Part shown: piece after piece, positions 1 through 64,000 of the stretch | Position numbering within the stretch: position 1 is the first letter of the stretch | Layout: each line of letters opens with the position of its first letter | DNA from: Thermoplasmata archaeon | GTDB taxonomy: Archaea; Thermoplasmatota; Thermoplasmata; Lutacidiplasmatales; UBA184 | Assembly (NCBI GenBank): GCA_028864975.1 | Contig: JAGWLG010000007.1 | Span: 1-64,000 of the forward strand | Direction: 5' to 3' | DNA length: 64,000 bases | Position numbers and translations under genes: made by a program | Notes under the pieces: model-generated | Database searches by the model: none | Told to the model about the DNA's origin: nothing | The model's input: only the letters and a program-made list of their open reading frames with translations

Positions 1-23
1 TCTTCCACCCGCTCCGGCTAAAT

Positions 24-1778
24 AGGTGAACGAGTTGTAGCTATGAGATGAGTTGGCACCTGGAGTTCCGCACCATCGATGGGAACCGGTACCTCTACCT
101 CTGCGAGAAGCGGAGGACCGAGAAGGGGCCCCGGAACGTCCAGCAGATCTATGTGGGCACCGCCGAAACCCTCCTCCGCAAGCTCTCGAGCCCCGGCGAG
201 CCCCTGCGATCCTTCGAGTTCGGCAAGATGGCCGCCCTCCTTCACGCAGCCAAGGAGACCGGCCTCCTCGAGGCGTTCCAGCGCCACGTCCCTCGCCGCC
301 CCCTCGACGAGTACGCCGTCGAGCAGCTCCTCTTCCTCCAGCTCGCCGGTCGGGTGGAACGACCCCTGAGCCGGGATGAGATGGCCGACTGGCTCCCCGA
401 CTCGGCCCTCCCGTTCCTTCTCCCTGACCTCGGTCACCCCTCGGCCCGGACCCTCCGCCGTCACCTCAAGCGCCTCTACGGGAACGGGGAGAAGGAGGAG
501 CGAGGGAGGGGCTTGCTCACCCGCGCCGTCGTCCACCGGATCGAGGAGGACGTCTTCCGGACCCTGGTGAAGAAGGGGATCGATCCGCGCCTCCTCCTCT
601 TCGACACCACGAACTTCTTCGTCGACCACCAAGCCGGACTCTTCCCCGCCCGAGGGCACTCGAAGGAGAAACGGTACGACAAGCGGCTCGTCGGTCTCGG
701 GCTGGTCACGGTGGGCACCATGCCGGTCCTCACCGAGGTCTACCCGGGCAACGAGGGGGACGCCAAGGTGTTCGCCCGGGTGTTCGACGCCCTGGTGAAG
801 CGTCTGGTCGACCTGGAGGTGGCCACGGAGAAGATGATCGTGGTCTTCGACCGGGGGATCAACTCCGAACCCAACTTCGAGATGGTGCGAGGGGCGATGC
901 ACGTCATCGCTGCCCTGAACCGCCAGCAGGCGGCGAAGCTCTTCCGGCTCGAGCTCTCCGAGTTCCAGGAGGTGGCCAAGGACGCGGAGGGGAACCCCGT
1001 CCTGGGGTTCTCTACGCGATGGTTCGGGTTCGAGCAGGACTGGCGGGTGCTCGTAACCTACCGAAGAGCGAGCGCCGAACACCAGCAGAAGACCTGGGAG
1101 GATGTGCGGGCTCGGGTCCTTGCGCGAGCCCAGGAGTGGCGGGACCACCCCGCGGCAAAGGAGAAGACGCTCTGGCGGAAGATCGCCCAAGTCATCCCGC
1201 GGGGCTTCCAGTCGGAGTTTGAGGTGAAGGTGGAGGAGGTCCCGGTGACCCGACGTGGGAGGCCCGCCACGGCTTACCGACCCCACATCCGAGTCCTACC
1301 GAGGGCGGAGGCCCGTCTGCGGGCCTCCTTCGGCAAGACGGCCATCATCTCCGACCTGAACGTCGAGGAGCTCTCGCACCGAGCGCTGGTGGAGGGGTTC
1401 GTGGCCCGGGACCAGATCGAGCAGGACTTCCGGTGGCTGAAGGACCGGTATGTGGTCTCGGCCAAGCCGTTCCACGTCTGGCACGACGCGACGGTGCCCG
1501 GCCACCTGTTCCTGTGCGCGATGGGGCTCCTGCTGCTCCGCTACCTTCAGTGGGAGATGCGGGCCCAGGACCTGTCGATGAAGGAGCTGGTGGAGGCGCT
1601 CGAAGCGATCAAGGTGGTCTTGGTGAGAACCACGGAGGGGAAGCCGCGGCTGGTCCTCGAGAAGATGGGACGGGAGGAGGCCCAGGTGTTCACCGGGCTC
1701 AAGCTGGACCAGATGATTCCCGCGTAACTCCCCGGAGGGACCCCGAAATCCGCGGTCCTACAGCTACACGATTTACCT
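24..1778 (+). mobile_element. IS1634-like insertion sequence
   Basis: One DDE transposase gene occupies nearly the whole element. Imperfect terminal inverted repeats are suggested by 'aggt...tgtagct' at 24-42 and 'agctaca...acct' at 1762-1778. They share the outer four and inner seven bases, with a different length between. I found no convincing target-site duplication, so the exact ends are uncertain. The right end abuts the 5'-truncated remnant of a PKD-domain surface protein, which suggests the element inserted into that gene. Confidence 0.65.
48..1727 (+). CDS. IS1634 family transposase
   Basis: DDE transposase of the IS4/IS1634 superfamily that would cut and paste the surrounding element. 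The 559-aa length fits intact family members. The first catalytic Asp lies in 'LLLFDTTNFF' (near residue 186), the second in 'VVFDRGINSE' (near 268), and the Glu region is 'DQIEQDFRWLKDR', the typical late Y/E signature, followed by the conserved 'PFHVWHDATVPGHLFLC' segment. The start ATG lies just inside the putative left inverted repeat. No frameshift or stop is seen, so it may be active. The long antisense ORF (18..1286) is a shadow. Confidence 0.9.
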   Translation: MSWHLEFRTIDGNRYLYLCEKRRTEKGPRNVQQIYVGTAETLLRKLSSPGEPLRSFEFGKMAALLHAAKETGLLEAFQRHVPRRPLDEYAVEQLLFLQLAGRVERPLSRDEMADWLPDSALPFLLPDLGHPSARTLRRHLKRLYGNGEKEERGRGLLTRAVVHRIEEDVFRTLVKKGIDPRLLLFDTTNFFVDHQAGLFPARGHSKEKRYDKRLVGLGLVTVGTMPVLTEVYPGNEGDAKVFARVFDALVKRLVDLEVATEKMIVVFDRGINSEPNFEMVRGAMHVIAALNRQQAAKLFRLELSEFQEVAKDAEGNPVLGFSTRWFGFEQDWRVLVTYRRASAEHQQKTWEDVRARVLARAQEWRDHPAAKEKTLWRKIAQVIPRGFQSEFEVKVEEVPVTRRGRPATAYRPHIRVLPRAEARLRASFGKTAIISDLNVEELSHRALVEGFVARDQIEQDFRWLKDRYVVSAKPFHVWHDATVPGHLFLCAMGLLLLRYLQWEMRAQDLSMKELVEALEAIKVVLVRTTEGKPRLVLEKMGREEAQVFTGLKLDQMIPA

Positions 1779-1798
1779 CGAGAACTCGCCTAGCATGA

Positions 1799-2293
1799 CC
1801 AAGTTCCGCTGACTGCCTCCCTTCGAATGCCAGCTCGCTGACATGTACATCCTCAGTCCCCGGTGTCTACGCAGTTCAAGTTGGAGTGAAAGACCACAAC
1901 AACTTTACGGCAGTCAGCGACTTCCTTGTCTTCACACTTTTCCAGAACGGGTTGAGCCTGTTCTTGAATCTTACAGGGACGAAAGGCGCTAGCGTCAACC
2001 TAACTCTCCTTGACGATGGCGCCCCCTCGGGTTCCTTGGTTCTGACCCGGTCGGAAGGTCCACCTAATTCCTTTGTCCTGCCTGGACACGGGCTCGAAGC
2101 CGGTCATTCCTACACTCTCCTCTTGAGCTACTTGCCAAGTTCCATCGGTGGGGGTAAGGGTGGGGCGAATCCAGCCAGTTTGGAGCTGCGTTGGTGGGGG
2201 AACTCGAGTGGGTCCATCATGCTCTCCCACGCATTCGTCTCGAGGCAACCCGACACCTACGTTTGGAGCATCGCTCTCAGCAGTCTGGTCTGA
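1799..2293 (+). pseudogene. 3' remnant of a PKD-domain surface protein interrupted by the IS
   Basis: The ORF track starts at a GTG (1886), but the same frame is open back to 1799, only about 20 bases from the IS end. The upstream translation reads like the end of a PKD domain: 'PGVYAVQVGVKDHNN' matches the family's 'GxYxVxVxVxD' closing strand. The rest is a beta-rich extracellular sequence with NxT/S sites and no C-terminal membrane anchor. Local base composition is lower in GC than the neighbours. Known of the family: PKD domains occur in archaeal surface proteins. Inference: the IS removed or separated the 5' part, which is not in this window. Confidence 0.6.
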
Positions 2294-2345
2294 ACCGAAT
2301 CAGGGGAAGTACTGACCCTTCGTGAGTGAGCCTGAACCCTCGACG

Positions 2346-2651
2346 TCACCCCCGAGCGGGTTCACAGGTCCGCATCGGGCACCCGCGCCCCCTCGCGTCC
2401 CACCTGTCCCCCTCCCTGACGCACCCGCAGGGCGTCCTCGCCGCGTCTCCCCCTTCTGCGAACGACTCGAGCGTCACCGCGGGCTTGGGCCATCGGTAGT
2501 GGGGCCCCAGAAGGGCCCGGTGCGCCGGGCAGGTGCACTCGCTGATGTTCCAACCCCCTCCCACCTTCTCGCAGCCACAGGGGGCCCTCTTGGGGGCGCA
2601 GACGCCCCCGCTCGCGGTCCGAAGAACCTCCAGGACGGGCTGGCCCACCAC
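2346..2651 (-). CDS. small Cys-rich protein, hypothetical
   Basis: 101-aa ORF starting at a GTG four bases after the stop of the upstream minus-strand gene, so probably cotranscribed with it. It carries several Cys clusters ('CGCEK', 'CTC', 'CGC', 'CPMRTC') that could bind a metal. Its first residues, 'PVLEVLRTASG', and about 30 nt of DNA closely match the start of the winged-helix fragments at 7.6 and 8.7 kb ('ILEVLRTATG'). After that the sequence diverges. It may be a chimera with a decayed winged helix or a real small zinc protein. No function can be assigned. Confidence 0.35.
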   Translation of the reverse strand: MVGQPVLEVLRTASGGVCAPKRAPCGCEKVGGGWNISECTCPAHRALLGPHYRWPKPAVTLESFAEGGDAARTPCGCVREGDRWDARGRGCPMRTCEPARG

Positions 2652-2654
2652 CCA

Positions 2655-3431
2655 CTATCGCGCCGTCGCCTGGGCGCGCTCGACCGCGGCTTTCACCCGG
2701 GGTGGGAGACCCTCCGTGGACACCCGCTGGAGGAAGACCGTCCCATCGGGTCGCAGGAGTTCGTCGGGCCTGGCGCTCTTTCGTACCTGCTGGGCAACGG
2801 CCAGCATGACCTCCAAGGCGGAATCGGGCCGCGGGGGGTGGAGCTGTTTCCGCTGCCACTCGCGGTAGCTCTTGAGATCCCAGGCGAGGAACCCGAGGGC
2901 GGCAACCACCAGGGCCAGCCCTAGGGGGAGCGCGAACCCGCCCGTGGCCTTCCCAGCAGCCCCAGGATGGACGAGGGCGTCCGCGGAGATCGCCGCGCCC
3001 GTAGCCAGGATGCCGAGGCTCCAGGCCATCTGCCCCAGGTGGCCCGCCCGGGACTTCGTAATGAGACCCGTCGCCCCGATGGCTTGCGAGAGCTTCAGGA
3101 CGTCCGCCATCGTGGGGGCGTCCCCGCCGAGCAGGCCCAAGTAGAGGGTCCGAGCACAGGCATCCGAGAATTCGTCCGCGCGGACAAGTCGGCGCAACCG
3201 CTTCCTCTCGCGGGGGGTGAGAGGAGTCTCTTGGGGGCCCGCGGCTTGGGCGATCTCGCGGACGCGCCCCGGGGTGAATACCAGCTCGACCGCGTGGAGC
3301 ATGCGGGGTGCGGTGCGGTCGGTGTCCACGTAGCTCCCGAAGATGCACTGGGCGACGCGGTGCTCGTCCGTCCGCGATTGGAGGAGCGGGCGGCGAGCAT
3401 CGAGGAAGGACTTGGCGGCAGGGAGAGCCAT
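2655..3431 (-). CDS. hypothetical membrane protein
   Basis: 258-aa protein not recognised as a known family. The N-terminal half is helical and charged, with Lys/Arg-rich segments such as 'TPRERKRLRRL'. Two hydrophobic stretches in the middle ('WSLGILATGAAISADAL' and 'GFALPLGLALVVAALGFLAW') probably form a membrane hairpin, followed by a charged cytoplasmic tail. It is divergent from the gene starting at 3552 and probably cotranscribed with the small ORF at 2346. The long ORF in another frame (2362..3444) and most of the plus-strand ORF 2967..4118 are shadows of this gene. Confidence 0.6.
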   Translation of the reverse strand: MALPAAKSFLDARRPLLQSRTDEHRVAQCIFGSYVDTDRTAPRMLHAVELVFTPGRVREIAQAAGPQETPLTPRERKRLRRLVRADEFSDACARTLYLGLLGGDAPTMADVLKLSQAIGATGLITKSRAGHLGQMAWSLGILATGAAISADALVHPGAAGKATGGFALPLGLALVVAALGFLAWDLKSYREWQRKQLHPPRPDSALEVMLAVAQQVRKSARPDELLRPDGTVFLQRVSTEGLPPRVKAAVERAQATAR

Positions 3432-3551
3432 GCGCCATCAGCAATGACGCGCCTCAAGCATGAGCGTATGGGAGAACGGTGCTCGCCTCCCCGCGCCCCG
3501 GCAAGCCTCACCCCGATAGGGAGATGTTCCGGGACGGCGATTCCCCGAGCG

Positions 3552-4118
3552 ATGTCCCTCTTCGGGAGGCCCACACCCCCGCCACTGAGCTTCCGCGAGC
3601 GGGAGGCGGAGATCGAGCGTTGCGCGAAGGAGGCGCTCCTCCTGGAGGCGCGCTTCAATCGCCCCATCGCGAAGAACGACCTCTTCTTGAAGCTCCACAT
3701 CCCGTTCGAGCTCCTCGACCGCGTCACTCGGGCTATCTCGAGGGATGTCCGGGTGGACCTCGCACTCCTCGGCTCCTCAGAGCGCGACCGCTTGGAGCGG
3801 GAGAGCCACGACGTGATCGTTCGCGCTCTCGCGGAGCGGGCGAAGCCAATCGAGAAGAGGGGGCTCACGCTGGCCGACGTGGCGGTGCTGAGTCCACCGA
3901 ACCGCTCGTTGGTGGACCTTCAGCGCCTCTTCGGTTACATGCGGGCTGTGCTGGAACTCAAGGAACTCCCTCCCCGCATCGCGATGCCGTCGGAGGTCTC
4001 TCGGCTACTTCCGAGGGCGGCCGCCCTCCCCGCCGATGAACGGACCCCGTTCCGCCTCGTCAGGGACCTCGACGTCGGAATCTACACGGCGAGGCTCGTG
4101 AAGGCGGCCCTGGGGTGA
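3552..4118 (+). CDS. hypothetical protein, helical
   Basis: 188-aa protein, unrecognised. I chose the ATG at 3552 ('MSLFGRPTPPP') rather than the ORF-track start because the upstream part of that frame overlaps the opposite-strand gene and its start region. The protein is rich in charged helices ('REREAEIERCAKEALLLEARF') with no membrane segment or signal peptide. It lies three bases upstream of the next plus-strand gene, suggesting an operon 3552-4122-4904. Confidence 0.55.
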   Translation: MSLFGRPTPPPLSFREREAEIERCAKEALLLEARFNRPIAKNDLFLKLHIPFELLDRVTRAISRDVRVDLALLGSSERDRLERESHDVIVRALAERAKPIEKRGLTLADVAVLSPPNRSLVDLQRLFGYMRAVLELKELPPRIAMPSEVSRLLPRAAALPADERTPFRLVRDLDVGIYTARLVKAALG

Positions 4119-4121
4119 CCC

Positions 4122-4892
4122 ATGACGGAGCAATTCAAGTTCGGATGGCGACCGACGGTCGAGGGGCTACTTGCCCACGCCGAGGGGCACTTCATCCACG
4201 TACGGGCAGCTTACGCAGTGCGGCCGGTCACGAAGATTGTCAGCGAGGGGGATAGTGGGGCCTTCCCGGTCACGATCTCTGAACCGGAGGTGCCTCCTCG
4301 GAGCATCCAGCTCTCTACCGCCATCGAGACGAAACACATTCTAGAGGACTTGAGGTCGGTCTTCGACCATTCGGCGGTCTACCTGGCGAGGGAAGTTCTC
4401 CTGCAGCCGGTGATCGCCAAGACGAACTCGATGTTGGGTACCGATGGGGCGAGCTTCCCTATCTCAGCCGACGAAGAGGGGTGGAAGAGCGAGATCGGCC
4501 GGATTCCCTGGAACGTGGCCGGCCCGAAGACGTTGGCCTTCCTCCAATCCTTCCAGCCCTTCGTGGACCCCCCGAAGAACGGCTGGCTCCGGGTGCTACA
4601 CAACTTGGTCAACGAGAACAAACACAGTTCACTGACGGAGTTCTTTGTCCAGCCTTCGGACGATCGGCTGTCGTTCCGACGGGGCGAGTACACTTACAGC
4701 TTGGAGGTCCTCTCGTTGACGATCCCTAGCGCGAAGCTCGCTCGGGATGGAGCGACCAGGAATCCCGTCCCGGACGCGTGGACCTTTTTCGACGAGGCGT
4801 TCGCGGGGACCAGGAAGTTCATCGAAGCGGTCGCGGCCGCCGTGCCTGAGCTTCGGAAGGAGAGCCGGGCGAATGGCGGGAAGGCAGTCTGA
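4122..4892 (+). CDS. hypothetical protein with NxNKHS motif
   Basis: 256-aa soluble protein. The segment 'LHNLVNENKHSSLTEFF' with an upstream helical region resembles uncharacterised bacterial and archaeal proteins carrying an 'xxNKH' motif; I cannot name the family with confidence. No membrane segments are visible. It is tightly spaced (3 nt) after the preceding gene and 11 nt before the next, consistent with one transcript. Codon use includes more A/T-ending codons than the core genes to the right, fitting accessory origin. Confidence 0.6.
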   Translation: MTEQFKFGWRPTVEGLLAHAEGHFIHVRAAYAVRPVTKIVSEGDSGAFPVTISEPEVPPRSIQLSTAIETKHILEDLRSVFDHSAVYLAREVLLQPVIAKTNSMLGTDGASFPISADEEGWKSEIGRIPWNVAGPKTLAFLQSFQPFVDPPKNGWLRVLHNLVNENKHSSLTEFFVQPSDDRLSFRRGEYTYSLEVLSLTIPSAKLARDGATRNPVPDAWTFFDEAFAGTRKFIEAVAAAVPELRKESRANGGKAV

Positions 4893-4903
4893 GCCGGTTC
4901 TCG

Positions 4904-5641
4904 GTGGGGCGGCGTCGGGGTGGGTCGGTGAAGGTCACTCCGGAGGCTGACGGGCTGCACCTCGTCGGCGGGCTCTTGTCGAAGAAGGAAAAGGTCGTTC
5001 CCTGGAGCTGGCTCGCGGTGGTCCGCGACGAGGGCGGGCCGCTCTCGAGCCTCCGAATGTTCTACGTCGACCCCGCGGACCCGGGGGACAAGAAGGAGAT
5101 TGAACCCCCGCGAGGGGAGATCGCCGGAATCCTGGGACACTCGAGCTTCCCGCGTGAGCTCGTCTTGCCCGCGACGGCGAAGCGGTTCGGACTGGAGCCT
5201 GGACGCGTGGAGGGGTACGGGCCACCCCTCGGGACCCCATGGCTCGCGGGACCTAAGGTCGGACTCGGCAGGAATAGCCCGGATGACCAGCTGGTGGCCC
5301 TCGTGCTCAAGTCCTTCCCGAAGGTCCTCCAGGGTGGTTTCATCGGAACGACGGATGTCGCTCCGTTCGATCGCGGGGTCGCGTTTCAGAACGGAAGTGA
5401 CAACAACGAAGTGGCCCGTTGGGAGGCCATATCCCCCTCGCGGCTCCCTGCCCCGAACTGTGTCTACTGGATCTCGCTATTCGGACCCGCCGATACGGAC
5501 GAGATGTACGGATTCGCGCTCACCTTGGACCAAGCGCGGGCGCTCGTCTCGCACCCTTCGGCGGCGGTCTGGGACCTCCCTGACACGGTCTACTCCGTGC
5601 TCAACGCGAGCCGACCGGAGAAGCCGCTACGCTCAGGCTGA
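4904..5641 (+). CDS. hypothetical protein
   Basis: 245-aa protein, unrecognised. The GTG at 4928 ('VKVTPEADGLHL') is an alternative start. It looks soluble and beta-rich, with conserved-looking segments 'CVYWISLFGPADTDEMYGF' and 'ALVSHPSAAVWDLPDTVYSVL'. Third gene of the apparent 3552-5641 operon. Its 3' end runs into a decayed, opposite-strand copy of the Cdc6 winged helix, so its C-terminus may have been set by that recombination. Confidence 0.5.
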   Translation: MGRRRGGSVKVTPEADGLHLVGGLLSKKEKVVPWSWLAVVRDEGGPLSSLRMFYVDPADPGDKKEIEPPRGEIAGILGHSSFPRELVLPATAKRFGLEPGRVEGYGPPLGTPWLAGPKVGLGRNSPDDQLVALVLKSFPKVLQGGFIGTTDVAPFDRGVAFQNGSDNNEVARWEAISPSRLPAPNCVYWISLFGPADTDEMYGFALTLDQARALVSHPSAAVWDLPDTVYSVLNASRPEKPLRSG

Positions 5642-5745
5642 TGAGGGTCGAGCTCCCGCCCGCTCCGCCGAGGCGGACCGCGTGGCGGAGGAGGCCCTTG
5701 CTCTCAAACGGGCGATGCGCCATGGGGGACGAAGGACCACGTCGG
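5636..5745 (-). pseudogene. decayed Cdc6-type winged-helix C-terminal fragment
   Basis: Reading the minus strand gives '...FESKGLLRHAVRLGGAGGSSTLISLS'-type sequence, with the core 'GLLRHAVRLGGAGGSST' matching 'GIVRREVRVGGAGGSST' at the end of the Orc1/Cdc6-like gene at 9565 and 'GVVRREVRMGGAGGSS' in the fragment at 8470. No start codon or intact upstream domain is present. The DNA itself is similar ('gagctcccgcccgctcc'), so this is a remnant of the same family. It lies tail-to-tail against the 4904 gene. Confidence 0.6.
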
Positions 5746-5869
5746 GCGGTGTGGCCTTCGAGCCGCACGTCCACCAGGTGGACAGGTGTTCGGGAAGGAC
5801 CCGAGCCTCTCCAGCACAGCTGAAGAGGACGCGAACGGAGATATCCAGGGTCCGCGCTAGCTCTCTCTC

Positions 5870-7258
5870 ATGATGGATGGCCCCCGGCTCCGGACGGGCG
5901 CCGCCGTGGTCGTCGTGGGCGCGCTGATCGTGGCGGGGTTCAGCACACTCCTCTATGGTGAGTGGGTCTCCGCACAACCTGACCCCTGGGCAGAGGTCGT
6001 CGGTAGCGTCAACGTGCAGGGATGGGGAAGTTTCGGGAACGTGGTCTACGACCCTGTGAACCGGCAAGTCTACGTGGACAGCGCTAGGCCCGGCTCCTGG
6101 TACCCCGGACAGAACGTCACCATCTTGAACCCGGCCACAGGGAGGATTGTGGGATCGGTCCCCGCCGGGCCGGAGCCCGCCGCAATGACGGTGGACACGC
6201 GGAACGGAAACGTCCTCGTCGCGGACTCAAGCTCGGCCTACGGCGGCTGGGCCGAACGTTTCAACATCACGGAGCTGAGCGGAAGCAACAACACTCCGCT
6301 CTGGAGCACGCCCCTGGACTTCATCCCCAGTGCACTGGCCTTCGACCCGGTCAACGGGCTCGTTTACGTGGGGGGGTATGGTAATCCTTCGTTCGCGAAC
6401 CTGACGGTCCTGGACCCGGCGACGGGGGAGATCGTAGCCGAGACGCGAGGGGAAGCGAGCGCGGTCGCCGTCGACCCGGCGATGGGGTTGGTCCTCTTCG
6501 CGAACACGACGCGCGGGCCCCCCACGGTCATGGTCATGGACGGGAACACTCAGCGGCTTGTGAAGAATGTCACGACCGGGACCGAACCTTGGGGGTATGC
6601 CTCGCCGTCGATGGCGTACGACCCCCAGACGGGCGAGATTTTCGAATCCGGCGTCTCCCTTTCGAACGTGCGGAGGGCATCCTTCTCGGTCTTCAATGCG
6701 ACCTCGGGGTTTGTCGCGGCCTCGGACGTTCCTCTGCCCGGGGAAGACGGGATAGGAGCGAGCATCGTGTACGATGGACAGAACGGACGACTGTACGCCC
6801 TGGGGTGGGAATGCGGTGGGGGTTCGTCCGGGAGTGGGTGCGTGATCGCGATCGATGGAAGGACGCACGCGATCTTGGGCACGGTACCGGTGGGCTCTGA
6901 ACCCAACAGTATCGCCTTCGACCCCCAGAACGGGGACCTCTACCTCTCCGACTCCGGAGGGGCGAGAGTTTGGTTCGTCTCGACGCAGGCGGCGGCCCCG
7001 CCTCCCCTGACCTCTCTTCCGAACGCTTCGGGGCTCCTCCTGGGACTGGCGTTGGGTGTCGTGCTCGTCGCTGTCGGCGCGCGAGAGATGTGGGCGGGTC
7101 GCCAGGGCGGGGAGCACCGAGTCCCCGAATGGGTCCGTGCCGCCGAGCGGGCGGAAGAGCGTGCGAGCCGGACGCTCTTCGAGAAGCCCTCGACGTGGTT
7201 TTTGATGACGCTCACGGTCCTGGGTGCGATCCTGCTCCTGGCCCTCCTCGCGGGATGA
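5870..7258 (+). CDS. YVTN-type beta-propeller surface protein
   Basis: 462-aa membrane-anchored extracellular protein. A hydrophobic N-terminus ('GAAVVVVGALIVAGFSTLLYG') is followed by repeated blades of the YVTN/NHL type: 'VVYDPVNRQVYVDS', 'AFDPVNGLVYVGG' and 'IAFDPQNGDLYLSDS'. Two C-terminal hydrophobic segments ('GLLLGLALGVVLVAVGA' and 'LMTLTVLGAILLLALLAG') flank a charged loop, so the C-terminus forms a membrane hairpin. Many NxT/S sequons fit a glycosylated surface protein. Family knowledge: such propellers occur in archaeal surface layers and adhesion. ATG codons at 5870 and 5873 are both possible starts. Confidence 0.8.
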   Translation: MMDGPRLRTGAAVVVVGALIVAGFSTLLYGEWVSAQPDPWAEVVGSVNVQGWGSFGNVVYDPVNRQVYVDSARPGSWYPGQNVTILNPATGRIVGSVPAGPEPAAMTVDTRNGNVLVADSSSAYGGWAERFNITELSGSNNTPLWSTPLDFIPSALAFDPVNGLVYVGGYGNPSFANLTVLDPATGEIVAETRGEASAVAVDPAMGLVLFANTTRGPPTVMVMDGNTQRLVKNVTTGTEPWGYASPSMAYDPQTGEIFESGVSLSNVRRASFSVFNATSGFVAASDVPLPGEDGIGASIVYDGQNGRLYALGWECGGGSSGSGCVIAIDGRTHAILGTVPVGSEPNSIAFDPQNGDLYLSDSGGARVWFVSTQAAAPPPLTSLPNASGLLLGLALGVVLVAVGAREMWAGRQGGEHRVPEWVRAAERAEERASRTLFEKPSTWFLMTLTVLGAILLLALLAG

Positions 7259-7354
7259 CCGAGGTCGACCGGTGGTCGGCCTCCATGTAGTCGTCCTGAA
7301 CGCCTAGTTTCCGCCCCCCTTGTCGCCTTTGGAGGGTATGGAGCGCCATCCCAG

Positions 7355-7654
7355 TCATGGGTCACCGGGTTGAGGCCACCGCCTCGCCAGAAAGATCTGC
7401 GTCCCACGTCCCCCTGTTCCACCGACGCGGACTTCACGGGTGACCCTCCCGAACCTTTCGACGCGAACCAGGTGCCGCCACAGGCGGGCCTGGGTCGGGG
7501 CGCGCATCCCCGAAGACGTGCATTCCTCGCCGACGCGGCGGCGGAGCTCCCCCGCCGTGATGCTGCCGGTCGCGGTCCGCAGAACCTCGAGGATGGCCTG
7601 GCCAAAGCCCTCGGCGTTCGGGCCGTGCTTCGTGAGGTTCGGCGGGACCGCCAC
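7355..7654 (-). pseudogene. truncated Cdc6-like winged-helix protein (copy 3)
   Basis: Winged-helix domain homologous to the C-terminus of the Orc1/Cdc6-like protein at 9565: 'ILEVLRTATG...LWRHLVRVERFG...REVRVGGTGG'. Similarity continues in frame upstream of the track's GTG start ('RAEARGGGWHEAEDVAVPP' matches 'RRAEARGASRVEVDDVALPP') until the stop of the SPFH gene, so the 5' part of an ancestral longer gene is missing. It may still be expressed as a stand-alone 99-aa DNA-binding protein through coupling with the upstream SPFH gene. The terminal Gly/Ser motif is partly altered ('GGRGTQ'). Confidence 0.6.
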
Positions 7655-7726
7655 GTCCTCGGCCTCGTGCCAGCCGCCCCCGCGGGCCTCGGCCCGCGGG
7701 GTGTCCTCGGGGGGGGCCGGGGGGGT

Positions 7727-8461
7727 CTATCCGGCCTCTGACGGTAGCGGTGGCCCGGCCCCTTCGAGAAGCTCCGTCGGGACCTTCTCGATCCCCGGGA
7801 CGCGCTCTGGCCCCAGCACCTCGAGGTCGCCGAGATCGACCGACTCCACTTGGACGCCCCACTTCCGGGCCTCCGGGCGGGCGAGGTCCCGCACGCGCTC
7901 ACCGAGCCGCCCCCGGTCCTTGACGACCTCACGGATGGGGGTCCGTTTCAGCTCCTCTTCGAGGCGAGAGGCGACCAGCGCGGCCGTGGCGAGCCGGTAT
8001 TCCTGGACCTTGATTATGGCGGCGACGGGGTCGGCGACCTTGAAGTAGAGCTTCCCCCCGAGGAGGGCGCGGATACCATCGGAGGTCCGGCCCTCGTACT
8101 TCGTGAGTGGTCGCTCTTGCGTCCGCAGGTCCACACGGATGACGTGGGCGAGAGGGTTCACGATGCGGAACCCCGGAGCGACGGCGCCCTGGAACTTCCC
8201 CAGGACGAAGACGAGCCCCGTCTCGTACGGGTGGATCGCCTGCATCCCGTGGAAGAACGTCACGACGAGGAGGAGGGCGAAGAGCCAGGAGAGCACCGCG
8301 AAGGTCGATAGGCTGGGCGTGAGGAGGAGCACCAAGACCCCGAGCGCGAGGAGCATGAGGATCGACACGACGAGGGCGATGGCGCCCCCGCGCCACGTAT
8401 AGGCGGGAGGACCGGACAGGGTCGGGGGAGCCGTCAAAGGGGAAAGGGCTCCCGCGACCAC
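7727..8461 (-). CDS. SPFH/stomatin-like membrane protein
   Basis: I place the start at the GTG at 8461 because the ORF-track extension to 8971 runs through the winged-helix fragment in another frame. The roughly 244-aa product has two N-terminal membrane segments ('AIALVVSILMLLALGVLVLLL' and 'LSWLFALLLVVTFFHGM') and then a band-7/SPFH domain: 'IHPYETGLVFVLGKF', 'APGFRIVNPLAHVIRVDLRTQ', 'FKVADPVAAIIKVQEYR'. Family role: membrane scaffolding and quality control, often paired with NfeD or proteases; none is seen here. It ends shortly after the SPFH domain and lacks a long coiled-coil tail. Confidence 0.75.
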   Translation of the reverse strand: MVAGALSPLTAPPTLSGPPAYTWRGGAIALVVSILMLLALGVLVLLLTPSLSTFAVLSWLFALLLVVTFFHGMQAIHPYETGLVFVLGKFQGAVAPGFRIVNPLAHVIRVDLRTQERPLTKYEGRTSDGIRALLGGKLYFKVADPVAAIIKVQEYRLATAALVASRLEEELKRTPIREVVKDRGRLGERVRDLARPEARKWGVQVESVDLGDLEVLGPERVPGIEKVPTELLEGAGPPLPSEAG

Positions 8462-8469
8462 GTGTCCCT

Positions 8470-8850
8470 CTACGGCGGAGGGGAGACAAAGCCTTGCCGT
8501 CCGCTGGTGAGGCTGACGAGGGCCGAGCTCCCGCCCGCTCCTCCCATCCTGACCTCCCGGCGAACGACACCTTTCCGCTCGAGCCCTACGAGGTGCCGCC
8601 AGAGCCGCGCCTGCGTCGGGGGGCGGAGTCCGAGCGCCGCGCAGCGGGCTTCGACTCGTCGGCGAACTTCCCCGACGGCCAAGGGTCCGTTGGAGTTTCG
8701 AAGGACTTCCAGGATGGTCGCGCCGAACCCCTCGGCGTCGACGCCGTGGCGCGGGACGTGGGGCGGGAGCGCTACGTCGTCGACTTCGACTCGGGAGGCT
8801 CCCCGAGCCTCCGCCCGCCGGCCCGCCTCGCCGAGCAGCTCGCCGACCAT
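8470..8850 (-). pseudogene. truncated Cdc6-like lid/winged-helix protein (copy 2)
   Basis: 126-aa ORF aligning over its whole length with the C-terminal third of the 9565 gene: 'VGELLGEAGRRAEARG' versus 'VGDLLLEAGRRAESRG', then 'LWRHLVGLERKGVVRREVRMGGAGGSS'. Homology extends in frame upstream of the ATG ('LASVAHGWGLS' versus 'LSVARGWGLS'), so this is a 5'-truncated paralogue that lost its ATPase domain rather than a gene that begins here. Its stop lies nine bases before the SPFH start. It could survive as a small DNA-binding protein. Confidence 0.65.
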
Positions 8851-9010
8851 CGAGAGGCCCCAGCCGTGGGCGACGGAGGCGAGGGGACCCCGATCCGAGA
8901 GAACTGACCGAGAGACTGAGGCCCGGGTCCCCGAGCGAGGACCCGTCGGCGGTCTGGAGGACCAGCCGCATGGGTCCGAAAGGCGGGCGATGGCCGCGCC
9001 CTTGAGCCGC

Positions 9011-9562
9011 TCAGGCGAGGGGCAGTGAGGACTTGGGGGAGGTCTTCCACTGCTCGTAACTCTCCTGGAACCGCTGCATGTTTTCGCGGGTCAGGACCGT
9101 CGAACTCGTTGGCATGGTCCTGCTCCCCTTCGGAGGTGCAGGCTCGACCTTCCAGCTCACGAGAGGTGGCAGGAACCCGCCGTGGCGGACCTGCTGTATC
9201 CGCTCGAAAGGTACCTCCACCGCCTCCCGGGGGGCCCTACTGCCCTTGGAGAGCGGGTGGAGCCACACGGTCATCGACCGAGGGCCGAACTCCACTGGAT
9301 CGGCACTTGCCGCTACGAAGGCGGGCGCCATCACGCGGCGCGTGAGCACCGGACCCCCGAGGATGCCGAGAACACTAAGAATTGCCAGGTCCGCCAGCCA
9401 CCCGAGGAGGGGGCTCAGGGGGGGAGTCAGCAGAGGCTCGACTACGCCGGAGAAGAGGACGGGAAGAACCACGAGGAGGAACGCCAGCAATGGAACCCCC
9501 ATGAGGTCCGCCCGGTCAAAGAAGCGGAGCACAATTGGACGAATGTCGTTCGGGTGGGGCAT
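9011..9562 (-). CDS. membrane protein downstream of the Cdc6-like gene
   Basis: 183-aa protein starting at ATG 9562 ('MPHPNDIRPIVLRFF'), two bases after the stop of the Cdc6-like gene, so clearly in its transcript. Two or more membrane segments ('VPLLAFLLVVLPVLFSGVV' and 'LADLAILSVLGILGGPVL') are followed by a cytoplasmic beta-rich region reminiscent of a PH-like domain ('VEVPFERIQQVRHGGFLPPLVSW'); that fold is a guess. Unknown function. The close linkage of a replication-initiator relative and a membrane protein is unusual. Confidence 0.6.
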   Translation of the reverse strand: MPHPNDIRPIVLRFFDRADLMGVPLLAFLLVVLPVLFSGVVEPLLTPPLSPLLGWLADLAILSVLGILGGPVLTRRVMAPAFVAASADPVEFGPRSMTVWLHPLSKGSRAPREAVEVPFERIQQVRHGGFLPPLVSWKVEPAPPKGSRTMPTSSTVLTRENMQRFQESYEQWKTSPKSSLPLA

Positions 9563-9564
9563 GA

Positions 9565-10836
9565 TCAGGCGAACGAATGATTGGCCATGAGAGTTCTGTC
9601 CTCCGAACGGCCTTCGGGAGTGAGCGAGACCTGGGTTGAGCTCCCACCTGCTCCGCCAACGCGGACCTCCCGTCGGACGATGCCCTTCCGTTCCAGGCCG
9701 ACCAAGTGCCGCCAAAGGCGCGCGGGGCTCGGCGCTGAGACCCCCTCGGCATGGCAACGCACTCTCAGGAGACGACCCAGTACTCCGACGGAAAGAGGCC
9801 CGGGAGACGCCCGTAGGGACTCGAGGACGAGGGGATCGAGCGGTCCACCCTCTCGGGCGGCGACCCGAAGGCCTGCCGGGACCCCGACATCCTGAGCTTC
9901 CACTCGGCTTGACCCGCGCGATTCCGCACGGCGCCCGGCCTCGAGAAGGAGGTCCCCTACGGCGGAAAGCCCCCAGCCTCTCGCCACGCTCAGGTCCGCG
10001 AAGGCATGAATGGCCGTGGGGTCCGGCTCTTGCCGGAATGCGAGGTTCGCGCGAACCTGGGTGGCTTGGCAGAGGTCGTGGTGATTGAGGGGGGACAGAC
10101 GGGACCGGACGGCCTCCACGTCCTCGGGAAAGGCATCGCGTTCACCAGCAGCCACCACGAGGAGCGGGGGGAGACCCGCGGCGCCCTCGGGCATCAGGCG
10201 CTCGGGCCGAGCGAGGGGCCGGACCACACGGGCGAGGTCAGCTTTCGCACCAACTTGGTCAAGTAGGAGGATGGCGGGCCGGCCCATCGTCCTCAAGCGC
10301 CGGAGGAAGAGGAGCAGGCCGAACTCGGCCGAGGCTCCTCGGCCGTCGTACGACGGGTCGAGCTCGCGGAAGAGGGCGGTGGCGAGGGACGCAGGCGACC
10401 TACCGCAACCCGAGCCCCCTGCGTCCCGAGCGAGGCCCGTGCCCGAGGGGATGACCCGAGGGGCAGGGCCGGCAACCAGGGCGCTCGGAGTGCGGTGGGT
10501 GGAGGCGTCGACATGGATGACCAGAGGTGCCCCCTTCGCCCCCGGCCGGGTCAGCCGGTCCTTCGCGGTGGCGACAAGGTGGGCGGCCATCGCCGAGGTC
10601 CCCGAGCCCTTCGGGCCGAAGATGGAGACAGCGACGCGTCCCTCGTGGGCCAGGCCCCGAAGGACTCGGGTCTCGACCTCGGAGAGGACCTCGTCGCGGC
10701 CGATGAGGGCGGGCGGCGTCCAGGAGCGCTCGAGGACCTGGAGGTCGCGCCAGAGCCCGGGGGTCGCTTCCTGGGAGACTCCCAGGTTGTGGTCGTTCTC
10801 GGTCTGGGCGTGGCTGATGGTAGGCGTTGCGGACAT
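9565..10836 (-). CDS. Orc1/Cdc6-like protein with degenerate ATPase motifs
   Basis: 423-aa protein with the architecture of archaeal Orc1/Cdc6: an N-terminal entry ('ALIGRDEVLSEVETRVLRGL'), AAA+ core, lid and C-terminal winged helix ('LWRHLVGLERKGIVRREVR'). Known of the family: ATP-dependent origin binding and MCM loading. Walker A reads 'GPKGSGTSA' (residues about 74-82), with Thr where the invariant Lys should be. Walker B reads 'LLLDQ' (about 190-194), with Gln replacing the Glu. The sensor-1 region 'LLVVAAGERD' lacks the usual Asn. ATP hydrolysis is therefore unlikely. It could be an inactive origin- or element-binding paralogue. A hairpin lies directly upstream of the ATG. Confidence 0.75.
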   Translation of the reverse strand: MSATPTISHAQTENDHNLGVSQEATPGLWRDLQVLERSWTPPALIGRDEVLSEVETRVLRGLAHEGRVAVSIFGPKGSGTSAMAAHLVATAKDRLTRPGAKGAPLVIHVDASTHRTPSALVAGPAPRVIPSGTGLARDAGGSGCGRSPASLATALFRELDPSYDGRGASAEFGLLLFLRRLRTMGRPAILLLDQVGAKADLARVVRPLARPERLMPEGAAGLPPLLVVAAGERDAFPEDVEAVRSRLSPLNHHDLCQATQVRANLAFRQEPDPTAIHAFADLSVARGWGLSAVGDLLLEAGRRAESRGSSRVEAQDVGVPAGLRVAAREGGPLDPLVLESLRASPGPLSVGVLGRLLRVRCHAEGVSAPSPARLWRHLVGLERKGIVRREVRVGGAGGSSTQVSLTPEGRSEDRTLMANHSFA

Positions 10837-10837
10837 C

Positions 10838-10864
10838 GGTCCCTCTCACGGAGCGAGAGGGACC
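10838..10864. promoter_or_regulatory. 10-bp-arm inverted repeat abutting the cdc6-like start
   Basis: Perfect inverted repeat 'ggtccctctc'/'gagagggacc' with a 7-nt loop, two bases upstream of the ATG of the Cdc6-like gene. It could be an operator for autoregulation, an RNA hairpin, or part of an initiator-binding site. I see no clear origin recognition box consensus or A/T-rich unwinding element beside it. Confidence 0.45.
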
Positions 10865-10892
10865 GGGGCCTCCGGTGCACAGTCCGAAACGC

Positions 10893-11216
10893 TCAGTCGT
10901 CGTACGCGTTCTCTCTTAGCCTGAGAGTCCAGAGCAGCACGGAATCATCCGGGCGTCCAGGGCATCGTCCGCATCCCAGGGAATCTGGGCAGCTCCCTGT
11001 TCGACAAACCTTGCAGATGGTGAACCGGATTCTCCAATCGCCGACGCGAAGGCGCCGATAACAAGAAAGGGACCCTTTGAGTTGAATGGTGTTTCTGAAC
11101 GGGTCTGCGGCGAAGTCTCCTCGAATCTTTCCCTCAATCCGCTTTCGCTCGCCGACGTCGACCTTGGCGAGGGTGCGGTCGAAAGTCTCGGTAGAGAAAA
11201 CTTGGTAGGCCATCAC
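10893..11216 (-). CDS. RelE/ParE-family toxin with Cys-rich insert
   Basis: 107-aa protein with the RelE-type layout: 'YQVFSTETFDRTLAKV' at the N-terminus, 'NTIQLKGSLSCYRRLRVGDWRIRFTI' in the middle and the closing 'LLWTLRLRENAYDD' strand. Between the last two strands sits an insert with Cys pairs ('CKVC...CPDSLGCGRC') that could bind zinc. Family role: an mRNA interferase or related toxin neutralised by a cognate antitoxin. Its ATG overlaps the stop of the upstream gene by four bases (ATGA), making a bicistronic toxin-antitoxin operon. Confidence 0.75.
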   Translation of the reverse strand: MMAYQVFSTETFDRTLAKVDVGERKRIEGKIRGDFAADPFRNTIQLKGSLSCYRRLRVGDWRIRFTICKVCRTGSCPDSLGCGRCPGRPDDSVLLWTLRLRENAYDD

Positions 11217-11854
11217 CCATCCGAAGGGAGCAACCGCACTCGCCCTCGTTGGATGTCCTCACGAGCTGATGCCAAGTCGGCGGAGGACTCGGGGTCGAGA
11301 AGAATCTCAAACGTTTCGAGCCAGTCCTCACCGATGTTCAAGTGAGTGGCAACCGGGCGGTCAGCGGGAGACAGTAGGCGGACTCCCATAGGTACCGAGT
11401 CTATGGACACCATCTTGTCATCTTGGGGCACCTTCAGGCTGTGGACGAAGTCAACCAGCCTGACACGACTGTAAGCGCCATACTTCCGGGCAACTTGATC
11501 AACGATCTGGGTCAATCCGGAGTTCGCTTCGAAGAACTCCTTAGCCGTCTCAAGGAACTCTCTTCCCCTCGGTGTTACGGAGTGGTCCTCAGTGATAAGC
11601 CCCGAGGCTGCCAGTCGACCCAAATCGGAGTAGACCTGTTGAGACACCGGGCCCAACTTGTCCTTAACGAACGAGTAACGGAATGCCTGGACTCCGTCCT
11701 CGGCACAGCTGCGGTTCACCAGGTACGTCCACTTGTTAGGCTTCACCGCGCCCACCGGGTGATTCTTGGGATTGGCTTCCGCCAGAAGTCGCAGGAGGAA
11801 GATTGAGTCCACGGCAGCAGTAGGGGACGGCTGTGCTCTCAGATTCTCAGGCAT
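11213..11854 (-). CDS. Panacea-like antitoxin
   Basis: 213-aa protein directly upstream of and overlapping the RelE-like toxin. Residues about 15-115 resemble the Panacea/SocA-like domain ('SIFLLRLLAEANPKNH', 'FVKDKLGPVSQQVYSDLGRLAASGLI', 'VTPRGREFLE'), which is known to act as a neutralisation domain in diverse toxin-antitoxin pairs. The C-terminal half is probably the toxin-contacting part. Assignment as antitoxin combines weak domain resemblance with gene order, so the family name is less certain than the role. Confidence 0.6.
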   Translation of the reverse strand: MPENLRAQPSPTAAVDSIFLLRLLAEANPKNHPVGAVKPNKWTYLVNRSCAEDGVQAFRYSFVKDKLGPVSQQVYSDLGRLAASGLITEDHSVTPRGREFLETAKEFFEANSGLTQIVDQVARKYGAYSRVRLVDFVHSLKVPQDDKMVSIDSVPMGVRLLSPADRPVATHLNIGEDWLETFEILLDPESSADLASAREDIQRGRVRLLPSDG

Positions 11855-12263
11855 GCAAATTCATCGGTCCGGCGCTCTGGGGTTCGCAGTCAGGCCGCTA
11901 GAATAGGGCATGGTCGCCTGGGGGTAGGTCTGAGGAGAGGCCCTCATCCTCGGGAGGCGCTCACGCACGGATATAGTCCCCCTCAAGCCCGGAGGCACCC
12001 TGAACGAGTCGTTGCTTAAATACGTCGATGCCGCCCGTTTGGAGGGTCATACCGATATCGTCACCCGTGAATCGGTGCAGACTCGCCCGAACCGGCAAAC
12101 CCGGCGCTCCCCCGGCCTCGGCCCCGCCTCTCCAATGTAGAGGCTCACGTGCCGCGCTAGCCCCGCGAGGATTCCGCGCGGGCTGGCGTCTAGCTTGCGA
12201 TAGAGAAACTCCTCACGTATCGGCAGCCGGAAACCCCTCAGGGGGACGCGTCGGGTTCCCTCA
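11855..12263. other. 409-bp intergenic region with a strong promoter and possible structured RNA
   Basis: No convincing protein gene. A clear archaeal box A ('gcttaaatac', 12014-12023) predicts transcription to the right from about 12045, more than 200 nt before the methyltransferase ATG. The transcribed stretch contains G/C hairpin-forming pieces such as 'ccgcgaggattccgcgcgg'. I checked for tRNA, SRP RNA and RNase P hallmarks and found none that convince. It may be a long leader or a small RNA. Confidence 0.4.
12014..12023 (+). promoter_or_regulatory. TATA box, rightward
   Basis: 'gcttaaatac' is one of the best box A matches in the window. Its predicted start site is near 12045, well upstream of the methyltransferase gene. 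Confidence 0.5.
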
Positions 12264-13247
12264 TTGTCCCGCCGTCACTCCTCGACGGCAGAAGCTCCCT
12301 CAACGCTCTTGAGTCCGTGGGTTGTCGACCTCGCGAGCGGGGTAGGAGGAAGAGACTTGCCAAGGTTGCGGGGGGCCGCACGGTCGAAACTTGCCCAGCG
12401 CGCTGAGGTGGTGCTCGACCGGAAGGGGATTCGACTCCTAAACGCGGATGTCCTCAGCGTGGGGCTGGAGCCCTCCAGCGTGGACCTGATCGTCACCTCT
12501 CCCCCCTATGGCGTGGATATCAAGTACGCCACGTTCGCCGACGACCTCCCCTACGAGGCTTACCTCGACTTCACCCGGAAGTGGCTCTCGAGCTGCCTGG
12601 GGTTCCTGAAGTCGGATGGGAGACTCTGTCTCAACCTCCCTCTCGACAAGAACAAAGGGGGTCAGCAGAGCGTCTACTCTGACGTGCTCCAGGTCGCGAA
12701 GACGGCGGGCTGGAAGTACTTCAGCACGATCATCTGGAACGAGCAGAACATCTCCCGTCGGACGGCCTGGGGGTCCTGGCTGAGCGCCTCCGCTCCCTAC
12801 GTGATCGCCCCGGTGGAGGTGGTGGTCCTTCTCTACAAGGGGACCTGGGAGAAGGCCTCGAAGGGAGAGTCCGACGTCGCCCGCGACGACTTCATCGCGT
12901 GGACGAACGGGATGTGGACGTTCGGAGGGGAGACGCGGGATCTGGGTCATCCCGCCCCGTTTCCCATCGAACTCCCCCGTCGCTGCATCACGCTCTTCAG
13001 CTACGTTGGGGACACGGTCCTCGACCCCTTCGCGGGCTCCGGTTCCACCCTCCTCGCCTGCCTCGAGACACGTAGGAGGGGCATCGGCGTCGAGATCTCC
13101 AAGACCTACTGTGACCTAATCAAGAAACGCCTGACCCAGGCGCACCTCTTCGAGCGACGCCTCGACGAGGCTCCGGGAGACCCCGCCAGCGACGTTCAGG
13201 CGGGGCCGAGCTCGTCAGCCCACCGAACGAGGTCCGGGGGGAGCTGA
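12264..13247 (+). CDS. type II DNA methyltransferase, beta class (m4C-type motif)
   Basis: 327-aa DNA methyltransferase. The catalytic motif IV 'VTSPPYG' (near residue 80) precedes the AdoMet-binding motif I 'VLDPFAGSGSTLLACLE' (near 255), the circularly permuted beta-class order. 'TSPPY' is typical of N4-cytosine enzymes. It protects the recognition site of the convergent restriction gene, whose 3' end overlaps this one by 52 bases. The true start may be further in than the ATG at 12264, because the first residues look unconserved. A strong upstream promoter at 12014 may drive it. Confidence 0.85.
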   Translation: MSRRHSSTAEAPSTLLSPWVVDLASGVGGRDLPRLRGAARSKLAQRAEVVLDRKGIRLLNADVLSVGLEPSSVDLIVTSPPYGVDIKYATFADDLPYEAYLDFTRKWLSSCLGFLKSDGRLCLNLPLDKNKGGQQSVYSDVLQVAKTAGWKYFSTIIWNEQNISRRTAWGSWLSASAPYVIAPVEVVVLLYKGTWEKASKGESDVARDDFIAWTNGMWTFGGETRDLGHPAPFPIELPRRCITLFSYVGDTVLDPFAGSGSTLLACLETRRRGIGVEISKTYCDLIKKRLTQAHLFERRLDEAPGDPASDVQAGPSSSAHRTRSGGS

Positions 13248-13939
13248 CGCAGGGGACGAACGATGCCCCCCAGGGTTGTGACCCCATCCCGCGACGGGAT
13301 GTAGTTCTTCCTGAACTCGGCGGCGTCCTCGACGTACAGACCGGCTAGGAAGCCCTCCGCAAGCTTTCTCGCGATGAGCGCCGTTTCCCAGGTCGGCCCC
13401 CCGAGCTCGGACTTCCAGCGACCCTTCGTTGAAGTCCCCGCATCCGGAGTTGCGACCACCACCCGGAGGTTCTTGATAGTCCGGTAGAGAAGACTGTAGA
13501 ACAGCGTCTCCGTCATTCGGGCGTGGAAGCTTGTCTTGCAGCTGATGATGGCCACCGGATAATCGTCCCTTGCGGCGATGAGGTCGATGTCGCCCCAGAC
13601 GCCCAAGTCCGCCTTCGCAAAGTTCCGGCTCACGACGGGAATTTTCAACAGCCGGTAAAGTTCGGGATGCCCTTCTTCGAGGCGCCTTGCCTTCTTCCCA
13701 TCGAGGATCTCGACACCCTCTCTTCCCAGGCGAGAGCGATCGAAGGACTCGAGACACGCCTTGACGTGAAGCTCCCAAGCGCGCCCGGATCTCGAGGCTC
13801 GCGATTGCCGTGCCCGTACCTCGGTAGCGATATCGAACGCGTCGTCCTTCAACGGTCCTAGACAAGGGACAAGCTCTACGAAAGCCCTCCCGTCGTCGCA
13901 CGGCTCGGCCGGACCGGGGAACCCACCTGCCTCGCTCAC
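13196..13939 (-). CDS. type II restriction endonuclease, BsaWI-like
   Basis: 247-aa protein with a PD-(D/E)xK-like core: 'GVWGDIDLIAARDD' followed by 'VAIISCKTSFHARMTETLFYSLLYR'. The 'SCKTS' arrangement is like the BsaWI/BsaBI family of type II enzymes. It is convergent with, and overlaps, the methyltransferase gene, forming a complete two-gene restriction-modification unit. The target site cannot be read from the sequence. The family call is from memory of the motif and is moderate. Confidence 0.65.
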   Translation of the reverse strand: MSEAGGFPGPAEPCDDGRAFVELVPCLGPLKDDAFDIATEVRARQSRASRSGRAWELHVKACLESFDRSRLGREGVEILDGKKARRLEEGHPELYRLLKIPVVSRNFAKADLGVWGDIDLIAARDDYPVAIISCKTSFHARMTETLFYSLLYRTIKNLRVVVATPDAGTSTKGRWKSELGGPTWETALIARKLAEGFLAGLYVEDAAEFRKNYIPSRDGVTTLGGIVRPLRQLPPDLVRWADELGPA

Positions 13940-14002
13940 ACTCCTCGAGAGGGCGCGCCGCCGACCCCGGGCTGGTCCGTCCGAAAACGTGGCCCGTTCG
14001 CG

Positions 14003-14575
14003 TCAGCTGAGCCCGGCAGAGCGCGCCCCCGCGCACACCGCGCCGAACGCGCACGTCCGGCACTTCCCCGGAGCGGGGTCCATCGCCCCTCGGTAGGGCT
14101 GCCGCCACTCCTCAAGCACACCGAGCACCTCGGCCCGCGCCTCATCGTCCCACCGGACGGGGATCTCCGTCCCGTCGCCGAAGGAGAGGACGCCGAAGGG
14201 CGGTGGGGCGCCGGTCGCTTCCTCCAGGAGCAGGCAGTAGGCGAGCAACTGGATCCGGTGGGAGGGGTAGGGCACCCCGCTTCGCGGCGCCCGGGTCGAT
14301 TTGATCTCGACGGGAACCAGCCGGCCGTCCCGCGAGCGGCGGAGCTCGTCGGGACGGCCTGAGAGGCGATAGCGGGGGGAGGAGAGTGTGCGCATGCCGC
14401 CGCCGAGGGACGGTTGGTCGACCGCGAGGGCGCGGGCGGGGGTGAGGACGGGAGGGTTGAAGAGGCGGTAGAGCGCCCATGCGGCGACGCCGACGAGCCC
14501 CAGGAAGAGCGCCGCGTAGACAACGTCGACCATGTCGACATTGTCGACAAAGTGGGCAATGTCCACTAGAGCCAC
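14003..14575 (-). CDS. Cas4/RecB-like nuclease, membrane-anchored C-terminal half
   Basis: 190-aa protein starting at a GTG inside the end of the upstream ORF (overlap 14566-14575). One N-terminal membrane helix ('VVYAALFLGLVGVAAWALYRLF') precedes a RecB/Cas4 nuclease core: motif II 'LSGRPDEL', motif III 'LVPVEIKSTR' and the helix 'QLLAYCLLLEE'. The C-terminus has the Cas4-type 'CRTCAFGAVC' (C-x2-C-x5-C). The fourth iron-sulfur Cys expected near the N-terminus is in the upstream ORF. No cas1/cas2 or CRISPR array is nearby. Confidence 0.75.
   Translation of the reverse strand: MALVDIAHFVDNVDMVDVVYAALFLGLVGVAAWALYRLFNPPVLTPARALAVDQPSLGGGMRTLSSPRYRLSGRPDELRRSRDGRLVPVEIKSTRAPRSGVPYPSHRIQLLAYCLLLEEATGAPPPFGVLSFGDGTEIPVRWDDEARAEVLGVLEEWRQPYRGAMDPAPGKCRTCAFGAVCAGARSAGLS
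14525..14548. repeat. three tandem 9-bp repeats containing GTCGAC
   Basis: Three copies of the palindrome gtcgac at exact 9-bp spacing, encoding a Val-Asp-x repeat ('VDNVDMVDV') at the start of the Cas4-like C-half. A short in-frame tandem expansion. Confidence 0.7.
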
Positions 14576-14856
14576 CCCAGGACGTAGGCGAGGCCCGCCC
14601 CGAGCGCGAGCGCGACCAGTAGCGCCGCCGCGTACGGCGCTCGCGACGCCTTGACCGGCATCGCGTCGACCGTCTCGATGCGCGCGTGGACCTCCTCCCC
14701 CCTGTAGAACGCCTCGACGGGGGGTCGATATTCCGCCCCCTCGGGGACGTCCTCGGGGTGGCGCTTCCAGTACCAGGCTCGCCTACAGTAGGCGAAGTCG
14801 CCGAGCTCCGAGGCGGTGGCCCAGGGGCCACCGCCGGGCCGGCCGTCCGTCTGCAC
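14566..14856 (-). CDS. Cas4-like N-terminal half, membrane-anchored
   Basis: 96-aa protein whose first 60 residues match the start of Cas4/Dna2-type nucleases: 'ATASELGDFAYCRRAWYWKRH' carries the first conserved Cys, and 'FYRGEEVHARIE' matches the following helix. It then ends in a membrane segment ('AALLVALALGAGLAYVLGWL') and stops. The next ORF overlaps by ten bases and supplies the nuclease core, its own membrane helix and the other three Cys. Inference: the two proteins assemble at the membrane into one nuclease, or a frameshift split a single gene. Confidence 0.7.
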   Translation of the reverse strand: MQTDGRPGGGPWATASELGDFAYCRRAWYWKRHPEDVPEGAEYRPPVEAFYRGEEVHARIETVDAMPVKASRAPYAAALLVALALGAGLAYVLGWL

Positions 14857-14992
14857 GACCTCAAGGCTCGCGGTCCGAGTATTTCACCGTGGGGGGGATG
14901 GTGAAACCGGGGGAGGGGTGCGAAGCCGCCCCAACCGGGAGGGGGCGAGGTGGCTTAGGCAGTTGAAATAGGGGTTCCGCCGATGCCTGCCC

Positions 14993-15328
14993 ATGAGCGA
15001 GGCCGCATCAGAAGCGTGTTGCCGAGAGTGCCGAGCGAGCTCGCCTGCTTATAAGCTCGGTAGCGTCGGAAAATCAACGGAGCGCGCCCCCATGAACCCA
15101 GCGAACGAGAACCTAGACCTGTGCCCGAGCTGCCAAGAGACATTCGCACAATTGGATCCGTGCCAAGGAAAGTCGTGGTTGGGCAAGCGGATCTGCAGGC
15201 TCACTGATGCTGTAGAGGAGGTCCGAGCATTTGGGATTGGCGTCAGGTTCCGGGATCCGCGCCGCACGGCGATGCTTCCGAAAGGGCCCGGAGGAATGCC
15301 ATCATCGGCCCAACCTGACCGAGCCTAA
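14993..15328 (+). CDS. hypothetical zinc-binding small protein
   Basis: 111-aa ORF with two CxxC pairs ('CCREC' near residue 9 and 'LCPSC' near residue 45), a spacing compatible with a zinc ribbon, followed by a charged helical part ('LTDAVEEVRAFGIGVRF'). No known family recognised. It is isolated on the plus strand. Confidence is limited because several alternative frames are also open here. Confidence 0.4.
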   Translation: MSEAASEACCRECRASSPAYKLGSVGKSTERAPMNPANENLDLCPSCQETFAQLDPCQGKSWLGKRICRLTDAVEEVRAFGIGVRFRDPRRTAMLPKGPGGMPSSAQPDRA

Positions 15329-15365
15329 TCGGCGGCCCCGACATCTTTCCAACTTTGCCGACGCC

Positions 15366-15389
15366 GACTGGGCGTAGCTACGCCCAGTC
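15366..15389. repeat. perfect 24-bp palindrome
   Basis: 'gactgggcgtag' is followed immediately by its exact reverse complement. It sits between two convergent genes (ends at 15328 and 15511). It may serve as a bidirectional terminator hairpin, though no T tract is evident, or as a protein-binding site. Confidence 0.7.
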
Positions 15390-15510
15390 CGCGCAGAGGA
15401 GCTCGGCCTGCTGGAGAAGCCCGAAGTCAATCGCCCCGATAGCGAAATGGTTCGCCGTCGCGCTTCGTGGACTTCCCCCGGTTCTCCAGAGAAGCCGAGT
15501 GAACGAACCC

Positions 15511-16179
15511 CTAGCGACTCGCTCGAGATCTCCTGCCGTACACCGGGCGCCACACCCCTGGTCGATGCTCGTATTTCCAGAAGTCCCGCCCGTTTACCTT
15601 GTACGGGCACACCCACTGTGCCGCCTCGGTCATGCTACTGAAGTACGTACCGTTGAGCAGCACTCGCCCGTCCTGGAGCAGTAGGGCACCGATCCTCCGT
15701 TTCCGCGTTTGGCCCACGAGTATGCCCCCGCTCCGAAGAATCCTCTTTCGGAGTCTGGCTGGGAGCTCCCTCCCCCTCGCAGAGACGTCGCGGCGCAGCA
15801 GCGCCCGGGCATCCGCGCGGTGGGATGCCTGGTCGAGCAAGTGGTTGAGATCCAGCGCTCGCACGAGTTTACCTCGCTGGCGTATTCCCGGCACGTCAGG
15901 ACTGACGTGGTGTAGGAGAGCCTCAAGCCCTCGCACATTGATGAGCGGGGGAGAGGAGTACACGCTGAATCTGTTCCAACTGCTGCGATGGCGGTCCTTC
16001 CCATGCTGATTGAGGCGCGTCCAGAGATTCGTGGCCATCCCCACGTAATAGAGAGACTTGCCGGAGTAGAGCGCGTAGATCCCGGGTCTTCGGCTCAGGA
16101 ACTTCTGAAGAGTTCGACTGTCCAGGAGCGCGCGGTCTAGCTTCTCAGCGTAGGTGTCGACGATTGCCTTCGTCGTCAT
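15511..16179 (-). CDS. GIY-YIG nuclease domain protein
   Basis: 222-aa protein. The GIY-YIG core is clear near residues 30-60: 'RPGIYALYSGKSLYYVGMATN' with the following 'LWTRLNQH'. The C-terminal segment 'LLNGTYFSSMTEAAQ...VNGRDFWKYE' resembles the RAMA-type domain found fused to nucleases and methyltransferases in defence systems; that part is a weaker call. Soluble, no signal. The location among restriction genes suggests a role in defence or DNA processing. Confidence 0.75.
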   Translation of the reverse strand: MTTKAIVDTYAEKLDRALLDSRTLQKFLSRRPGIYALYSGKSLYYVGMATNLWTRLNQHGKDRHRSSWNRFSVYSSPPLINVRGLEALLHHVSPDVPGIRQRGKLVRALDLNHLLDQASHRADARALLRRDVSARGRELPARLRKRILRSGGILVGQTRKRRIGALLLQDGRVLLNGTYFSSMTEAAQWVCPYKVNGRDFWKYEHRPGVWRPVYGRRSRASR

Positions 16180-16297
16180 TGTTTGAGAGGATGACTGTTC
16201 GGCGCTCTTAGACCATTCGAGAGCAGGGTCGGGTGGGATTGAGAAACCAACCTACTCAAGTGGTTGCGCGACGCCCCGCGGGACTGGGCCTAAATCG

Positions 16298-16501
16298 TTA
16301 CGACCAGTCTGCTGACAGCAACTCCGCTTGGTGCAGAACGATGCGGGTCGCCTTCTCCTTCTTGTCGGCCGGGTAACCGTGCGCCTTGAGGACGCGTTTC
16401 AACATGATGCGGAGCTTCGCTCGGACGCTCTCGCGGCTCGTCGGGTCGATGGAGACGTTCTTGCGGACGATCTCGACGAGCTCAAACCGGGACGACTCCA
16501 A
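16298..16501 (-). pseudogene. orphan C-terminal domain of a type I restriction R subunit (DUF3387)
   Basis: 67-aa ORF matching only the very end of HsdR proteins of the DUF3387 type: '[32 protein letters not shown]' and '[21 protein letters not shown]'. The nuclease and helicase domains are absent. It overlaps the 3' end of the SIR2 gene by 20 bases. Its subfamily differs from the HsdR part at 21-22.8 kb, which ends in the EcoEI style, so it derives from a second, lost type I system. Confidence 0.75.
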
Positions 16502-17552
16502 AGGACTTCGCAGCTCTGACCGCCGCGCTCGACGAACCCAATCGGTCGCTGACGGTGGTCACCTTTGGTTTCTCGTCTCGATCAAGCCAGCCTAGGATGT
16601 CCGAAGGGTGTGGATGCAAAACGACCATTCGCTTCGGACCGGAGTGCAAAGCCTCCTTGATGACCGTCCTGATGAACTCGTCCTGGAACGAATAACCGAT
16701 GAAGAGCCAACAGTCCCGCTGACTCAGGTCCAACTTGAACTGTGCCAGCAGGTCCATCCAAGGACGTAGATAGAGGTCCTTCTGTTGGATCGGGTAGAGC
16801 ATCACTTGGGCGTCTATTGGAACATCCCCAACGTGCCCTCCCCCCTTCGGGTGCTCAACCACCCTTCCGTCCCGGAGGAGGTACCAGTCGAAGGATCCGT
16901 GAAGCTTCACGAGCCGTGGATCGTTTGCGTTGAGTTGTGAAACATGGAAGACCGGGGTTCGTGTCTCGTCGAGCATGAAGGGAGTGTTCAGCAGGCCCCT
17001 CCCATGGAAGAGGCGCTCTACCACGAAGTCATAGTTCGTCGTGAAGATTGGAAACTGAACTCGTGTGAACGGTCCCTTTCGGGAGTCCGAAGGAGGGGCA
17101 AAGGCACCCTGCACAGTTTCGAGCTCTTGGAACAGATTGAGAAAGGGACGGAACAGTTCTGGCCCGCCAGTGTCGAGCGTTTCGGGAGAGCAGAGGGCTC
17201 GAACCCTTTCCTTCAAAGTGGTCAGCAGGTTCTCCGCGAGTTGGCTTTCGCGCTTACCACTCGAGAGCGAGGACCTTGGGCTCTCCTGCAATACTTCGGA
17301 CACGAGATACCAACTTGGGTACCCGAGATCTTCCGCGGTAAGGTCCTTCGCAATTGCGTCAACGATACTGAAGATTGACTCAATGTCCGGGGTCACCCTG
17401 TGGCGCTTGAAACCACCCATGATCTCGTCGAATAGATCTCGCTCTCGACCCTCCTCGATCTCGTCGAAAATCGCGGGAACCAGCTCCCTCATCGTAGGGA
17501 CGCCAAGCGCTCGCGAGGCCCCCGCTCCAAGGAAAACCAGGAATCGACTCAC
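16482..17552 (-). CDS. SIR2-family defence protein
   Basis: 356-aa protein with the SIR2-like NAD-binding signature at the N-terminus ('[18 protein letters not shown]'), '[16 protein letters not shown]' in the middle, '[13 protein letters not shown]' with the catalytic-type His, and '[15 protein letters not shown]' near the end. Family knowledge: such SIR2 domains in bacterial and archaeal defence systems hydrolyse NAD+ on phage infection. A stand-alone SIR2 gene beside restriction genes fits that role. The leader is short, with a TATA box at 17588-17599. Confidence 0.8.
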
Positions 17553-17587
17553 CCTCAGAGACCTCGGCCGAACGTGTCAAGAGGTAA

Positions 17588-17599
17588 GAGTATAGAATC
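17588..17599 (-). promoter_or_regulatory. TATA box for the SIR2 gene
   Basis: On the minus strand 'gattctatactc' lies about 42 bases upstream of the ATG at 17552, giving a predicted leader of about 16 nt. Confidence 0.45.
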
Positions 17600-17755
17600 G
17601 CTTGGACCCACCAGCTTTCTGCGTTGGGGGTGGTCTGCAGTCATGGTCCGCACTCGCCCCGTCCCTTCCTGACCGGAGAGCTGATGGCCGCCCCCCGGGG
17701 GTTCCTGGTCCGGGAAGTTCACCCTGATATCCTGCCACGGCGCTCCATACCCGCC

Positions 17756-18226
17756 CTACTCGCGATAGAGCTCGAACTCAATCTCCCGGTCGTTCTGCTT
17801 TCCCCTCGCATCGAATACGAAATGCCAGTTCCCGGTAGTTGGGATATCGATATCGACGTGGGCCGCTGCGACTTCCGTTTCTCGCTCGGCCGCGGTGAAC
17901 GACTCCTCCCGATACAAGGCTGCGTAGTTCCGAGAGTCCACAATCCACAGCGTAAATCTCTGGCCGGTGGTCTCGGTTGCGACCCCAGTAACTCGATCAC
18001 CCTCTGACAGCCTTCGGGAGAAGTCGCGTAGCGCCCCCGCATCGAGAACGAAGGTCTTCTTGAACAACCGTTCCGCTGCCGCGTTTAAGGCACCACCCTT
18101 GCTATCTTCGGCGGTCCGGTGCCTGCGCTGCAGATAGGGGAGCAGGGCGAAGAAGACCAGGAGAAACGTCCCAATGGCGGTCGCGACGACCGCCACAAAC
18201 TCGACCCAGAATGTCCAGTCAGGCAC
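17756..18226 (-). CDS. membrane-anchored beta-domain protein after hsdM
   Basis: 156-aa protein with one N-terminal membrane helix ('FVAVVATAIGTFLLVFFALLPYL') and a C-terminal beta-sandwich-like region ('RFTLWIVDSRNYAALYREESF', 'IPTTGNWHFVFDARG'). Its GTG start overlaps the 3' end of hsdM by eight bases, so it is the last gene of the type I operon. Not a known type I subunit; function unknown. The C-terminal region loosely resembles GOLD/PPC-type accessory domains. Confidence 0.6.
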   Translation of the reverse strand: MPDWTFWVEFVAVVATAIGTFLLVFFALLPYLQRRHRTAEDSKGGALNAAAERLFKKTFVLDAGALRDFSRRLSEGDRVTGVATETTGQRFTLWIVDSRNYAALYREESFTAAERETEVAAAHVDIDIPTTGNWHFVFDARGKQNDREIEFELYRE

Positions 18227-19805
18227 CGGCCCCGCGCTCCTCGGACCTCACTTCACCTTGGGATTCTGCCCCCTTTCCCGTGCCCTGCGCGGGGACGAGG
18301 TTGACGCGCGCCGCGAGATCGTTCGCGATCGCCGCGAACTGCTCCGCGGCATCCTCGAGGTCCTCCGCGATCTCGGCCGCGAGGACGTGGGGCTCGGGGA
18401 GGTTCGCGGAGTCCTCCAGCGACTCGTCCTTGACCCAGGTCAGGTCCAGGCTCGCCTTGTCCCGAGCAAGCAGCTCCTTGAGGTCGTACGACCGCCAGCG
18501 ACCCTGCGGGTTCGACTTGGGATCGTAAGTGGCCCTGCGCGCATGACGGTTCACGGGGTTGTAGAGCTGGACGAACTCGTCCAGGTCTTCGCGTTTGAGC
18601 GGGTTCGTCCTCAGCGTGAAGTGCTGGTTCGTGCGCAGGTCGTAGACCCAGAGCTTCGTGGTCCAAGGCTTGGGGCTTCCCGGCTTCTTCTCGAAGAAGA
18701 GGACGTTCGCCTTGACGCCCTTGGCGTAGAAGATCCCTGTGGGGAGGCGGAGCAGCGTGTGGACGTCGCACGTCTCGAGGAGCTTGCGGCGAATGGTCTC
18801 CCCCGCGCCCCCCTCGAAGAGGACGTTGTCAGGGACCACGATGGCGGCGCGCCCGCCCATCTCCAGGAGGCTCTTCACGTGCTGAAGGAAGTTGAGCTGC
18901 TTGTTGCTCGTCTCGGCCCAGAAGTCCTCGCGGATTATGAGCAGGGCCTGCCTGTCAGCGCCCGCTTCCTCGTTGGTAATGGTGAACGCTGCTTTCCTCC
19001 CAAACGGCGGGTTCGTCAGGACGACATTGAAGTGATCGCTTGGAGCGGCCCGCAGGCTGTCATCAGTCCTCACGGGGGGTTCCGCCTCGTCAGCCTGAGG
19101 GCCGATCCCGTGGAGCAGGAAGTTCATGGCGCACAACCGAGTGACCCCATCGACCAACTCAACTCCCTGGAGCGTGTTGAGCTTCAGGCGCTTCTTCTGG
19201 GCCCGGTCGAGGTTCGGATTGTTGCGAACGACGTAGTCGTGCGCCGCGAGAAGGAAGCCCCCCGTTCCACACGCCGGGTCGCAGATGGTTTCTCGAGGTT
19301 GTGGGTTGACCACTTCGACAATAGCTCGGATCAAGGGTCGCGGGGTGAAGTACTGTCCAGCTCCTCCTCTCACGTCCTCGGCATTCCGCTCCAGTAGCTC
19401 TTCGTACGCCGCGCCTTTGACGTCCACGTCCAAGCTCATCCAGGATTCGTGGTCAATCAGATCCTTAACAAGTCGTTCCAAGAGTGCGGGGTCCTGAATC
19501 TTGTTCTGGGCCTTTCGGAAGATGAGGCCTAGCATCCCCTTCTCCTTCCCGAGTGACTCGAGGACATGGCGGTAGTGGGTCTCGAGGTCGTCCCCGGAGC
19601 GCCTGAGTAGTGAAGGCCAGGCGAATTGCGCGGGTACGGGAGAAGAGCGATTCCAGGGAGCATGGGTCTGCTCGTCGGCCATCTTGAGGAATAGAAGAAA
19701 CGTCAACTGCTCCAGATAGTCCCCGTACGAGAGACCCACGTCGCGAAGATTGTGGCAGTAGTCCCAGAGTCTTCGGCCTATCTGTTGGGAGTGATTGGTT
19801 GCCAT
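18219..19805 (-). CDS. hsdM: type I restriction-modification M subunit
   Basis: 528-aa N6-adenine methyltransferase of type I systems. The N-terminal HsdM helical domain ('LRDVGLSYGDYLEQLTFLLFLKMADE') precedes the AdoMet motif I 'CDPACGTGGFLLAAHDYV' (near residue 180) and the catalytic motif 'VVLTNPPFGRK' (near 265). The length is normal. It lies ten bases after hsdS in the order R-S-M. With hsdS it would form the modification complex, and it needs no R subunit to methylate. Confidence 0.95.
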   Translation of the reverse strand: MATNHSQQIGRRLWDYCHNLRDVGLSYGDYLEQLTFLLFLKMADEQTHAPWNRSSPVPAQFAWPSLLRRSGDDLETHYRHVLESLGKEKGMLGLIFRKAQNKIQDPALLERLVKDLIDHESWMSLDVDVKGAAYEELLERNAEDVRGGAGQYFTPRPLIRAIVEVVNPQPRETICDPACGTGGFLLAAHDYVVRNNPNLDRAQKKRLKLNTLQGVELVDGVTRLCAMNFLLHGIGPQADEAEPPVRTDDSLRAAPSDHFNVVLTNPPFGRKAAFTITNEEAGADRQALLIIREDFWAETSNKQLNFLQHVKSLLEMGGRAAIVVPDNVLFEGGAGETIRRKLLETCDVHTLLRLPTGIFYAKGVKANVLFFEKKPGSPKPWTTKLWVYDLRTNQHFTLRTNPLKREDLDEFVQLYNPVNRHARRATYDPKSNPQGRWRSYDLKELLARDKASLDLTWVKDESLEDSANLPEPHVLAAEIAEDLEDAAEQFAAIANDLAARVNLVPAQGTGKGAESQGEVRSEERGAGA

Positions 19806-19814
19806 TGGTTCACC

Positions 19815-21149
19815 TCATCCCGCGACCGGCTTCTTTCGGTTTCGTCCCGAGGGAGATGAGGCTGCCGGGGCACGGCCATGCCTGACTCGCTCGAGGAGCG
19901 CGCTCGCGGACTCGTCGCGGGGGTCCTGGGCGGCGAGGCGGCCCTCGAACGCGGTCTTGAGAATGGACTGTCGTAGTGCACTGCTGCGAGTCAGCGCCCC
20001 GCAGATTCCCAGGAGGGATTCCCGTGAGTCTTTGAGAAGGAGAGACACTTCTCGAACAAGAGACGCCTGTACCTTCAGATCTGGCAGAGGAACTAGAATC
20101 GTCTCCATCTGAGGGTGAGAGATCTTGAAGATCCCAGCCGTGGTCTTCACCCTTGCTTCGATTTGTCTTCGCACTCCGCGTGACGCCCACATGAGAGCAA
20201 CCCAGCGCGGGTCTACCCGTGATCTATCCAGTCGAACTCGAGTCATCGTGTCGGGATAGACTATCTGCCGAGGGGGGGTTTGGGCTACGGTGCCCCGCCC
20301 GACCAGATGCAGACTCCCGTTTCCGCGAGAAATGAAGAACTCATCAGCTCGGATTGCTAGGTCCCTAGCTGTCTCACTGTCTAACGGCAGATACCGAACA
20401 TCGGTGTAGTCGAAGCCGTTCTCGCCCATCGCTGAGAGGCGTAGCGCAGGAGTACCAGGGGGGGTATCGGAGCCTTTGATTGAGATTCCATTACAGAGGT
20501 GCTCAGTAACCAGCGACCCAAGCTGAGTCGTGGTCGTTCCCCCAATCATCCAGACGCTTTCGAGAACGCTCGCTCGGTAGCGCTCTAGTTTCGATCGCGC
20601 CAACTCCAGCGCCGCCACCCCCGCCTCCAACCTCGCGAAGTTAGCCTCGATGGCCTCCACGATGCGGCGCTGCTCGGGGAGGGGGGGGACAGGGAGGGGG
20701 AACTCCCGAACGTCTTTCTGACGGATCGCGGGATAGAGCGCCCCTTGAACCTTAGCTGACATGGCCTGCACAAAGCCAGGAGTCTGAGTGAAGTAGTAGA
20801 TCCAACGAGGGTCGAGTACGCGTGTTCGGAGTACGTCGAATCCAGTCGATCCCACTGCGCCGTCAAGCGCGAGTGGTACAAGCGCTACAGCATTGAGATT
20901 CGGTCGTGTCATCGAAACAAGCACGTCACCCGCTTTCAGATTCTGCCGAGCCCGGCTAGGGGCCTCCGTATCACTGAGTGTCCTCGGCGATTCGATTCGT
21001 TTGGTCGCATTGTCTACACTGCTGATGTCGACGTAGGCGAACTCCCCTCGCTCGGTGGGACCCTCTTGCGATACCTTCGATTCAACCATCTCCCCGATGG
21101 TCGCAGCGCCCCAGCCTTCCGGAAGATTGGCGACTCCCACGAATCTCAT
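19815..21149 (-). CDS. hsdS: type I restriction-modification S subunit
   Basis: I set the start at ATG 21149 ('MRFVGVANLPEGWG'), which overlaps the hsdR stop by four bases, rather than the track's longer ORF. The 444-aa specificity subunit has two target-recognition domains separated by a conserved helical spacer ('PLPVPPLPEQRRIVEAIEANFARLEAGV') and a second, diverged spacer near the C-terminus ('LVPLPDLKVQASLVREVSLLL'). The two recognition domains together set a bipartite target, which cannot be predicted here. Confidence 0.93.
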   Translation of the reverse strand: MRFVGVANLPEGWGAATIGEMVESKVSQEGPTERGEFAYVDISSVDNATKRIESPRTLSDTEAPSRARQNLKAGDVLVSMTRPNLNAVALVPLALDGAVGSTGFDVLRTRVLDPRWIYYFTQTPGFVQAMSAKVQGALYPAIRQKDVREFPLPVPPLPEQRRIVEAIEANFARLEAGVAALELARSKLERYRASVLESVWMIGGTTTTQLGSLVTEHLCNGISIKGSDTPPGTPALRLSAMGENGFDYTDVRYLPLDSETARDLAIRADEFFISRGNGSLHLVGRGTVAQTPPRQIVYPDTMTRVRLDRSRVDPRWVALMWASRGVRRQIEARVKTTAGIFKISHPQMETILVPLPDLKVQASLVREVSLLLKDSRESLLGICGALTRSSALRQSILKTAFEGRLAAQDPRDESASALLERVRHGRAPAASSPSGRNRKKPVAG

Positions 21150-24100
21150 TCCGCCAGCACCCCATTCAACTCCTCGATCACCTTCGTCAGCTCCTTCCCG
21201 AACACCACGCTCGCTTTCCCCAAGCCACCCTTCTGATTGAACGGCGGCAGGTCGAAGTCGTCCGCCTCGATCTGGAGGCTCGACGCGACGTGGTCCCGCA
21301 TCATCTCGAGCCAGACTCGTTGCTCCGGTGTGAAAGGCTTCCCTCGTCGCTCCTGCCCCTTCACCCACTCCTCGAACCGTTCCTGAACGTGTTGAGGGAA
21401 CGGCTCTAGCACCTGTTCTTGTTTGAGCGCAAACCGTACCAAGCTCACGATATCCGTCAGGAGCCTCTTCTGCCCTGCCCCCCGCACGCGGTCCTTCTCC
21501 AATGTCTCGTAGGCCCGCCACAAGACTTCCGGCGTCCACTGCCTGGGTGGCGCGCTGATCGTATCGGCGAGAGCCTTCACGTCCTCGAACGTGAGGTGCA
21601 TCCCGCGCGGCTTCGAGTAGAGGACCTGCAGCGCCGTGATCTCGTCCCTGTGTTTCTCGATGAACTCCTCGAAGCTCCTCACGAGCGCACGCGCCTTCTC
21701 CTTGGCCTCCGCCGAGAACCCGGCCTCGAGCAACTGGTCCTGGCTCACGGAGTCGATGGTCTGGTCGGCCCGCTTCTTGACCTCCAGGATCTTCGCCCGC
21801 AGCGCGGGGTTCGCCGCGAGAGGCTTCACCGCCTCCCGCAGCATCTCCTCCTTCACCTTCGCGACCGCGTCCTCGGGAGGGGTCGCTCCTGAGGCTAGCT
21901 GGAGCGCCGCCCTCGCCCTCTCCGCATGCACCTGCGGGTCGAGAGCCCTCACCAGCCCGCCGGCGAGGTCCTGAAGGCTGGCACCTCCGCTCACCTCCTT
22001 GACCGCGACCCTCTGCTCATCGGTGAGTCGTCGGTCGAGCCTCGCTAGCTTTCCCGCGAGCGTGCTCGCCACGCGCTCCCCTTCAGCCCCGAAGGCGACC
22101 TTCTTCAGAAGCGCGGGGAGGCTTTCGAATACCCGCTCCAGCTCCACCCCCGGACGCTGGTCCAGCGAGAACGTGTCACTCAGGTCCGAGTTGCAGACCC
22201 CGACACAATCGACAATGACGAAGTGGTCCTTCGAGACCGCGTCGGGTCCCGAGACCGCGATCAGGTCCGTCGGCGAGATGACCCGGACCGCGCGCCCCTT
22301 CATCTGTTCGAAGTAGGTGCGCGACTTGACCCCTCGCAGGAACATCACGATCTCGAGCGGCTTGATGTCGGTCCCCGTCGCGATCATGTCGACGGTCACC
22401 ACGATGCGTGGCTGGAAGGTGGTCCTGAACGACTGGAGGAGGTCCTCCGGTTTCGCCCCCGTCGTGCGATACGTGATCTTCTGGCAGAACTCGTTGCCTT
22501 TGTCGAAGACCTCCCGGATGGTCCGCACGATGTCGTCGGCGTGCGAATCATCCTTTGCATAGACAAGGGTCTTGGGGACCTCGGCGCGTCCTGGAAAGAT
22601 CTCGGTCGGGAGCTTCTGCTTGAACGTCTCGAAGACCAGGCGAAGCTGGTCCTTCACCACGACCATCCGGTCCAGCTCTTGGGGGGTGTACGTGAGGTCT
22701 TCGTCGAGGTGGTAGGACCGCACTCGACGCGAGATGCGGTCACGCTTCTCCACCCACGCCCCCTTGTCGATGGTTCCACCGTGAACCGTCCGGTCGGTCC
22801 GGATGCGGTAGACGTCGAAGTCGACGTTGACGCCGTCAGCGACAGCCTGGGCGTGGGTGTACTCCTGGACTTCGTCCAGGATGAGCAGCACCTTGCCGCG
22901 GTCCTTGCGCGCGAGCAGGAAGGACCAGAGCAGGGAGAGAAGGGCCGCCCCCAGGTAGGAGGAGGCGCGGACCCCGATCGCCGTTCGCTCCAGGTCAAAG
23001 AAGGTCACCGCACCCGGCTCGAGCGCCCGGGAGAGCGACCACCGGGGGGCGCGGGTGGCGAGAAGACGAGAGATGGCGGACGAGAGCGCGACCTCCTGAA
23101 CGATGCGGAGGGCTCCTTGCCGCTCCTCGGGGCCCTCCCTTCGGATCGACTCCCAGAGCGCGAGGGCCTCCTTCCCCCCTTCGTCCTCCGAGGAGAGCGG
23201 GCCGACCCACCGGTCGGGCTCGGAAAGGAGCTCATGAGCGTCGCGCAGGGTCGAGCCCGGGCAGGCCGAGAGCACGAGGAACGTCCGCGTGAGAAGGTCC
23301 TCGATCCGGGGCCCCCAGTAGAAGGTCTCCCCGTAGCGTTCCGCCCGCACACGCCGAAGTGCGGTCACGAGCTCGCTTACCCTTCGCTCTCGTTCCGCGC
23401 GGGCATTCGCCCCGGTGAGGCCGGTTGGAAGCTCCAGAGCGTTGATCCCTACAGGTGAACGGAGCGGGGCGACCCAGACCGATCGAGATCGCGCTGCCGG
23501 GGAGAGCAGGTGCAGGACCCCTTGAGCGGTCTCCCCCAGGGGATCGACCACGATCAGCGACGTTCGCCCGTCTCCCATGGCGTCGGCGGCCAGACGCTGT
23601 AGGAGCGTGCTCTTGCCCATTCCTGTCTCCCCCGCCACGGTCAGGTGATGTCCCTCGCCCCGCGTCAGCGACCAGCCAACGCGCTCCCCTGCGGGATCCG
23701 TTCCCACGTGGAGGTCCCTTGTTCCGGTGGAGGGGAGGGACCGAAGCCCAGGGGTCCGCCGGGCGTCCCAGGGGGGCAGCCAGAGCATCAGTTCGGCGGG
23801 AGTGACCAGCGCGGGGGCTTGCCCGAAGCCCAACACGCGAAACCAGTCCTTCGGCAGATCGAGGCGGGTCGTCGCCTCCCACTTTCGAAGCCCGCCCTCG
23901 CCGCGGACCCAACGAACTTGGAAACTCCCTCCCCCAGGGACCCCCGAGATGGCGCCCCAGAGTGAACTGACCGCGTGCTGCTCCTCCTTCGTGGGAGTGT
24001 TTCCCCCAGGCCCCGTGATGGCCAGGGCCCCACCGCACTCCCAGTAGGGACCGGGAGCGCGCTCCCCCCGGAGGTCCTCCATCTCTCGTTCCAGTCGATG

Positions 24101-24676
24101 CGCAGGGGGCAACGGTAGCGGCGTGTCGCGGTCGCCACGGGGGAGATGCAAAGCCCGAGGGGTCGCAGCAGGGGCCGAAGGGCCCACCGGGCGCGCCACG
24201 AACCGTATGCGCACCTCTCGCCGAGGCCCCCGGAGCGAAGGAAGGAGCAAGGTCCAGGGAGAGATCGAGCGCTCGCTTCGCGAGGACCGCATCGGGGCCG
24301 AGGTCGCTCGTGCCGTGGCCCCACCTATCGTTCCGATGAGCGAGCCCGGCGGGGGCGGACTCGGGGCCGACGGGCTCAAGGACCACGACCACGGAAGGAT
24401 GCGAGGCCCCCATAGGGCCATGACGGCCGCGCGGTGCTCGAGGCGGGTGAGAAGCGAGAGCGTCCCGGCCCCGGACCTGTCGAGATGCACCTCCAACGCG
24501 AGCGTCGCGCCTCGTGCGTGCAGGGCCCGGAGCGCCTCCTCTCTTTCGAGCGCGTGTGCCCACGCGAGCTCCCGGTCTTGCCGGGCGAGGGCCCCTGGGA
24601 AGAGTCGGAACGTGGCCAGTTCCCGCGAGGGGTCCGAAGGTCGGGGACGGGAGGTGGATAGGATCCTGGGTCGCAT
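21146..24676 (-). CDS. HerA/VirD4-like ATPase fused to the C-terminal part of HsdR
   Basis: 1176-aa ORF with two unrelated halves. Residues 1-606 are a HerA/VirD4-type ATPase: Walker A 'GETGMGKST' (about 349-357), 'LIVVDPLGE', and Walker B 'LLILDEVQEY' (about 597-606), where this family stops abruptly. From residue 605 it is an EcoEI-type HsdR beginning mid-protein ('AVADGVNVDFDVYRIRT', 'EVPKTLVYAKDDSHADDIV', 'VTVDMIATGTDIKPLEIV', 'YFEQMKGRAVRVI') and running to the normal family C-terminus. The HsdR nuclease, its own Walker A and first RecA lobe are missing, as is the end of the ATPase. A TATA box at 24697-24707 fits a leaderless start. Confidence 0.8.
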   Translation of the reverse strand: MRPRILSTSRPRPSDPSRELATFRLFPGALARQDRELAWAHALEREEALRALHARGATLALEVHLDRSGAGTLSLLTRLEHRAAVMALWGPRILPWSWSLSPSAPSPPPPGSLIGTIGGATARATSAPMRSSRSERSISPWTLLLPSLRGPRREVRIRFVARPVGPSAPAATPRALHLPRGDRDTPLPLPPAHRLEREMEDLRGERAPGPYWECGGALAITGPGGNTPTKEEQHAVSSLWGAISGVPGGGSFQVRWVRGEGGLRKWEATTRLDLPKDWFRVLGFGQAPALVTPAELMLWLPPWDARRTPGLRSLPSTGTRDLHVGTDPAGERVGWSLTRGEGHHLTVAGETGMGKSTLLQRLAADAMGDGRTSLIVVDPLGETAQGVLHLLSPAARSRSVWVAPLRSPVGINALELPTGLTGANARAERERRVSELVTALRRVRAERYGETFYWGPRIEDLLTRTFLVLSACPGSTLRDAHELLSEPDRWVGPLSSEDEGGKEALALWESIRREGPEERQGALRIVQEVALSSAISRLLATRAPRWSLSRALEPGAVTFFDLERTAIGVRASSYLGAALLSLLWSFLLARKDRGKVLLILDEVQEYTHAQAVADGVNVDFDVYRIRTDRTVHGGTIDKGAWVEKRDRISRRVRSYHLDEDLTYTPQELDRMVVVKDQLRLVFETFKQKLPTEIFPGRAEVPKTLVYAKDDSHADDIVRTIREVFDKGNEFCQKITYRTTGAKPEDLLQSFRTTFQPRIVVTVDMIATGTDIKPLEIVMFLRGVKSRTYFEQMKGRAVRVISPTDLIAVSGPDAVSKDHFVIVDCVGVCNSDLSDTFSLDQRPGVELERVFESLPALLKKVAFGAEGERVASTLAGKLARLDRRLTDEQRVAVKEVSGGASLQDLAGGLVRALDPQVHAERARAALQLASGATPPEDAVAKVKEEMLREAVKPLAANPALRAKILEVKKRADQTIDSVSQDQLLEAGFSAEAKEKARALVRSFEEFIEKHRDEITALQVLYSKPRGMHLTFEDVKALADTISAPPRQWTPEVLWRAYETLEKDRVRGAGQKRLLTDIVSLVRFALKQEQVLEPFPQHVQERFEEWVKGQERRGKPFTPEQRVWLEMMRDHVASSLQIEADDFDLPPFNQKGGLGKASVVFGKELTKVIEELNGVLAE
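22863..22881. repeat. hairpin at the HerA/HsdR junction
   Basis: 'tcctggac' and 'gtccagga' form a perfect 8-bp inverted repeat with a 3-nt loop, within about ten bases of the point where ATPase sequence gives way to HsdR sequence. Confidence 0.7.
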
Positions 24677-24696
24677 CTGGCGGATGGGCGTCGCAG

Positions 24697-24707
24697 AGGA
24701 TTAAAGG
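24697..24707 (-). promoter_or_regulatory. TATA box for the fused hsdR operon
   Basis: Minus-strand 'cctttaatcct' is centred about 27 bases upstream of the ATG at 24676, the spacing expected for a leaderless archaeal transcript. Confidence 0.5.
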
Positions 24708-24731
24708 GCGCAGGGGACCGCGACCTTCCCT

Positions 24732-24835
24732 GCTAGTTGCTGGGCGCACCGATACATCCTCGAGAGATGGGTGGAGGGGGGCCACCCATGGGGGCCATCC
24801 AAGTCCAGGTCGCGGAGATCGAAGACGAGGTCCGA
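24732..24835 (+). repeat. duplicated promoter and 5' end of the DRG GTPase gene
   Basis: This stretch repeats 26197-26300: 'gctgggcgcaccgata' and the following 'atcctcgagag' are shared, as are the ATG and first codons ('VAEIEDEVR' here, 'IAEIEDEIR' in the intact gene). The copy's TATA box is altered from ataaatcc to atacatcc, and the coding part ends after about 18 codons. It marks a recombination endpoint at the edge of the accessory region. Confidence 0.8.
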
Positions 24836-24944
24836 GAGGGTCGAGGAGGTCGTCCTGGCGGTCGAGAACGGCCAACTCACGGTCGATCAGACCGCGGACG
24901 CGGTCGCGAAACTGTTCCGTGCCTACCGCGCCAAGCGGCGGTAA
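24831..24944 (+). pseudogene. orphan C-terminal fragment of an unknown protein
   Basis: Immediately after the duplicated DRG start, a different frame reads as convincing coding sequence: 'VEEVVLAVENGQLTVDQTAD' then 'AVAKLFRAYRAKRR' and a stop. It has no start codon of its own and is not continuous in frame with the DRG fragment. I do not recognise the parent family. Confidence 0.4.
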
Positions 24945-25231
24945 AGCCCCTCGCGGTCCTGCATGTGGGTCCTGGGCCGGTCCATCATGGAAGCCCAGAC
25001 GAGGCTCGATAGGGCCGGAGGCGCCGGGACGATCTCACGTCTACGACCTTCCGCCGAGGGCGGTGGCTTTCGGGCCTTCGCCACGGCGCTCATGACACCA
25101 GGATACGGCCGCGCGTCCATAGGCAGGAACGGGGCGCCGCGCCCCGGGACTCGACGTCGGCCTCGCTCCCGTCACTCTCCCCCTCCACTCGAACCCCACC
25201 CTTCATACTCTCCCGTCTCGAACTCCTAGCC
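24945..25231. other. 287-bp region without a supported gene
   Basis: Only overlapping low-complexity ORFs on both strands. None shows a promoter, a start signal or recognisable domain. It lies between rearranged fragments. Confidence 0.4.
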
Positions 25232-25513
25232 ATGCGCGACCTCGAGATCCCTCACGCAGGGGAGGTCCTCGAGGGCCCCCTCTTCACCGAGCCCATGCGA
25301 GTGGAGGCCGTTCGCTGGAACGGCCTCGATGCGTGGCTCCTGGACCTCATCGGCACCCAGACCCAGAAGTTTCGCCGTTGCCGCGTAACCTACGCCCATC
25401 TGGAGCAGCTCCAACCGGCCCACCCGCCCTCGAGGCTATCTGCGGCTGCGCCGTGGGCGAAGGAAGAGGCGACAGGACCACGCCCATCGACCGGGAGCGA
25501 AGGCACGCGGTGA
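25232..25513 (+). pseudogene. N-terminal fragment of a helicase-like protein
   Basis: The first 60 residues ('AGEVLEGPLFTEPMRVEAV...GTQTQKFRRCRVTYAHLEQL') resemble the opening beta-barrel-like module of large SNF2/DUF3883-type helicases found in defence loci, where 'EGPxxxEPVRV' is typical. The rest of that protein is missing and the ORF runs into unrelated sequence. The family match is by pattern only and is tentative. Confidence 0.4.
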
Positions 25514-25555
25514 CCCCCTCCTCCGCGGGAGTGGGGTTCCAGCTGGAGGGGGTCA

Positions 25556-25668
25556 TGCCGACCATGGCCTGCCTGACCTGGGAGCAGGCCAAGCTGCTCG
25601 GCGCCGACCTGGACCGAGCCTGCGAGGACCACGAGAAGGAACTGTCGAGCGAGCCGTCCGCGAAGTAG
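25556..25668 (+). CDS. very small ORF, hypothetical
   Basis: 37-aa ORF ('MPTMACLTWEQAKLLGADLD' then an acidic, Lys/Glu-rich end). It reads like a helical coding sequence, but there is no independent evidence of expression. It could be the tail of a longer decayed ORF in the same frame. Confidence 0.25.
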
Positions 25669-25747
25669 ACCGGACAACCCCCCCCACCATCAGGTCGAGC
25701 TGAGCCAAGACTTATGACGGCTGACTTTCGATAACCGGGAGACGCTC

Positions 25748-26113
25748 ATGGGCCTAGCCCTGCCCTTCCCCACCTATCTCGCTTCGCCGCGGGCAGCGAA
25801 GACCCACGAAGAGTACGTCGTGAGCTTGACGATCCTGTTCATCGGGCTCTTTCTCTACATCCTCACCGCCGTATGCGAGGGACTGGGACACGGGACGGGA
25901 AGTGGTCTTACCTCATTCTATTACGAAGTGGTCGGGGGCACCGGGTCCTCGATGATCCTCGTCGGGGCGATCTTCGCGTGGGTACGTCACGCCGAACTGC
26001 GACGGCTCAAGTCCGCGACGTTGATCTTTGCCCCCTGGCCCGCGACCGTCCCTCCTCCCCCGCCCCCACCTCCTCCGCCTCCCGCTGCGGTCTTCCCCCA
26101 ACCTCGTGGCTGA
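25748..26113 (+). CDS. two-helix membrane protein with polyproline tail
   Basis: 121-aa protein with two membrane helices ('VSLTILFIGLFLYILTAVCEGLG' and 'SSMILVGAIFAWVRHAEL') and a C-terminal run of more than ten prolines. Unrecognised; similar small membrane proteins with Pro-rich tails recur in this window (62225). Function unknown. Confidence 0.55.
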   Translation: MGLALPFPTYLASPRAAKTHEEYVVSLTILFIGLFLYILTAVCEGLGHGTGSGLTSFYYEVVGGTGSSMILVGAIFAWVRHAELRRLKSATLIFAPWPATVPPPPPPPPPPPAAVFPQPRG

Positions 26114-26249
26114 GCGCGGTGCGTCCCAGGGTCCTTGCCGCGGGGGCCCCCGCCCTTTGCCTCTCCCCTCCGCCCTGGTGGGGACCCACGTTCGCAGCTA
26201 GCTGCTGGGCGCACCGATAAATCCTCGAGAGAGAGCTGGAGGGGGGCGC

Positions 26250-27359
26250 ATGGGGGTTATCGAGGACCAGATCGCGGAGATCGAGGACGAGATCCGCAGG
26301 ACTCAGAAGAACAAGGCGACCAACGCCCACATCGGCCGGCTCAAGGCCAAGATCGCCTTGCTCCGGATCGCTCGGGAGAAGGCGGGGAAGGGCGGAGGAG
26401 GTGGTGGGCTCGGCTATGCGGTCCGCAAGAGCGGGCACGCGACCGTGGCCCTCGTCGGCTATCCCTCGGTCGGGAAGTCCACGCTCCTGACCCACCTCAC
26501 CGGGGCGGAGAGCGCGGCGGCGGCCTACGAGTTCACGACGACCACGATCATCCCCGGCATGCTCAGCTGGCGAGGGGCAGCCGTCCAGATCCTGGACATG
26601 CCCGGGCTGATCCCCGGGGCGAGCAAGGGTCGTGGGCGAGGCCGCGAGGTCATCTCGGTCGCTCGCGGAGCCGACCTCATCTTCTTCCTCCTCGACAAGG
26701 ACCACCTCGAGTTCCGCTCCCTGCTCGCCGAGCTCGAGCAGGCCGGCATACGGGTGAACGGGCGCCCTCCGAAGATCGTTGTGACCGCCTTGGAGCGAGG
26801 AGGCGTCGAGGTCCACAGCACCGTGAAACTGACCAAGATCGACATCGAAACGGCCCAGGGCATCGCGAAGGAGTTCCGGGTGCACAACGGTTCCATCGTG
26901 TTCCGGCAGGACGCGACCCCAGACGAGCTCATCGACGTCCTCGCCGGCAACCGGGTCTACATCCCCGGGATCCTCGTCATGAACAAGGCGGACCTCATTC
27001 CCGCCTCGGAGCGGCCTGCGATCGTCGCCAGGCTCTCGCCCTGGAAGCCGGTCTTTGTTTCGGCCCAGAAGGAGTCCGGGTTCTTAGAGCTCAAGGAGGC
27101 GATGTCCGAGGCGCTGGCCTTCATCCGGGTCTACGTGAAGCCGCCGGGGCAACCCCCCGACATGGCCGAGCCGGTCATCCTTCGCAAGGGCGACTCCGTC
27201 GATTCGCTTCTGAAGCGTCTCCCTCCGGAGCTGGGCCTTTCGTTCAAGTCCGCGCTGGTGTGGGGGAAGAGCGCGCGGTTCCCTGGTCAGACGGTCGGTC
27301 GTGAGCACTCCCTCGCGGACCAGGACATCGTAACCGTAACGATCCAACGCGGCGCGTAG
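26250..27359 (+). CDS. DRG-family GTPase with TGS domain
   Basis: 369-aa GTPase of the DRG/OBG group, ribosome-associated in archaea and eukaryotes. An N-terminal helical region ('IEDEIRRTQKNKATNAHIGR') precedes the P-loop 'GYPSVGKST' (residues 70-78), the switch motif 'DMPGLIPGA', the base-recognition motif 'MNKADL' and a C-terminal TGS domain ('LSFKSALVWGKSARFPGQTVG'). All motifs look intact. A TATA box ('gataaatcc') lies about 30 bases upstream of the ATG. Its promoter and first codons are duplicated at 24732. Confidence 0.93.
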   Translation: MGVIEDQIAEIEDEIRRTQKNKATNAHIGRLKAKIALLRIAREKAGKGGGGGGLGYAVRKSGHATVALVGYPSVGKSTLLTHLTGAESAAAAYEFTTTTIIPGMLSWRGAAVQILDMPGLIPGASKGRGRGREVISVARGADLIFFLLDKDHLEFRSLLAELEQAGIRVNGRPPKIVVTALERGGVEVHSTVKLTKIDIETAQGIAKEFRVHNGSIVFRQDATPDELIDVLAGNRVYIPGILVMNKADLIPASERPAIVARLSPWKPVFVSAQKESGFLELKEAMSEALAFIRVYVKPPGQPPDMAEPVILRKGDSVDSLLKRLPPELGLSFKSALVWGKSARFPGQTVGREHSLADQDIVTVTIQRGA

Positions 27360-27577
27360 ACCAGATCCCAGGCTCCTGCGCCCTTCACGGGGCCGAGCAA
27401 CGGTTTTGCGAACCGACACCCCCGTGCTCACCCATCTCTCCTACTGGGACGAGCGACACGGGAAGGTGAACTTTGGGTAGGTCCGCAGGGAAGAGGCCGA
27501 GGCCCTGTTCGACCGATGTGATGTAACACCTGGGGGCTGGATCCGCTCGTGGCTGTCGGGCCGTTCTGCGGAGTGAC

Positions 27578-28306
27578 CTACGCCTCTCGACCGGTCCCTC
27601 GGTAATGTCCGGTGATGACGAAGTGGCCCCGGTGAAACGGTTCCAGCGAGACGGAAGGCCCAAGGTCGAAGGACCTCGACAGAGAGCGGGAGGCCTCCTC
27701 CGCGGGCGAGAGGGGTCCCCGACCGCCCCCCTTCCGAAGGCTCGGGACCTTGAGGGCAAGGACCAGTCCTCCTCCACTTCGAAGGAAGAGCCGAGCGTGG
27801 TCGGTCGCGATCTCGGCCTGCTCGGGCTGGGAGATGTCCAGGTAGAGGGCGTCCACAGGAGGGACCCACGAAAGGTAGGTCCGAGGCTCCCGGGCGTCTC
27901 CCAGGATGGGGAAGAGGTTCGGCCATCGTCGTGCCACGTCAAGAAGTCGCTGGAACGGTCGGGGACTCTTCTCCACCACGTAGACACCGCCTCGGCGCCC
28001 CACCAGGTCCGCCACGTGGGACGCCGTGGTTCCGGTCGCACCCCCCAAGTAGAGGACCCTTCCTCGGGGAGGGACCGGAAGCTCGCGGAGGCCCTTGCAC
28101 AGGGCGGCTCCAAGCTTGCTTCGCGTGGGGTCGATCGCCCTCCACGTCGCGTCGTCCTGCTCGCGCAACCGCTCCCCGTAGACCTCCGGGGTCTCTCCGA
28201 GGGCCCGGGTCCAGAACGTCGGTCGGTCGTCGGGAGGGGACCGCGCGAGCGACAGGCCAGGGAACGGGAAGGTCCAGCTCCCGCGGGACCGCTCGAAGGG
28301 GGTCAT
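27578..28306 (-). CDS. flpA: fibrillarin, rRNA/tRNA 2'-O-methyltransferase
   Basis: I use the ATG at 28306, which overlaps the nop5 stop by four bases. The 242-aa AdoMet-dependent methyltransferase has 'DPTRSKLGAALCKGL', the AdoMet loop 'VLYLGGATGTTASHVADLVG' (family usually G-A-S-G-T-T) and 'VYVVEKSPRPFQRLL'. Role: the catalytic subunit of C/D box sRNPs, partnered by the adjacent Nop5. Third gene of the purF-nop5-flpA minus-strand transcript. Length is normal for archaea. Confidence 0.95.
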   Translation of the reverse strand: MTPFERSRGSWTFPFPGLSLARSPPDDRPTFWTRALGETPEVYGERLREQDDATWRAIDPTRSKLGAALCKGLRELPVPPRGRVLYLGGATGTTASHVADLVGRRGGVYVVEKSPRPFQRLLDVARRWPNLFPILGDAREPRTYLSWVPPVDALYLDISQPEQAEIATDHARLFLRSGGGLVLALKVPSLRKGGGRGPLSPAEEASRSLSRSFDLGPSVSLEPFHRGHFVITGHYRGTGREA

Positions 28307-29430
28307 GGACGCCCTCCCGCCCATCGCCCCCGGCGAGGCCGCGTGCGTGGTCGAGCTCTTCGGTCGGAGGGTTCCGGCCCACGGTGCCGAGTCGGTCCGA
28401 GGCGTGCGATCGCCACCCGGACCCTTCGCGGCTCGGCCAAGCGGGCCGGCCCGGAGGGTGGGGAGAAGGGAGCGCGACGCCGTGGGCGCCCCTTCGCCAG
28501 GGCGGCGATGCGCCGTTCCCTCCGCTCCACGAGGTCCGCCCCGACCGACCCCTGGGTCTGGAGGTCCGCTCGGACCGCGACCACAAGCAGGGAGGCCAAC
28601 GAGCGGGCGAGCGCTCCTCTCCGATGCGGCGGAACGCGGTCCATCCCCTCGGCCCCGACCATGACCCCGTGCCGAGGGCCTGGGGTCCCAGGTCTGCGCC
28701 GTCGTGCCCCCAGGACCTGCAGTCGCGAAGAGTTGAGCCGCAGGAGGGCCGAGGTGGAACCCGCGAGGGCGAGGAGCCGGGCGGCGGTCCGGCTTCCCAC
28801 CACCGCTGAGGAGTTGGGCAAGGTCCTGACCGCGACCTCGTTCAGCGCACGATCGAGCTCCTGCATCCGCCCATCGAGCGATCGAAGGTGTTCCTCGGCC
28901 TTGCCGGCGTAGGTCGAAACGGGGGTGCCAGGGGCAGCCGCTCCCGATAGCGCACTCAGGGCCTCACGTTCTTTTCGCAGAAGGCGCTGGAGCCGGTCTC
29001 CCTCTCGGCTCAGGGTGATGATGACCTCTTCGGGGGACGCGAGCCGCTGCTCGAGGGCGGCTGCCGCGACGCCAAGGAGCAATTCTCGGTCCGGCTCCCA
29101 GGTCGCGGGTGGAAGGGCCTCTCGCAACGAGGCCACCTCGCGAGAGGAGGCCTCGGAGACGCGAAGCTTCGCCGCCTCGGCGAGGGCCCTCGCAGTTCGG
29201 TCCCCGACACGGACGGGGGGACCTTCGCGGTACGAGGAGAGGGCGCCCACCGCGTTCCCCAGACCGCGGGAAGGCAGTTCTCCACGGGCGAGCGACGCGA
29301 GCGCTTCGAAGAGCTCCTGGCCCTCGTGCGACCCCCCTGGCGAGAGGGTAACCCGACGAGGTTGGCGGCTCCCCGGGGTGAAGACGAGCAGCTCGCGTCC
29401 CACGACCAGGAGGAGGGGCCCGACGCTCAC
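28303..29430 (-). CDS. nop5: Nop5/Nop56 C/D box sRNP core protein
   Basis: 375-aa protein. The Nop RNP-binding domain is recognisable: 'LPNSSAVVGSRTAARLLALAGSTSALLRLNSSRLQVLG', followed by 'HRRGALARSLASLLVVAVRAD'. The middle helical region would pair with fibrillarin. Compared with the usual family sequence, the segment after 'QVLGA' is Arg-rich and has lost 'EKALFRHL', and the C-terminus is an unusually Arg/Pro-rich tail. It links L7Ae-bound guide RNA to the methyltransferase encoded next to it. Confidence 0.88.
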   Translation of the reverse strand: MSVGPLLLVVGRELLVFTPGSRQPRRVTLSPGGSHEGQELFEALASLARGELPSRGLGNAVGALSSYREGPPVRVGDRTARALAEAAKLRVSEASSREVASLREALPPATWEPDRELLLGVAAAALEQRLASPEEVIITLSREGDRLQRLLRKEREALSALSGAAAPGTPVSTYAGKAEEHLRSLDGRMQELDRALNEVAVRTLPNSSAVVGSRTAARLLALAGSTSALLRLNSSRLQVLGARRRRPGTPGPRHGVMVGAEGMDRVPPHRRGALARSLASLLVVAVRADLQTQGSVGADLVERRERRIAALAKGRPRRRAPFSPPSGPARLAEPRRVRVAIARLGPTRHRGPEPSDRRARPRTRPRRGRWAGGRP

Positions 29431-29448
29431 GGTCGATCCGCTCCGGGA

Positions 29449-30867
29449 TCACGCGCCCGCGAAGTCGGAGAGCTGGCGCTGGAACCTCTGGTGCTCCTGG
29501 GGAATGTCCACCGGGTAACGGCCGGTCAGGCAGCCGACGCAGAGCGAGCGCTCGGAGAGGTCGATCGCCTTGACGAGCCCCCCAATCGAGAGGTAGCGAA
29601 GGCTGTCGGCGCCCAGGAGCTTCGCGACGTCCTCTTCGGTCCTCTGGAAGGCGACCAGCTCTTTCCGCTCCTTCATGTCGATCCCGAAGTAGCATGGGGC
29701 GACGATCGGAGGGCACCCGATCCGCAGGTGGACCTCTTTCGCGCCGTTCTCGCGGACCATGGCGACGATCTCGCGAAGGGTGGTGCCCCGAACGATGCTG
29801 TCGTCCATCAGGACCACGCGCTTGCCCTTGAGGATCCCTGGGAGCGGGTGCAGCTTCACACGGACCTCCTCCTCGCGCCGCTTCTGGTCGGGAAGGATGA
29901 AGGTCCGCTCGACGAAGCGGCTCTTGATGAGCCCCTCGGCGTAGGGGATCCCTGCGACCTCCGAGAACCCTAAGGCCTGGGGCCGGGAGGAGTCGGGAAC
30001 GGGAACGACCACGTCCGCCTGCACCGGCCCCTCCTTCGCGAGCGTGGTCCCGATCCGGTGTCGCACCTCATAGACCAGTTTCCCGTCCATGATCGAGTCG
30101 GGCCGCGAGAAGTAGACCCATTCGAACATGCAGTGCGCGAGCTGCTTGGCCGGTGGAGCGCCTTTCGAGGTGTGGAGGACGTTCCCTCGTTCTACGGCGA
30201 TGAGCTCCCCCGGGGCCACATCGCGCACGAGCTTCCCTCCCATGAGCTCAAGCGCGACGGACTCGCTGGCGAGGGCGTACCCTCCCTCCAGGGTCCCTAG
30301 GCAGAGCGGTCGGATCCCCTGCGGGTCTCGGAACCCGTAGAGTTTGTTCCCGTGGAGGAGCGTGACGGCGTACCCTCCGGACATCTCGACCATCGCTCGG
30401 CGGATCGCCGTGGGCATGTCCCGGCTGCGCGTGAACTCGTGGGCGATAAGCTGCCCCATAGCCTCCGTGTCCGAGCTTCCCAGGAACTCCACGCCCATCG
30501 CGGTGAGACGGGAGCGGAGCCGGCGGAAGTTCACGAGGTCGCCGTTGTGGCCGAGGGCGAGCTCGTCGTCCCCCATGCCGACGTTGAGCGGCTGGACCGT
30601 GTCCTCCTCCATGATGCCCGTCGTCCCGTATCGGACGTGGCCGATACCGATGGAGCCCCGCAGGGTCTCCAGCGCATCGCGGTCGAACACCTCGTGGACG
30701 AGGCCCCGGGACTTGCGGGTGTAGAGCTGGCCGTGGGAGGCTGTCACGATGCCAGCGGACTCCTGCCCCCGATGCTGGAGCGCGCGGAGCCCTCGGTAAA
30801 GGTACGGCGACGCCCCCTTGCCGGGGACCGAGACCCCGACCACGCCGCATTTCTCGCGGACGTCCAC
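29449..30867 (-). CDS. purF: amidophosphoribosyltransferase
   Basis: First committed enzyme of purine synthesis, making phosphoribosylamine from PRPP and glutamine. I choose the GTG at 30867 ('VDVREKCGVVGV') over the track's 31008: it puts the catalytic Cys near the N-terminus, gives the normal length (472 aa), and lies 24-26 bases downstream of a TATA-like 'cttaag', as expected for a leaderless start. The glutaminase domain ('YRGLRALQHRGQESAGI') and the phosphoribosyltransferase PRPP loop ('VVLMDDSIVRGTTLREIV') are intact. First gene of purF-nop5-flpA. Confidence 0.92.
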   Translation of the reverse strand: MDVREKCGVVGVSVPGKGASPYLYRGLRALQHRGQESAGIVTASHGQLYTRKSRGLVHEVFDRDALETLRGSIGIGHVRYGTTGIMEEDTVQPLNVGMGDDELALGHNGDLVNFRRLRSRLTAMGVEFLGSSDTEAMGQLIAHEFTRSRDMPTAIRRAMVEMSGGYAVTLLHGNKLYGFRDPQGIRPLCLGTLEGGYALASESVALELMGGKLVRDVAPGELIAVERGNVLHTSKGAPPAKQLAHCMFEWVYFSRPDSIMDGKLVYEVRHRIGTTLAKEGPVQADVVVPVPDSSRPQALGFSEVAGIPYAEGLIKSRFVERTFILPDQKRREEEVRVKLHPLPGILKGKRVVLMDDSIVRGTTLREIVAMVRENGAKEVHLRIGCPPIVAPCYFGIDMKERKELVAFQRTEEDVAKLLGADSLRYLSIGGLVKAIDLSERSLCVGCLTGRYPVDIPQEHQRFQRQLSDFAGA

Positions 30868-30887
30868 GTCGGACGGAGCGTCCGGTG

Positions 30888-30894
30888 GCTTAAG
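30888..30894 (-). promoter_or_regulatory. TATA box for purF-nop5-flpA
   Basis: Minus-strand 'cttaagc' is centred about 26 bases from the proposed GTG start at 30867. Confidence 0.45.
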
Positions 30895-30974
30895 GCGTAC
30901 GACCTCGCCTCCGACCGGAGGTTCGGCAACCTTCTCGTACTCCGAGGTCCACTCGTCGCGCCGTCCTCTCCCCC

Positions 30975-31292
30975 ATGTCGTCGGATCCGATCGCCTCTCG
31001 CATTCCACGAATCCCTCTCGCCGTCCACCGTTGGTGCGGTCGTGCCCTCGTGGTCACAGGGCTCGTCATCGCGCTCGTAGGCGTGGCGACCTTCCATCCT
31101 CCGACCTGCACGGGGGGAGGTCCGGGATCCCCGTCGGCATGTACCTCGTGGGAGGACTCCCAGTGGTTGATGATCGGCGGGGTCTTCCTCGCGGTGACCG
31201 CGATGCTCTATCTGGCCGCTTTGCTGAGGGAGGAAAGGCGCCCGGCGGAACCGGCGCGAGGGTCGTCCGTCGTCCGCCCAGGTTCCCCCTGA
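30975..31292 (+). CDS. two-helix membrane protein, hypothetical
   Basis: 105-aa protein divergent from purF. Two membrane helices ('ALVVTGLVIALVGVATFHP' and 'WLMIGGVFLAVTAMLYLAALL') flank an extracellular loop with two Cys ('PPTCTGGGPGSPSACTSW') that could form a disulfide. Unrecognised family. Four bases separate it from the next ORF, so the two are probably cotranscribed. Confidence 0.6.
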   Translation: MSSDPIASRIPRIPLAVHRWCGRALVVTGLVIALVGVATFHPPTCTGGGPGSPSACTSWEDSQWLMIGGVFLAVTAMLYLAALLREERRPAEPARGSSVVRPGSP

Positions 31293-31295
31293 CCG

Positions 31296-31940
31296 GTGGG
31301 GGTCTCAAGGGCGGACATGCCCTTGGTGTCCGGCCAAAGTTCCTTAGGCGGACTTGAGTGTCGGGGGGTCGTGGTTACACGCTACCCGTTCCCACCGCCG
31401 TGGAAACTACGGGACCTCGCAATCCAGGAAAACTGGTGGCTGGGAGAGATCCACCGGCGATACGCGGCCGCGCGTTGGAAGTGGGTGGCGGCGTGGGCGG
31501 CCGGCCTCGGATGGGCTCTCGTCATCACGATCTGGATCGGTTTCTACCTCTTTGGCGGCCCCTTGATCTGTGTCAGTCCACCCCTCGCGTGCTCCGGGCC
31601 CCTATCGACCGCGTTGGAACTTCTCGGGCTGGTCCTGATCTTCGAGGCGTTCCTGGCGAGCGAGGTCCAGCTGACCACGTGGGCCGGCAACATGGGCGAG
31701 GCGATCTTGGAGGCCGCCCGCAACGCCGTCGACGAGCACTTCGCGGCGGCTGAAGACTCAGCGATGGCCGACGCGCTCCGGAAGGAGCTTCAGCGCTTGC
31801 GACCCATCGTAATGGACCGGTACCGGCTCGGCGCTGGGGGCAGCAGTACGTACCTGTTTCGTGGCTCGGTCATGAACGTCGCACGCGCGCTCGCCGACCA
31901 GTGTCGGTCCGCGGCGCCGCCGCTCCCTCCCTCTTCGTGA
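31296..31940 (+). CDS. membrane protein, hypothetical
   Basis: 214-aa protein; the start is uncertain (GTG 31296, or a later GTG at 31368 giving 'VVTRYPFPPP'). Two membrane helices ('VAAWAAGLGWALVITIWIGFYLF' and 'ALELLGLVLIFEAFLASEV') flank a loop with two Cys, and a C-terminal helical cytoplasmic part follows ('MADALRKELQRLRPIVMDRY'). Unrecognised. Confidence 0.55.
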   Translation: MGVSRADMPLVSGQSSLGGLECRGVVVTRYPFPPPWKLRDLAIQENWWLGEIHRRYAAARWKWVAAWAAGLGWALVITIWIGFYLFGGPLICVSPPLACSGPLSTALELLGLVLIFEAFLASEVQLTTWAGNMGEAILEAARNAVDEHFAAAEDSAMADALRKELQRLRPIVMDRYRLGAGGSSTYLFRGSVMNVARALADQCRSAAPPLPPSS

Positions 31941-32065
31941 GGGGCCGCGGTAGTGGGGGCCCACGAGGACCCACGGATAGGCTCGGGACCGCGGAAGGCA
32001 ACGTACAACAGGAACAGGTTTCGGGCCCCCGATGACTCGGGGGCCCGGAGGGTTGCGAAGAGGTG

Positions 32066-32383
32066 TCAGCCGAAGAGGGCCGAGAGACCCGCGGACGCCT
32101 CCTCCTCGGAGACGGCCGGCTTCTCTTCTTCCTTCTTCTTCTCTTCCTTCTTCTCGCCGCCCGCGTGGGCCGCAGGCGCCGCCGCGGCCGGAGCTGCGAC
32201 GGCCATGGTCTCGGCTTTCGCCAGGACGTCCTTGATGTTCACTCCCTCTAGGGAGGCCACCAGGGCTTTCACCCGGGCCGCGTCGCTCTGCACCCCGGCG
32301 GCCGTGAGGACGCCGTTGATGCCCTTTTCGTCGATGGGTTTCCCTGCCGCGTGGAGCAGCATTGCGCCGTAGACGTACTGCAT
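32066..32383 (-). CDS. rpl12: ribosomal protein L12 (P1-type stalk protein)
   Basis: 105-aa archaeal P1/L12. An N-terminal dimerisation domain ('[26 protein letters not shown]'), an Ala-rich hinge, an acidic Lys/Glu stretch and the conserved C-terminal factor-binding peptide '[13 protein letters not shown]'. Last gene of the L1-L10-L12 operon. Confidence 0.97.
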
Positions 32384-32401
32384 GTCTCTCTCCCTCCGAA
32401 T

Positions 32402-33304
32402 TCACTTCGTGTGGAGCGTCTCGACCGCCCGGGCCTGCCGTTCGGCCTTCATGAGAAGGGCCTCGACGGTCTCGGGCGTGGGGAAGGCCGTGTCCAAGGC
32501 GAGGGCTCTGGCCTCGCGGTAGGCACGGGCGAGCAGGTGGGGAATCGTCTCGGGCGAGGCCCAAGCGAGCTCCACGGCGAGCTTCAATGCCTGGCGGTGC
32601 GCGACACCGAAGTCCGCGCGCAGCACGTCCAGGTCGACCGCGAGCGAATCGCGGGGGTAGAAGAAGTCCGCTTCGACCGCCCCGCGGAGCATGAGCCCCA
32701 CCTCGAGCGGGAGGATCTCGAGCCGGGTGAGCATCGTCGCGACCTCGCGAGAGATGACCGCCCCTTGCTTCACGATGGTCGTGTCCTTCTTCATCACGAC
32801 CTTCCCCTTCTCGATCGCCGCGGGGAAACCGGCGTGCTGGAGCTCGCCCACGATCGGGCCGGGCTTGAAGGACGTCTCACCGGCCTGGACGACGATGTCC
32901 TTGGGCGCGTGCTCGCCCCCGCGGGCGGCGGCCGGCTGACGGGTCTTGTCCAGCGACCCGTAGACCACGAAGGGATTCGCCTTGGACATCAGGAGCGCGG
33001 TCTGGTCCGAGACCAGCGGGAGGAGCTGCTTCAACGCCGGGCGCGACTTCGCCGCCTGCTCGAGCGCGTGGCCGATCTGCGAGTTCGGGGCCACACGGAT
33101 CGGGCTCCCCTTGGCCGCCAGGTCGCGTCGCATCGACTGCAGCGCGGCGGCAGGGACCCCCCGGATGGCGACCACCGCGACAACGGGGTGATCGGCGATC
33201 TCCTTGGCCAGCCGCTTGACGGCGTCCTTCTTGCGCTGGCGGGTGGGGCTCGTCTCAACAGCGTGGTGGGCGGCAGAAGAGGTCGAGTGAGCGGCAGCGG
33301 CCAT
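32402..33304 (-). CDS. rpl10: ribosomal protein L10 (P0)
   Basis: 300-aa stalk base protein that binds 23S rRNA and L12 dimers. Recognisable segments include 'VVAVVAIRGVPAAALQSMRR', 'IRVAPNSQIGHALEQA', 'GETSFKPGPIVGELQHAGFPAAIEKGKVV' and the helical spine for L12 binding. Unlike many archaeal P0 proteins it ends at 'RQARAVETLHTK', without the acidic 'GLxxLFG' tail, so only L12 supplies that peptide here. Confidence 0.95.
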   Translation of the reverse strand: MAAAAHSTSSAAHHAVETSPTRQRKKDAVKRLAKEIADHPVVAVVAIRGVPAAALQSMRRDLAAKGSPIRVAPNSQIGHALEQAAKSRPALKQLLPLVSDQTALLMSKANPFVVYGSLDKTRQPAAARGGEHAPKDIVVQAGETSFKPGPIVGELQHAGFPAAIEKGKVVMKKDTTIVKQGAVISREVATMLTRLEILPLEVGLMLRGAVEADFFYPRDSLAVDLDVLRADFGVAHRQALKLAVELAWASPETIPHLLARAYREARALALDTAFPTPETVEALLMKAERQARAVETLHTK

Positions 33305-33332
33305 CGGTTCCCCTTCCTCCCTTACGTCCGGT

Positions 33333-33971
33333 TCACCAGAGTCGAACGGCCGGTCCCATCGAGGTCTTCACGTAGACGCTCGCGATGTTGTGCCGTCCCC
33401 TCTCGAGCTTGCCCACGACGCGGTTGAGGACCAACTGCAGGTTCTCCGCGAGCTGCTCAGGGGGCATGCTTCGGATCCCGAGCGGGGCGTGGAAGGTGCG
33501 CTTCCCTTTGTTGCGGACCCGGATCCCTTGCTTCAAGTTCTTGATGATGGAGGTCGGGTCGCTGCCGGGGGGGATGGGCCGCGGCACCTTGCCTCGCGGG
33601 CCCATCACGGGACCGAGCTTCTTTCCGATGAGGGGCATCATCGGGGCTTCGGCCAGGAAGAAATCGATCGCGTTCACCTGCTTGCGGGAGATGCGCTTGG
33701 TCTTGAACAGCTCATCCATCTGGTCGGGGGTGATCACGAGATCCGCGACGCTGCGGACCTTCTGGGCCATCTCGTTGCTGCCGAAGACCCCGACCTTGAT
33801 CGTCTTGCCCCGGCCCTTCGGGAGGATGACCTCCTCCTCGACACGGTTCTTCGGGAGGGTGAGGTCCAGCTCCTTGAGGTTGATCGCGACCTCGACCGTC
33901 TCCGTGAACTTGCGTTCCGGGGCGGCCTTGAGGGCCTCCTGGATGGCCTCGACGGGGGTCTTTTCCGCCAT
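33333..33971 (-). CDS. rpl1: ribosomal protein L1
   Basis: 212-aa L1 stalk protein ('PERKFTETVEVAINLKELDL', 'VEEEVILPKGRGKTIKVGVF', 'GPRGKVPRPIPPGSD'). I use ATG 33971 ('MAEKTPVEAIQ') rather than the track's 34007 because a TATA box at 34005-34014 covers the latter codon. First gene of the operon. Archaeal L1 is known to repress its own operon translationally; I did not identify the target hairpin. Confidence 0.96.
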   Translation of the reverse strand: MAEKTPVEAIQEALKAAPERKFTETVEVAINLKELDLTLPKNRVEEEVILPKGRGKTIKVGVFGSNEMAQKVRSVADLVITPDQMDELFKTKRISRKQVNAIDFFLAEAPMMPLIGKKLGPVMGPRGKVPRPIPPGSDPTSIIKNLKQGIRVRNKGKRTFHAPLGIRSMPPEQLAENLQLVLNRVVGKLERGRHNIASVYVKTSMGPAVRLW

Positions 33972-34004
33972 GGGAGTTCCGAGCGGCGGCGCCAGAAGAA
34001 GGTG

Positions 34005-34014
34005 CATATAAAAG
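34005..34014 (-). promoter_or_regulatory. TATA box of the L1-L10-L12 operon
   Basis: Minus-strand 'cttttatatg' is the strongest box A in the window, about 38 bases before ATG 33971, predicting a leader of about 12 nt. Confidence 0.7.
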
Positions 34015-34069
34015 GGTAGGGACGCGGCCCTCGGCGCCGGGTGGTGCTGCGAGCTGCCCCGCGCGGTCC

Positions 34070-35458
34070 CTAGCAGTTCGCCGAGGAGGGGGGCTCGACG
34101 GGAATCTGTCCGCTCCCTTGGGTGGTAGTCCCCCCCGAGCTGTACGTTGCCGAGACGACAAGGAGTCCCCCCGCCGCGTCATTGGCCGGCACGGTCCCGG
34201 TGACCGAGGTCCAGATGACATCGCCCGAGCCTCCTCCCGCGGACTGGCCCGTGATGAGGACATCTCCGGGGAGGCCCGAGACCATCACCGTTTGCCCGGC
34301 CAAGGTTACCGTGGCGCCCGACAAGGGGTACCTGTTCTTGTCCGACACTGAAACCTTGAGCGCGACGTTGGCGTGGGCGTTCACGGCGAAGCTGCAGCTT
34401 CCATCGGGGCGGGTCGTGAAACAGGCGCTGTCGCCGCCGACCGCCGTATTGCATGAGGGATAGTCCGGTTGAGAGATGGTCGTGCTGCCATCCCCCGCCA
34501 CATCGTATGTCATCGACCCGATCGAGGGGGCCACGTACCCTCCGCAGGTCTGCGAAAGCGACTGAGAGAGGGCGATGGCGCCAGTGGTCGCGTTGAAGAT
34601 CACTTCGAACTCGGGATAGGTTCCTCGCGGCTCACCGGGAGATGAGGTGAGACAGACCCCGACCAGCATCGCCCAGTAGGTCCCTGCGGCAAAACCGCCT
34701 CCGTATGACTGCGTGAACCGTATCACTCCAAGCTCCACGCTCGCGTTCGGGTAGGACTTGAAGGTCTGGGCCGCTCCTGCGGCCATACCGTCGCTGGCGG
34801 CCTGCGTACTGTCCATGATCCCGGTCGGGATGGCTCCAAGGGAGCCCACGGGGATGGACGTGCACGTCGACAGGCTGGCTGCGGAGCCGTTCTCGACCAC
34901 CACAGCGAGGGAGGCATAGGAGTTCGGCGCCACGAGCTTCTCGTAGAAGAACGCCCAGTCCGGAGCGAGCCCCCCGGTCGTGGACCCGATCATCGCCGGG
35001 ACCCACATGGTACTGCAGCTTCCCTGGCCGCCTTCGCGGTAGGCCTGGGGAGAGGAGATCGCGATGGCCTCGTAGAGCATCCAACCTCCGCCCTGGTCGC
35101 CTTGGGCATAGGGGTCGGCCATGGCACGGGCCTGGGCAAACGACATGCCGTTCGTCGTCGGTCCCGGAGGGTGCCCGAGCCCGAGGGGATTGCCGAGCGG
35201 GGCGGAGCCCAGGGAGGGTGCCACGACGAAGAGGACCAGGAGCGCGGCGACGACCACAACAACGAGGACACCCACGAGGCGGAGCGAGTGGGTTGAAGGA
35301 CGAGGGGCGTAGGCAGGGGCTGGACCATAGCCGAGCCCTCCCGCGGGAGGAGGATAGACGACGCTTCCGCATTGGGGACAGGGGGTCGGTGAGGCGGCCG
35401 GCGTGAAGGCGCCGCACCGAGGGCACGGGAGCCAAGGAACCGTGCCAGGGGTCGCCAA
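34070..35458 (-). CDS. zinc-ribbon, single-helix anchored extracellular protein
   Basis: 462-aa protein. The N-terminal cytoplasmic zinc ribbon ('CPRCGAF...CPQCGSVVYPP') is followed by a Pro/Tyr-rich linker, one membrane helix ('LVGVLVVVVVAALLVLFVVAP') and a large extracellular domain with paired Cys and sequons. The last part ('NVALKVSVSDKNRYPLSGATVTLAG') resembles an Ig-like/carboxypeptidase-regulatory fold. The same zinc-ribbon-plus-helix layout appears at 62909 and, inverted, at 57955. Function unknown. Confidence 0.75.
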   Translation of the reverse strand: MATPGTVPWLPCPRCGAFTPAASPTPCPQCGSVVYPPPAGGLGYGPAPAYAPRPSTHSLRLVGVLVVVVVAALLVLFVVAPSLGSAPLGNPLGLGHPPGPTTNGMSFAQARAMADPYAQGDQGGGWMLYEAIAISSPQAYREGGQGSCSTMWVPAMIGSTTGGLAPDWAFFYEKLVAPNSYASLAVVVENGSAASLSTCTSIPVGSLGAIPTGIMDSTQAASDGMAAGAAQTFKSYPNASVELGVIRFTQSYGGGFAAGTYWAMLVGVCLTSSPGEPRGTYPEFEVIFNATTGAIALSQSLSQTCGGYVAPSIGSMTYDVAGDGSTTISQPDYPSCNTAVGGDSACFTTRPDGSCSFAVNAHANVALKVSVSDKNRYPLSGATVTLAGQTVMVSGLPGDVLITGQSAGGGSGDVIWTSVTGTVPANDAAGGLLVVSATYSSGGTTTQGSGQIPVEPPSSANC

Positions 35459-35531
35459 AGAGCCTCCGGGCTGGACTATGCGTCCAGGTCGCAGAAATAC
35501 CTCTCGTTGTCGCGAGGAGGGGCTCCCGAAG

Positions 35532-35825
35532 TCAGGGAGCTGGCGTCTCGCGCTCGGCGACAGGAAGCCCTCGGTGGTCCTCCTGCCCGCAGCAGGCGAG
35601 CGGGTTCAGTCCGTGCCGGCAGACCCCGACCGTTCCCGAGCTCTCGTGGACGAAGCCCATCCCATCGACGAACCTCAGCGTCCCCTCGCACCAGTGGCAG
35701 ATCTTCGGGGCGGCGTACGAGGCTTGCCTCGCCTTCGAGCAGGCAGGGCAAAGGTCGCTCGGTCGCTCTTCCCCGTCCTCGTTCCCGACGACGATCCCGC
35801 AGTTCCAGCAACGGTAGAACGGCAT
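35532..35825 (-). CDS. small multi-zinc-ribbon protein
   Basis: 97 aa from ATG 35825 ('MPFYRCWNCGIVVG'); the track's longer start includes an upstream TATA-like 'cttaag'. Several CxxC pairs ('CWNC', 'CPAC', 'CHWC') plus 'CRHG...CC' suggest two zinc-binding modules. Soluble. Similar small zinc proteins are common in archaea, roles unknown. Confidence 0.65.
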   Translation of the reverse strand: MPFYRCWNCGIVVGNEDGEERPSDLCPACSKARQASYAAPKICHWCEGTLRFVDGMGFVHESSGTVGVCRHGLNPLACCGQEDHRGLPVAERETPAP

Positions 35826-36029
35826 GCGACCTCGTGCGAACGCTCTTCCTGCGATAGGTGCGCGGCGACTTAAGGAAGTTCGGGGCTCGGCGCGTGACCC
35901 CGCGGGTCCCCACCGCGGGGTGCTCGACAACCTAAACCAAATAATACGAACAGAATGTGGCTCCAGCCCAAGCGGGGCCCGAGGGTTCGTGCCAGAACGA
36001 GCCTTGGGCTTTGCCCTGACAGGGAGACG

Positions 36030-37733
36030 ATGACCGAGCTGCTAACCGAGGTCCGAAAGCTCGGGTCCTCCTGGGCGCAGTTCGATGCCTATTGGGCCCA
36101 ACCCGCGAAGCACGCGAAGTCGGCGCCCGGGCTCGTGATCATCCACACGATCCTCGGGCTCACGGAGCACGAGAAGGCGCTCGCACGGACCTTCGCCGAG
36201 CTGGGGTTCGTCTGCGTGGCTCCGGACCTGTACAGCCACCAACGGATGCAGGTCCCCCCTGAAGACGCCCAGGAGGTCGAACGAATCCTCCGGGACGTTC
36301 CCTTCAATGGGACCTTCGTTCCGGGATTCGAGAAGGCGATCGCCTCCAGGTCGCGACAGGACCAGGAGCGCCTCCGCAAGGCTGCCCGCGTCGGGGTCTT
36401 CGCGCCGGACCCGAACGCCCTCTCGGACCTCAAGGTGTGCGTCTCGACGCTCTGCGCCACCCCGGGGGTCGATCACCGGGGGGTCACCTGCATCGGGCTC
36501 AGCATGGGGGGAGGTTACGCATGGACGCTGGCGACCGTGGAGCCCCGGGTCCTAGCGACGGTCGTCTACTACGGTCGGCCGCTCCTCCCGTACGACCAGC
36601 TCCAGAAGCTCAAGGGACCGGTCCTCGCCGTCCACGCGGGGGAGGACACTCGCCTCCTCGAACTGCTCCCCGAGATCGAGGCGGAGATGTCCTCCCAGGG
36701 GCGCTCTTTCACGCACATCACCTACCCCAAGGTGCACCACGGATTCCTGAACCCCGAGGTCTCGGCCTACCACCAGGGATGCGCTCAGGACGCGATCCTT
36801 CAGGCCCTGGCCTTCTTGAAAGAGGTCGAAGGGTCGATCCCCAAGGAGGCCGAGAAGGCCCTGGAGAGCCGGCTCCTGCCCGCCGACGCCGCCCCGCCCG
36901 GGCGCGCGGTTCCCTCCCTCGCGGAGGCGCCCCCGGTCCAAGTTCCTCGCCCCTCTGCGGAGGCCGAAGCGGTCCCGGTCGCGGCAGTGGCCGCGACGTC
37001 CGTGGCCCCTCCTACCGAACCTGAGGGGGAGGCCGCCTCGGAGGAGGTCGCAGCAGAGGTGCCTGCGGAGGTGGATGTGGAGGCCTCGGCGGAGGCGCCA
37101 GAGCTCGAATCCTCGGAGGAGCTCCAAGCCGAGCTCTCGGAGGAGGAAGAGACCAACGAGGTGGAAGAGGAGGCGGAGGAACAGGAAGCGCCGAAGGTGG
37201 AGGCGGCCCCGGAACCTTCCACTCCCGAACCCTCGAAGCCGGTCGCGGAAGGGCCGGCCCAAGAGGAGCTCCCCGCGGACCCGGTCGCCGCCTCGACAAC
37301 CCGCCCCAGCCCTCCTGTTCGCCCGTCGGCCGCTTCAGCTCCCCCGGCGACACGATCGAAGGCCGCCGTTAGTGCCGCCGAGGTCGAACTGCTTCTGAAA
37401 GGGGTCGCCCCGGTAGGCGCGTCGAGGAAGGGGTCCCCTCGAGCTCATGAGGAGCCTCCGGCGAAGCCCACCCTGGCCGCGGAGGGCTCCAAGGCGCGTT
37501 CAACCCCCGCCCCCAAGCCCGCGCGCCCGTCCGCCCGCGAAAAGGAACGCGAGCGGGAACGGGAGAAGGAGCGGGAGCGGGAAAGGCAGAAGGAGAAGGA
37601 AAGGGAAAAGGAGCGCTTGGCCCAGCGTGAGCGGGAGAAGGCTCGCGAGAAGGCCAAGGAGAAGCCCAAAGAGAAGCCGGGGAAGGGCAAGGAACCCGAG
37701 AGGACGAAGGCCGCTTCCCGCAAGGCTAAATAG
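36030..37733 (+). CDS. dienelactone hydrolase-like protein with long charged disordered tail
   Basis: 567 aa from ATG 36030, preceded by 'aggga'. Residues about 1-275 form an alpha/beta hydrolase of the dienelactone hydrolase family: 'GLVIIHTILGLTEHEKALARTFAELGFVCVAPDLY', nucleophile elbow 'IGLSMGGGYA' with Ser, acid in 'HAGEDTRLL' and His in 'KVHHGF'. Classical members use Cys at the nucleophile. The rest is low complexity: Ala/Glu/Pro-rich, then a run of Lys-Glu-Arg repeats ending 'KAASRKAK'. This tail could bind nucleic acid or ribosomes; it ends 24 bases before L44e. Confidence 0.8.
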   Translation: MTELLTEVRKLGSSWAQFDAYWAQPAKHAKSAPGLVIIHTILGLTEHEKALARTFAELGFVCVAPDLYSHQRMQVPPEDAQEVERILRDVPFNGTFVPGFEKAIASRSRQDQERLRKAARVGVFAPDPNALSDLKVCVSTLCATPGVDHRGVTCIGLSMGGGYAWTLATVEPRVLATVVYYGRPLLPYDQLQKLKGPVLAVHAGEDTRLLELLPEIEAEMSSQGRSFTHITYPKVHHGFLNPEVSAYHQGCAQDAILQALAFLKEVEGSIPKEAEKALESRLLPADAAPPGRAVPSLAEAPPVQVPRPSAEAEAVPVAAVAATSVAPPTEPEGEAASEEVAAEVPAEVDVEASAEAPELESSEELQAELSEEEETNEVEEEAEEQEAPKVEAAPEPSTPEPSKPVAEGPAQEELPADPVAASTTRPSPPVRPSAASAPPATRSKAAVSAAEVELLLKGVAPVGASRKGSPRAHEEPPAKPTLAAEGSKARSTPAPKPARPSAREKEREREREKERERERQKEKEREKERLAQREREKAREKAKEKPKEKPGKGKEPERTKAASRKAK

Positions 37734-37757
37734 AGCATCTCGCTCGGCGGCCCGCCC

Positions 37758-38045
37758 ATGCATTTCCCGAAGGAGATCAAGACGTACTGCCCGAAGTGCA
37801 AGACGCACACGGACCACGACGTCGAGAAGGGCAAGAAGCGGACCGCGAGCGAGCTCGCCTGGGGTCAGCGACGCTTCCGCCGCGCCCAGCGGGGGTACGG
37901 AGGGTTCCCCCGACCGAAGCCGGAGGGCCGCGCGAAAGCCGTCCGCCGGGTCTACCTCAAGTACCGTTGTCAGAAGTGCAAGTACGTGGTCCAGCCCAGG
38001 TCGTTCCGCTCGAGCCAGCTCGAGCTCACGGACAAGGGGAAGTGA
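37758..38045 (+). CDS. rpl44e: ribosomal protein L44e
   Basis: 95-aa zinc-binding large-subunit protein: 'TYCPKCKTHTDHDV' and 'RCQKCKYVVQ' carry the four Cys; the middle is 'SELAWGQRRFRRAQRGYGGFP'. It overlaps S27e by one base in a tgatg junction and heads the L44e-S27e-aIF2alpha-Nop10 cluster typical of euryarchaea. Confidence 0.97.
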   Translation: MHFPKEIKTYCPKCKTHTDHDVEKGKKRTASELAWGQRRFRRAQRGYGGFPRPKPEGRAKAVRRVYLKYRCQKCKYVVQPRSFRSSQLELTDKGK

Positions 38046-38257
38046 TGGCGCCGGAAGAAGAGGGCCTCCCGCCCGAGAACGCGCCCCGCCCACGCGCACC
38101 GTTCGTCGTCGTGAAGTGCAAGGACTGCTCGAAGGAGCATGTCGTCTTCTCCCGACCCGCGACCTCGGTCAACTGCAGCATCTGCGGGGCTCCGCTCGCG
38201 CGCCCCACGGGGGGCCGCGGCAACTTCCTGGGCGAGGTCGTCCGGACGGTGGCGTGA
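38045..38257 (+). CDS. rps27e: ribosomal protein S27e
   Basis: 70-aa zinc-ribbon protein of the small subunit: 'VVKCKDCSKEHVVFSRPATSVNCSICG' followed by 'LARPTGGRG'. The N-terminus is longer and more acidic/Pro-rich than usual. Translationally coupled to L44e. Confidence 0.95.
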   Translation: MAPEEEGLPPENAPRPRAPFVVVKCKDCSKEHVVFSRPATSVNCSICGAPLARPTGGRGNFLGEVVRTVA

Positions 38258-38296
38258 GCCCTTCCCTCCGGAGGGGGAAGGGACGGGGGTCGGAGG

Positions 38297-39073
38297 ATGC
38301 CACTACGAGGAGAGTTCCCCGAAGAGGGGGAACATGTGGTCGCGACCGTCCAGTCCGTGCGCAATTTCGGGGCGTTCGTCGCCCTCGACGAGTACGAGAG
38401 CCGGGAGGCGTTCATCCATCTTTCCGAGGTCGCGACGGGGTGGGTCAAGTACATCCGTGACTACATCCGGGAAGGTCAGAAGATCGTCGCGCGGGTCATC
38501 CACGTGGACCGGGACAGCAAGCAGATCGACCTGTCCTTGAAGCGCATCAACGAGCACCAGCGCCGGGAGAAGCTTCAGACCTGGAAGAACGAACAGCGGG
38601 CGGACCGTCTCCTGACCGTGGTCGCCCAGTCGCTCAAGCTCGACCTTCCGCAGGCCTACCAGCAGTTCGGGGAGGGGCTCGTCGAGAAGTACGGCTCCCT
38701 GTTCAAGGCCTTCGAGGTCGCGTCGCTCGAGCCCAAGAAGGTCGCCCAGGACGGGTTCAAGGGGGCCTGGGTCCAGGCTTTCACCAAGGTCGCCCGGGAG
38801 AACATCTCCCCTCCCAAGGTCTCGGTCTCCGGCATCCTGGAGGTCGCCCACCCCGGGTCGGACGGGGTCGTCCACGTGCGCCAGGCTCTGGCCGAGGCGG
38901 AAGCGGTCTCGCCCGAGACCGTCGAGGTCCAGTACGTGGGAGCGCCGAAGTACCGCGTTGTCGTCTCCGGCACCCAGTACAAGCAGGCGGAGGAGATCCT
39001 CCGGAAGGCCAGCGACGCCGCCCTCTCGACCATCAAGTCCTCCGGGGGCCGAGGGAACTTCACCCACGCGTGA
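38297..39073 (+). CDS. eif2a: translation initiation factor aIF2 alpha
   Basis: 258-aa subunit of the archaeal IF2 trimer that delivers initiator tRNA. N-terminal S1 domain ('VVATVQSVRNFGAFVALDEY', 'EAFIHLSEVATGWVKYIRD', 'KQIDLSLKRI'), central helical domain and C-terminal alpha/beta domain ('GVVHVRQALAEAEA', 'YVGAPKYRVVVSG'). Normal length. Confidence 0.96.
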   Translation: MPLRGEFPEEGEHVVATVQSVRNFGAFVALDEYESREAFIHLSEVATGWVKYIRDYIREGQKIVARVIHVDRDSKQIDLSLKRINEHQRREKLQTWKNEQRADRLLTVVAQSLKLDLPQAYQQFGEGLVEKYGSLFKAFEVASLEPKKVAQDGFKGAWVQAFTKVARENISPPKVSVSGILEVAHPGSDGVVHVRQALAEAEAVSPETVEVQYVGAPKYRVVVSGTQYKQAEEILRKASDAALSTIKSSGGRGNFTHA

Positions 39074-39089
39074 GGTCTTCTGCCCGGCC

Positions 39090-39323
39090 ATGACCATGAC
39101 GAACGCGGAGCTGCGCCGCTGCCGCGCCTGCCACCGCTACACCTTCCAGGAGACCTGCCCTCAGTGCAAGGCCACCACCGGGAACCCACACCCCGCCCGT
39201 TGGTCGCCCGAGGACCGCTACGCACGCTACCGGCGTGCGCTGCTCGCCGAGGTCGCGGCCCGGGCCGTCTCCCCTGAGCCGGGGGGCACCGTCGAGGGCT
39301 CCCCGCCCTCCGAGCAGCATTAA
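39090..39323 (+). CDS. nop10: H/ACA RNP protein Nop10
   Basis: 77 aa from ATG 39090. The zinc ribbon 'RRCRACHRYTFQETCPQCKATT' and 'PHPARWSPEDRYARYRRAL' are diagnostic. A 20-residue C-terminal extension is present. Works with Cbf5, Gar1 and L7Ae in pseudouridylation. Confidence 0.93.
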   Translation: MTMTNAELRRCRACHRYTFQETCPQCKATTGNPHPARWSPEDRYARYRRALLAEVAARAVSPEPGGTVEGSPPSEQH

Positions 39324-39350
39324 GAGGCGCGGAGCCTTTCGGGGGCTCTG

Positions 39351-39863
39351 ATGCAGCAGCGGATCAAGGTCGTGAACGAGATTAGCGACCTCGTGCCGGT
39401 GCTCCGGGCAGTCGACTCTCCCCTCAAGCTCCAGCTCTTCCAGCGGCTGGCCGAGACCTGGCTCACGCTCCAGGACATCGAGACCGAGTTCGGGAAGGAG
39501 GGCGTGAAGGTCCTGGGCTTCTTCGAGAAGTTGAAGCTCGTCGACTCCCGGTGGGTCTCTCGAGAGGGAAGGAAGACCCCGGACAAGAGCTTCCACAGCT
39601 ACTACTCCACGGTCAACATCAACACGACGGCGCCCCTCTCGGAGATCTCGGAGATCCTCTCCGTCGCCTCGATGGCCGACAAGGACTACGGGCGACTGGA
39701 GAAGCAGATCATGGATTGTGTCGGAGACCAGGGCCGGTTCTTCTCCGACGTCGCGGAGGAGCTCAAGATGAGCCCGACCCGCCTCAAAGGCCTCATCAAG
39801 AGGTCCGAACGGCTCGAGTTCCGGGGCCACCGGATCGAGCGCTTGAACGGCTCCCGCGACTGA
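39351..39863 (+). CDS. ArsR-like HTH regulator
   Basis: 170-aa protein with an N-terminal winged helix ('SPLKLQLFQRLAETWLTLQDIE', 'GKEGVKVLGFFEKLKLV') and a second helical region ('GQRFFSDVAEELKMSPTRLKGLIK'-like). Archaeal genomes often have a gene of this type after nop10. Probably a DNA-binding protein; target unknown. In operon with its neighbours. Confidence 0.75.
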   Translation: MQQRIKVVNEISDLVPVLRAVDSPLKLQLFQRLAETWLTLQDIETEFGKEGVKVLGFFEKLKLVDSRWVSREGRKTPDKSFHSYYSTVNINTTAPLSEISEILSVASMADKDYGRLEKQIMDCVGDQGRFFSDVAEELKMSPTRLKGLIKRSERLEFRGHRIERLNGSRD

Positions 39864-39867
39864 CCCG

Positions 39868-40485
39868 ATGGGCGAAGGCGATCGCCGACCCCGCGTCGAG
39901 GTGCTGCGTCTGGGTCATCGCCCCTCTCGCGACCCCCGGCTCACGACCCACCTCGCGCTCACGGCCCGGGCCTTCGGCGCCGGCGCGATCCATGTCGAGC
40001 CTCCGGACCTCTCCCTTGCCGAACGGGTGAGGTCGGCGACCGAGCGGTTCGGAGGGGAGTTCCGCGTCGAAGGGGTCCGTGCGTGGCGACCCTTCCTCAA
40101 GGGATGGGCGGGGACCACCGTCCATCTGACGATGTACGGAGAGGACCTGGACGAGGTAGCTCCTCGTCTCAAGGTCGCTCCCGGGCCGTTCCTGGTCATT
40201 GTCGGGGGCCCGAAGGTCCCTCGGGAGGTCTACGAGCTCTCCACGTTCAACGTCGCGGTCACCCATCAGCCCCACAGCGAAGTGGCCGCGCTCGCGCTCA
40301 CGCTGGACCGGCTCCTCGGGACGCCCCGGGAGGAGCTTCGGCCGCGGGCGAGGCTCCAGGTCCTTCCTCACCCGAGGGGCAAGAAGGTGGTCGACCACGA
40401 AGGCCGCGCCGTGGACGGGTCGTCGGCCGACACGGAAGATCTCGAGGACGAGCCCGCTCCTCCCCCGGCTCTGGGGTCTCCATGA
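39868..40485 (+). CDS. trm56: tRNA cytidine(56)-2'-O-methyltransferase
   Basis: 205-aa SPOUT-family enzyme methylating C56 in the T loop of archaeal tRNAs. Motifs: 'VLRLGHRPSRDPRLTTHLALTARAFGA', 'VHLTMYGEDL', the knot region 'FLVIVGGPKVPREVYEL' and 'VTHQPHSEVAALALTLDRL'. Stop overlaps the mevalonate kinase start (ATGA). A charged, disordered C-terminal extension of about 30 residues is present. Confidence 0.93.
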   Translation: MGEGDRRPRVEVLRLGHRPSRDPRLTTHLALTARAFGAGAIHVEPPDLSLAERVRSATERFGGEFRVEGVRAWRPFLKGWAGTTVHLTMYGEDLDEVAPRLKVAPGPFLVIVGGPKVPREVYELSTFNVAVTHQPHSEVAALALTLDRLLGTPREELRPRARLQVLPHPRGKKVVDHEGRAVDGSSADTEDLEDEPAPPPALGSP

Positions 40486-41462
40486 ACGACGCGATCCCCC
40501 CGGCCCGAGCTCCCCTGCGGGCTCGGGCCCCCGGCAAGGCGATTCTTTTCGGAGAGCACGCGGTCGTCTTCGGAAGGACCGCGGTGGTCCTCGCCTTGGA
40601 GCTGGGCACTGAGGTTGCGATCGACGAGGGCGCGCCTGGCGGTGAGAGCACGTACAACGGATCCGCGGAGGCAGCGCGTTCGAACCCCTACCTGCAGGAG
40701 GCCCTTCGGTCCCACTCCGCGGGCCACGCTTTGGCGCTGAACGTCCGTTCGGATATCCCGAAGGCCTCGGGGCTCGGTTCCTCCGCCGCTTTCACGGCGG
40801 CCTTGATGGCGGGACTGCTCTCCCTTCAGGGAGGGTCTTCCCGAGCTCGACTGGCCGAAGAGAGCTTCCGAACGGAGCGGGGCGCCCAAGGGGTGGGCTC
40901 GCCTGTCGACACGAGCGCGGCCGTGGCGGGCGGGGTGCTCACCGTCGGGCATCAGGGACTCCCCGGCGCCACCGCCCTCTGGTCGCTACCTGCGGTCGAC
41001 GGAGGCCCACCTTGGAGCGTGGGGCGGGTCCCGGACCCCGGCTGGACCTGGGTCGTGGGCTACACGGGCGTGCCCAAGGATACGGCGACGGTCGTGCGGC
41101 GCGTGGGCGAGCGCGTGAAGCGCCCCGACGGGGAGCGTCTCCTCGACGAGATCGCGCACGTCGCGGTCGAGGGCGTCGAGGCTCTTCGAGCAAAGGACCG
41201 CGCGGCGGTGGGACGGGCGATGAAGGAGAATCAACGGCTCCTCGTGGACCTCGGCATCTCCCACCCGCGTCTCGAAGAGCTGCTCGCGAGCATCGACCGC
41301 TACGCTTTGGGGGCCAAGATCACAGGGGCAGGCGGAGGGGGGTCGGTGGTCGCCCTCCCTCGGGAGGGAGAGGAAGTGCTCGTCGGACGGGCGATCTCCC
41401 ATGCGGGCGGCGTGCCGTTCCTCGTACGAGTTGCCCCCAGCGGAGCCGCCCTGGAGGCCTGA
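40482..41462 (+). CDS. mvk: mevalonate kinase
   Basis: 326 aa from ATG 40482; the track's longer ORF reads through trm56 in another frame. GHMP kinase making mevalonate 5-phosphate for isoprenoid lipids: 'APGKAILFGEHAVVFG', the ATP loop 'PKASGLGSSAAFTAAL', the catalytic-Asp region 'GVGSPVDTSAAVAGG' and C-terminal 'KITGAGGGGSVVAL'. Presence of a classical enzyme, rather than only mevalonate-3-kinase, argues against a close Thermoplasma relative. Confidence 0.94.
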   Translation: MNDAIPPARAPLRARAPGKAILFGEHAVVFGRTAVVLALELGTEVAIDEGAPGGESTYNGSAEAARSNPYLQEALRSHSAGHALALNVRSDIPKASGLGSSAAFTAALMAGLLSLQGGSSRARLAEESFRTERGAQGVGSPVDTSAAVAGGVLTVGHQGLPGATALWSLPAVDGGPPWSVGRVPDPGWTWVVGYTGVPKDTATVVRRVGERVKRPDGERLLDEIAHVAVEGVEALRAKDRAAVGRAMKENQRLLVDLGISHPRLEELLASIDRYALGAKITGAGGGGSVVALPREGEEVLVGRAISHAGGVPFLVRVAPSGAALEA

Positions 41463-41621
41463 CCGGTCCCTGAGCGGCCACTCGCTGTGGAGTTGATGGC
41501 GAGCGGCCCTTTGAGATGAGGAACGCATCTCCTGGCGCCGAGCTTTCGTCGATCGCCTGCGTACCCGCAGATTGAAGACCCTTGGAGGACTTCTCCCGCG
41601 CAGCGGAGTGGCGGCCCCGCC

Positions 41622-42167
41622 TTGCGAATGCGACTTTCACACCTGCGCGCGGTCGGGCCTGGAGGAGAGGCCATCCCTGCGCCGACACCGTCGGTGACGG
41701 AAGCCAGGGTCCTCGCGAGCCTCCGTCGGGTCCTCCACGACACATCCTTGTGCTCTCTCGCGACGGTCGCGGACGATGGGGGACCCCATATCTGCCACGT
41801 CTACTTCGCTTTCGACCAGGAGTTACGGGTCCACTTCCTCTCGCACCCCGATTCGGCCCACTGCCGACACATTCGTCGGTCGGGTCGTGCCTCGATCTCG
41901 GTCTACGATTCCCACCAGAGTTGGGGGGGGCAAGATGCGGGGATCGCGATGGACGGCGTGGCCAAAGAGTGTCGCGGTACGGACGAGACCGCCGCTGAGT
42001 CGACCTATGCTCGCAGGTTCAAAGGATACCGAACGTGGACCCGGAGCAGTGAGTTCTCTCGATTCGGCCGCAGGTATCGCTTCTACACTTTCACCCCCAC
42101 CAGTCTGAAGGTGTTCGACGAGCGGAGGCTGGGTCCCGGCCTCTTCCTCACCGCCCGGGTCCGCTAG
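41622..42167 (+). CDS. pyridoxamine 5'-phosphate oxidase-like flavoprotein
   Basis: 181-aa protein of the FMN-binding split-barrel family: 'LCSLATVADDGGPHICHVYFAF' then 'VHFLSHPDSAHCRHIRRSGRASISVYD', typical of the general-stress/F420-or-FMN oxidoreductase group. The start is uncertain; the barrel begins about 35 residues in. Substrate unknown. Confidence 0.75.
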   Translation: MRMRLSHLRAVGPGGEAIPAPTPSVTEARVLASLRRVLHDTSLCSLATVADDGGPHICHVYFAFDQELRVHFLSHPDSAHCRHIRRSGRASISVYDSHQSWGGQDAGIAMDGVAKECRGTDETAAESTYARRFKGYRTWTRSSEFSRFGRRYRFYTFTPTSLKVFDERRLGPGLFLTARVR

Positions 42168-42296
42168 GACGGTTGACGACTGGGGCGGGTCGTGTCCTTC
42201 TGAGCCCCGAGCTCCTGACCAGGTTCTTGAGAGGCACGGGTCGTGCCCTGATCCACCTCTGGGGAACGGTGGGTCCAAAGCCCCGAAGTCGAGTCC

Positions 42297-43493
42297 CTAT
42301 CGCTTCGCGACGATGCGAAGGACCTCGCCCCCTTGCAGGGGATGGTCTGCACCCAGAGCCCGGCGCGTGCGCCCATCGATGGCCCGTACGAAGTGCTCGC
42401 CGAGGTCCGTGTGGACGCGATACGCGAGCTGGCGCGCCGAGGTCCCCTGCGGGACCAGGTGGGCGTCGGGGAGCACGCGGCCCTGCTTGTCCGTCCACCG
42501 GTTCTCGTCCTCGACGGGGAAGACGACGATCTGCTTCATCGCCCCGAAGACCAGGGACTCGAGGGCCTCGATCACTCCGGTCGTCCCCCATCGCTGGAGG
42601 TAGGACCCCACGTCGTCGAGCGCCTTCTGCTGTCCCCCCGAGAGCCTCGAGCCCTCGACGACCTGGAACTTGCCCTCCCCGGGTCGATAGGAGATGAGAC
42701 CGGCCTTGGCGGCGCGTCGGAGCAAGAGCTCGAGGTCCGCGCTCGTCGCTCGGACCGGTACCGGAGCGACCTTCCCCTCGAGGTCCTTGAGCGCCTCCTG
42801 CGCGACCCGGTCCGCCTTGTTGGCGACGACCAGGCGCGGTCGCGCGATCCGCAGGAGGTCGCGCGCGAGGTGCAGCAGGTCCTCCTCCGTCCACTTGGAA
42901 GGGCGTGCGTGGTCGAGAGGGACGTCGCGCAGCGCGTGCTGCACGTTTCCCACATTGATGCCCATCCCCGTGAGCCGACCCGCGATCGCCTCGTCGAGCT
43001 TGGCGCCGGAGAGCTCCCATCCCCGGGAGGCCTTGTCCCACTGTTTCCCGAGCGCCCCCGCGACCCAGAGGTCGAGCTCCTCCTGGACGAACGCCACCTC
43101 TTCCTCTGGTCGGAAGCTCCCGGGCTCCGCGAGGACCCCCTCGGGCGTGGTCCCTCCCGACAGGTCGACCACGTGGAGGTATCCGTCGGCCTGACGGAGG
43201 TCGTCCAGGAACTTGTTCCCCTTCCCCTTGCCCGCGTGCGCCCCCGGGACCAAGCCCGCGACGTCGACAAGATGCACGGGGACCTGGCGGGTCCCCGCGT
43301 CGCAGGGGGCGTTCCCGGGGGTGCAGGGGGTGCCCTTCTCCCCATGCGGACACGGGAAGCGGACGAAGGAGACCCCCTTGTTCGCCTCGATGGTGGTGAA
43401 GGGATACGGCCCGACCGGGACGTTCAGCAGCGTGAGCGCGTTGAAGAGCGTGGACTTCCCGACGTTCGGCTTTCCGATGAGACCGACCTCCAT
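42297..43493 (-). CDS. ychF: YchF/OLA1-type GTPase or ATPase
   Basis: 398 aa from ATG 43493. P-loop 'GLIGKPNVGKSTLFNALT', switch 'VHLVDVAGLVPGAHAGKGKGNKFLDDLRQAD', base motif 'VANKADR' and a C-terminal TGS domain ('DAHLVPQGTSARQLAYRVHTDLGEHFVRAIDG'). The archaeal Cys-containing insert 'CPHGEKGTPCTPGNAPC' follows the effector region. Family role: ribosome-associated nucleotide hydrolase. The adenosyltransferase gene lies 26 bases upstream, so they are probably cotranscribed. Confidence 0.93.
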   Translation of the reverse strand: MEVGLIGKPNVGKSTLFNALTLLNVPVGPYPFTTIEANKGVSFVRFPCPHGEKGTPCTPGNAPCDAGTRQVPVHLVDVAGLVPGAHAGKGKGNKFLDDLRQADGYLHVVDLSGGTTPEGVLAEPGSFRPEEEVAFVQEELDLWVAGALGKQWDKASRGWELSGAKLDEAIAGRLTGMGINVGNVQHALRDVPLDHARPSKWTEEDLLHLARDLLRIARPRLVVANKADRVAQEALKDLEGKVAPVPVRATSADLELLLRRAAKAGLISYRPGEGKFQVVEGSRLSGGQQKALDDVGSYLQRWGTTGVIEALESLVFGAMKQIVVFPVEDENRWTDKQGRVLPDAHLVPQGTSARQLAYRVHTDLGEHFVRAIDGRTRRALGADHPLQGGEVLRIVAKR

Positions 43494-43519
43494 GGAACGA
43501 ACCTCGTGTGGAACCCTTC

Positions 43520-44071
43520 CTACGTGCCGTAGTGGGGCGCGACCTCGCGGAACCCGGATTGACGGTTGACCGTGAGGGCCATGGCGAACAGCAATCCCGA
43601 GAGTCGGTTCGCGTAGGCCAGGACCACCGGGCGCTGGGGCTGCCCCCGGTGAAGCCGCACCACTTCTCGCTCGGCGCGCCGCGCCACGGCTCGAGCGACG
43701 TGGAGGCGGGCCGCGGCGGTCGTGCCACGGGGAAGGACGAACGCGTGCCGCTCCTCGAAGCTCTCGGAGAAGGTGTCGATCTCCTTCTCGAGCCTCTGGA
43801 GGTGCCGCTCCTCCAATCGGTGGGGTGGAGGAGGCTGTCCTGCGGGGGTCGCGAGCTCCGCATTGAGGATGAAGATCTCGTGTTGCAGCCGTTCGAGGAT
43901 CTCCCGGAGGGGACCCAGCTCTGCCGGGAGCTCCGCCTGGGCGAGGCCGAGGTGGCAGCAGAGCTCGTCCATGGCCCCGCAAGCCTCCACGTGAAGGTCC
44001 TCCTTCGGGACGCGGCGGCCGCCGATGAGACCCGTGTCGCCCTTGTCCCCGCCCCGCGTGTAGAGCTTCAG
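43520..44071 (-). CDS. cob(I)alamin adenosyltransferase, PduO type, with apparent CTG start
   Basis: Makes adenosylcobalamin from ATP and cob(I)alamin. The track's GTG at 43990 cannot be the start: the conserved ATP-binding N-terminus 'KLYTRGGDKGDTGLIGG' lies upstream in frame, and no ATG, GTG or TTG precedes it. The codon where family members have Met-Lys-Leu-Tyr is CTG (44071-44069), preceded by 'gagggggg'. Other family motifs are intact ('AVARRAEREVV', 'YANRLSGLLFAMA'). Length of 183 aa from CTG is normal. A TATA box at 44102-44114 predicts a short leader. Confidence 0.85.
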   Translation of the reverse strand: MKLYTRGGDKGDTGLIGGRRVPKEDLHVEACGAMDELCCHLGLAQAELPAELGPLREILERLQHEIFILNAELATPAGQPPPPHRLEERHLQRLEKEIDTFSESFEERHAFVLPRGTTAAARLHVARAVARRAEREVVRLHRGQPQRPVVLAYANRLSGLLFAMALTVNRQSGFREVAPHYGT

Positions 44072-44101
44072 AGCCCCCCCTCTTTCGCGGGACAGGGGCT
44101 G

Positions 44102-44114
44102 GACGATATAGTCC
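44102..44114. promoter_or_regulatory. shared near-palindromic TATA box
   Basis: 'gacgatatagtcc' reads as a TATA box on both strands. It lies about 37 bases before the CTG of the adenosyltransferase and about 43 before the ATG of the large surface protein, so it may drive both divergent genes. Confidence 0.5.
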
Positions 44115-44150
44115 TCGGCCCGTTCGCGGGTGGCGCAAAGCTAACTTCCC

Positions 44151-47100
44151 ATGCCCGCTCGACTCCACGTGGGCGGACGTCCAGCTCGATCCACCGAGGG
44201 GCTCGCCGACCGTGCCGACGTGGTCCCTTCCCGGGATCCGGCGAGACACGGGGGAGCGCTGGCCGCTCTTCTCCTGAGTTCACTTTTCCTGCTTTCCAGC
44301 ATCGTTCCGATGTCCCACTTCGAGGTCGGAGGGGCCCCCAAGACCGCTCAGGCCACGTCCTCTCCTGTCCTCGCAGCCTCCGCCTCTCCCGCCCCCTCTC
44401 CCCTCGCTTCTCCCTCACGGTCGGAAGGGGCCTCTCCGATCGTTCCCGGCGCGCAGGGAGCTTCGCAGCCCTCACCCACCCCGGGGGGGACCTCTGGGAC
44501 CGCGTGCCCTGCGGCCCAATTCGTGTTGAACGGGACCGAGTCGGACACCACCGTTGCGGCAGGCAGCACGGACTACTGGGCGGCGAGCTACCCTTCGAGC
44601 GAGGCGGGGGAGTGGCTCACAGGTTTCGAGGTCACCTCTTCGGTGGCGTTCGTGAACGCGGGGACCGGCCCCGGGAGCGCGACCGCGCTCGTAGAGCTCG
44701 AGCTCACCCCGGTCGCGTACGCCCCCTGGGGAGGCACCGCGACCTCGCTCCTCGCCCCTCCCCCCGGCGTCGCGGTCGCCAGTTGGACCCTGTACCTGGG
44801 TGGCGGGAACGACGCCTCCGGGCAGACGGGGTCGCAGTCCTGTCTGACCGACACCGTCCCGAGCGCGGACCCCTACGTCACGGTGGTCGTTAGCGCGGGA
44901 TCATCGACCCTTTCGAAGATGGTGACCACGGCCGCCATGTCGGTCGACATGGTGGCCCCGGGCGCCGCGGGCGACTGTCGGACGGGGCAGGGGATCGAGT
45001 ATGGAGGGCAGACGGACAGCTCCCCGGCCGCCGCCGGGGTCGAGTCCTGGGCCTCGAGCGACCCCTCGGCCCTCGTCGGAGAGGCGGTCTCGGGGTTCGA
45101 GGTGAGCCTCTCCGGGGCCTACTCGGTCGCCCCGACGGCCACCGCGGCCTACGCCTCGGTCGAGGCGATGCTGGTGCTCGCTCCCCGGCCGTTCACGGCT
45201 TGGAACAGCAGCGGTCAGGCCGTACCAGGTCTACCCGCGGGCGCGGAGGTCGTGGGGGTCTTCGAGGTCCCGGTCGCGACCACGCAGGGGAGCGGCGCCG
45301 TCGCCGTCTCCACCTCCTGTCTCGACCTCGTGGTCCCTTCCACGCTCCCCTACCTATCTCTGCTCCTGGTCGTGAACAGTAGTTCGACCAACGTCCTGAG
45401 CGCTCAGGTGGAGACGACGACGTTCGTGTCCGCCGCGGGCATCGTTCCCTCGGGGTGCGAGGCGGGGGGCATGCCCCAGTACGGGGGAGAGTCCGACGTG
45501 ATCTCCAGCGGAAGCGGTGGGTCGGGGTTGTGGGCCGCGAGCGACCCCACGGACCTCTCGGGGGACTACCTCAACAGTTTCCAGACGAGCGTGGTCGAGT
45601 CCTATGCGGGAGCCCCCTCCGCTGTTCCGTCCTTTGGAACGACGCTCTTCTGGCTCTTCCTGAGCCCGGTCGCCTACTCCGGGTGGAACTCGGGCGGGCA
45701 GTCGGTCCCTTCCCTTCCGTCGGGGTCTCTGGTGCTCGGGGCTTGGTCCCTCTCGACAGGATCCGGGGGCGACCAGGAGGGGACGGCCCTGTACGTGAGC
45801 TGCCTCCATCTCGTGGTGCCGAACGGCCAGCCGTACCTCAGCCTCCTGGTCGACGAGCGGGGTGCGGTCGGACTCACGTCCGAGGTGCAATCGGTCACGT
45901 ATGCCACGGTGACAACGCATTCGACTCCGTGCTCGATCGAGCGCAACGCGACCGCCCAGCTCGGGCAGGAGGACAGCGTGACGCCGGCGAGCACGACCGC
46001 GTGGTGGGCCGCGAGCGCTCCAGGGACCTTCGGGGGCGACCGCGTGTCCGGCCTGACCCTCAGCACCTCGATCGCCCCCAACCCTGGGGTCGCGGCCCTC
46101 CCTGGTGACGCGTACTCGCTGGTCTGGCTCCTGTCGACGAGCACCCTCTATGCGGGGAACAACGGTCCGGGCACGTCCCTGACGGGCTTCCCCGCGGGCA
46201 CCGTTCTCGCTTCCCTCAAGCTCGCGACGGGTTCGGGGTTCGGTTCCCTCGACGAGTCCGTCTCGCTATCATGCCTGGACGCGATCGTCCCGTCCGGCGA
46301 GCCCTACCTCACGACGATGATCCAGATTGTCTCGGGGCCCGGGGGGAACCTTGACGCTGAAGTGCAATCGATGGTGCGGGCAGAGCCCCCGAGCGAGGCC
46401 AGCCCCTGCCTCGCCCCGGCGTCGCTCCGTGGCCCGTCGATCCAGGCCGGGGGCGAAGCGGACACGCTTTCGTCCTCGGGGATCGGTTGGTTCGTCGCGA
46501 GCGATCCCACGAACCTCTCCGGTGAGGTGGTGACCTCCGTCGCGTTCTCCGCCTCGCTCACGTTCGGGACGGCGAGCGCGACGCCGACCTTCGGAGAGGC
46601 CCTCTTCGCCCTCTTCTTCTCACGGACGCCCTACACGCCGTGGGACTCCGCCGGGCAGTCCTTGGGGAGCTTTCCCCCGGAGACCGCGCCCGTCGGGCAG
46701 TGGATCCTCAAGACCGGCTCGGCCAACGAGAGCGCCGCGGAGTCGAGCGATGCGACCTGTCTCGTGGTACCGGTTCCCCGGGGCGCGCCCTACCTATCGC
46801 TGATGGTCGACCCTCTGGCGGCTTCCACTCCCTCCCTCGCCGCGGAGATGCAGGTCGCGGTCGGGACCGCGACGCCGACCCCGCTGACCTCGGTCGCCAC
46901 GGTCTACCCTCCTTCGGGGGGAGACGCGGGTCGCACCTCCTTCTTCCTCTCGGCCGCTCCGACCGGCGGGGTCGCACCCTATCAAGCGACCTGGTCGCTG
47001 GGGGATGGGACCTGGCTCCAAGGCCACTCCCAGAACCACACGTACACGTCGCCGGGCAACTACGCGGTGAACGTGTGGACCAACGACTCGCTCGGGAACT

Positions 47101-48470
47101 CGACGCTCGCCCGGCTCCTGGTCCCGGTGAGCGCGCTCCCCCGCGCCTCCATCTCGGCGAGCCCCTCAGGGGCGGTCGACGCCGGGGAGAACGTAGCGTT
47201 CTCGGCCAACGTGAGCGGGGGCGCTCCGCCCGTCACGTTCCTCTGGAAGTTCGGGGATGGGGGCGCGGGGATCTTTGAGAACACGAGCCACGTCTATCGC
47301 TTCGCGGGAAGCTACGCGGTCCGGTTCTTCGCGAACGACTCGACCGGGGACTCGGTGAACTCGACGCTCCTGCTCGCGGTCCACCCCGCTCCCACGGCTT
47401 CCCCCTCGGTCCAGCCTTCGGTCGGGGAGGCCGGGACCGCGCTCTCCTTCTTGGCGAACGCGTCGGGAGGGACGGCGCCGATCACCTGGACCTGGACCTT
47501 CGGAGATGGAGGCCGCTCCACCCAGGAGAACACCACGCACACCTACGCGAGCGAAGGGACCTTCCTCACGACGCTCTACGTGAACGACTCCGCCGGGACC
47601 GAGCTCGTGCGGTCCCTCCCGGTGGTCGTCGACCCCCCGCTCAGCACCTCGCTCGGCTTCTCGGCCAACGATGTGCGCGTCGGAGGTCCGAACGGCATCA
47701 CGGTCTCGGCCGGCCCATCGGGAGGCACGGGGACCTACCGCTTCGCCTGGGACCTCAACGGAAGCTCGCTCCCCGAGAGCACGCCGTCGTTCAGCTTCGG
47801 GCCGCGAGGGGCGGGGAACTTCACCTTCTCGCTGGTGGTCACGGACAGCGCGGGCTACTCCACCTCGGCGAACGGGGTCCTGACGATGCTTCCCCCCCTC
47901 GTCGTCCTCGCGACAGCTTCCCCGGAGAACTCGACCCTCGGGAGCACCGTCCAGCTGGTCGCCGAGGTCTACGCCCCCGAAGGACCGATCTCCTACGCCT
48001 GGTCCTTCTTGCCCGCCCCGTGTGAGGGCGCCGACGCCCCCTCGGTGAGCTGCGCGCCCTCGTCCGCGGGGCACTTCGCGGTGAGGGTGGTGGTCACGGA
48101 CTCGCGCGGCGTCCAGGCGGCGGGGTACGTCGGCTTCACGATCAATGGGCCCCCCTCGCGAGGTCCGAGCTTCCTCTCTTCCCCGTTCCTTCTCGAGGTG
48201 GCGGCGCTGTTGGGTGCGGCCGTCCTTATCGCGGTCGTGGTCATCATCGGCCACCGCCGGAACCGTAGGGCCGCAGAGCCTCCCGCGGAGACGGGAGCGC
48301 CAGCGTCGGAGGCTGCCGCGTTCGTCCCCGTACCCCTGACCTCGGCTCCGGCCGTGCCCCCCTCCACCTCTTCCACGCCGAAGCTCCCTGCCGCCGCAGT
48401 CGGTGCGGCGCCCGGACCCTCCGCTTCGGCGAAGCTGGGCGGGCCTCCCCCGCTACCCTTGAAGAAGTGA
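44151..48470 (+). CDS. large surface protein: five Cys-paired repeats, PKD-like domains, C-terminal anchor
   Basis: 1439-aa secreted, membrane-anchored protein. A long N-terminus with signal helix ('GALAALLLSSLFLLSSIV') and Ser/Pro/Ala-rich linker precede five copies of a repeat of about 155-165 residues. Each starts near a Cys, contains 'WAASDPxxLxGxxxxxF', 'P(Y/F)xxWNSxGQSV' and 'CLxxVVPxxxPYLSL'-like blocks, so each has a likely disulfide. Then come about five PKD-like domains ('WSLGDGTW', 'WKFGDGG', 'WTFGDGG'). A C-terminal helix ('LLEVAALLGAAVLIAVVVIIG') and Pro/Ala tail end it. Probably a cell-envelope or adhesion protein. Confidence 0.85.
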   Translation: MPARLHVGGRPARSTEGLADRADVVPSRDPARHGGALAALLLSSLFLLSSIVPMSHFEVGGAPKTAQATSSPVLAASASPAPSPLASPSRSEGASPIVPGAQGASQPSPTPGGTSGTACPAAQFVLNGTESDTTVAAGSTDYWAASYPSSEAGEWLTGFEVTSSVAFVNAGTGPGSATALVELELTPVAYAPWGGTATSLLAPPPGVAVASWTLYLGGGNDASGQTGSQSCLTDTVPSADPYVTVVVSAGSSTLSKMVTTAAMSVDMVAPGAAGDCRTGQGIEYGGQTDSSPAAAGVESWASSDPSALVGEAVSGFEVSLSGAYSVAPTATAAYASVEAMLVLAPRPFTAWNSSGQAVPGLPAGAEVVGVFEVPVATTQGSGAVAVSTSCLDLVVPSTLPYLSLLLVVNSSSTNVLSAQVETTTFVSAAGIVPSGCEAGGMPQYGGESDVISSGSGGSGLWAASDPTDLSGDYLNSFQTSVVESYAGAPSAVPSFGTTLFWLFLSPVAYSGWNSGGQSVPSLPSGSLVLGAWSLSTGSGGDQEGTALYVSCLHLVVPNGQPYLSLLVDERGAVGLTSEVQSVTYATVTTHSTPCSIERNATAQLGQEDSVTPASTTAWWAASAPGTFGGDRVSGLTLSTSIAPNPGVAALPGDAYSLVWLLSTSTLYAGNNGPGTSLTGFPAGTVLASLKLATGSGFGSLDESVSLSCLDAIVPSGEPYLTTMIQIVSGPGGNLDAEVQSMVRAEPPSEASPCLAPASLRGPSIQAGGEADTLSSSGIGWFVASDPTNLSGEVVTSVAFSASLTFGTASATPTFGEALFALFFSRTPYTPWDSAGQSLGSFPPETAPVGQWILKTGSANESAAESSDATCLVVPVPRGAPYLSLMVDPLAASTPSLAAEMQVAVGTATPTPLTSVATVYPPSGGDAGRTSFFLSAAPTGGVAPYQATWSLGDGTWLQGHSQNHTYTSPGNYAVNVWTNDSLGNSTLARLLVPVSALPRASISASPSGAVDAGENVAFSANVSGGAPPVTFLWKFGDGGAGIFENTSHVYRFAGSYAVRFFANDSTGDSVNSTLLLAVHPAPTASPSVQPSVGEAGTALSFLANASGGTAPITWTWTFGDGGRSTQENTTHTYASEGTFLTTLYVNDSAGTELVRSLPVVVDPPLSTSLGFSANDVRVGGPNGITVSAGPSGGTGTYRFAWDLNGSSLPESTPSFSFGPRGAGNFTFSLVVTDSAGYSTSANGVLTMLPPLVVLATASPENSTLGSTVQLVAEVYAPEGPISYAWSFLPAPCEGADAPSVSCAPSSAGHFAVRVVVTDSRGVQAAGYVGFTINGPPSRGPSFLSSPFLLEVAALLGAAVLIAVVVIIGHRRNRRAAEPPAETGAPASEAAAFVPVPLTSAPAVPPSTSSTPKLPAAAVGAAPGPSASAKLGGPPPLPLKK

Positions 48471-48534
48471 GCGGGGGCGGAAGGGGAACTGCCCTTCCGT
48501 CCGCCCGCAGTTCGGCCCCAGGGTCTGGCCGAGC

Positions 48535-48792
48535 CTAGCCCGCAGGGATCGCCCAGGAGCCGCTGCCGTAGAGCGCCCCCGTGGGATAGACCCGGGTCTC
48601 CCGCACGAACTCCGGCCTCTCCCGACGGACGACCGGGAGGTCCGCGGGGTCGAGCGGGCTCTCCAGGCCGTGGACCGGGCAGAAGGTGATCCGGAGCTTG
48701 CGGTTGAGCTCGGCCTTCGTACCGCACCAACGGCAGACCATGGGTCGGCCTCGACTGTCGGCAAGGGCTTCCAACGTAGCGTTCTCGATCAT
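48535..48792 (-). CDS. small CxxC zinc-finger protein (paralogue of 60339 gene)
   Basis: 85 aa from ATG 48792 ('MIENATLEALADSRGRP'). Core 'GRPMVCRWCGTKAELNRKLRITFCPVHGLESPLDP' suggests one zinc site built from CxxC and CxxH. A second copy with the same core and the same 'GSWAxPAG' ending is at 60339-60629. Function unknown. Confidence 0.7.
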   Translation of the reverse strand: MIENATLEALADSRGRPMVCRWCGTKAELNRKLRITFCPVHGLESPLDPADLPVVRRERPEFVRETRVYPTGALYGSGSWAIPAG

Positions 48793-48835
48793 GTTTGTGT
48801 CCCCTCCTCCTTCCTGTTGCACCGTGGGTTCACCC

Positions 48836-49261
48836 TCAGACCCCCCCGCGTCGCTCGCCCTCCTGGGCAGCGCCGTGCTGGGCCTCCTCGTCCTTCGAGA
48901 GCTGCTCGGCCGTCCGCCGGTCCGTCTCCATCCGTCGAGCTCGTTGCTGGGCGACCTCGCCGAGTCCGAGCTCGAGCGCCTTCTCGAGCGCCGCTTCGAG
49001 GCTCCCGGAGAACCCGTTCGCGATCGACCGCTCGAGCTCGCGGCAAAGGCTCACGGGGACATCGACGAGCCGTCCGCGTGGGGCCTGTTCCCCGGGGGCC
49101 CGCTGGGGGACGCCCGCTTCGCCGGCCTCGCGTAGAACGTGACGGACCGCCTCCGAGCGGTTCGCGAACCCTCGCTCCTCGACGATCGTGTCGAGGTGAG
49201 CGAGCTCTTCCTGGCTCAACCGCACGCCGAGGTAGCGTTCCTCGTTCGCGCGGGATTTCAC
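48836..49261 (-). CDS. ribbon-helix-helix regulator
   Basis: 141-aa protein starting at GTG 49261 ('VKSRANEERYLGVRLSQEEL'). The N-terminus has the RHH pattern: a beta strand ('RYLGVRLSQ') followed by two helices ('ELAHLDTIVEERG', 'NRSEAVRHVLREAG'). The C-terminal half is helical and charged. A TATA box centred 26 bases upstream is flanked by direct repeats (49272-49304), a plausible autoregulatory operator. Confidence 0.8.
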   Translation of the reverse strand: MKSRANEERYLGVRLSQEELAHLDTIVEERGFANRSEAVRHVLREAGEAGVPQRAPGEQAPRGRLVDVPVSLCRELERSIANGFSGSLEAALEKALELGLGEVAQQRARRMETDRRTAEQLSKDEEAQHGAAQEGERRGGV

Positions 49262-49271
49262 AAAAAATCAC

Positions 49272-49304
49272 ATGGTCAAACTAGTATATGAATTATGGTT
49301 AAAC
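49272..49304. promoter_or_regulatory. direct-repeat operator around a TATA box
   Basis: Two copies of 'atggt(c/t)aaac' start 23 bp apart (49272-49281 and 49295-49304) and flank 'tagtatatgaatt', the TATA box of the RHH gene. The arrangement suits an RHH dimer pair repressing its own promoter. The ORF starting at 49295 begins inside the second repeat and is likely spurious. Confidence 0.55.
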
Positions 49305-49449
49305 GCCTCCCAATCCTGAGGGCCCTCCGCGATCCCGAACTCCCCTCGCGCAGAACGCTCGCGTCCTTCCGCACAACCCTGCGACGGCTCCGACGGAGCA
49401 CACATCTTTTTGAGGGCAGGTCACTGCGGACGCCGAACGAGGTCATGCC

Positions 49450-49836
49450 ATGGCGTGGACACAAGCGGAGGTTCGCGAGCTCAAAGAGGGCCGCTACATG
49501 CTGATCGACAACGAGCCGTGCAAGATCCTCTCGATCCAGACCTCGAAACCTGGGAAGCATGGCGAAGCGAAGGCCCGCATCGACGCCGTCGGGATCTTCA
49601 ACGGGAACAAGACCTCGGTCGTCTATCCCGTGAAGCACAAGGTCCAGGTCCCGATCATCAACAAGCGGACCGCGCAGGTGCTCTCGCTCTCCGGCTCGGA
49701 GGCCCAGCTCATGGACCTCGAGACCTACGAGACCTTCAACATCAACCTGGAAGCGGAACAGCAGGGGATCTTGCCTGGGCAAGAGGTGGGCTACATCTCC
49801 GCCATGGGCAAACGCAAGCTCCAGGTCAACCCGTGA
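49450..49836 (+). CDS. eif5a: translation factor aIF5A
   Basis: 128-aa protein, normal length. The hypusination loop '[12 protein letters not shown]' carries the modified Lys (about residue 36). The N-terminal SH3-like and C-terminal OB folds are complete ('[19 protein letters not shown]'). Promotes peptide bond formation at difficult sequences. Confidence 0.97.
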
Positions 49837-49921
49837 GCGGGACCCTCGCGCGACGGGACCCCTGAGGTCGGTCGGATGCGACCGGGCGAGGGCGCCCGGA
49901 GCCCCCCCTCCGACTATGCCG

Positions 49922-49929
49922 TTTATAAC
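49922..49929 (+). promoter_or_regulatory. TATA box of the giant helical protein gene
   Basis: 'tttataac' predicts a start site near 49952, giving a leader that contains the 'aggaggg' at 49979-49985. Confidence 0.5.
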
Positions 49930-49992
49930 GTAGCCCGGTATGATTTCCTCGGTCGCGTGCGGGCCGGTTAGGCGAGGCAGGAGGGTAAACCT

Positions 49993-52900
49993 ACGGCCAT
50001 TGGGGGAGGGTTCGGGGCCGGCCGCGCCAAGGACCTCGCCAAGGCTGCGGAGGCCCTTCGCAAGCAGAAGTCCGGCGCGGACGAGGCAAGGAAACGGGCC
50101 GACGAGGCGGTCCAGACGCTGAAGGCGGTGGGGGTAGCCCCCACTTCCGAGGTGAGCGAGCTCGAGGGCCAGCTCCGCGACGCCGTCAAAGCGATCCAGT
50201 GGGAGAAGGCCGAGAAGGTCGCGAACGAACTGAAGGAGCACGCGGAGAAGGCCACCCGCGAGGCGCTCTCCTCCCGACTCTCCCCGCTCCGCACGCGCTC
50301 GGACCACCTCGCGCGCGCGCTAGGCGTGTTGCCTCCAGAGGTGGAGTCGGCCGCCAAGTCGGCCGAGGAGGCGCTCAAGGAGGGGAAGTTCCGCGAGGCA
50401 GCGGAAGGAGAGCAGACCTGGGAGCGGGAGCTCAAGAAGTCCGAGGAAGGGCTGACCCGTGCCACACGCGAGCGTGTGCGCGAGGTCGTCGCCTGGGCGG
50501 GCGAGGGCTCCCGCCTGGAGGAGGTCGAGAAGAAGCTCGAACCCTGCTTCCAAGCGCTCTCCGAAGGTGACGCGAAGACCGCGGGCCCGTGCTTCGAAAA
50601 GAACCTCGCCGCCGCGTTGCCCGAGGGCCCCAAGAAGCTCCAGCAGAAGGCGCAGGAGGTCCAGGGGTTGGTGAAGCTCGCGAAGGAGCTCGAGATCGAC
50701 GCCCCAGGGCTCTCGAAGGCCCTCGAGGCCGCGCGCGACGCGACGATCCTCTCCATGGACCGCGCCGCAGCCGCGATCGAGGAGGCGAAGCACTCGACCG
50801 AGCGAGAGCTACGCGACCGCTCGCTCCAGCGCGTGAAGGAGCTCCGTGCCTTCTCCGAGACCCTCAAGGAAGAGGGGGCGGAGTTCTCCGAGGGGGCCGC
50901 GACGTTGGAGGAGGTCCTGAGCCAACTTCCGAAGGCGCAGCTCGAGGACTTGAAGGGGCTCGTCACGAAGGCGACCGAGGCGGTGGAAGGGCCGGCGATG
51001 AGCGTCGTTGCCGCCTACATCGATGAGGTGCGTCCACGGCTCGTCGAGGCCCGTCAGCTCGGGAGGAACGCGCTCCCGGCGATCGAGGAGGTGAACAAGG
51101 CCCGGGACGCCTACCGGAAGAAGGACTTCCGCACAGCGGTCGCGAGCGCGCAGCGGGCGCTCGAGATGGTGAGCGAGCTCGTGGCCGACATGGAGGCCGG
51201 TCACGAGGAGGTCAGCGAGTTCAAGCACCTCTTGACACGGCTCGGTACGGGTGGCCTCAGCTCCCCCGCGTACGACCAGTTCGTCGAACGCGCGGAGGCC
51301 GCGCTCCGGCACAACGAGCTCGACAAGATGCGCTCAGAGCTGCAGGAGGGGCTCCGCGTGGTCGGGCGGGAGAGCCTGCCGTTCTTTCGCGGACAGTTGG
51401 ACTCCTGCCGCAGGGTCATTTCCATGGTCGAGGACCGGGGATGGTCGGTCCCTGAGCTTCCCGAGAAGCTGAAGTCGGTACGCGCCAACTTCCAGGAGGG
51501 TCGCTTCGCTGAGACCGCGGAAGCCCTCTCGAACTTCCGGGCGCTGCTCCGTTCCACCGTCGCGCCCCACCTCTCCCAGCGCCTGGAGGAGCTCGGGAAG
51601 GCGCTCGAGGAGATCCAGGACCCGGATTCCGTCGCCGGCGTCCGTCGCCTCATGGCCGAGACCGACATCGCGCTGAAGGTCAAGGAGGACGTCGAGCAAG
51701 CCCTCGACAAGCTCGCCCAGACCGAGAAGGAGCTCGCGGTCACGTTCGCTGCCCGGGCCTCCAGCCTGGTCGACGAGCTGGACGAGGAGGTCCGCGGCCT
51801 CGGGGACATGGGGCTCGAGACGTCGAACCTCCGCCGCGAGATCCAGCAGATCCACCAGATCTTCGACATGGGGGACTTCGTCAAGGCCTCCCGCGCGAGC
51901 CGGGAGCTCAAGGCCCGGCTGCTCCAGCAGCAGCTCCTCCGCGCGGAGGCGGAGGTCTCCAAGGCGAAGTTCTCCCTGGTCGAGCTGGCGAAGATGGGGC
52001 TCGAGCCGGCGGACCTCAGGGCGGGCCTCGTCGATGCGACGGAGCGGGTCCGCTCGGGGCGCTACCCCGGGGCGTACGCGCGTGCCTCCCAGGTCCGTGG
52101 TGACGTCGAGAGGATCAAGACCACCGCGCAGAAGGTCCGCGAGGAGATCGGATCGCTCGCGGAGATCGTCTCGGGCCTTCGGAAGGGCGGCGTGGGTCAG
52201 GAGGAGCTCCAACCGATCCTCCCCCGCGCCAAGCAGGCCTCCGAGGCCTACCAGGCCATGGACTTCGACAAGGCCCTGACCCTGGTCTCGGACCTCAAGA
52301 CCTCCCTGCGGGCCGTCGCCCAGCGCCGAGAGGCGCTCAAGACCCTCGCGGAGCTGGACGCCCTCTTGGCCAGCAGCCGGCAGGTCCTGGCGAGCGAGGC
52401 GGGGTGGGAGAAGGACCTGCGAGAGGCGCAGTCCAAGGTCGCCAGTGGGGAGTCCGCCGAGGGGCTGGAGGCGTTGAAGACCCTACGTCCGCGCATCGTC
52501 GACGGCGTCCGCTCGGGACTCGATGCGCAGCTCAAGATGCTGGAGGCCGACCTTCGTTCCGCACGGTCGGCGGGGCTCGACACTTCGCAGGTGGAAGGCC
52601 CGCTCTCTGAGGCCCGTCGCAAGCTCTCGGAGCCGATCCCCACGGGGGTGGCCGAGCTCATCGACCGCTCTCGCCGGGAGTTCTTCCAGGGGAGGGCCTA
52701 CCTCGAACAGGCGCAAAAGTCGGTGGCCCTCGCCCGCGAGGCCGTGAACCAAGGCGAATTGGTCCGAGCGGACGTGACCGACCTCAAGCCCCGTCTCGCC
52801 GAGATGGAGGGTCGCTTCGCCGCCGGCGAATCGTCGGTCGCCCTGGAGCTAGCCCAGCGCCTGCACGCGGAGGCGACGGAGCGCGTGCGAACGCAGGTGA

Positions 52901-54459
52901 CGAAGACCCTCGCCAGCTTCCAAGCGATGATCAACCGGGCGAAGATGGAGGGGGCGATCACGGCGGTCGCGGAGAACCTCCTCGTTCAGGCTCGGAACCT
53001 GCTCATCGCGGGCAAGCCCCTCGAAGCGCTTCGCCTCGCCACCCGAAGCGAGACGGAGCTCGAGCGGGTGGAGCTCCAGCACTCGCTCGCGACGAACGCG
53101 CTCATCACCCTCAAGGCGAAGCTCGACGATGCGCGCGACCAGGGGGTGAAGGCCCCCGACGCCGAGCGAGAGGTCGCCCGGGCCGAGGATATGATGGCGC
53201 GCGGGGACTACGCCACGGTCCTCGAAAGGACCATGGACGGGGGAGACTTCCTCCTCCGAGCCTCGGAGCAGCTCCGGCGGGCGAAGGAGGCCGTTGAAGG
53301 GACGAGCAAGCTGCTGGCCACTTTGAGCGGTGTGGAGGCCGACCTCTCGGTCCCGAAGAACGACCTGGACCAGGCCCGCGCCCTCCTGGCGGAAGGTAAG
53401 TACTCCGAGTCCCAGACCCTCGCTCGCACCGCGGGGGAGACCGCCCGTGGGGTGGTGGAGGCCCTGATCGCCCAAAGGATGACGGACGTGAAGGGCCGCT
53501 TCGCGGCCGTCCAGTCTCTGGACGCGACAGCGGCCCAGAACTTCGCTCCCCTGGTCTCCCGCGCCGACGAGTCCCTCAAGGTGCGGGACTGGAAGGGCGC
53601 CTTGGACGGGCTCTCGGCGGCCAAGACGAAGCTGGAGGAGGGCCTCGCATCCCTGCTCTCGGGCGAACAGGAGAAACTGAAGGGACTTTGGAAGGAGGTC
53701 CCCCCGGTCGACGAGGCGGACGCTGCTGCCCGGGCGAAGGTCACCGACGAGCTTCGTGCCGCGCGAGACAAGGCGGACTACGCTCGCTTCAGGGAACTTC
53801 TCGACCAAGCGGTCAAGGACGCGCAATCGCTCCGCCGCAAGCACCTCGAGCGCGAGGTGGCCGACATGGAGTCGCGGGTGCTCCTGGGCGAGCGTCTGGG
53901 CGTGGACATGACCCCCGTCATGGAGTCCTTCAGCGAGGTGAAGATGAACCTCAAGAGCGGACCGATCGAGCCGATGATGGTCCAGCTCGCGAAGTGCGAG
54001 GAGTCGTTATCGAAGCTCCTGGGCACACGGCTCACCGACCGGTCGACCGAGCTCGCGGGGGAGACCGCCTTCGCCCGAGACGGCCTCAGCATGGAGGTCG
54101 CGCCGGTCGAGAGGATGCTCCGGGAGGTGGAGACGCTCCAGGGCTCGGGCGATGTGGTGGGCGCCGCGCGCCGCTTGGTCGAGGCGGAGACCGAGCTCGC
54201 GAAGCGCAAGGAGCTGCACTGGCAGTTGACCAACACCCAGTACATGATCGACCAGAAGCTCGCGACCCTGACCGACCGGAAGGTCGATGTCGGGGCCGTT
54301 CGGGACCTCCTGGGCGAGGCGCTCAAGGCTCGGCAGACCGACTATGCCAAGGCGCTGGAGCTCTCGCAGAAGGCGCTGGACGAACTTCGCAAGCTCCTCA
54401 ACGAGGGTTCCCCCGCGGGGTCGTCCTCGAGCGGGCGCGAGAAGGCGACCTCGAGTTAG
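49993..54459 (+). CDS. giant helical/coiled-coil protein, non-canonical start
   Basis: The track starts at a GTG (50128), but the frame upstream is plainly coding ('AKDLAKAAEALRKQKSGADE') back to a stop near 49970, with no ATG, GTG or TTG. A strong Shine-Dalgarno 'aggaggg' (49979-49985) lies 7 nt before an ACG (49993) and 13 nt before an ATT (49999); one is probably the start. The roughly 1488-residue product is almost entirely alpha-helical with recurring units like 'xEAxxAYxxxDFxxAxxxAxxA' and Leu-rich linkers; no membrane segments, no ATPase. Probably an elongated structural or scaffold protein. Confidence 0.75.
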   Translation, partial: TAIGGGFGAGRAKDLAKAAEALRKQKSGADEARKRADEAVQTLKAVGVAPTSEVSELEGQLRDAVKAIQWEKAEKVANELKEHAEKATREALSSRLSPLRTRSDHLARALGVLPPEVESAAKSAEEALKEGKFREAAEGEQTWERELKKSEEGLTRATRERVREVVAWAGEGSRLEEVEKKLEPCFQALSEGDAKTAGPCFEKNLAAALPEGPKKLQQKAQEVQGLVKLAKELEIDAPGLSKALEAARDATILSMDRAAAAIEEAKHSTERELRDRSLQRVKELRAFSETLKEEGAEFSEGAATLEEVLSQLPKAQLEDLKGLVTKATEAVEGPAMSVVAAYIDEVRPRLVEARQLGRNALPAIEEVNKARDAYRKKDFRTAVASAQRALEMVSELVADMEAGHEEVSEFKHLLTRLGTGGLSSPAYDQFVERAEAALRHNELDKMRSELQEGLRVVGRESLPFFRGQLDSCRRVISMVEDRGWSVPELPEKLKSVRANFQEGRFAETAEALSNFRALLRSTVAPHLSQRLEELGKALEEIQDPDSVAGVRRLMAETDIALKVKEDVEQALDKLAQTEKELAVTFAARASSLVDELDEEVRGLGDMGLETSNLRREIQQIHQIFDMGDFVKASRASRELKARLLQQQLLRAEAEVSKAKFSLVELAKMGLEPADLRAGLVDATERVRSGRYPGAYARASQVRGDVERIKTTAQKVREEIGSLAEIVSGLRKGGVGQEELQPILPRAKQASEAYQAMDFDKALTLVSDLKTSLRAVAQRREALKTLAELDALLASSRQVLASEAGWEKDLREAQSKVASGESAEGLEALKTLRPRIVDGVRSGLDAQLKMLEADLRSARSAGLDTSQVEGPLSEARRKLSEPIPTGVAELIDRSRREFFQGRAYLEQAQKSVALAREAVNQGELVRADVTDLKPRLAEMEGRFAAGESSVALELAQRLHAEATERVRTQVTKTLASFQAMINRAKMEGAITAVAENLLVQARNLLIAGKPLEALRLATRSETELERVELQHSLATNALITLKAKLDDARDQGVKAPDAEREVARAEDMMARGDYATVLERTMDGGDFLLRASEQLRRAKEAVEGTSKLLATLSGVEADLSVPKNDLDQARALLAEGKYSESQTLARTAGETARGVVEALIAQRMTDVKGRFAAVQSLDATAAQNFAPLVSRADESLKVRDWKGALDGLSAAKTKLEEGLASLLSGEQEKLKGLWKEVPPVDEADAAARAKVTDELRAARDKADYARFRELLDQAVKDAQSLRRKHLEREVADMESRVLLGERLGVDMTPVMESFSEVKMNLKSGPIEPMMVQLAKCEESLSKLLGTRLTDRSTELAGETAFARDGLSMEVAPVERMLREVETLQGSGDVVGAARRLVEAETELAKRKELHWQLTNTQYMIDQKLATLTDRKVDVGAVRDLLGEALKARQTDYAKALELSQKALDELRKLLNEGSPAGSSSSGREKATSS

Positions 54460-54474
54460 GGGCCGAGCCCTCCG

Positions 54475-54840
54475 CTACTTTCCTAGACCTCGCTCGGCCT
54501 GGGGCAGATGGGGCCCTTCGACCTGGAAGGCGGCGAACCCGTCCTCCACCACGTGGTCGATGGTCGCCCCGGCGAACGCCGCCTGGCTCTCCGGGTCGAC
54601 CACGAAGGGAAGCCCCTCCACCTCGAAGACCACCTCTCCGCGTGTCGCGGGCCGCAGCGCGAGATGGGGGTGGGGGGGGTCCCCCGGCACCATCGTAAGA
54701 TGGACGACGCTTCCTCGGGGGCGGATCCGCAGGAGGTCGGTGAGCGCCTCCCTTGCCGGCGCCGTGAGCCTGAGGGAGATGAGGGGCGGCGAGAGCGCGA
54801 ATTCACGTCGTCCCTTTTGAGGCTCGTCCATGGAGCACAT
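54475..54840 (-). CDS. HesB/IscA-fold protein lacking the cluster cysteines
   Basis: About 121 aa. The track start at 54927 is excluded because a TATA box (54881-54889) lies inside it; ATG 54840 or 54831 are better. The fold pattern of HesB/IscA is visible: 'LRLTAPAREALTDLLRI', 'GEVVFEVEGLPFVVDPESQAAFAGATIDHV', 'GFAAFQVEGP'. The three conserved Cys are absent, so it cannot hold a classical Fe-S cluster. The role may be structural or regulatory. Confidence 0.6.
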   Translation of the reverse strand: MCSMDEPQKGRREFALSPPLISLRLTAPAREALTDLLRIRPRGSVVHLTMVPGDPPHPHLALRPATRGEVVFEVEGLPFVVDPESQAAFAGATIDHVVEDGFAAFQVEGPHLPQAERGLGK

Positions 54841-54880
54841 CCGCTCGTCCAGGGGTCGCAGGACCTCCCTTCGATGGGAG

Positions 54881-54889
54881 GATATAACC
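54881..54889 (-). promoter_or_regulatory. TATA box of the HesB-like gene
   Basis: Minus-strand 'ggttatatc' is about 45 bases upstream of ATG 54840. Confidence 0.45.
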
Positions 54890-54937
54890 TTCGCAAGACC
54901 GCTTGGTAGATAAGTAGGGATGCGCATACACTGACCG

Positions 54938-55105
54938 ATGGTCGTCGTGGCCCAGGTTCATCGGGCCCTGCCCGAGGAGCAGGCCGAGCGGCAGCTGGCC
55001 CTGAGCCGCGCGGTGGACCGTGCCTCGGCCTGGTCCAGCTTGATGGAGCGGCTCCGGTCGAGCGTGAAGGAGCGCGAGGAGCGCCATCGCACGGCGACCC
55101 CTTGA
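54938..55105 (+). CDS. 55-aa helical protein
   Basis: Below the ORF-track cutoff. Reads 'MVVVAQVHRALPEEQAERQL' and continues as a highly charged helix ending 'EERHRTATP'. The ATG lies 26 bases after a box A-like 'gataagta' (54909-54916), the leaderless spacing seen elsewhere. Amino-acid pattern is typical of coding sequence. Function unknown. Confidence 0.5.
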   Translation: MVVVAQVHRALPEEQAERQLALSRAVDRASAWSSLMERLRSSVKEREERHRTATP

Positions 55106-55145
55106 CCCCGATCGGAGAAGGCTCGTCCTCCGCGACTTCCCCCAG

Positions 55146-55664
55146 GTGTGCGACGAGCCGACGGGCTCGGCTCACTGGCCATCGGTCTTGGCGAACTTGA
55201 TGTATCGGGCAGTCCGTGCGCAACTTGGAGAGCCGAGGTTGACCGCCAACGCAGGTCTCCCGCCGCGGGGCAAGTCCCCCGCTCAGCAGATCGACAAGAT
55301 GATCCGGGACACGCCGGACTGGAGAGGGAAGACCCTGTCCGCGCTTCGAACGGTGATCCTTCGCGCGGACCCCAAGATCGTCGAAGAGGTGAAGTGGAGG
55401 AAACCGAGCAACCCGGATGGGGTCCCCGTCTGGTCGCACGATGGGATCGTCTGCGTCGCGAACATCCTCAAGGGCGCGGTCCGGCTGACCTTTCCCCACG
55501 GTCCCGAGATCAGGGACCCGAAGCGGTTGTTCAACACTCGGCTAGACAGCAAGGTGGTCCGCGCGATAGACGTACAGGAGGGCGGGAGGGTCAACGAACC
55601 GGCGCTGCGGGCAATCGTTCGCGACGCCGTCCGGCTGAACACCTCGAAGGCCCGTGAGCGCTAG
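55146..55664 (+). CDS. DUF1801-family protein
   Basis: 172-aa ORF; the conserved domain begins around residue 45: 'QQIDKMIRDTPDWRGKTLSALRTVILRADPKIVEEVKW', 'VWSHDGIVCVANILKGAVRLTFPHG' and 'AIDVQEGGRVNEPALRAIVRDAV'. The first 40 residues may not be translated. YdhG/DUF1801 proteins are small, soluble and uncharacterised; some resemble frataxin-like folds. Confidence 0.8.
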   Translation: MCDEPTGSAHWPSVLANLMYRAVRAQLGEPRLTANAGLPPRGKSPAQQIDKMIRDTPDWRGKTLSALRTVILRADPKIVEEVKWRKPSNPDGVPVWSHDGIVCVANILKGAVRLTFPHGPEIRDPKRLFNTRLDSKVVRAIDVQEGGRVNEPALRAIVRDAVRLNTSKARER

Positions 55665-55758
55665 AGGCGCGGTCGTTCGTTCCTCACGGTGCGCGGCCCG
55701 ACGGGGCGTCCCGGCCCCCCTGTGAGATTCGAGGCCTTTCCGCCCCTGGGAGACGGTC

Positions 55759-57057
55759 TCAGTTGGCGGTCGGACCCTTCTTTGCGCTCCCCTCAGGGTC
55801 GCGACGAGCGGAGGGGGGCGCCGTGGGTTCCTCCATCCCGTCGACATACGCGAGCTCGCCGTGGATGGACTCGTCCAGGCCCATCTCCTCCACGGAGCTC
55901 GAGACCCTCACCGGGGTGATCTTGTCGATGATCCAGAGCATGGCGTAGGTGAAACCGACCGCCCAGACGATGCCGATGGCGGTCGCGGCCACTTGAGCCG
56001 CGAAGAAGTGGGTATCCCCCAGGAGCAGGCCGTTCGGGCCGACCCCGGGGTGATTGAAGGCCGCGTTCGCGAAGACCCCCAGGGCGATGGCCCCGACGGC
56101 GCCGCCGATACCGTGGACCCCCCACACGTCGAGGGCGTCATCCCACCCCCGACGGTTCTTGAGCCATATGGCACCGTAGCAGACGGTGCCCGCCAGGACG
56201 CCCACGACCATCGACGCGCCAGGACTGATGTACCCGGCGCAGGGCGTGATCATGGCGAGGCCCGCCACGGCCCCGGTGAGCAACCCCAGGAATTTCGGTT
56301 TCTTCTCGAAGATCCAGGCCATCGCGAGCCAGACCGTCGCGGCCACCGAGGCGGCAAGGTCGGTGTTGATGAACGCCGTCACCGTGACCGTGTCCACCGT
56401 GAGCTCGCTGCCCGCGTTGAAACCGTACCACCCGAACCAGAGGAGACCTGTCCCCAGGGCGACCAGGGGGACGTTGTGGGGCGCACTGTCCTTGATCCTT
56501 CGAGCTCCCACGAAGAAGACCGCGGCCAGCGCGGCGAAACCCGCGAGGGTATGGACGACGATGCCTCCCGCGAAGTCGCGGACCCCCCAGGTCGCGAGCA
56601 GGCCGCCTCCCCAGATCATGTGGACGAAGGGGATGTAAACGAAGAGAGACCAGGCGACCAGGAAGATGATGTAGGCCTTGAACGAGACTCGGTTGGTGAA
56701 GGCCCCTGAGATGAGGGCGGGGGTGATGATCGCGAACATCATCTGGTAGACGAAGAACGCGTAGAGCGGGATGCTGGGGTCCCCCGCGAACGGGGTGCCG
56801 GGCCCCATGTTCTGCATGAAGGCGTAGTGGAAGTCCCCGTAGACCCCACCCGCCCCGCCGCTGAAGCTCAGCGAGAAGCCCACCGTGAACCACAGGATGT
56901 CCACGATGGCCATCGAGACGAAGCTCTGGATCATGATGGTCAGGACGTTCTTGCGCCCGACCAACCCGCCGTAGAAGAACGCCAGGCCCGGCGTCATCAG
57001 CATCACGAGGCTCGTGGCGATGAGCATGAAGGCGGTGTCGCCGGTGTCGAACGTCAT
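55759..57057 (-). CDS. amtB: ammonium transporter
   Basis: 432-aa Amt/MEP/Rh-type channel with eleven predicted helices. Hallmarks: 'TPGLAFFYGGLVGRKNVLT', 'FVHMIWGGGLLATWGVRDFAGGIVVHTLAGFAAL', 'LLWFGWYGFNAGSE' and 'DVWGVHGIGGAVGAIALG'. The twin pore His are present. No glnK/PII gene is adjacent. The C-terminal tail is slightly extended and charged. Confidence 0.96.
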   Translation of the reverse strand: MTFDTGDTAFMLIATSLVMLMTPGLAFFYGGLVGRKNVLTIMIQSFVSMAIVDILWFTVGFSLSFSGGAGGVYGDFHYAFMQNMGPGTPFAGDPSIPLYAFFVYQMMFAIITPALISGAFTNRVSFKAYIIFLVAWSLFVYIPFVHMIWGGGLLATWGVRDFAGGIVVHTLAGFAALAAVFFVGARRIKDSAPHNVPLVALGTGLLWFGWYGFNAGSELTVDTVTVTAFINTDLAASVAATVWLAMAWIFEKKPKFLGLLTGAVAGLAMITPCAGYISPGASMVVGVLAGTVCYGAIWLKNRRGWDDALDVWGVHGIGGAVGAIALGVFANAAFNHPGVGPNGLLLGDTHFFAAQVAATAIGIVWAVGFTYAMLWIIDKITPVRVSSSVEEMGLDESIHGELAYVDGMEEPTAPPSARRDPEGSAKKGPTAN

Positions 57058-57216
57058 GGCCGGTCCTTCGTAGGCTCCCGGGTCGTCCGCCTATGTAATG
57101 CCTGCTGTCGACCGGAACGGGGCCGGACCCTCAGAATTGACCTCGGACGAGCCCCCGTTTCACGACCTCTCCTGCCCTCTTGTAGGGAGGTTTCCTGCTC
57201 TGGGTCAGAAGGGACC

Positions 57217-57672
57217 ATGATCGCGTTGGCGGATGTGGCGGTGTGCGTGAAGGATGCGAGGAAGAGCGCCAAGTGGTGGGTCGAGAAGGTCGGCTTCTCA
57301 ACACACACGCTCGAGGGCCCCGAAGGGCACGCCGTCATGGTCGCTCCTCCCGGGGACCGGTTCGTCGTGCACTTGTGCGAAGGCTTCGACAAGGTCGAGC
57401 CGGGGAACAGCGGGATCGCCTTCGTGACCGACGACCTTGAGGGAACGGTCGATCGGATGACGCGGGCGGGGGTCGAGTTCGTCGAGCCGCTGAAGAAGGT
57501 GGACTGGGGCGGGATGGCGAAGTTCGCCGACCCCGACGGGAACGTCTTCTGGCTCCTGGGAGCTCCGCGGGCCTTCATCGAGCAGGCCACGGCCACTCCC
57601 CCCGTCGTGCCTTCACCACCTCAGGCCGCGACTGCGAAGGGACGAGGTAAGGCTCCCCGTTCCGCATCCTGA
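57217..57672 (+). CDS. VOC/glyoxalase-family protein
   Basis: 151 aa from ATG 57217. Vicinal oxygen chelate fold: 'VAVCVKDARKSAKWWVEKVGF', 'GIAFVTDDLEGTVDRMTRAGVEFVEP' and 'WGGMAKFADPDGNVFWLL' with the metal-binding Glu/His positions only partly kept. Ala/Pro-rich C-terminal tail. Substrate unknown. Confidence 0.8.
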   Translation: MIALADVAVCVKDARKSAKWWVEKVGFSTHTLEGPEGHAVMVAPPGDRFVVHLCEGFDKVEPGNSGIAFVTDDLEGTVDRMTRAGVEFVEPLKKVDWGGMAKFADPDGNVFWLLGAPRAFIEQATATPPVVPSPPQAATAKGRGKAPRSAS

Positions 57673-57949
57673 GCTCGAGGGCCCTCAGGAGCCGACCGAC
57701 ACGCTCCGAAGGTGTCAGGCTGGAGAACGGCTCCACCGCCCCTGGAAGCTCCGAAGGGTCTCCGGCCCCAGGGAAGGATTCGCGGCCTACCGTCCGCGCA
57801 TGGAGTCGAGCCGCTGACGGAAGGATCTCACCTGTCGAGCTGACGCCGGTCGGAAAGGAGCTGGTCTCCCCCACTTGGACAATCGCGCAGGGAGATCCTT
57901 GGGCGCACCGGCTCGCGAAATCGCTGAAATAGTTGGAGGGGGCTCTCAT
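57575..57949 (-). CDS. possible hypothetical protein in the VOC-downstream gap
   Basis: 124-aa ORF antisense to the end of the VOC gene. The segment 'LTPSERVGRLLRALELRMRNGEPYLV' looks coding-like, and without this gene 57673-57954 would be empty. No domain, promoter or ribosome-binding site supports it, and it overlaps a confident gene by 98 bases. Confidence 0.25.
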   Translation of the reverse strand: MRAPSNYFSDFASRCAQGSPCAIVQVGETSSFPTGVSSTGEILPSAARLHARTVGRESFPGAGDPSELPGAVEPFSSLTPSERVGRLLRALELRMRNGEPYLVPSQSRPEVVKARRGEWPWPAR

Positions 57950-57954
57950 TCAGC

Positions 57955-58281
57955 ATGGCGTATCCCCCCAACGTCCCCGTCGCCGTTCCGTCCGGGCCGG
58001 TCCAGTACAAGCGACAGTACTCCCTAGCCCTCTTGGTCATCCTGCTCCTTTTCTGTTGGCCGGCCGCCATCATCTACTACTTCACACGGGAGAAGGTCGC
58101 CGTCCAGGAGTTCGCGCCGGGTCAGGTCGTGATGGTCGCCACGCCGGCGGCGACGGGCTACGCAGCTCCGGCCCCAGGCGTCGCCGGCGCTCCCCCCAGC
58201 TGTTCCCGGTGTGGTCGGCCGACCACTTTCATGCCCCAGTACAGCCGCTACTACTGCTACAGCTGTTCGCAGTACGTCTAG
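57955..58281 (+). CDS. membrane protein with C-terminal zinc ribbon
   Basis: 108-aa protein: Pro-rich N-terminus, one membrane helix ('LALLVILLLFCWPAAIIYYFT'), linker, then a zinc ribbon ('CSRCGRPTTFMPQYSRYYCYSC'). It belongs to the zinc-ribbon-plus-membrane-helix group also seen at 34070 and 62909, with inverted order. Function unknown. Confidence 0.7.
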   Translation: MAYPPNVPVAVPSGPVQYKRQYSLALLVILLLFCWPAAIIYYFTREKVAVQEFAPGQVVMVATPAATGYAAPAPGVAGAPPSCSRCGRPTTFMPQYSRYYCYSCSQYV

Positions 58282-58349
58282 CGCTGTCCCCAGACCGCTG
58301 GGGCGGACGCTCTCGAACTCCCCGGGGCGTCCACTTGGGTGCGGGCCGG

Positions 58350-59984
58350 TTACGAGGATTCCCGGTCTCCGCCGTGGGTCGGCTCCGCGGCCTCCGCAGC
58401 TTGGCCCCCGTGGGGGGCCGCACCGGTCCCCCCGCCACCATGACGCTTCACATGCTCTCGCAATCCGTGCCCCGCCTCCCTCAGGTTCTTCCGCATCTGA
58501 AGACGTTGTTGCTCGAGCTCTTCGACCTGCGCTTCGTGCTGTTGCAGCGCCTCGGCGTGCTGCACCAACTCGGCCTCGCGCTCCGAGAGCTTGCGGCTCC
58601 TCACGTCAAGCTCATGGGACCTCTTGGCACTGGCCTCCTCTCGGGCCCCTACCTCCTTCTCCCGGGTCTGGAGCGAAGCAGCACGACTCAAGTTCAGTCG
58701 CGTTCTTTGTCCTAGCTCGGCGTCCTGCGCGTTCAGGCGGGCCTGTCTCTCCTCCGCATCTCCGAGCCGCTTCCGGCTCTCCGCGGCAAGCTCGTTCGCC
58801 TCCGCCAGCCTTCGCTGGAGCTCCTCCTCCTGAGTGCTCTTGACCTTCTCCCATTGCTCCTCTTGGGACAACAGCTGCCCCTCTCTCACATTGAGCGAGT
58901 CCTCGTGAGACCTCAGTTGGCCATCTCGCGTCGAGAGCGCCTTCGCTCGCTCGCGCGCGGCAACCTCGCGCTTGTCGAGGTCCTCCTGGGCCGCCTTGAG
59001 CCGAGTTTCGCGCCGTACTAGGTCCTGGGATTGGTGTTTGATCTCCAGTTCCCGTTTCTTGAGCTCGATCTCCTCGAAGGAACCGGCCTTGGGTGCCCCT
59101 GCCGCCTCCGCTCCCCCCGCCGGCGGTCGCCCTGCTGCCTCTTCCTTCTCGGCAAAGGCCTTCTCCCGTGTTGCGAGGCTCTGTTCACGTTCCGTGAGGG
59201 TCTTCTCCGACCGCGTGAGCTCCTCCAACCGGCGCTGCAGCTCCTCCTGCCGCGCCTCGAGGTCACGCTTGACCCCCTCCACCTCTACGATACGGGAGTC
59301 GAGAGTCTGCTCTTTCTGAGAGAACGCGGCTTCCCGCGCCTTGATCGCGTCCTCCCGGGTGGATAGCGCGGACTCGCGGTCCGAACGTCCCTTCTTGCGG
59401 TCCGAGCCTGCGGCTTGAGCTGGCTCAGGGCCCTCGGAGGGAGCTGGGCCCGCTGCGGGAGGGGTCGCCTCGATCGTCCCCACGCCTCCCCGGGGCGGTT
59501 GTGGAGGGGGCTGAGGCCGTGTTGCCGCCCCCGTCGGAGTGGGAGGCGCGGGGGAGGAAGGAGCAGGGGCAGGAACAGGGGCGGCCGAGACGGTAGGGGG
59601 CTGGGAGGGTGGAGGAGGAGGCTGTGACGGGGAGGGTGACGTGGAGTTGGCCCTGGGCGACGGTGGTGGAGGTGGAGGGGGCAAGAAGAGGACCCCGGAG
59701 GTTCCTAGCCGCACCTGCTCCAGTCCCTCCGGGGTGATCCTGGCCTGGAACCCGTCCCCGGCCCTCGCTTCCATCCTGATCAAGCGGTACCCCTGCAGGG
59801 TTTGCAGGGCTCCTTCGATGTCCAGGTCGCGCGCTCCCCGCAAGGACTTCCGGGCATCGCGAAGATACTGGTCCCGTGGGACGGCCAACTGGCCCCCACC
59901 GGAGGCTTCGGCGGTGAACCGCAGGACCATGTACAGAAAGTCCTGCGGAGCGGCGGGGGCAGATTGGACGGATGCCGTCGCCAT
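58350..59984 (-). CDS. winged-helix, proline-rich, coiled-coil protein
   Basis: 544-aa protein. Residues about 10-95 look like a winged helix ('DFLYMVLRFTAEASGGGQLAVPRDQYLRDARKSL', 'LIRMEARAGDGFQARITPEGLEQ'), then about 100 residues of Pro/Ala/Ser-rich linker including eight-proline runs, then a long coiled coil of 'REQxLxxRExAxxxRE' repeats. No ATPase motif. Possibly an architectural DNA- or cytoskeleton-linked protein. Confidence 0.7.
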   Translation of the reverse strand: MATASVQSAPAAPQDFLYMVLRFTAEASGGGQLAVPRDQYLRDARKSLRGARDLDIEGALQTLQGYRLIRMEARAGDGFQARITPEGLEQVRLGTSGVLFLPPPPPPPSPRANSTSPSPSQPPPPPSQPPTVSAAPVPAPAPSSPAPPTPTGAATRPQPPPQPPRGGVGTIEATPPAAGPAPSEGPEPAQAAGSDRKKGRSDRESALSTREDAIKAREAAFSQKEQTLDSRIVEVEGVKRDLEARQEELQRRLEELTRSEKTLTEREQSLATREKAFAEKEEAAGRPPAGGAEAAGAPKAGSFEEIELKKRELEIKHQSQDLVRRETRLKAAQEDLDKREVAARERAKALSTRDGQLRSHEDSLNVREGQLLSQEEQWEKVKSTQEEELQRRLAEANELAAESRKRLGDAEERQARLNAQDAELGQRTRLNLSRAASLQTREKEVGAREEASAKRSHELDVRSRKLSEREAELVQHAEALQQHEAQVEELEQQRLQMRKNLREAGHGLREHVKRHGGGGTGAAPHGGQAAEAAEPTHGGDRESS

Positions 59985-60338
59985 GGAGGTGGCGAGCCTG
60001 GCATACCGAATCGAACACTTAGTTGTTGGGAGACGGCAAACAGGCCCGTGGAAGGAGGGTCCCTCCCTAACAGGCGAGGGGGGGCTCTTCTCGGCACCCA
60101 GGGACGACGAGGCGGGATTCCCCGTCCTCCTTCCGCGGGCGGTGGCTCGAAGTTCACGCCCCGAACAGCGCGGAGCGTCACGACCCGTGCGGCTTCCTGG
60201 TGGTCGCAGATGGGGACGCTCTGGTCCGGTGCGGCCCAGTTACGAGATCGGTCGAGCTCAAATACGACGAACGGTGTCCGTTTGTCCGACATGGGTCGGA
60301 CAGTGCTAACCCCGCGAGGGCCCGTAGTCGCGTCCCAG
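59985..60338. other. 354-bp region without a firmly supported gene
   Basis: A minus-strand frame from 60292 reads 'MSDKRTPFVVFELDRSRNWA' for about 55 residues with plausible composition, then decays into Pro/Arg-rich sequence overlapping the coiled-coil gene. A small inverted repeat 'tccgacatgggtcgga' lies over its start. I do not call a gene. Confidence 0.35.
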
Positions 60339-60629
60339 ATGGGTCGCCTCCCTCCCTTGGGCCAGCTGTCCAACGAAGTACGCTCGACTCGAGGCCCGGC
60401 GCTCTCGTCACCCTTCTCGTCCGGTAGACCGATGGTCTGCCGTTGGTGTGGCGAGAAGGCCTCCGTCAACCGCATCCTGAGGATCACATTCTGCGCGACC
60501 CATGGATTCGAGGGCCCCCTCGACCCGGGCGATGTCCCGGTCTTCCGGGCGGGGCGCGCGCTGGGCGCGGGGGTCTACCCCGTCTCTGCAGGTCTCGCAA
60601 CGGGCTCGTGGGCGGTTCCGGCAGGGTAG
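60339..60629 (+). CDS. small CxxC zinc-finger protein (paralogue of 48535 gene)
   Basis: 96 aa from ATG 60339; ATG 60432 is an alternative. Core 'GRPMVCRWCGEKASVNRILRITFCATHGFEGPLDPGD' and the ending 'GSWAVPAG' match the 48535 protein closely. The N-terminal 25 residues differ. Presumably an old duplication of a single zinc-finger gene. Confidence 0.65.
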   Translation: MGRLPPLGQLSNEVRSTRGPALSSPFSSGRPMVCRWCGEKASVNRILRITFCATHGFEGPLDPGDVPVFRAGRALGAGVYPVSAGLATGSWAVPAG

Positions 60630-60692
60630 CGCTGGCGAAATGTTCCCGTGCGATGGGTCGCGCCTGAACGCTCGTGGAGAGGGGCGGCAGCT

Positions 60693-61151
60693 CTACGCGG
60701 GGCAGGCAGGAGGCGAAGATCCTGTTCTTGCGGTTAGAGCCGGCCACTGGCTGGCATCGATGCAGAAGAACGCGGTCGCGTGGTGACCGGTGGAGTCGCG
60801 AGTGATGAGGGAACCGGGGTAGTACCCGGCGGCCGAGTAGACGTGGACCACGTTCGTCAGGGCGGAGCTGGAGCCGTCACCGAAGGACCAGGAGAAAGAG
60901 TAGGGCGGCGTACAGCCCGACGCGCTCGCCCAGAAGACCACGGACCCGTTGAGGTAGTCTGTCGCGTTCGGGCTCTCGTTCCAATCTCCTGGCAGCGGGA
61001 TCTCCATGCCCCAGGGTGTGTTGAACGGGCAGTAGCTCGAGTGACCCAGGAACGCGACCAGGCCCGCCCCCGCGGCCGTCCCGGCTATCGCACCGACCAA
61101 GACGGCAACGAACGGGGTGACCCCCCGCTGGCCGTGGATGCGAGGCGGCAT
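60693..61151 (-). CDS. membrane-anchored single-PKD protein
   Basis: 152 aa from ATG 61151. N-terminal membrane helix ('TPFVAVLVGAIAGTAAGAGLVAFLG'), then one PKD domain ('FWASASGCTPPYSFSWSFGDGSSSALTNVVHVYSAAGYY') and two likely disulfide-forming Cys. Extracellular. Small relative of the large PKD surface protein at 44151. Confidence 0.75.
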   Translation of the reverse strand: MPPRIHGQRGVTPFVAVLVGAIAGTAAGAGLVAFLGHSSYCPFNTPWGMEIPLPGDWNESPNATDYLNGSVVFWASASGCTPPYSFSWSFGDGSSSALTNVVHVYSAAGYYPGSLITRDSTGHHATAFFCIDASQWPALTARTGSSPPACPA

Positions 61152-61321
61152 GCGACACCCCCAAGAAACAAGGCTCGCATGCCTGCTTGAGCCTTCGGTC
61201 GAACCGGATTCATATCGACGCACGACGGGGCCAGGATGCCCTGCTGTACAGGAGTCCCCTTCCTCTCAGGGAAGGAGACGAGGAACATGGGAACTAACCG
61301 GGGGGAAGCATTCCGATGCCG

Positions 61322-61903
61322 CTAGACCCCGTCCCTCTTGGCGAGCATCCTCCGGAAGAGCTCCGCCTGCTCGATCGCGTCATCGAGCGCGTTGTGCGTG
61401 TGCTTGCGACCTGATCGAAGGTGGCTCGGAAGGTTCCCCTTCCGAGTGCCGCGCCAGTCCGTGCCTCCTGCTCCCATCCAGAACGACTTCATGTCAAGGG
61501 AGTTCGGGCCGAAGAGGTTCGCGCCCTCCTCCTCCGTCAGGAACTTGACCATGTACCAGCGAACAAACATCCAGTCGAAGGTCCCGAAGGAGGCGAAGAC
61601 GGGACGTGCGGGCAGGACCTCGCGGACCCACCTTCCGAAACGACGCATCGCCTCGGCCGGCTCGACGCCCTCGGCCTCGAGCTTCGAAAGGTCGAGGCCG
61701 TTCACTCGCATCGCATCGGGGTCCGCCTTGGAACCTGGCAGCGGTTGGAGCTCGACGTAGAAGGTCTTCGAGACCTCGCTCAGCCAACAGGCCCCGAGGG
61801 ACACCATGGAGTACTCCCCGGGGATGGGGCCCGACGCCTCGATGTCGACCGAGATCACCTCCTCTCGATAGCGTTGAGTCGGATCCTTAGGGGTCGCCTG
61901 CAT
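61322..61903 (-). CDS. DEDD-family 3'-5' exonuclease
   Basis: 193 aa from ATG 61903 ('MQATPKDPTQRY'). RNase T/DnaQ fold: Exo I 'VISVDIEASG' with Asp and Glu, Exo II region 'FASFGTFDWMFVRWYM', and Exo III 'HNALDDAIEQAELFRRML' with His and Asp four residues apart (DEDDh). Probably acts on RNA or DNA ends; no fused domains. Confidence 0.85.
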   Translation of the reverse strand: MQATPKDPTQRYREEVISVDIEASGPIPGEYSMVSLGACWLSEVSKTFYVELQPLPGSKADPDAMRVNGLDLSKLEAEGVEPAEAMRRFGRWVREVLPARPVFASFGTFDWMFVRWYMVKFLTEEEGANLFGPNSLDMKSFWMGAGGTDWRGTRKGNLPSHLRSGRKHTHNALDDAIEQAELFRRMLAKRDGV

Positions 61904-62224
61904 GCTCCTCCATTCACCCGCCGCTCGATGAATCCATCGAGGGGCAGCGGGGTGAAGGGGCTTGGACCGCAACCCCTCGGACTCGGTCCGCTCGGCATGT
62001 GATCCGCGGGGAGGGACGAGCGCCGCGGTCAGACACGGAGCGCGACCGAGCGGTGCTCCGGGGCGGTAGAGCGTACCCCAGCCGGTCGCCGGCATTCACG
62101 TGTGGGGCGGACCAACAATGCCCTCTGCGCAGGCTCATTTCATGGATCGCATCGTCTCGCACAGCCCGTCAGACGGAGGAGGCAGCCCATCTCAAGCAGC
62201 GGAAGGTCCGACGCTTGTACGCCG
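61904..62224. other. 321-bp region, no gene seen
   Basis: Only overlapping Arg/Ser-rich frames on both strands. I see no promoter, domain or structured RNA. Confidence 0.4.
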
Positions 62225-62545
62225 TCAAGTTGAGGGAGAGTGTCCAAAGAGCCACGACGCGGCGCCGACGGGCAACGAAGGGATCGCGGGGTTGGACATC
62301 GCGCTGACGACGAGGAGGTACAGGACGACGGCTAGGATGATCGGTACGACAAAGAGGACGTTGAGGATGATCGCGATGACCTTCATGTCGTGGTCATCTC
62401 GGCTTTGGGCCACGGGCATGTAAGTCGGGACAAGAACGTAGGGAGGGGGCCCCGGGGGGGGAGGGTAGCCTAGGGGGGGCCCGGAGGGAAGCGGTGACCC
62501 CGGAGATGGGGGTGGGGGCGGCGGCTGGCTAAAGTTCGAGGCCAT
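62225..62545 (-). CDS. proline-rich single-helix protein, pilin-like
   Basis: 106 aa from ATG 62545 ('MASNFSQPPPPPPSPG'). A Pro/Gly/Tyr-rich N-terminus precedes 'MKVIAIILNVLFVVPIILAVVLYLLVVSAM', which resembles the hydrophobic helix of archaeal type IV pilin-like proteins, then a short tail. The pilin link is by pattern only. Could also be a simple membrane anchor. Confidence 0.55.
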   Translation of the reverse strand: MASNFSQPPPPPPSPGSPLPSGPPLGYPPPPGPPPYVLVPTYMPVAQSRDDHDMKVIAIILNVLFVVPIILAVVLYLLVVSAMSNPAIPSLPVGAASWLFGHSPST

Positions 62546-62908
62546 GCTCGTCGAAGTACCCCTCTGCCGGTATGTAGAGCTGCTTCCCCGTCTATCACCA
62601 GTTAGTCGCGATGATCGCGAGCACATCGACCGAGTCCACGGATCAGGAGGCCGAGGCACGAACGCACTCTGTCCCGAACGGATTACCCCAGGGGAAGAAC
62701 GTCGTGATCGTGGAGGGGCGTGGAGTCGCTGCGAGTGTTCCGACGACCGCGGAGGCCCTCAGGGCACCTCGCGGAGAGCGCGCGCGAGCAGCGGCCTCCC
62801 TCGTTTCCATCCTCACGGTTACGCCTCTCCCGCCGAGTCGGACGGAGGGGGCAACAGAAGCGCAGTCACGGCCGCGACACTGCTCGTCAGGAGGCCCTCG
62901 TCGTCGGG
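62546..62908. other. 363-bp region, no gene seen
   Basis: Arg/Ser-rich frames only. No convincing start signal or RNA structure. Confidence 0.4.
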
Positions 62909-63472
62909 CTAGATCAGAGGTGCGCTCCACGTGCCATGGACCTGGACGGTGTCGGCTTGCGAGTCGGCCGCGCAGACCTCCGGAGAGAGCGACCCGGTCT
63001 GGAAGGAGCCCGACCCGCCCGTGCCGCGGGCTTCGTAGAGCACCCGACCCCCCAGGTCCTCCACGAGGAACGTGGCGTCCGTGCCCCCCTCAGTGGACCA
63101 CGTGAGGTGGTAGGTGGCCCCGGTCCGAAGGACCCCGTTCGTCCCTCCCGGATCGCAGACGCCGCTCCCAGGCGGCCCGTAGTACGGGACGTTGAGGGTG
63201 AAGGAGAAAGCCCGCGTGGTGGGTACCGTCACGCTCACGATCAGTATCGCGGCGAGCACCGCCAAGGCCAGCAGCATTATGATCCTCCCTCTCCCGAGAA
63301 AGTACGCGCTAGAACGGGCGACGCGCTCGCGACCTGGGGTGAGCCGCAGAGGAGTGGTGAGCGTGGATGAGCCGCCCGTGAGCGGAGGCTGGAGCGGCGC
63401 GCCACATGAACGGCAGATCCCCTCGTCACGGAAGTGGAGGAGCCCGCACCGGGCGCACTCTCGTGCGGTCAA
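62909..63472 (-). CDS. zinc-ribbon, single-helix anchored extracellular protein
   Basis: 187 aa. N-terminal zinc ribbon ('ECARCGLLHFRDEGICRSCGAPL'), membrane helix ('IIMLLALAVLAAILIVSVTVP') and an extracellular beta domain with two Cys ('GSGVCDPGG', 'SPEVCAADS'). Same layout as the 34070 protein. Function unknown. Confidence 0.7.
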   Translation of the reverse strand: MTARECARCGLLHFRDEGICRSCGAPLQPPLTGGSSTLTTPLRLTPGRERVARSSAYFLGRGRIIMLLALAVLAAILIVSVTVPTTRAFSFTLNVPYYGPPGSGVCDPGGTNGVLRTGATYHLTWSTEGGTDATFLVEDLGGRVLYEARGTGGSGSFQTGSLSPEVCAADSQADTVQVHGTWSAPLI

Positions 63473-63667
63473 TGATACCGGCTAGGATGTGAGCTCCCCA
63501 TAGGTCTGCCGATTCGAGCAGCTCCCGGAGATGCGGGGCTGGAGTCGATCGGCGCGCTCGGGAAGATCCCGGTCATCCGTGCCATCACCCTCGAAGGTCA
63601 TTCATCGCCCCGTGCAGCAGGGGAGCTCTTTGTCGGAGAAGGGTCCCCCGCGCCGGCAGTCCCGGAG

Positions 63668-63740
63668 TGCTCCTGGCGGGATTTGAACCCGCGTCAAAGG
63701 CTCGAGAGGCCTCTATCCTTGACCACTAGACTACAGGAGC
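63668..63740 (-). tRNA. tRNA-Glu(CUC)
   Basis: Minus strand folds as a complete tRNA: acceptor GCTCCTG/CAGGAGC, D arm 'TCTAGTGGTCAAGGA', anticodon stem GAGGC/GCCTT with loop CTCTCGA giving anticodon CUC, and T arm CGGG-TTCAAAT-CCCG. CCA is not encoded and no intron is seen. Confidence 0.95.
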
Positions 63741-63942
63741 AGCGACGGACGGCCTACGTCCGACCCCTTTTGGCCCTTTCTGCTTCGACCCGACGGCCGG
63801 AGCGGGAGTGCGCGGCCGGTCGCTTCCCCGCCCGCAGAACCCTCCGGATGCTCCGGAATACGCATCTCAGTTCCCGAGAGGGAATCCGGTGTCACATCAT
63901 GTCACGGAGTCAAGAAATACTACGTATCCAGTCCGAAGCCGT
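63741..63942. promoter_or_regulatory. intergenic region with divergent promoters
   Basis: 'aagaaatacta' (63912-63922) lies 26 bases before ATG 63943 and would give a leaderless transcript. A weaker A/T box (minus-strand 'ccaaaagg', near 63770) may serve the tRNA. No other feature. Confidence 0.4.
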
Positions 63943-64000
63943 ATGATGGCGCCGGTCAAGGCCCGCACGGGCCACATTGTCATCGATGGGAAGAAGGATT
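63943..64000 (+). CDS. start of a gene cut by the window end
   Basis: ATG-ATG followed by 'APVKARTGHIVIDGKKD' and the window end. The upstream TATA spacing supports a real leaderless start. Too short to identify. Confidence 0.5.
   Translation, partial: MMAPVKARTGHIVIDGKKD

Follow-up and report, generated by a model that had tools for sequence, protein, structure and literature searches.

The cluster of Orc1/Cdc6-like sequences in the window (the whole 64,000 nucleotides analysed, which form the start of C121, a 125-kb contig in a 3.6-Mb MAG) probably represents the decayed remains of about two mobile, plasmid- or ICE-borne gene copies that were hit by cargo insertions. According to this reading, each orc-like copy would have received a short segment combining cargo, a gene for a membrane or secreted protein, with a foreign orc 3' end. 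The insertion would have given the upstream gene a new in-frame 3' end, and the original 3' end would have been displaced beyond the cargo and left as a fragment. The sequence of events would thus be recombination and cargo insertion at a mobile orc-like gene, by either homologous or site-specific recombination, and then decay. The parent protein is a lineage-specific Orc1/Cdc6 paralogue that has kept the AAA+/lid/winged-helix fold and lost its ATPase residues.

The high GC content of the host genome agrees with the order Lutacidiplasmatales (PMC9287336). Core chromosomal genes (ribosomal proteins, a YchF-like GTPase and an eIF5A-like protein, read from the sequences) are found from about 26 kb on, and the orc-like cluster lies inside an accessory island formed by the first ~24 kb, together with an IS1634 transposase (48-1727), restriction-modification genes and a split Cas4-like pair on the reverse strand (14003-14856), each half of which carries a hydrophobic segment as judged by eye. 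Near the full-length orc-like gene we also find a RelE-like/Panacea gene pair (10893-11854) and, at 12264-13939, genes for an N4/N6 methyltransferase and a BsaWI-type endonuclease that overlap tail-to-tail. The orc-like relics considered in this genome are those returned by our searches, and coverage in the assemblies of some relatives is thin, at ~1-2.

The insertion can be followed directly by comparison with a related genome. On contig C71 of G010, an intact orc-like gene comes after F17, an accessory gene, and F18, and points at F18. The window holds the same F17 (3552-4118) and F18 (4928-5641), both on the forward strand and in the same order, followed by a tail relic at the place of the intact gene; F18 is also found at the edge of contig C1 in G010. 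The DNA match to C71 spans 4926-5705 with 77% identity over 783 bp, continues through F18 and across the junction to reach the 3' end of the orc gene, and breaks off at 5705. It restarts at 7467 (7467-7627, 82.6% identity), only 8 bp further along the G010 gene. With 5706-7466 removed and the flanks joined, identity to the intact relative copy is 75% on each side with one 7-nt gap, as compared to only 52-54% for the tail now joined to 7467-7700. This restored collinearity indicates that a 1.76-kb segment (5706-7466) was inserted between the HLV and GLE codons, and, judged from the alignment, the relic at 5635-5705 and the piece at 7467-7700 are the two halves of one former gene. Both are on the reverse strand: 7467-7700, the upstream half of a split L054-like gene, encodes the lid end and the winged-helix helices, and 5603-5705 is its displaced original 3' end, running tail-to-tail into F18 as in G010.

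The inserted segment consists of a beta-propeller/NHL membrane-protein gene on the forward strand (5870-7258) and a foreign orc-like 3' tail on the reverse strand (7355-7466). This tail is joined in frame and keeps the reading frame open, restoring the 3' end of the target gene, and the original tail has been pushed to 5603-5705. Reading the genes of 5706-7466 and 8879-10040, we recognised no integrase; nor is a complete element known, and no clear target duplication was found at the insertion ends. The earlier note had described C-terminal fragments at 5636, 7355 and 8470. The latter two are indeed lid/winged-helix pieces, recovered by the own-genome search with E=9.6e-37 (8503-8877) and E=1.6e-19 (7385-7699), and both pass the Pfam Cdc6_C cut-off of 25.1 bits, with 30.3 and 25.4 bits in the same order. 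The piece at 5636 is only a tail relic of about 34 codons: its frame reads ESKGLLRHAVRLGGAGGSSTLISLS..., the protein match at 5631-5708 has 65% amino acid identity over 26 residues (E=1.8e-5), and its DNA (71 bp) is 72-76% identical to the other tails. The relic is slightly nearer to the window's own tails than to that of L054, so gene conversion may have blurred it. A count of four separate copies does not hold for 5636 and 7355, since the collinearity with the relative rules out independent copies for these two and makes them halves of one gene. The trace suspected at 2.6 kb is genuine, but internal and tiny (2608-2645, reverse strand, 38 bp). It is 87% identical to the 7355 copy and scores 47 bits, where the best of 100 shuffles reached 36.5. 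What the window displays, at base resolution, is how cargo can enter a mobile gene and an imported 3' end repair the reading frame.

The full-length Orc1/Cdc6-like gene (9565-10836, reverse strand, 423 aa) claimed in the same note is real. The own-genome search returns the gene itself and paralogues on C92 (65% identity) and C51 (48%), the latter being the true chromosomal copy, located outside the window, and the fold is confirmed on the C92 copy. Its Pfam Cdc6_C score of 15 bits falls below the cut-off. Judged by its alignment to C92, the gene is itself a mosaic with a break at ~10035: identity is ~70-85% over most of the stretch up to this point and then falls sharply to ~50%, so that the 5' part is C92-like, and the 3' part, from ~10035 down, is unlike any sampled copy. 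The break score exceeds that of all three control pairs, some of which are also rate-heterogeneous, although to a lesser degree. The gene furthermore contains a 31-codon in-frame insert, AGPAPRVIPSGTGLARDAGGSGCGRSPASLA (10380-10473, reverse strand), that is found in no other copy. In the domain model of the C92 copy the insert maps to the start of an AAA+ helix, and even the full-length copy may therefore not work normally. The stretch 10426-10483 resembles DNA adjoining another plasmid-like gene.

The fragment at 8470-8878 (reverse strand) is an open frame of 126 aa from the ATG at 8850, comprising the lid end and a complete winged-helix fold (AF2 pLDDT about 85-90 over most of the winged helix), and it groups with the C92 and G003:C78 copies. 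The C92-like sequence that is lost after ~10035 in the full-length gene resumes in this fragment, and the simplest reading would be a second event, in which a foreign 3' end and the gene at 9011-9532 were imported into the full-length gene. The fragment is, however, 68% identical to C92, as compared to 68-77% for the 5' part of the full-length gene, and more diverged at third positions (0.48 versus 0.58-0.63). Since this region is usually better conserved and yet is no nearer to C92, the two may not be halves of one gene. The suggestion that insertion or recombination struck the 3' end more than once is supported by one insertion demonstrated through collinearity, between the HLV and GLE codons, and a likely second recombination. 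The fragments do alternate with same-strand cargo genes, an SPFH gene and another membrane-protein gene, as previously described: the SPFH/Band 7 gene (7727-8461, reverse strand), which is divergent, is confirmed by Pfam (PF01145, E=2e-21, 7730-8461), and the membrane-protein gene (9011-9532, reverse strand) is without a Pfam match and sporadic, 2 of 48 other genomes having a relative, of which that in G024 is the best (35%). A modest similarity of 80% over 49 bp links 8884-8931 to L053 7014-7061, each just upstream of an orc fragment; it is possibly a shared junction, or may reflect chance.

The family has the AAA+ base, lid and C-terminal winged helix of the Orc1/Cdc6 superfamily in one chain. 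Its profile matches archaeal Orc1/Cdc6 structures (2V1U, E=7e-23), and a model of the C92 copy (pLDDT 89) matches 2QBY in Foldseek with E=4.5e-17. The ATPase residues are missing: in 34 of 34 distinct copies the Lys of Walker A (GxxxxGK[ST]) is replaced by T, S or I, and the D-E of Walker B, kept as DE by canonical Orc1s in that same alignment, reads DQ, DN or DD. Against TIGR02928 (curated cut-off 181 bits), the window, C51 and L031 copies all fall below the threshold with 29, 19 and 57 bits, and canonical Orc1-type genes that do have GKT/GKS and DE occur separately, on C29 and C119 of the same genome. The paralogue is present in 47 of 49 family genomes, and in all 26 core loci read a Hel308-type helicase gene lies convergent to its chromosomal copy, the two mostly overlapping or nearly so. 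The 'LWRHLV...GGAGGS' motif corresponds to the recognition helix and wing, the best-conserved part of the family. Given that the Walker A Lys and Walker B Glu are lost and the fold is kept, the most likely role is that of an ATP-independent DNA-binding factor: the protein probably binds DNA via its conserved recognition helix and wing and does not hydrolyse ATP.

Extra orc-like copies are dispersed in G000, G001, G003, G010 and G024, and a C-terminal piece in G014 has 99.2% DNA identity to one in G010; C-terminal-only copies recur in other MAGs. Several of the dispersed copies lie near genes of plasmid or ICE type (Prim-Pol, DUF932/TIGR03299, T4SS pilin, the Cas4-like pair), and for C92, as distinct from the window itself, replication and transfer genes were found on the same contig (Prim-Pol, DUF932, T4SS pilin). 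The Cas4-like pair also stands near orc-like genes on C92, G001:C41 and G010:C1, and as a two-ORF nuclease near such genes it recurs at L047 4405-5231, L059 4968-5689 and L055 3978-4747. A further recurrent pair consists of F1, by inspection a small winged-helix-like protein, and F0', a 'GPSxW' protein (L053 7614-9856, L044 3007-4723, L059 14035-14947), neither of which has a match in Pfam or PADLOC. F0' is patchy: 9 of 51 family genomes have it, and its presence goes together with that of dispersed orc copies (Fisher 3e-4). The Cas4-like pair, orc and F1-F0' are repeatedly found in this order, separated by variable genes, which suggests cargo slots on either side of orc. At L044 3360-3701, the second half of an F0' gene has been swapped in frame for about the last 33 orc-like codons, and at L049 1047-3401 an orc-like gene is broken by an IS630-type transposase pair. 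Stretches of 3 and 10 kb with 99.2% and 99.7% identity are shared by L044/L045 and L100/L101, in MAGs of different genera or species, and could reflect either recent transfer or mis-binning. A viral origin was discarded, protein searches of IMG/VR contigs, phage records and PLSDB plasmids having returned no relative, as was a defence system, since orc, F1 and F0' have no PADLOC match above noise.

The dispersed full-length copies also share a feature at their 5' ends. In the window a hairpin, CGGTCCCTCTC-(7)-GAGAGGGACCG (10837-10865, reverse strand), abuts the ATG of the full-length gene, and in the dispersed full-length copies a dyad of the same position and shape lies at or touches the ATG, with compensating base changes. 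Such start-codon dyads were read at L059 8143-8180, L051 2064-2100, L057 6497-6525 and L050 1337-1365. The two arms covary across four sequence versions (GGTCCCTCTC, GGACTTCC, GGACTGCC and GGTCCACCTC), so that the sequence varies but the arms can still pair. Similar dyads (arm of at least 9) occur at 10 of 97 plasmid-like gene starts versus 0 of 108 chromosomal ones (Fisher 4e-4). A dispersed repeat was rejected as their source: in 26 genomes the TCCCTCTC hairpin is found only at orc-like genes, the sole exception being one two-mismatch match in another family. On G003:C20 a distance of 1 kb separates orc from the common dyad upstream of it, and a divergent gene in between starts in a second, different dyad. 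This displacement at the 5' end parallels the way in which the tail was replaced at the 3' end.

Known genomic islands target the 3' ends of conserved genes, and the orc-like 3' end could likewise serve integrative elements as an attachment site, with the frame restored on integration and tandem integrations leaving an array of 3' fragments. The demonstrated insertion, which supplied an open 3' end and pushed the original tail away, would fit, as would the tail-only relics in G010:C46 and G001:C7/G003:C70, which start within the same few codons. Nevertheless, the inserted segments are only 1.1-1.8 kb, no integrase was seen in them, and the other fragments start at different, far earlier codons (283 and 302, and 219-270 elsewhere), and we consider this explanation unlikely. 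Less probable still is a scenario free of mobile elements, in which a chromosomal gene was simply duplicated in tandem and then decayed neutrally. Although the copies do lie side by side on one strand and are in part truncated, the pieces fall in different subclades of the dispersed copies (L054-like and C92-like), the true chromosomal copy lies elsewhere (C51), and the collinearity of the 5' and 3' halves fits insertion rather than duplication. Tree and collinearity already disfavour tandem duplication.

A separate matter is whether the detached winged helices have been retained as small DNA-binding proteins, acting as regulators of the element or as competitors of the full-length protein. 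The open 8470 frame encodes a complete winged helix with recognition helix and wing kept, and in G003:C78, G001:C41 and G010:C46 the F1-F0' pair is immediately preceded by comparable open lid-winged-helix ORFs, although the G001:C41 match contains an in-frame stop, and the 5635 piece is too short for a winged helix. A hand tally gives about 7 C-terminal versus 0 N-terminal fragments (binomial 0.016), a count biased by the tail being the most conserved part and the easiest to detect. The 8470 branch shows a third-position excess, and the fragment branches give no sign of neutrality in dN/dS, but saturation of dS drives the estimates to their bounds, and part of the time covered by these branches precedes truncation, when the gene was still intact. 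The conserved fragment neighbours that the earlier note proposed to look for were not found: the SPFH and membrane-protein cargo is sporadic or divergent, and the pairing of winged helix and SPFH is conserved in no relative, the window SPFH, a divergent extra copy, having only distant relatives (41% identity at most). This also removes SPFH as a conserved partner. We therefore prefer decay of the fragments, and regard a kept function as doubtful. With similar reserve, one could speculate that the ATPase-dead paralogue beside Hel308 is an ATP-independent DNA-binding replication or fork factor, whose plasmid copies swap their DNA-binding 3' end by cargo insertions, leaving proteins reduced to a winged helix that still bind sites of the element, possibly the start-codon dyads. 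An ATPase-dead, Hel308-convergent, family-wide paralogue with a strongly conserved winged helix would constitute a natural separation-of-function case in which to study how initiators act in the absence of ATP.

With the archaeal Orc1/Cdc6 initiators (2V1U, 2QBY, 1FNN, 1W5S) the window family has in common the AAA+ domain, the lid and the C-terminal winged helix, but it differs from them in lacking the Walker A Lys and Walker B Glu, and in scoring only 19-57 bits against TIGR02928. In haloarchaea, multiple orc/cdc6 genes have spread with extrachromosomal elements and transposases (PMC3528665), and the two cases are alike in that mobile or accessory DNA carries additional initiator-type genes beside transposases. 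The haloarchaeal extra genes are, however, described as associated with origins (PMC3528665), whereas the copies analysed here lack the ATPase residues and have 3' fragments interleaved with cargo. Walker motifs, truncated genes and pseudogenes do not turn up in a word search of PMC3528665. The resemblance to WhiP, which acts at oriC3 of Sulfolobus (PMC5333045), is that of a non-canonical, winged-helix initiator that depends on this domain to bind DNA. WhiP is a distant homologue of Cdt1 rather than a remnant of Orc1 (PMC5333045).
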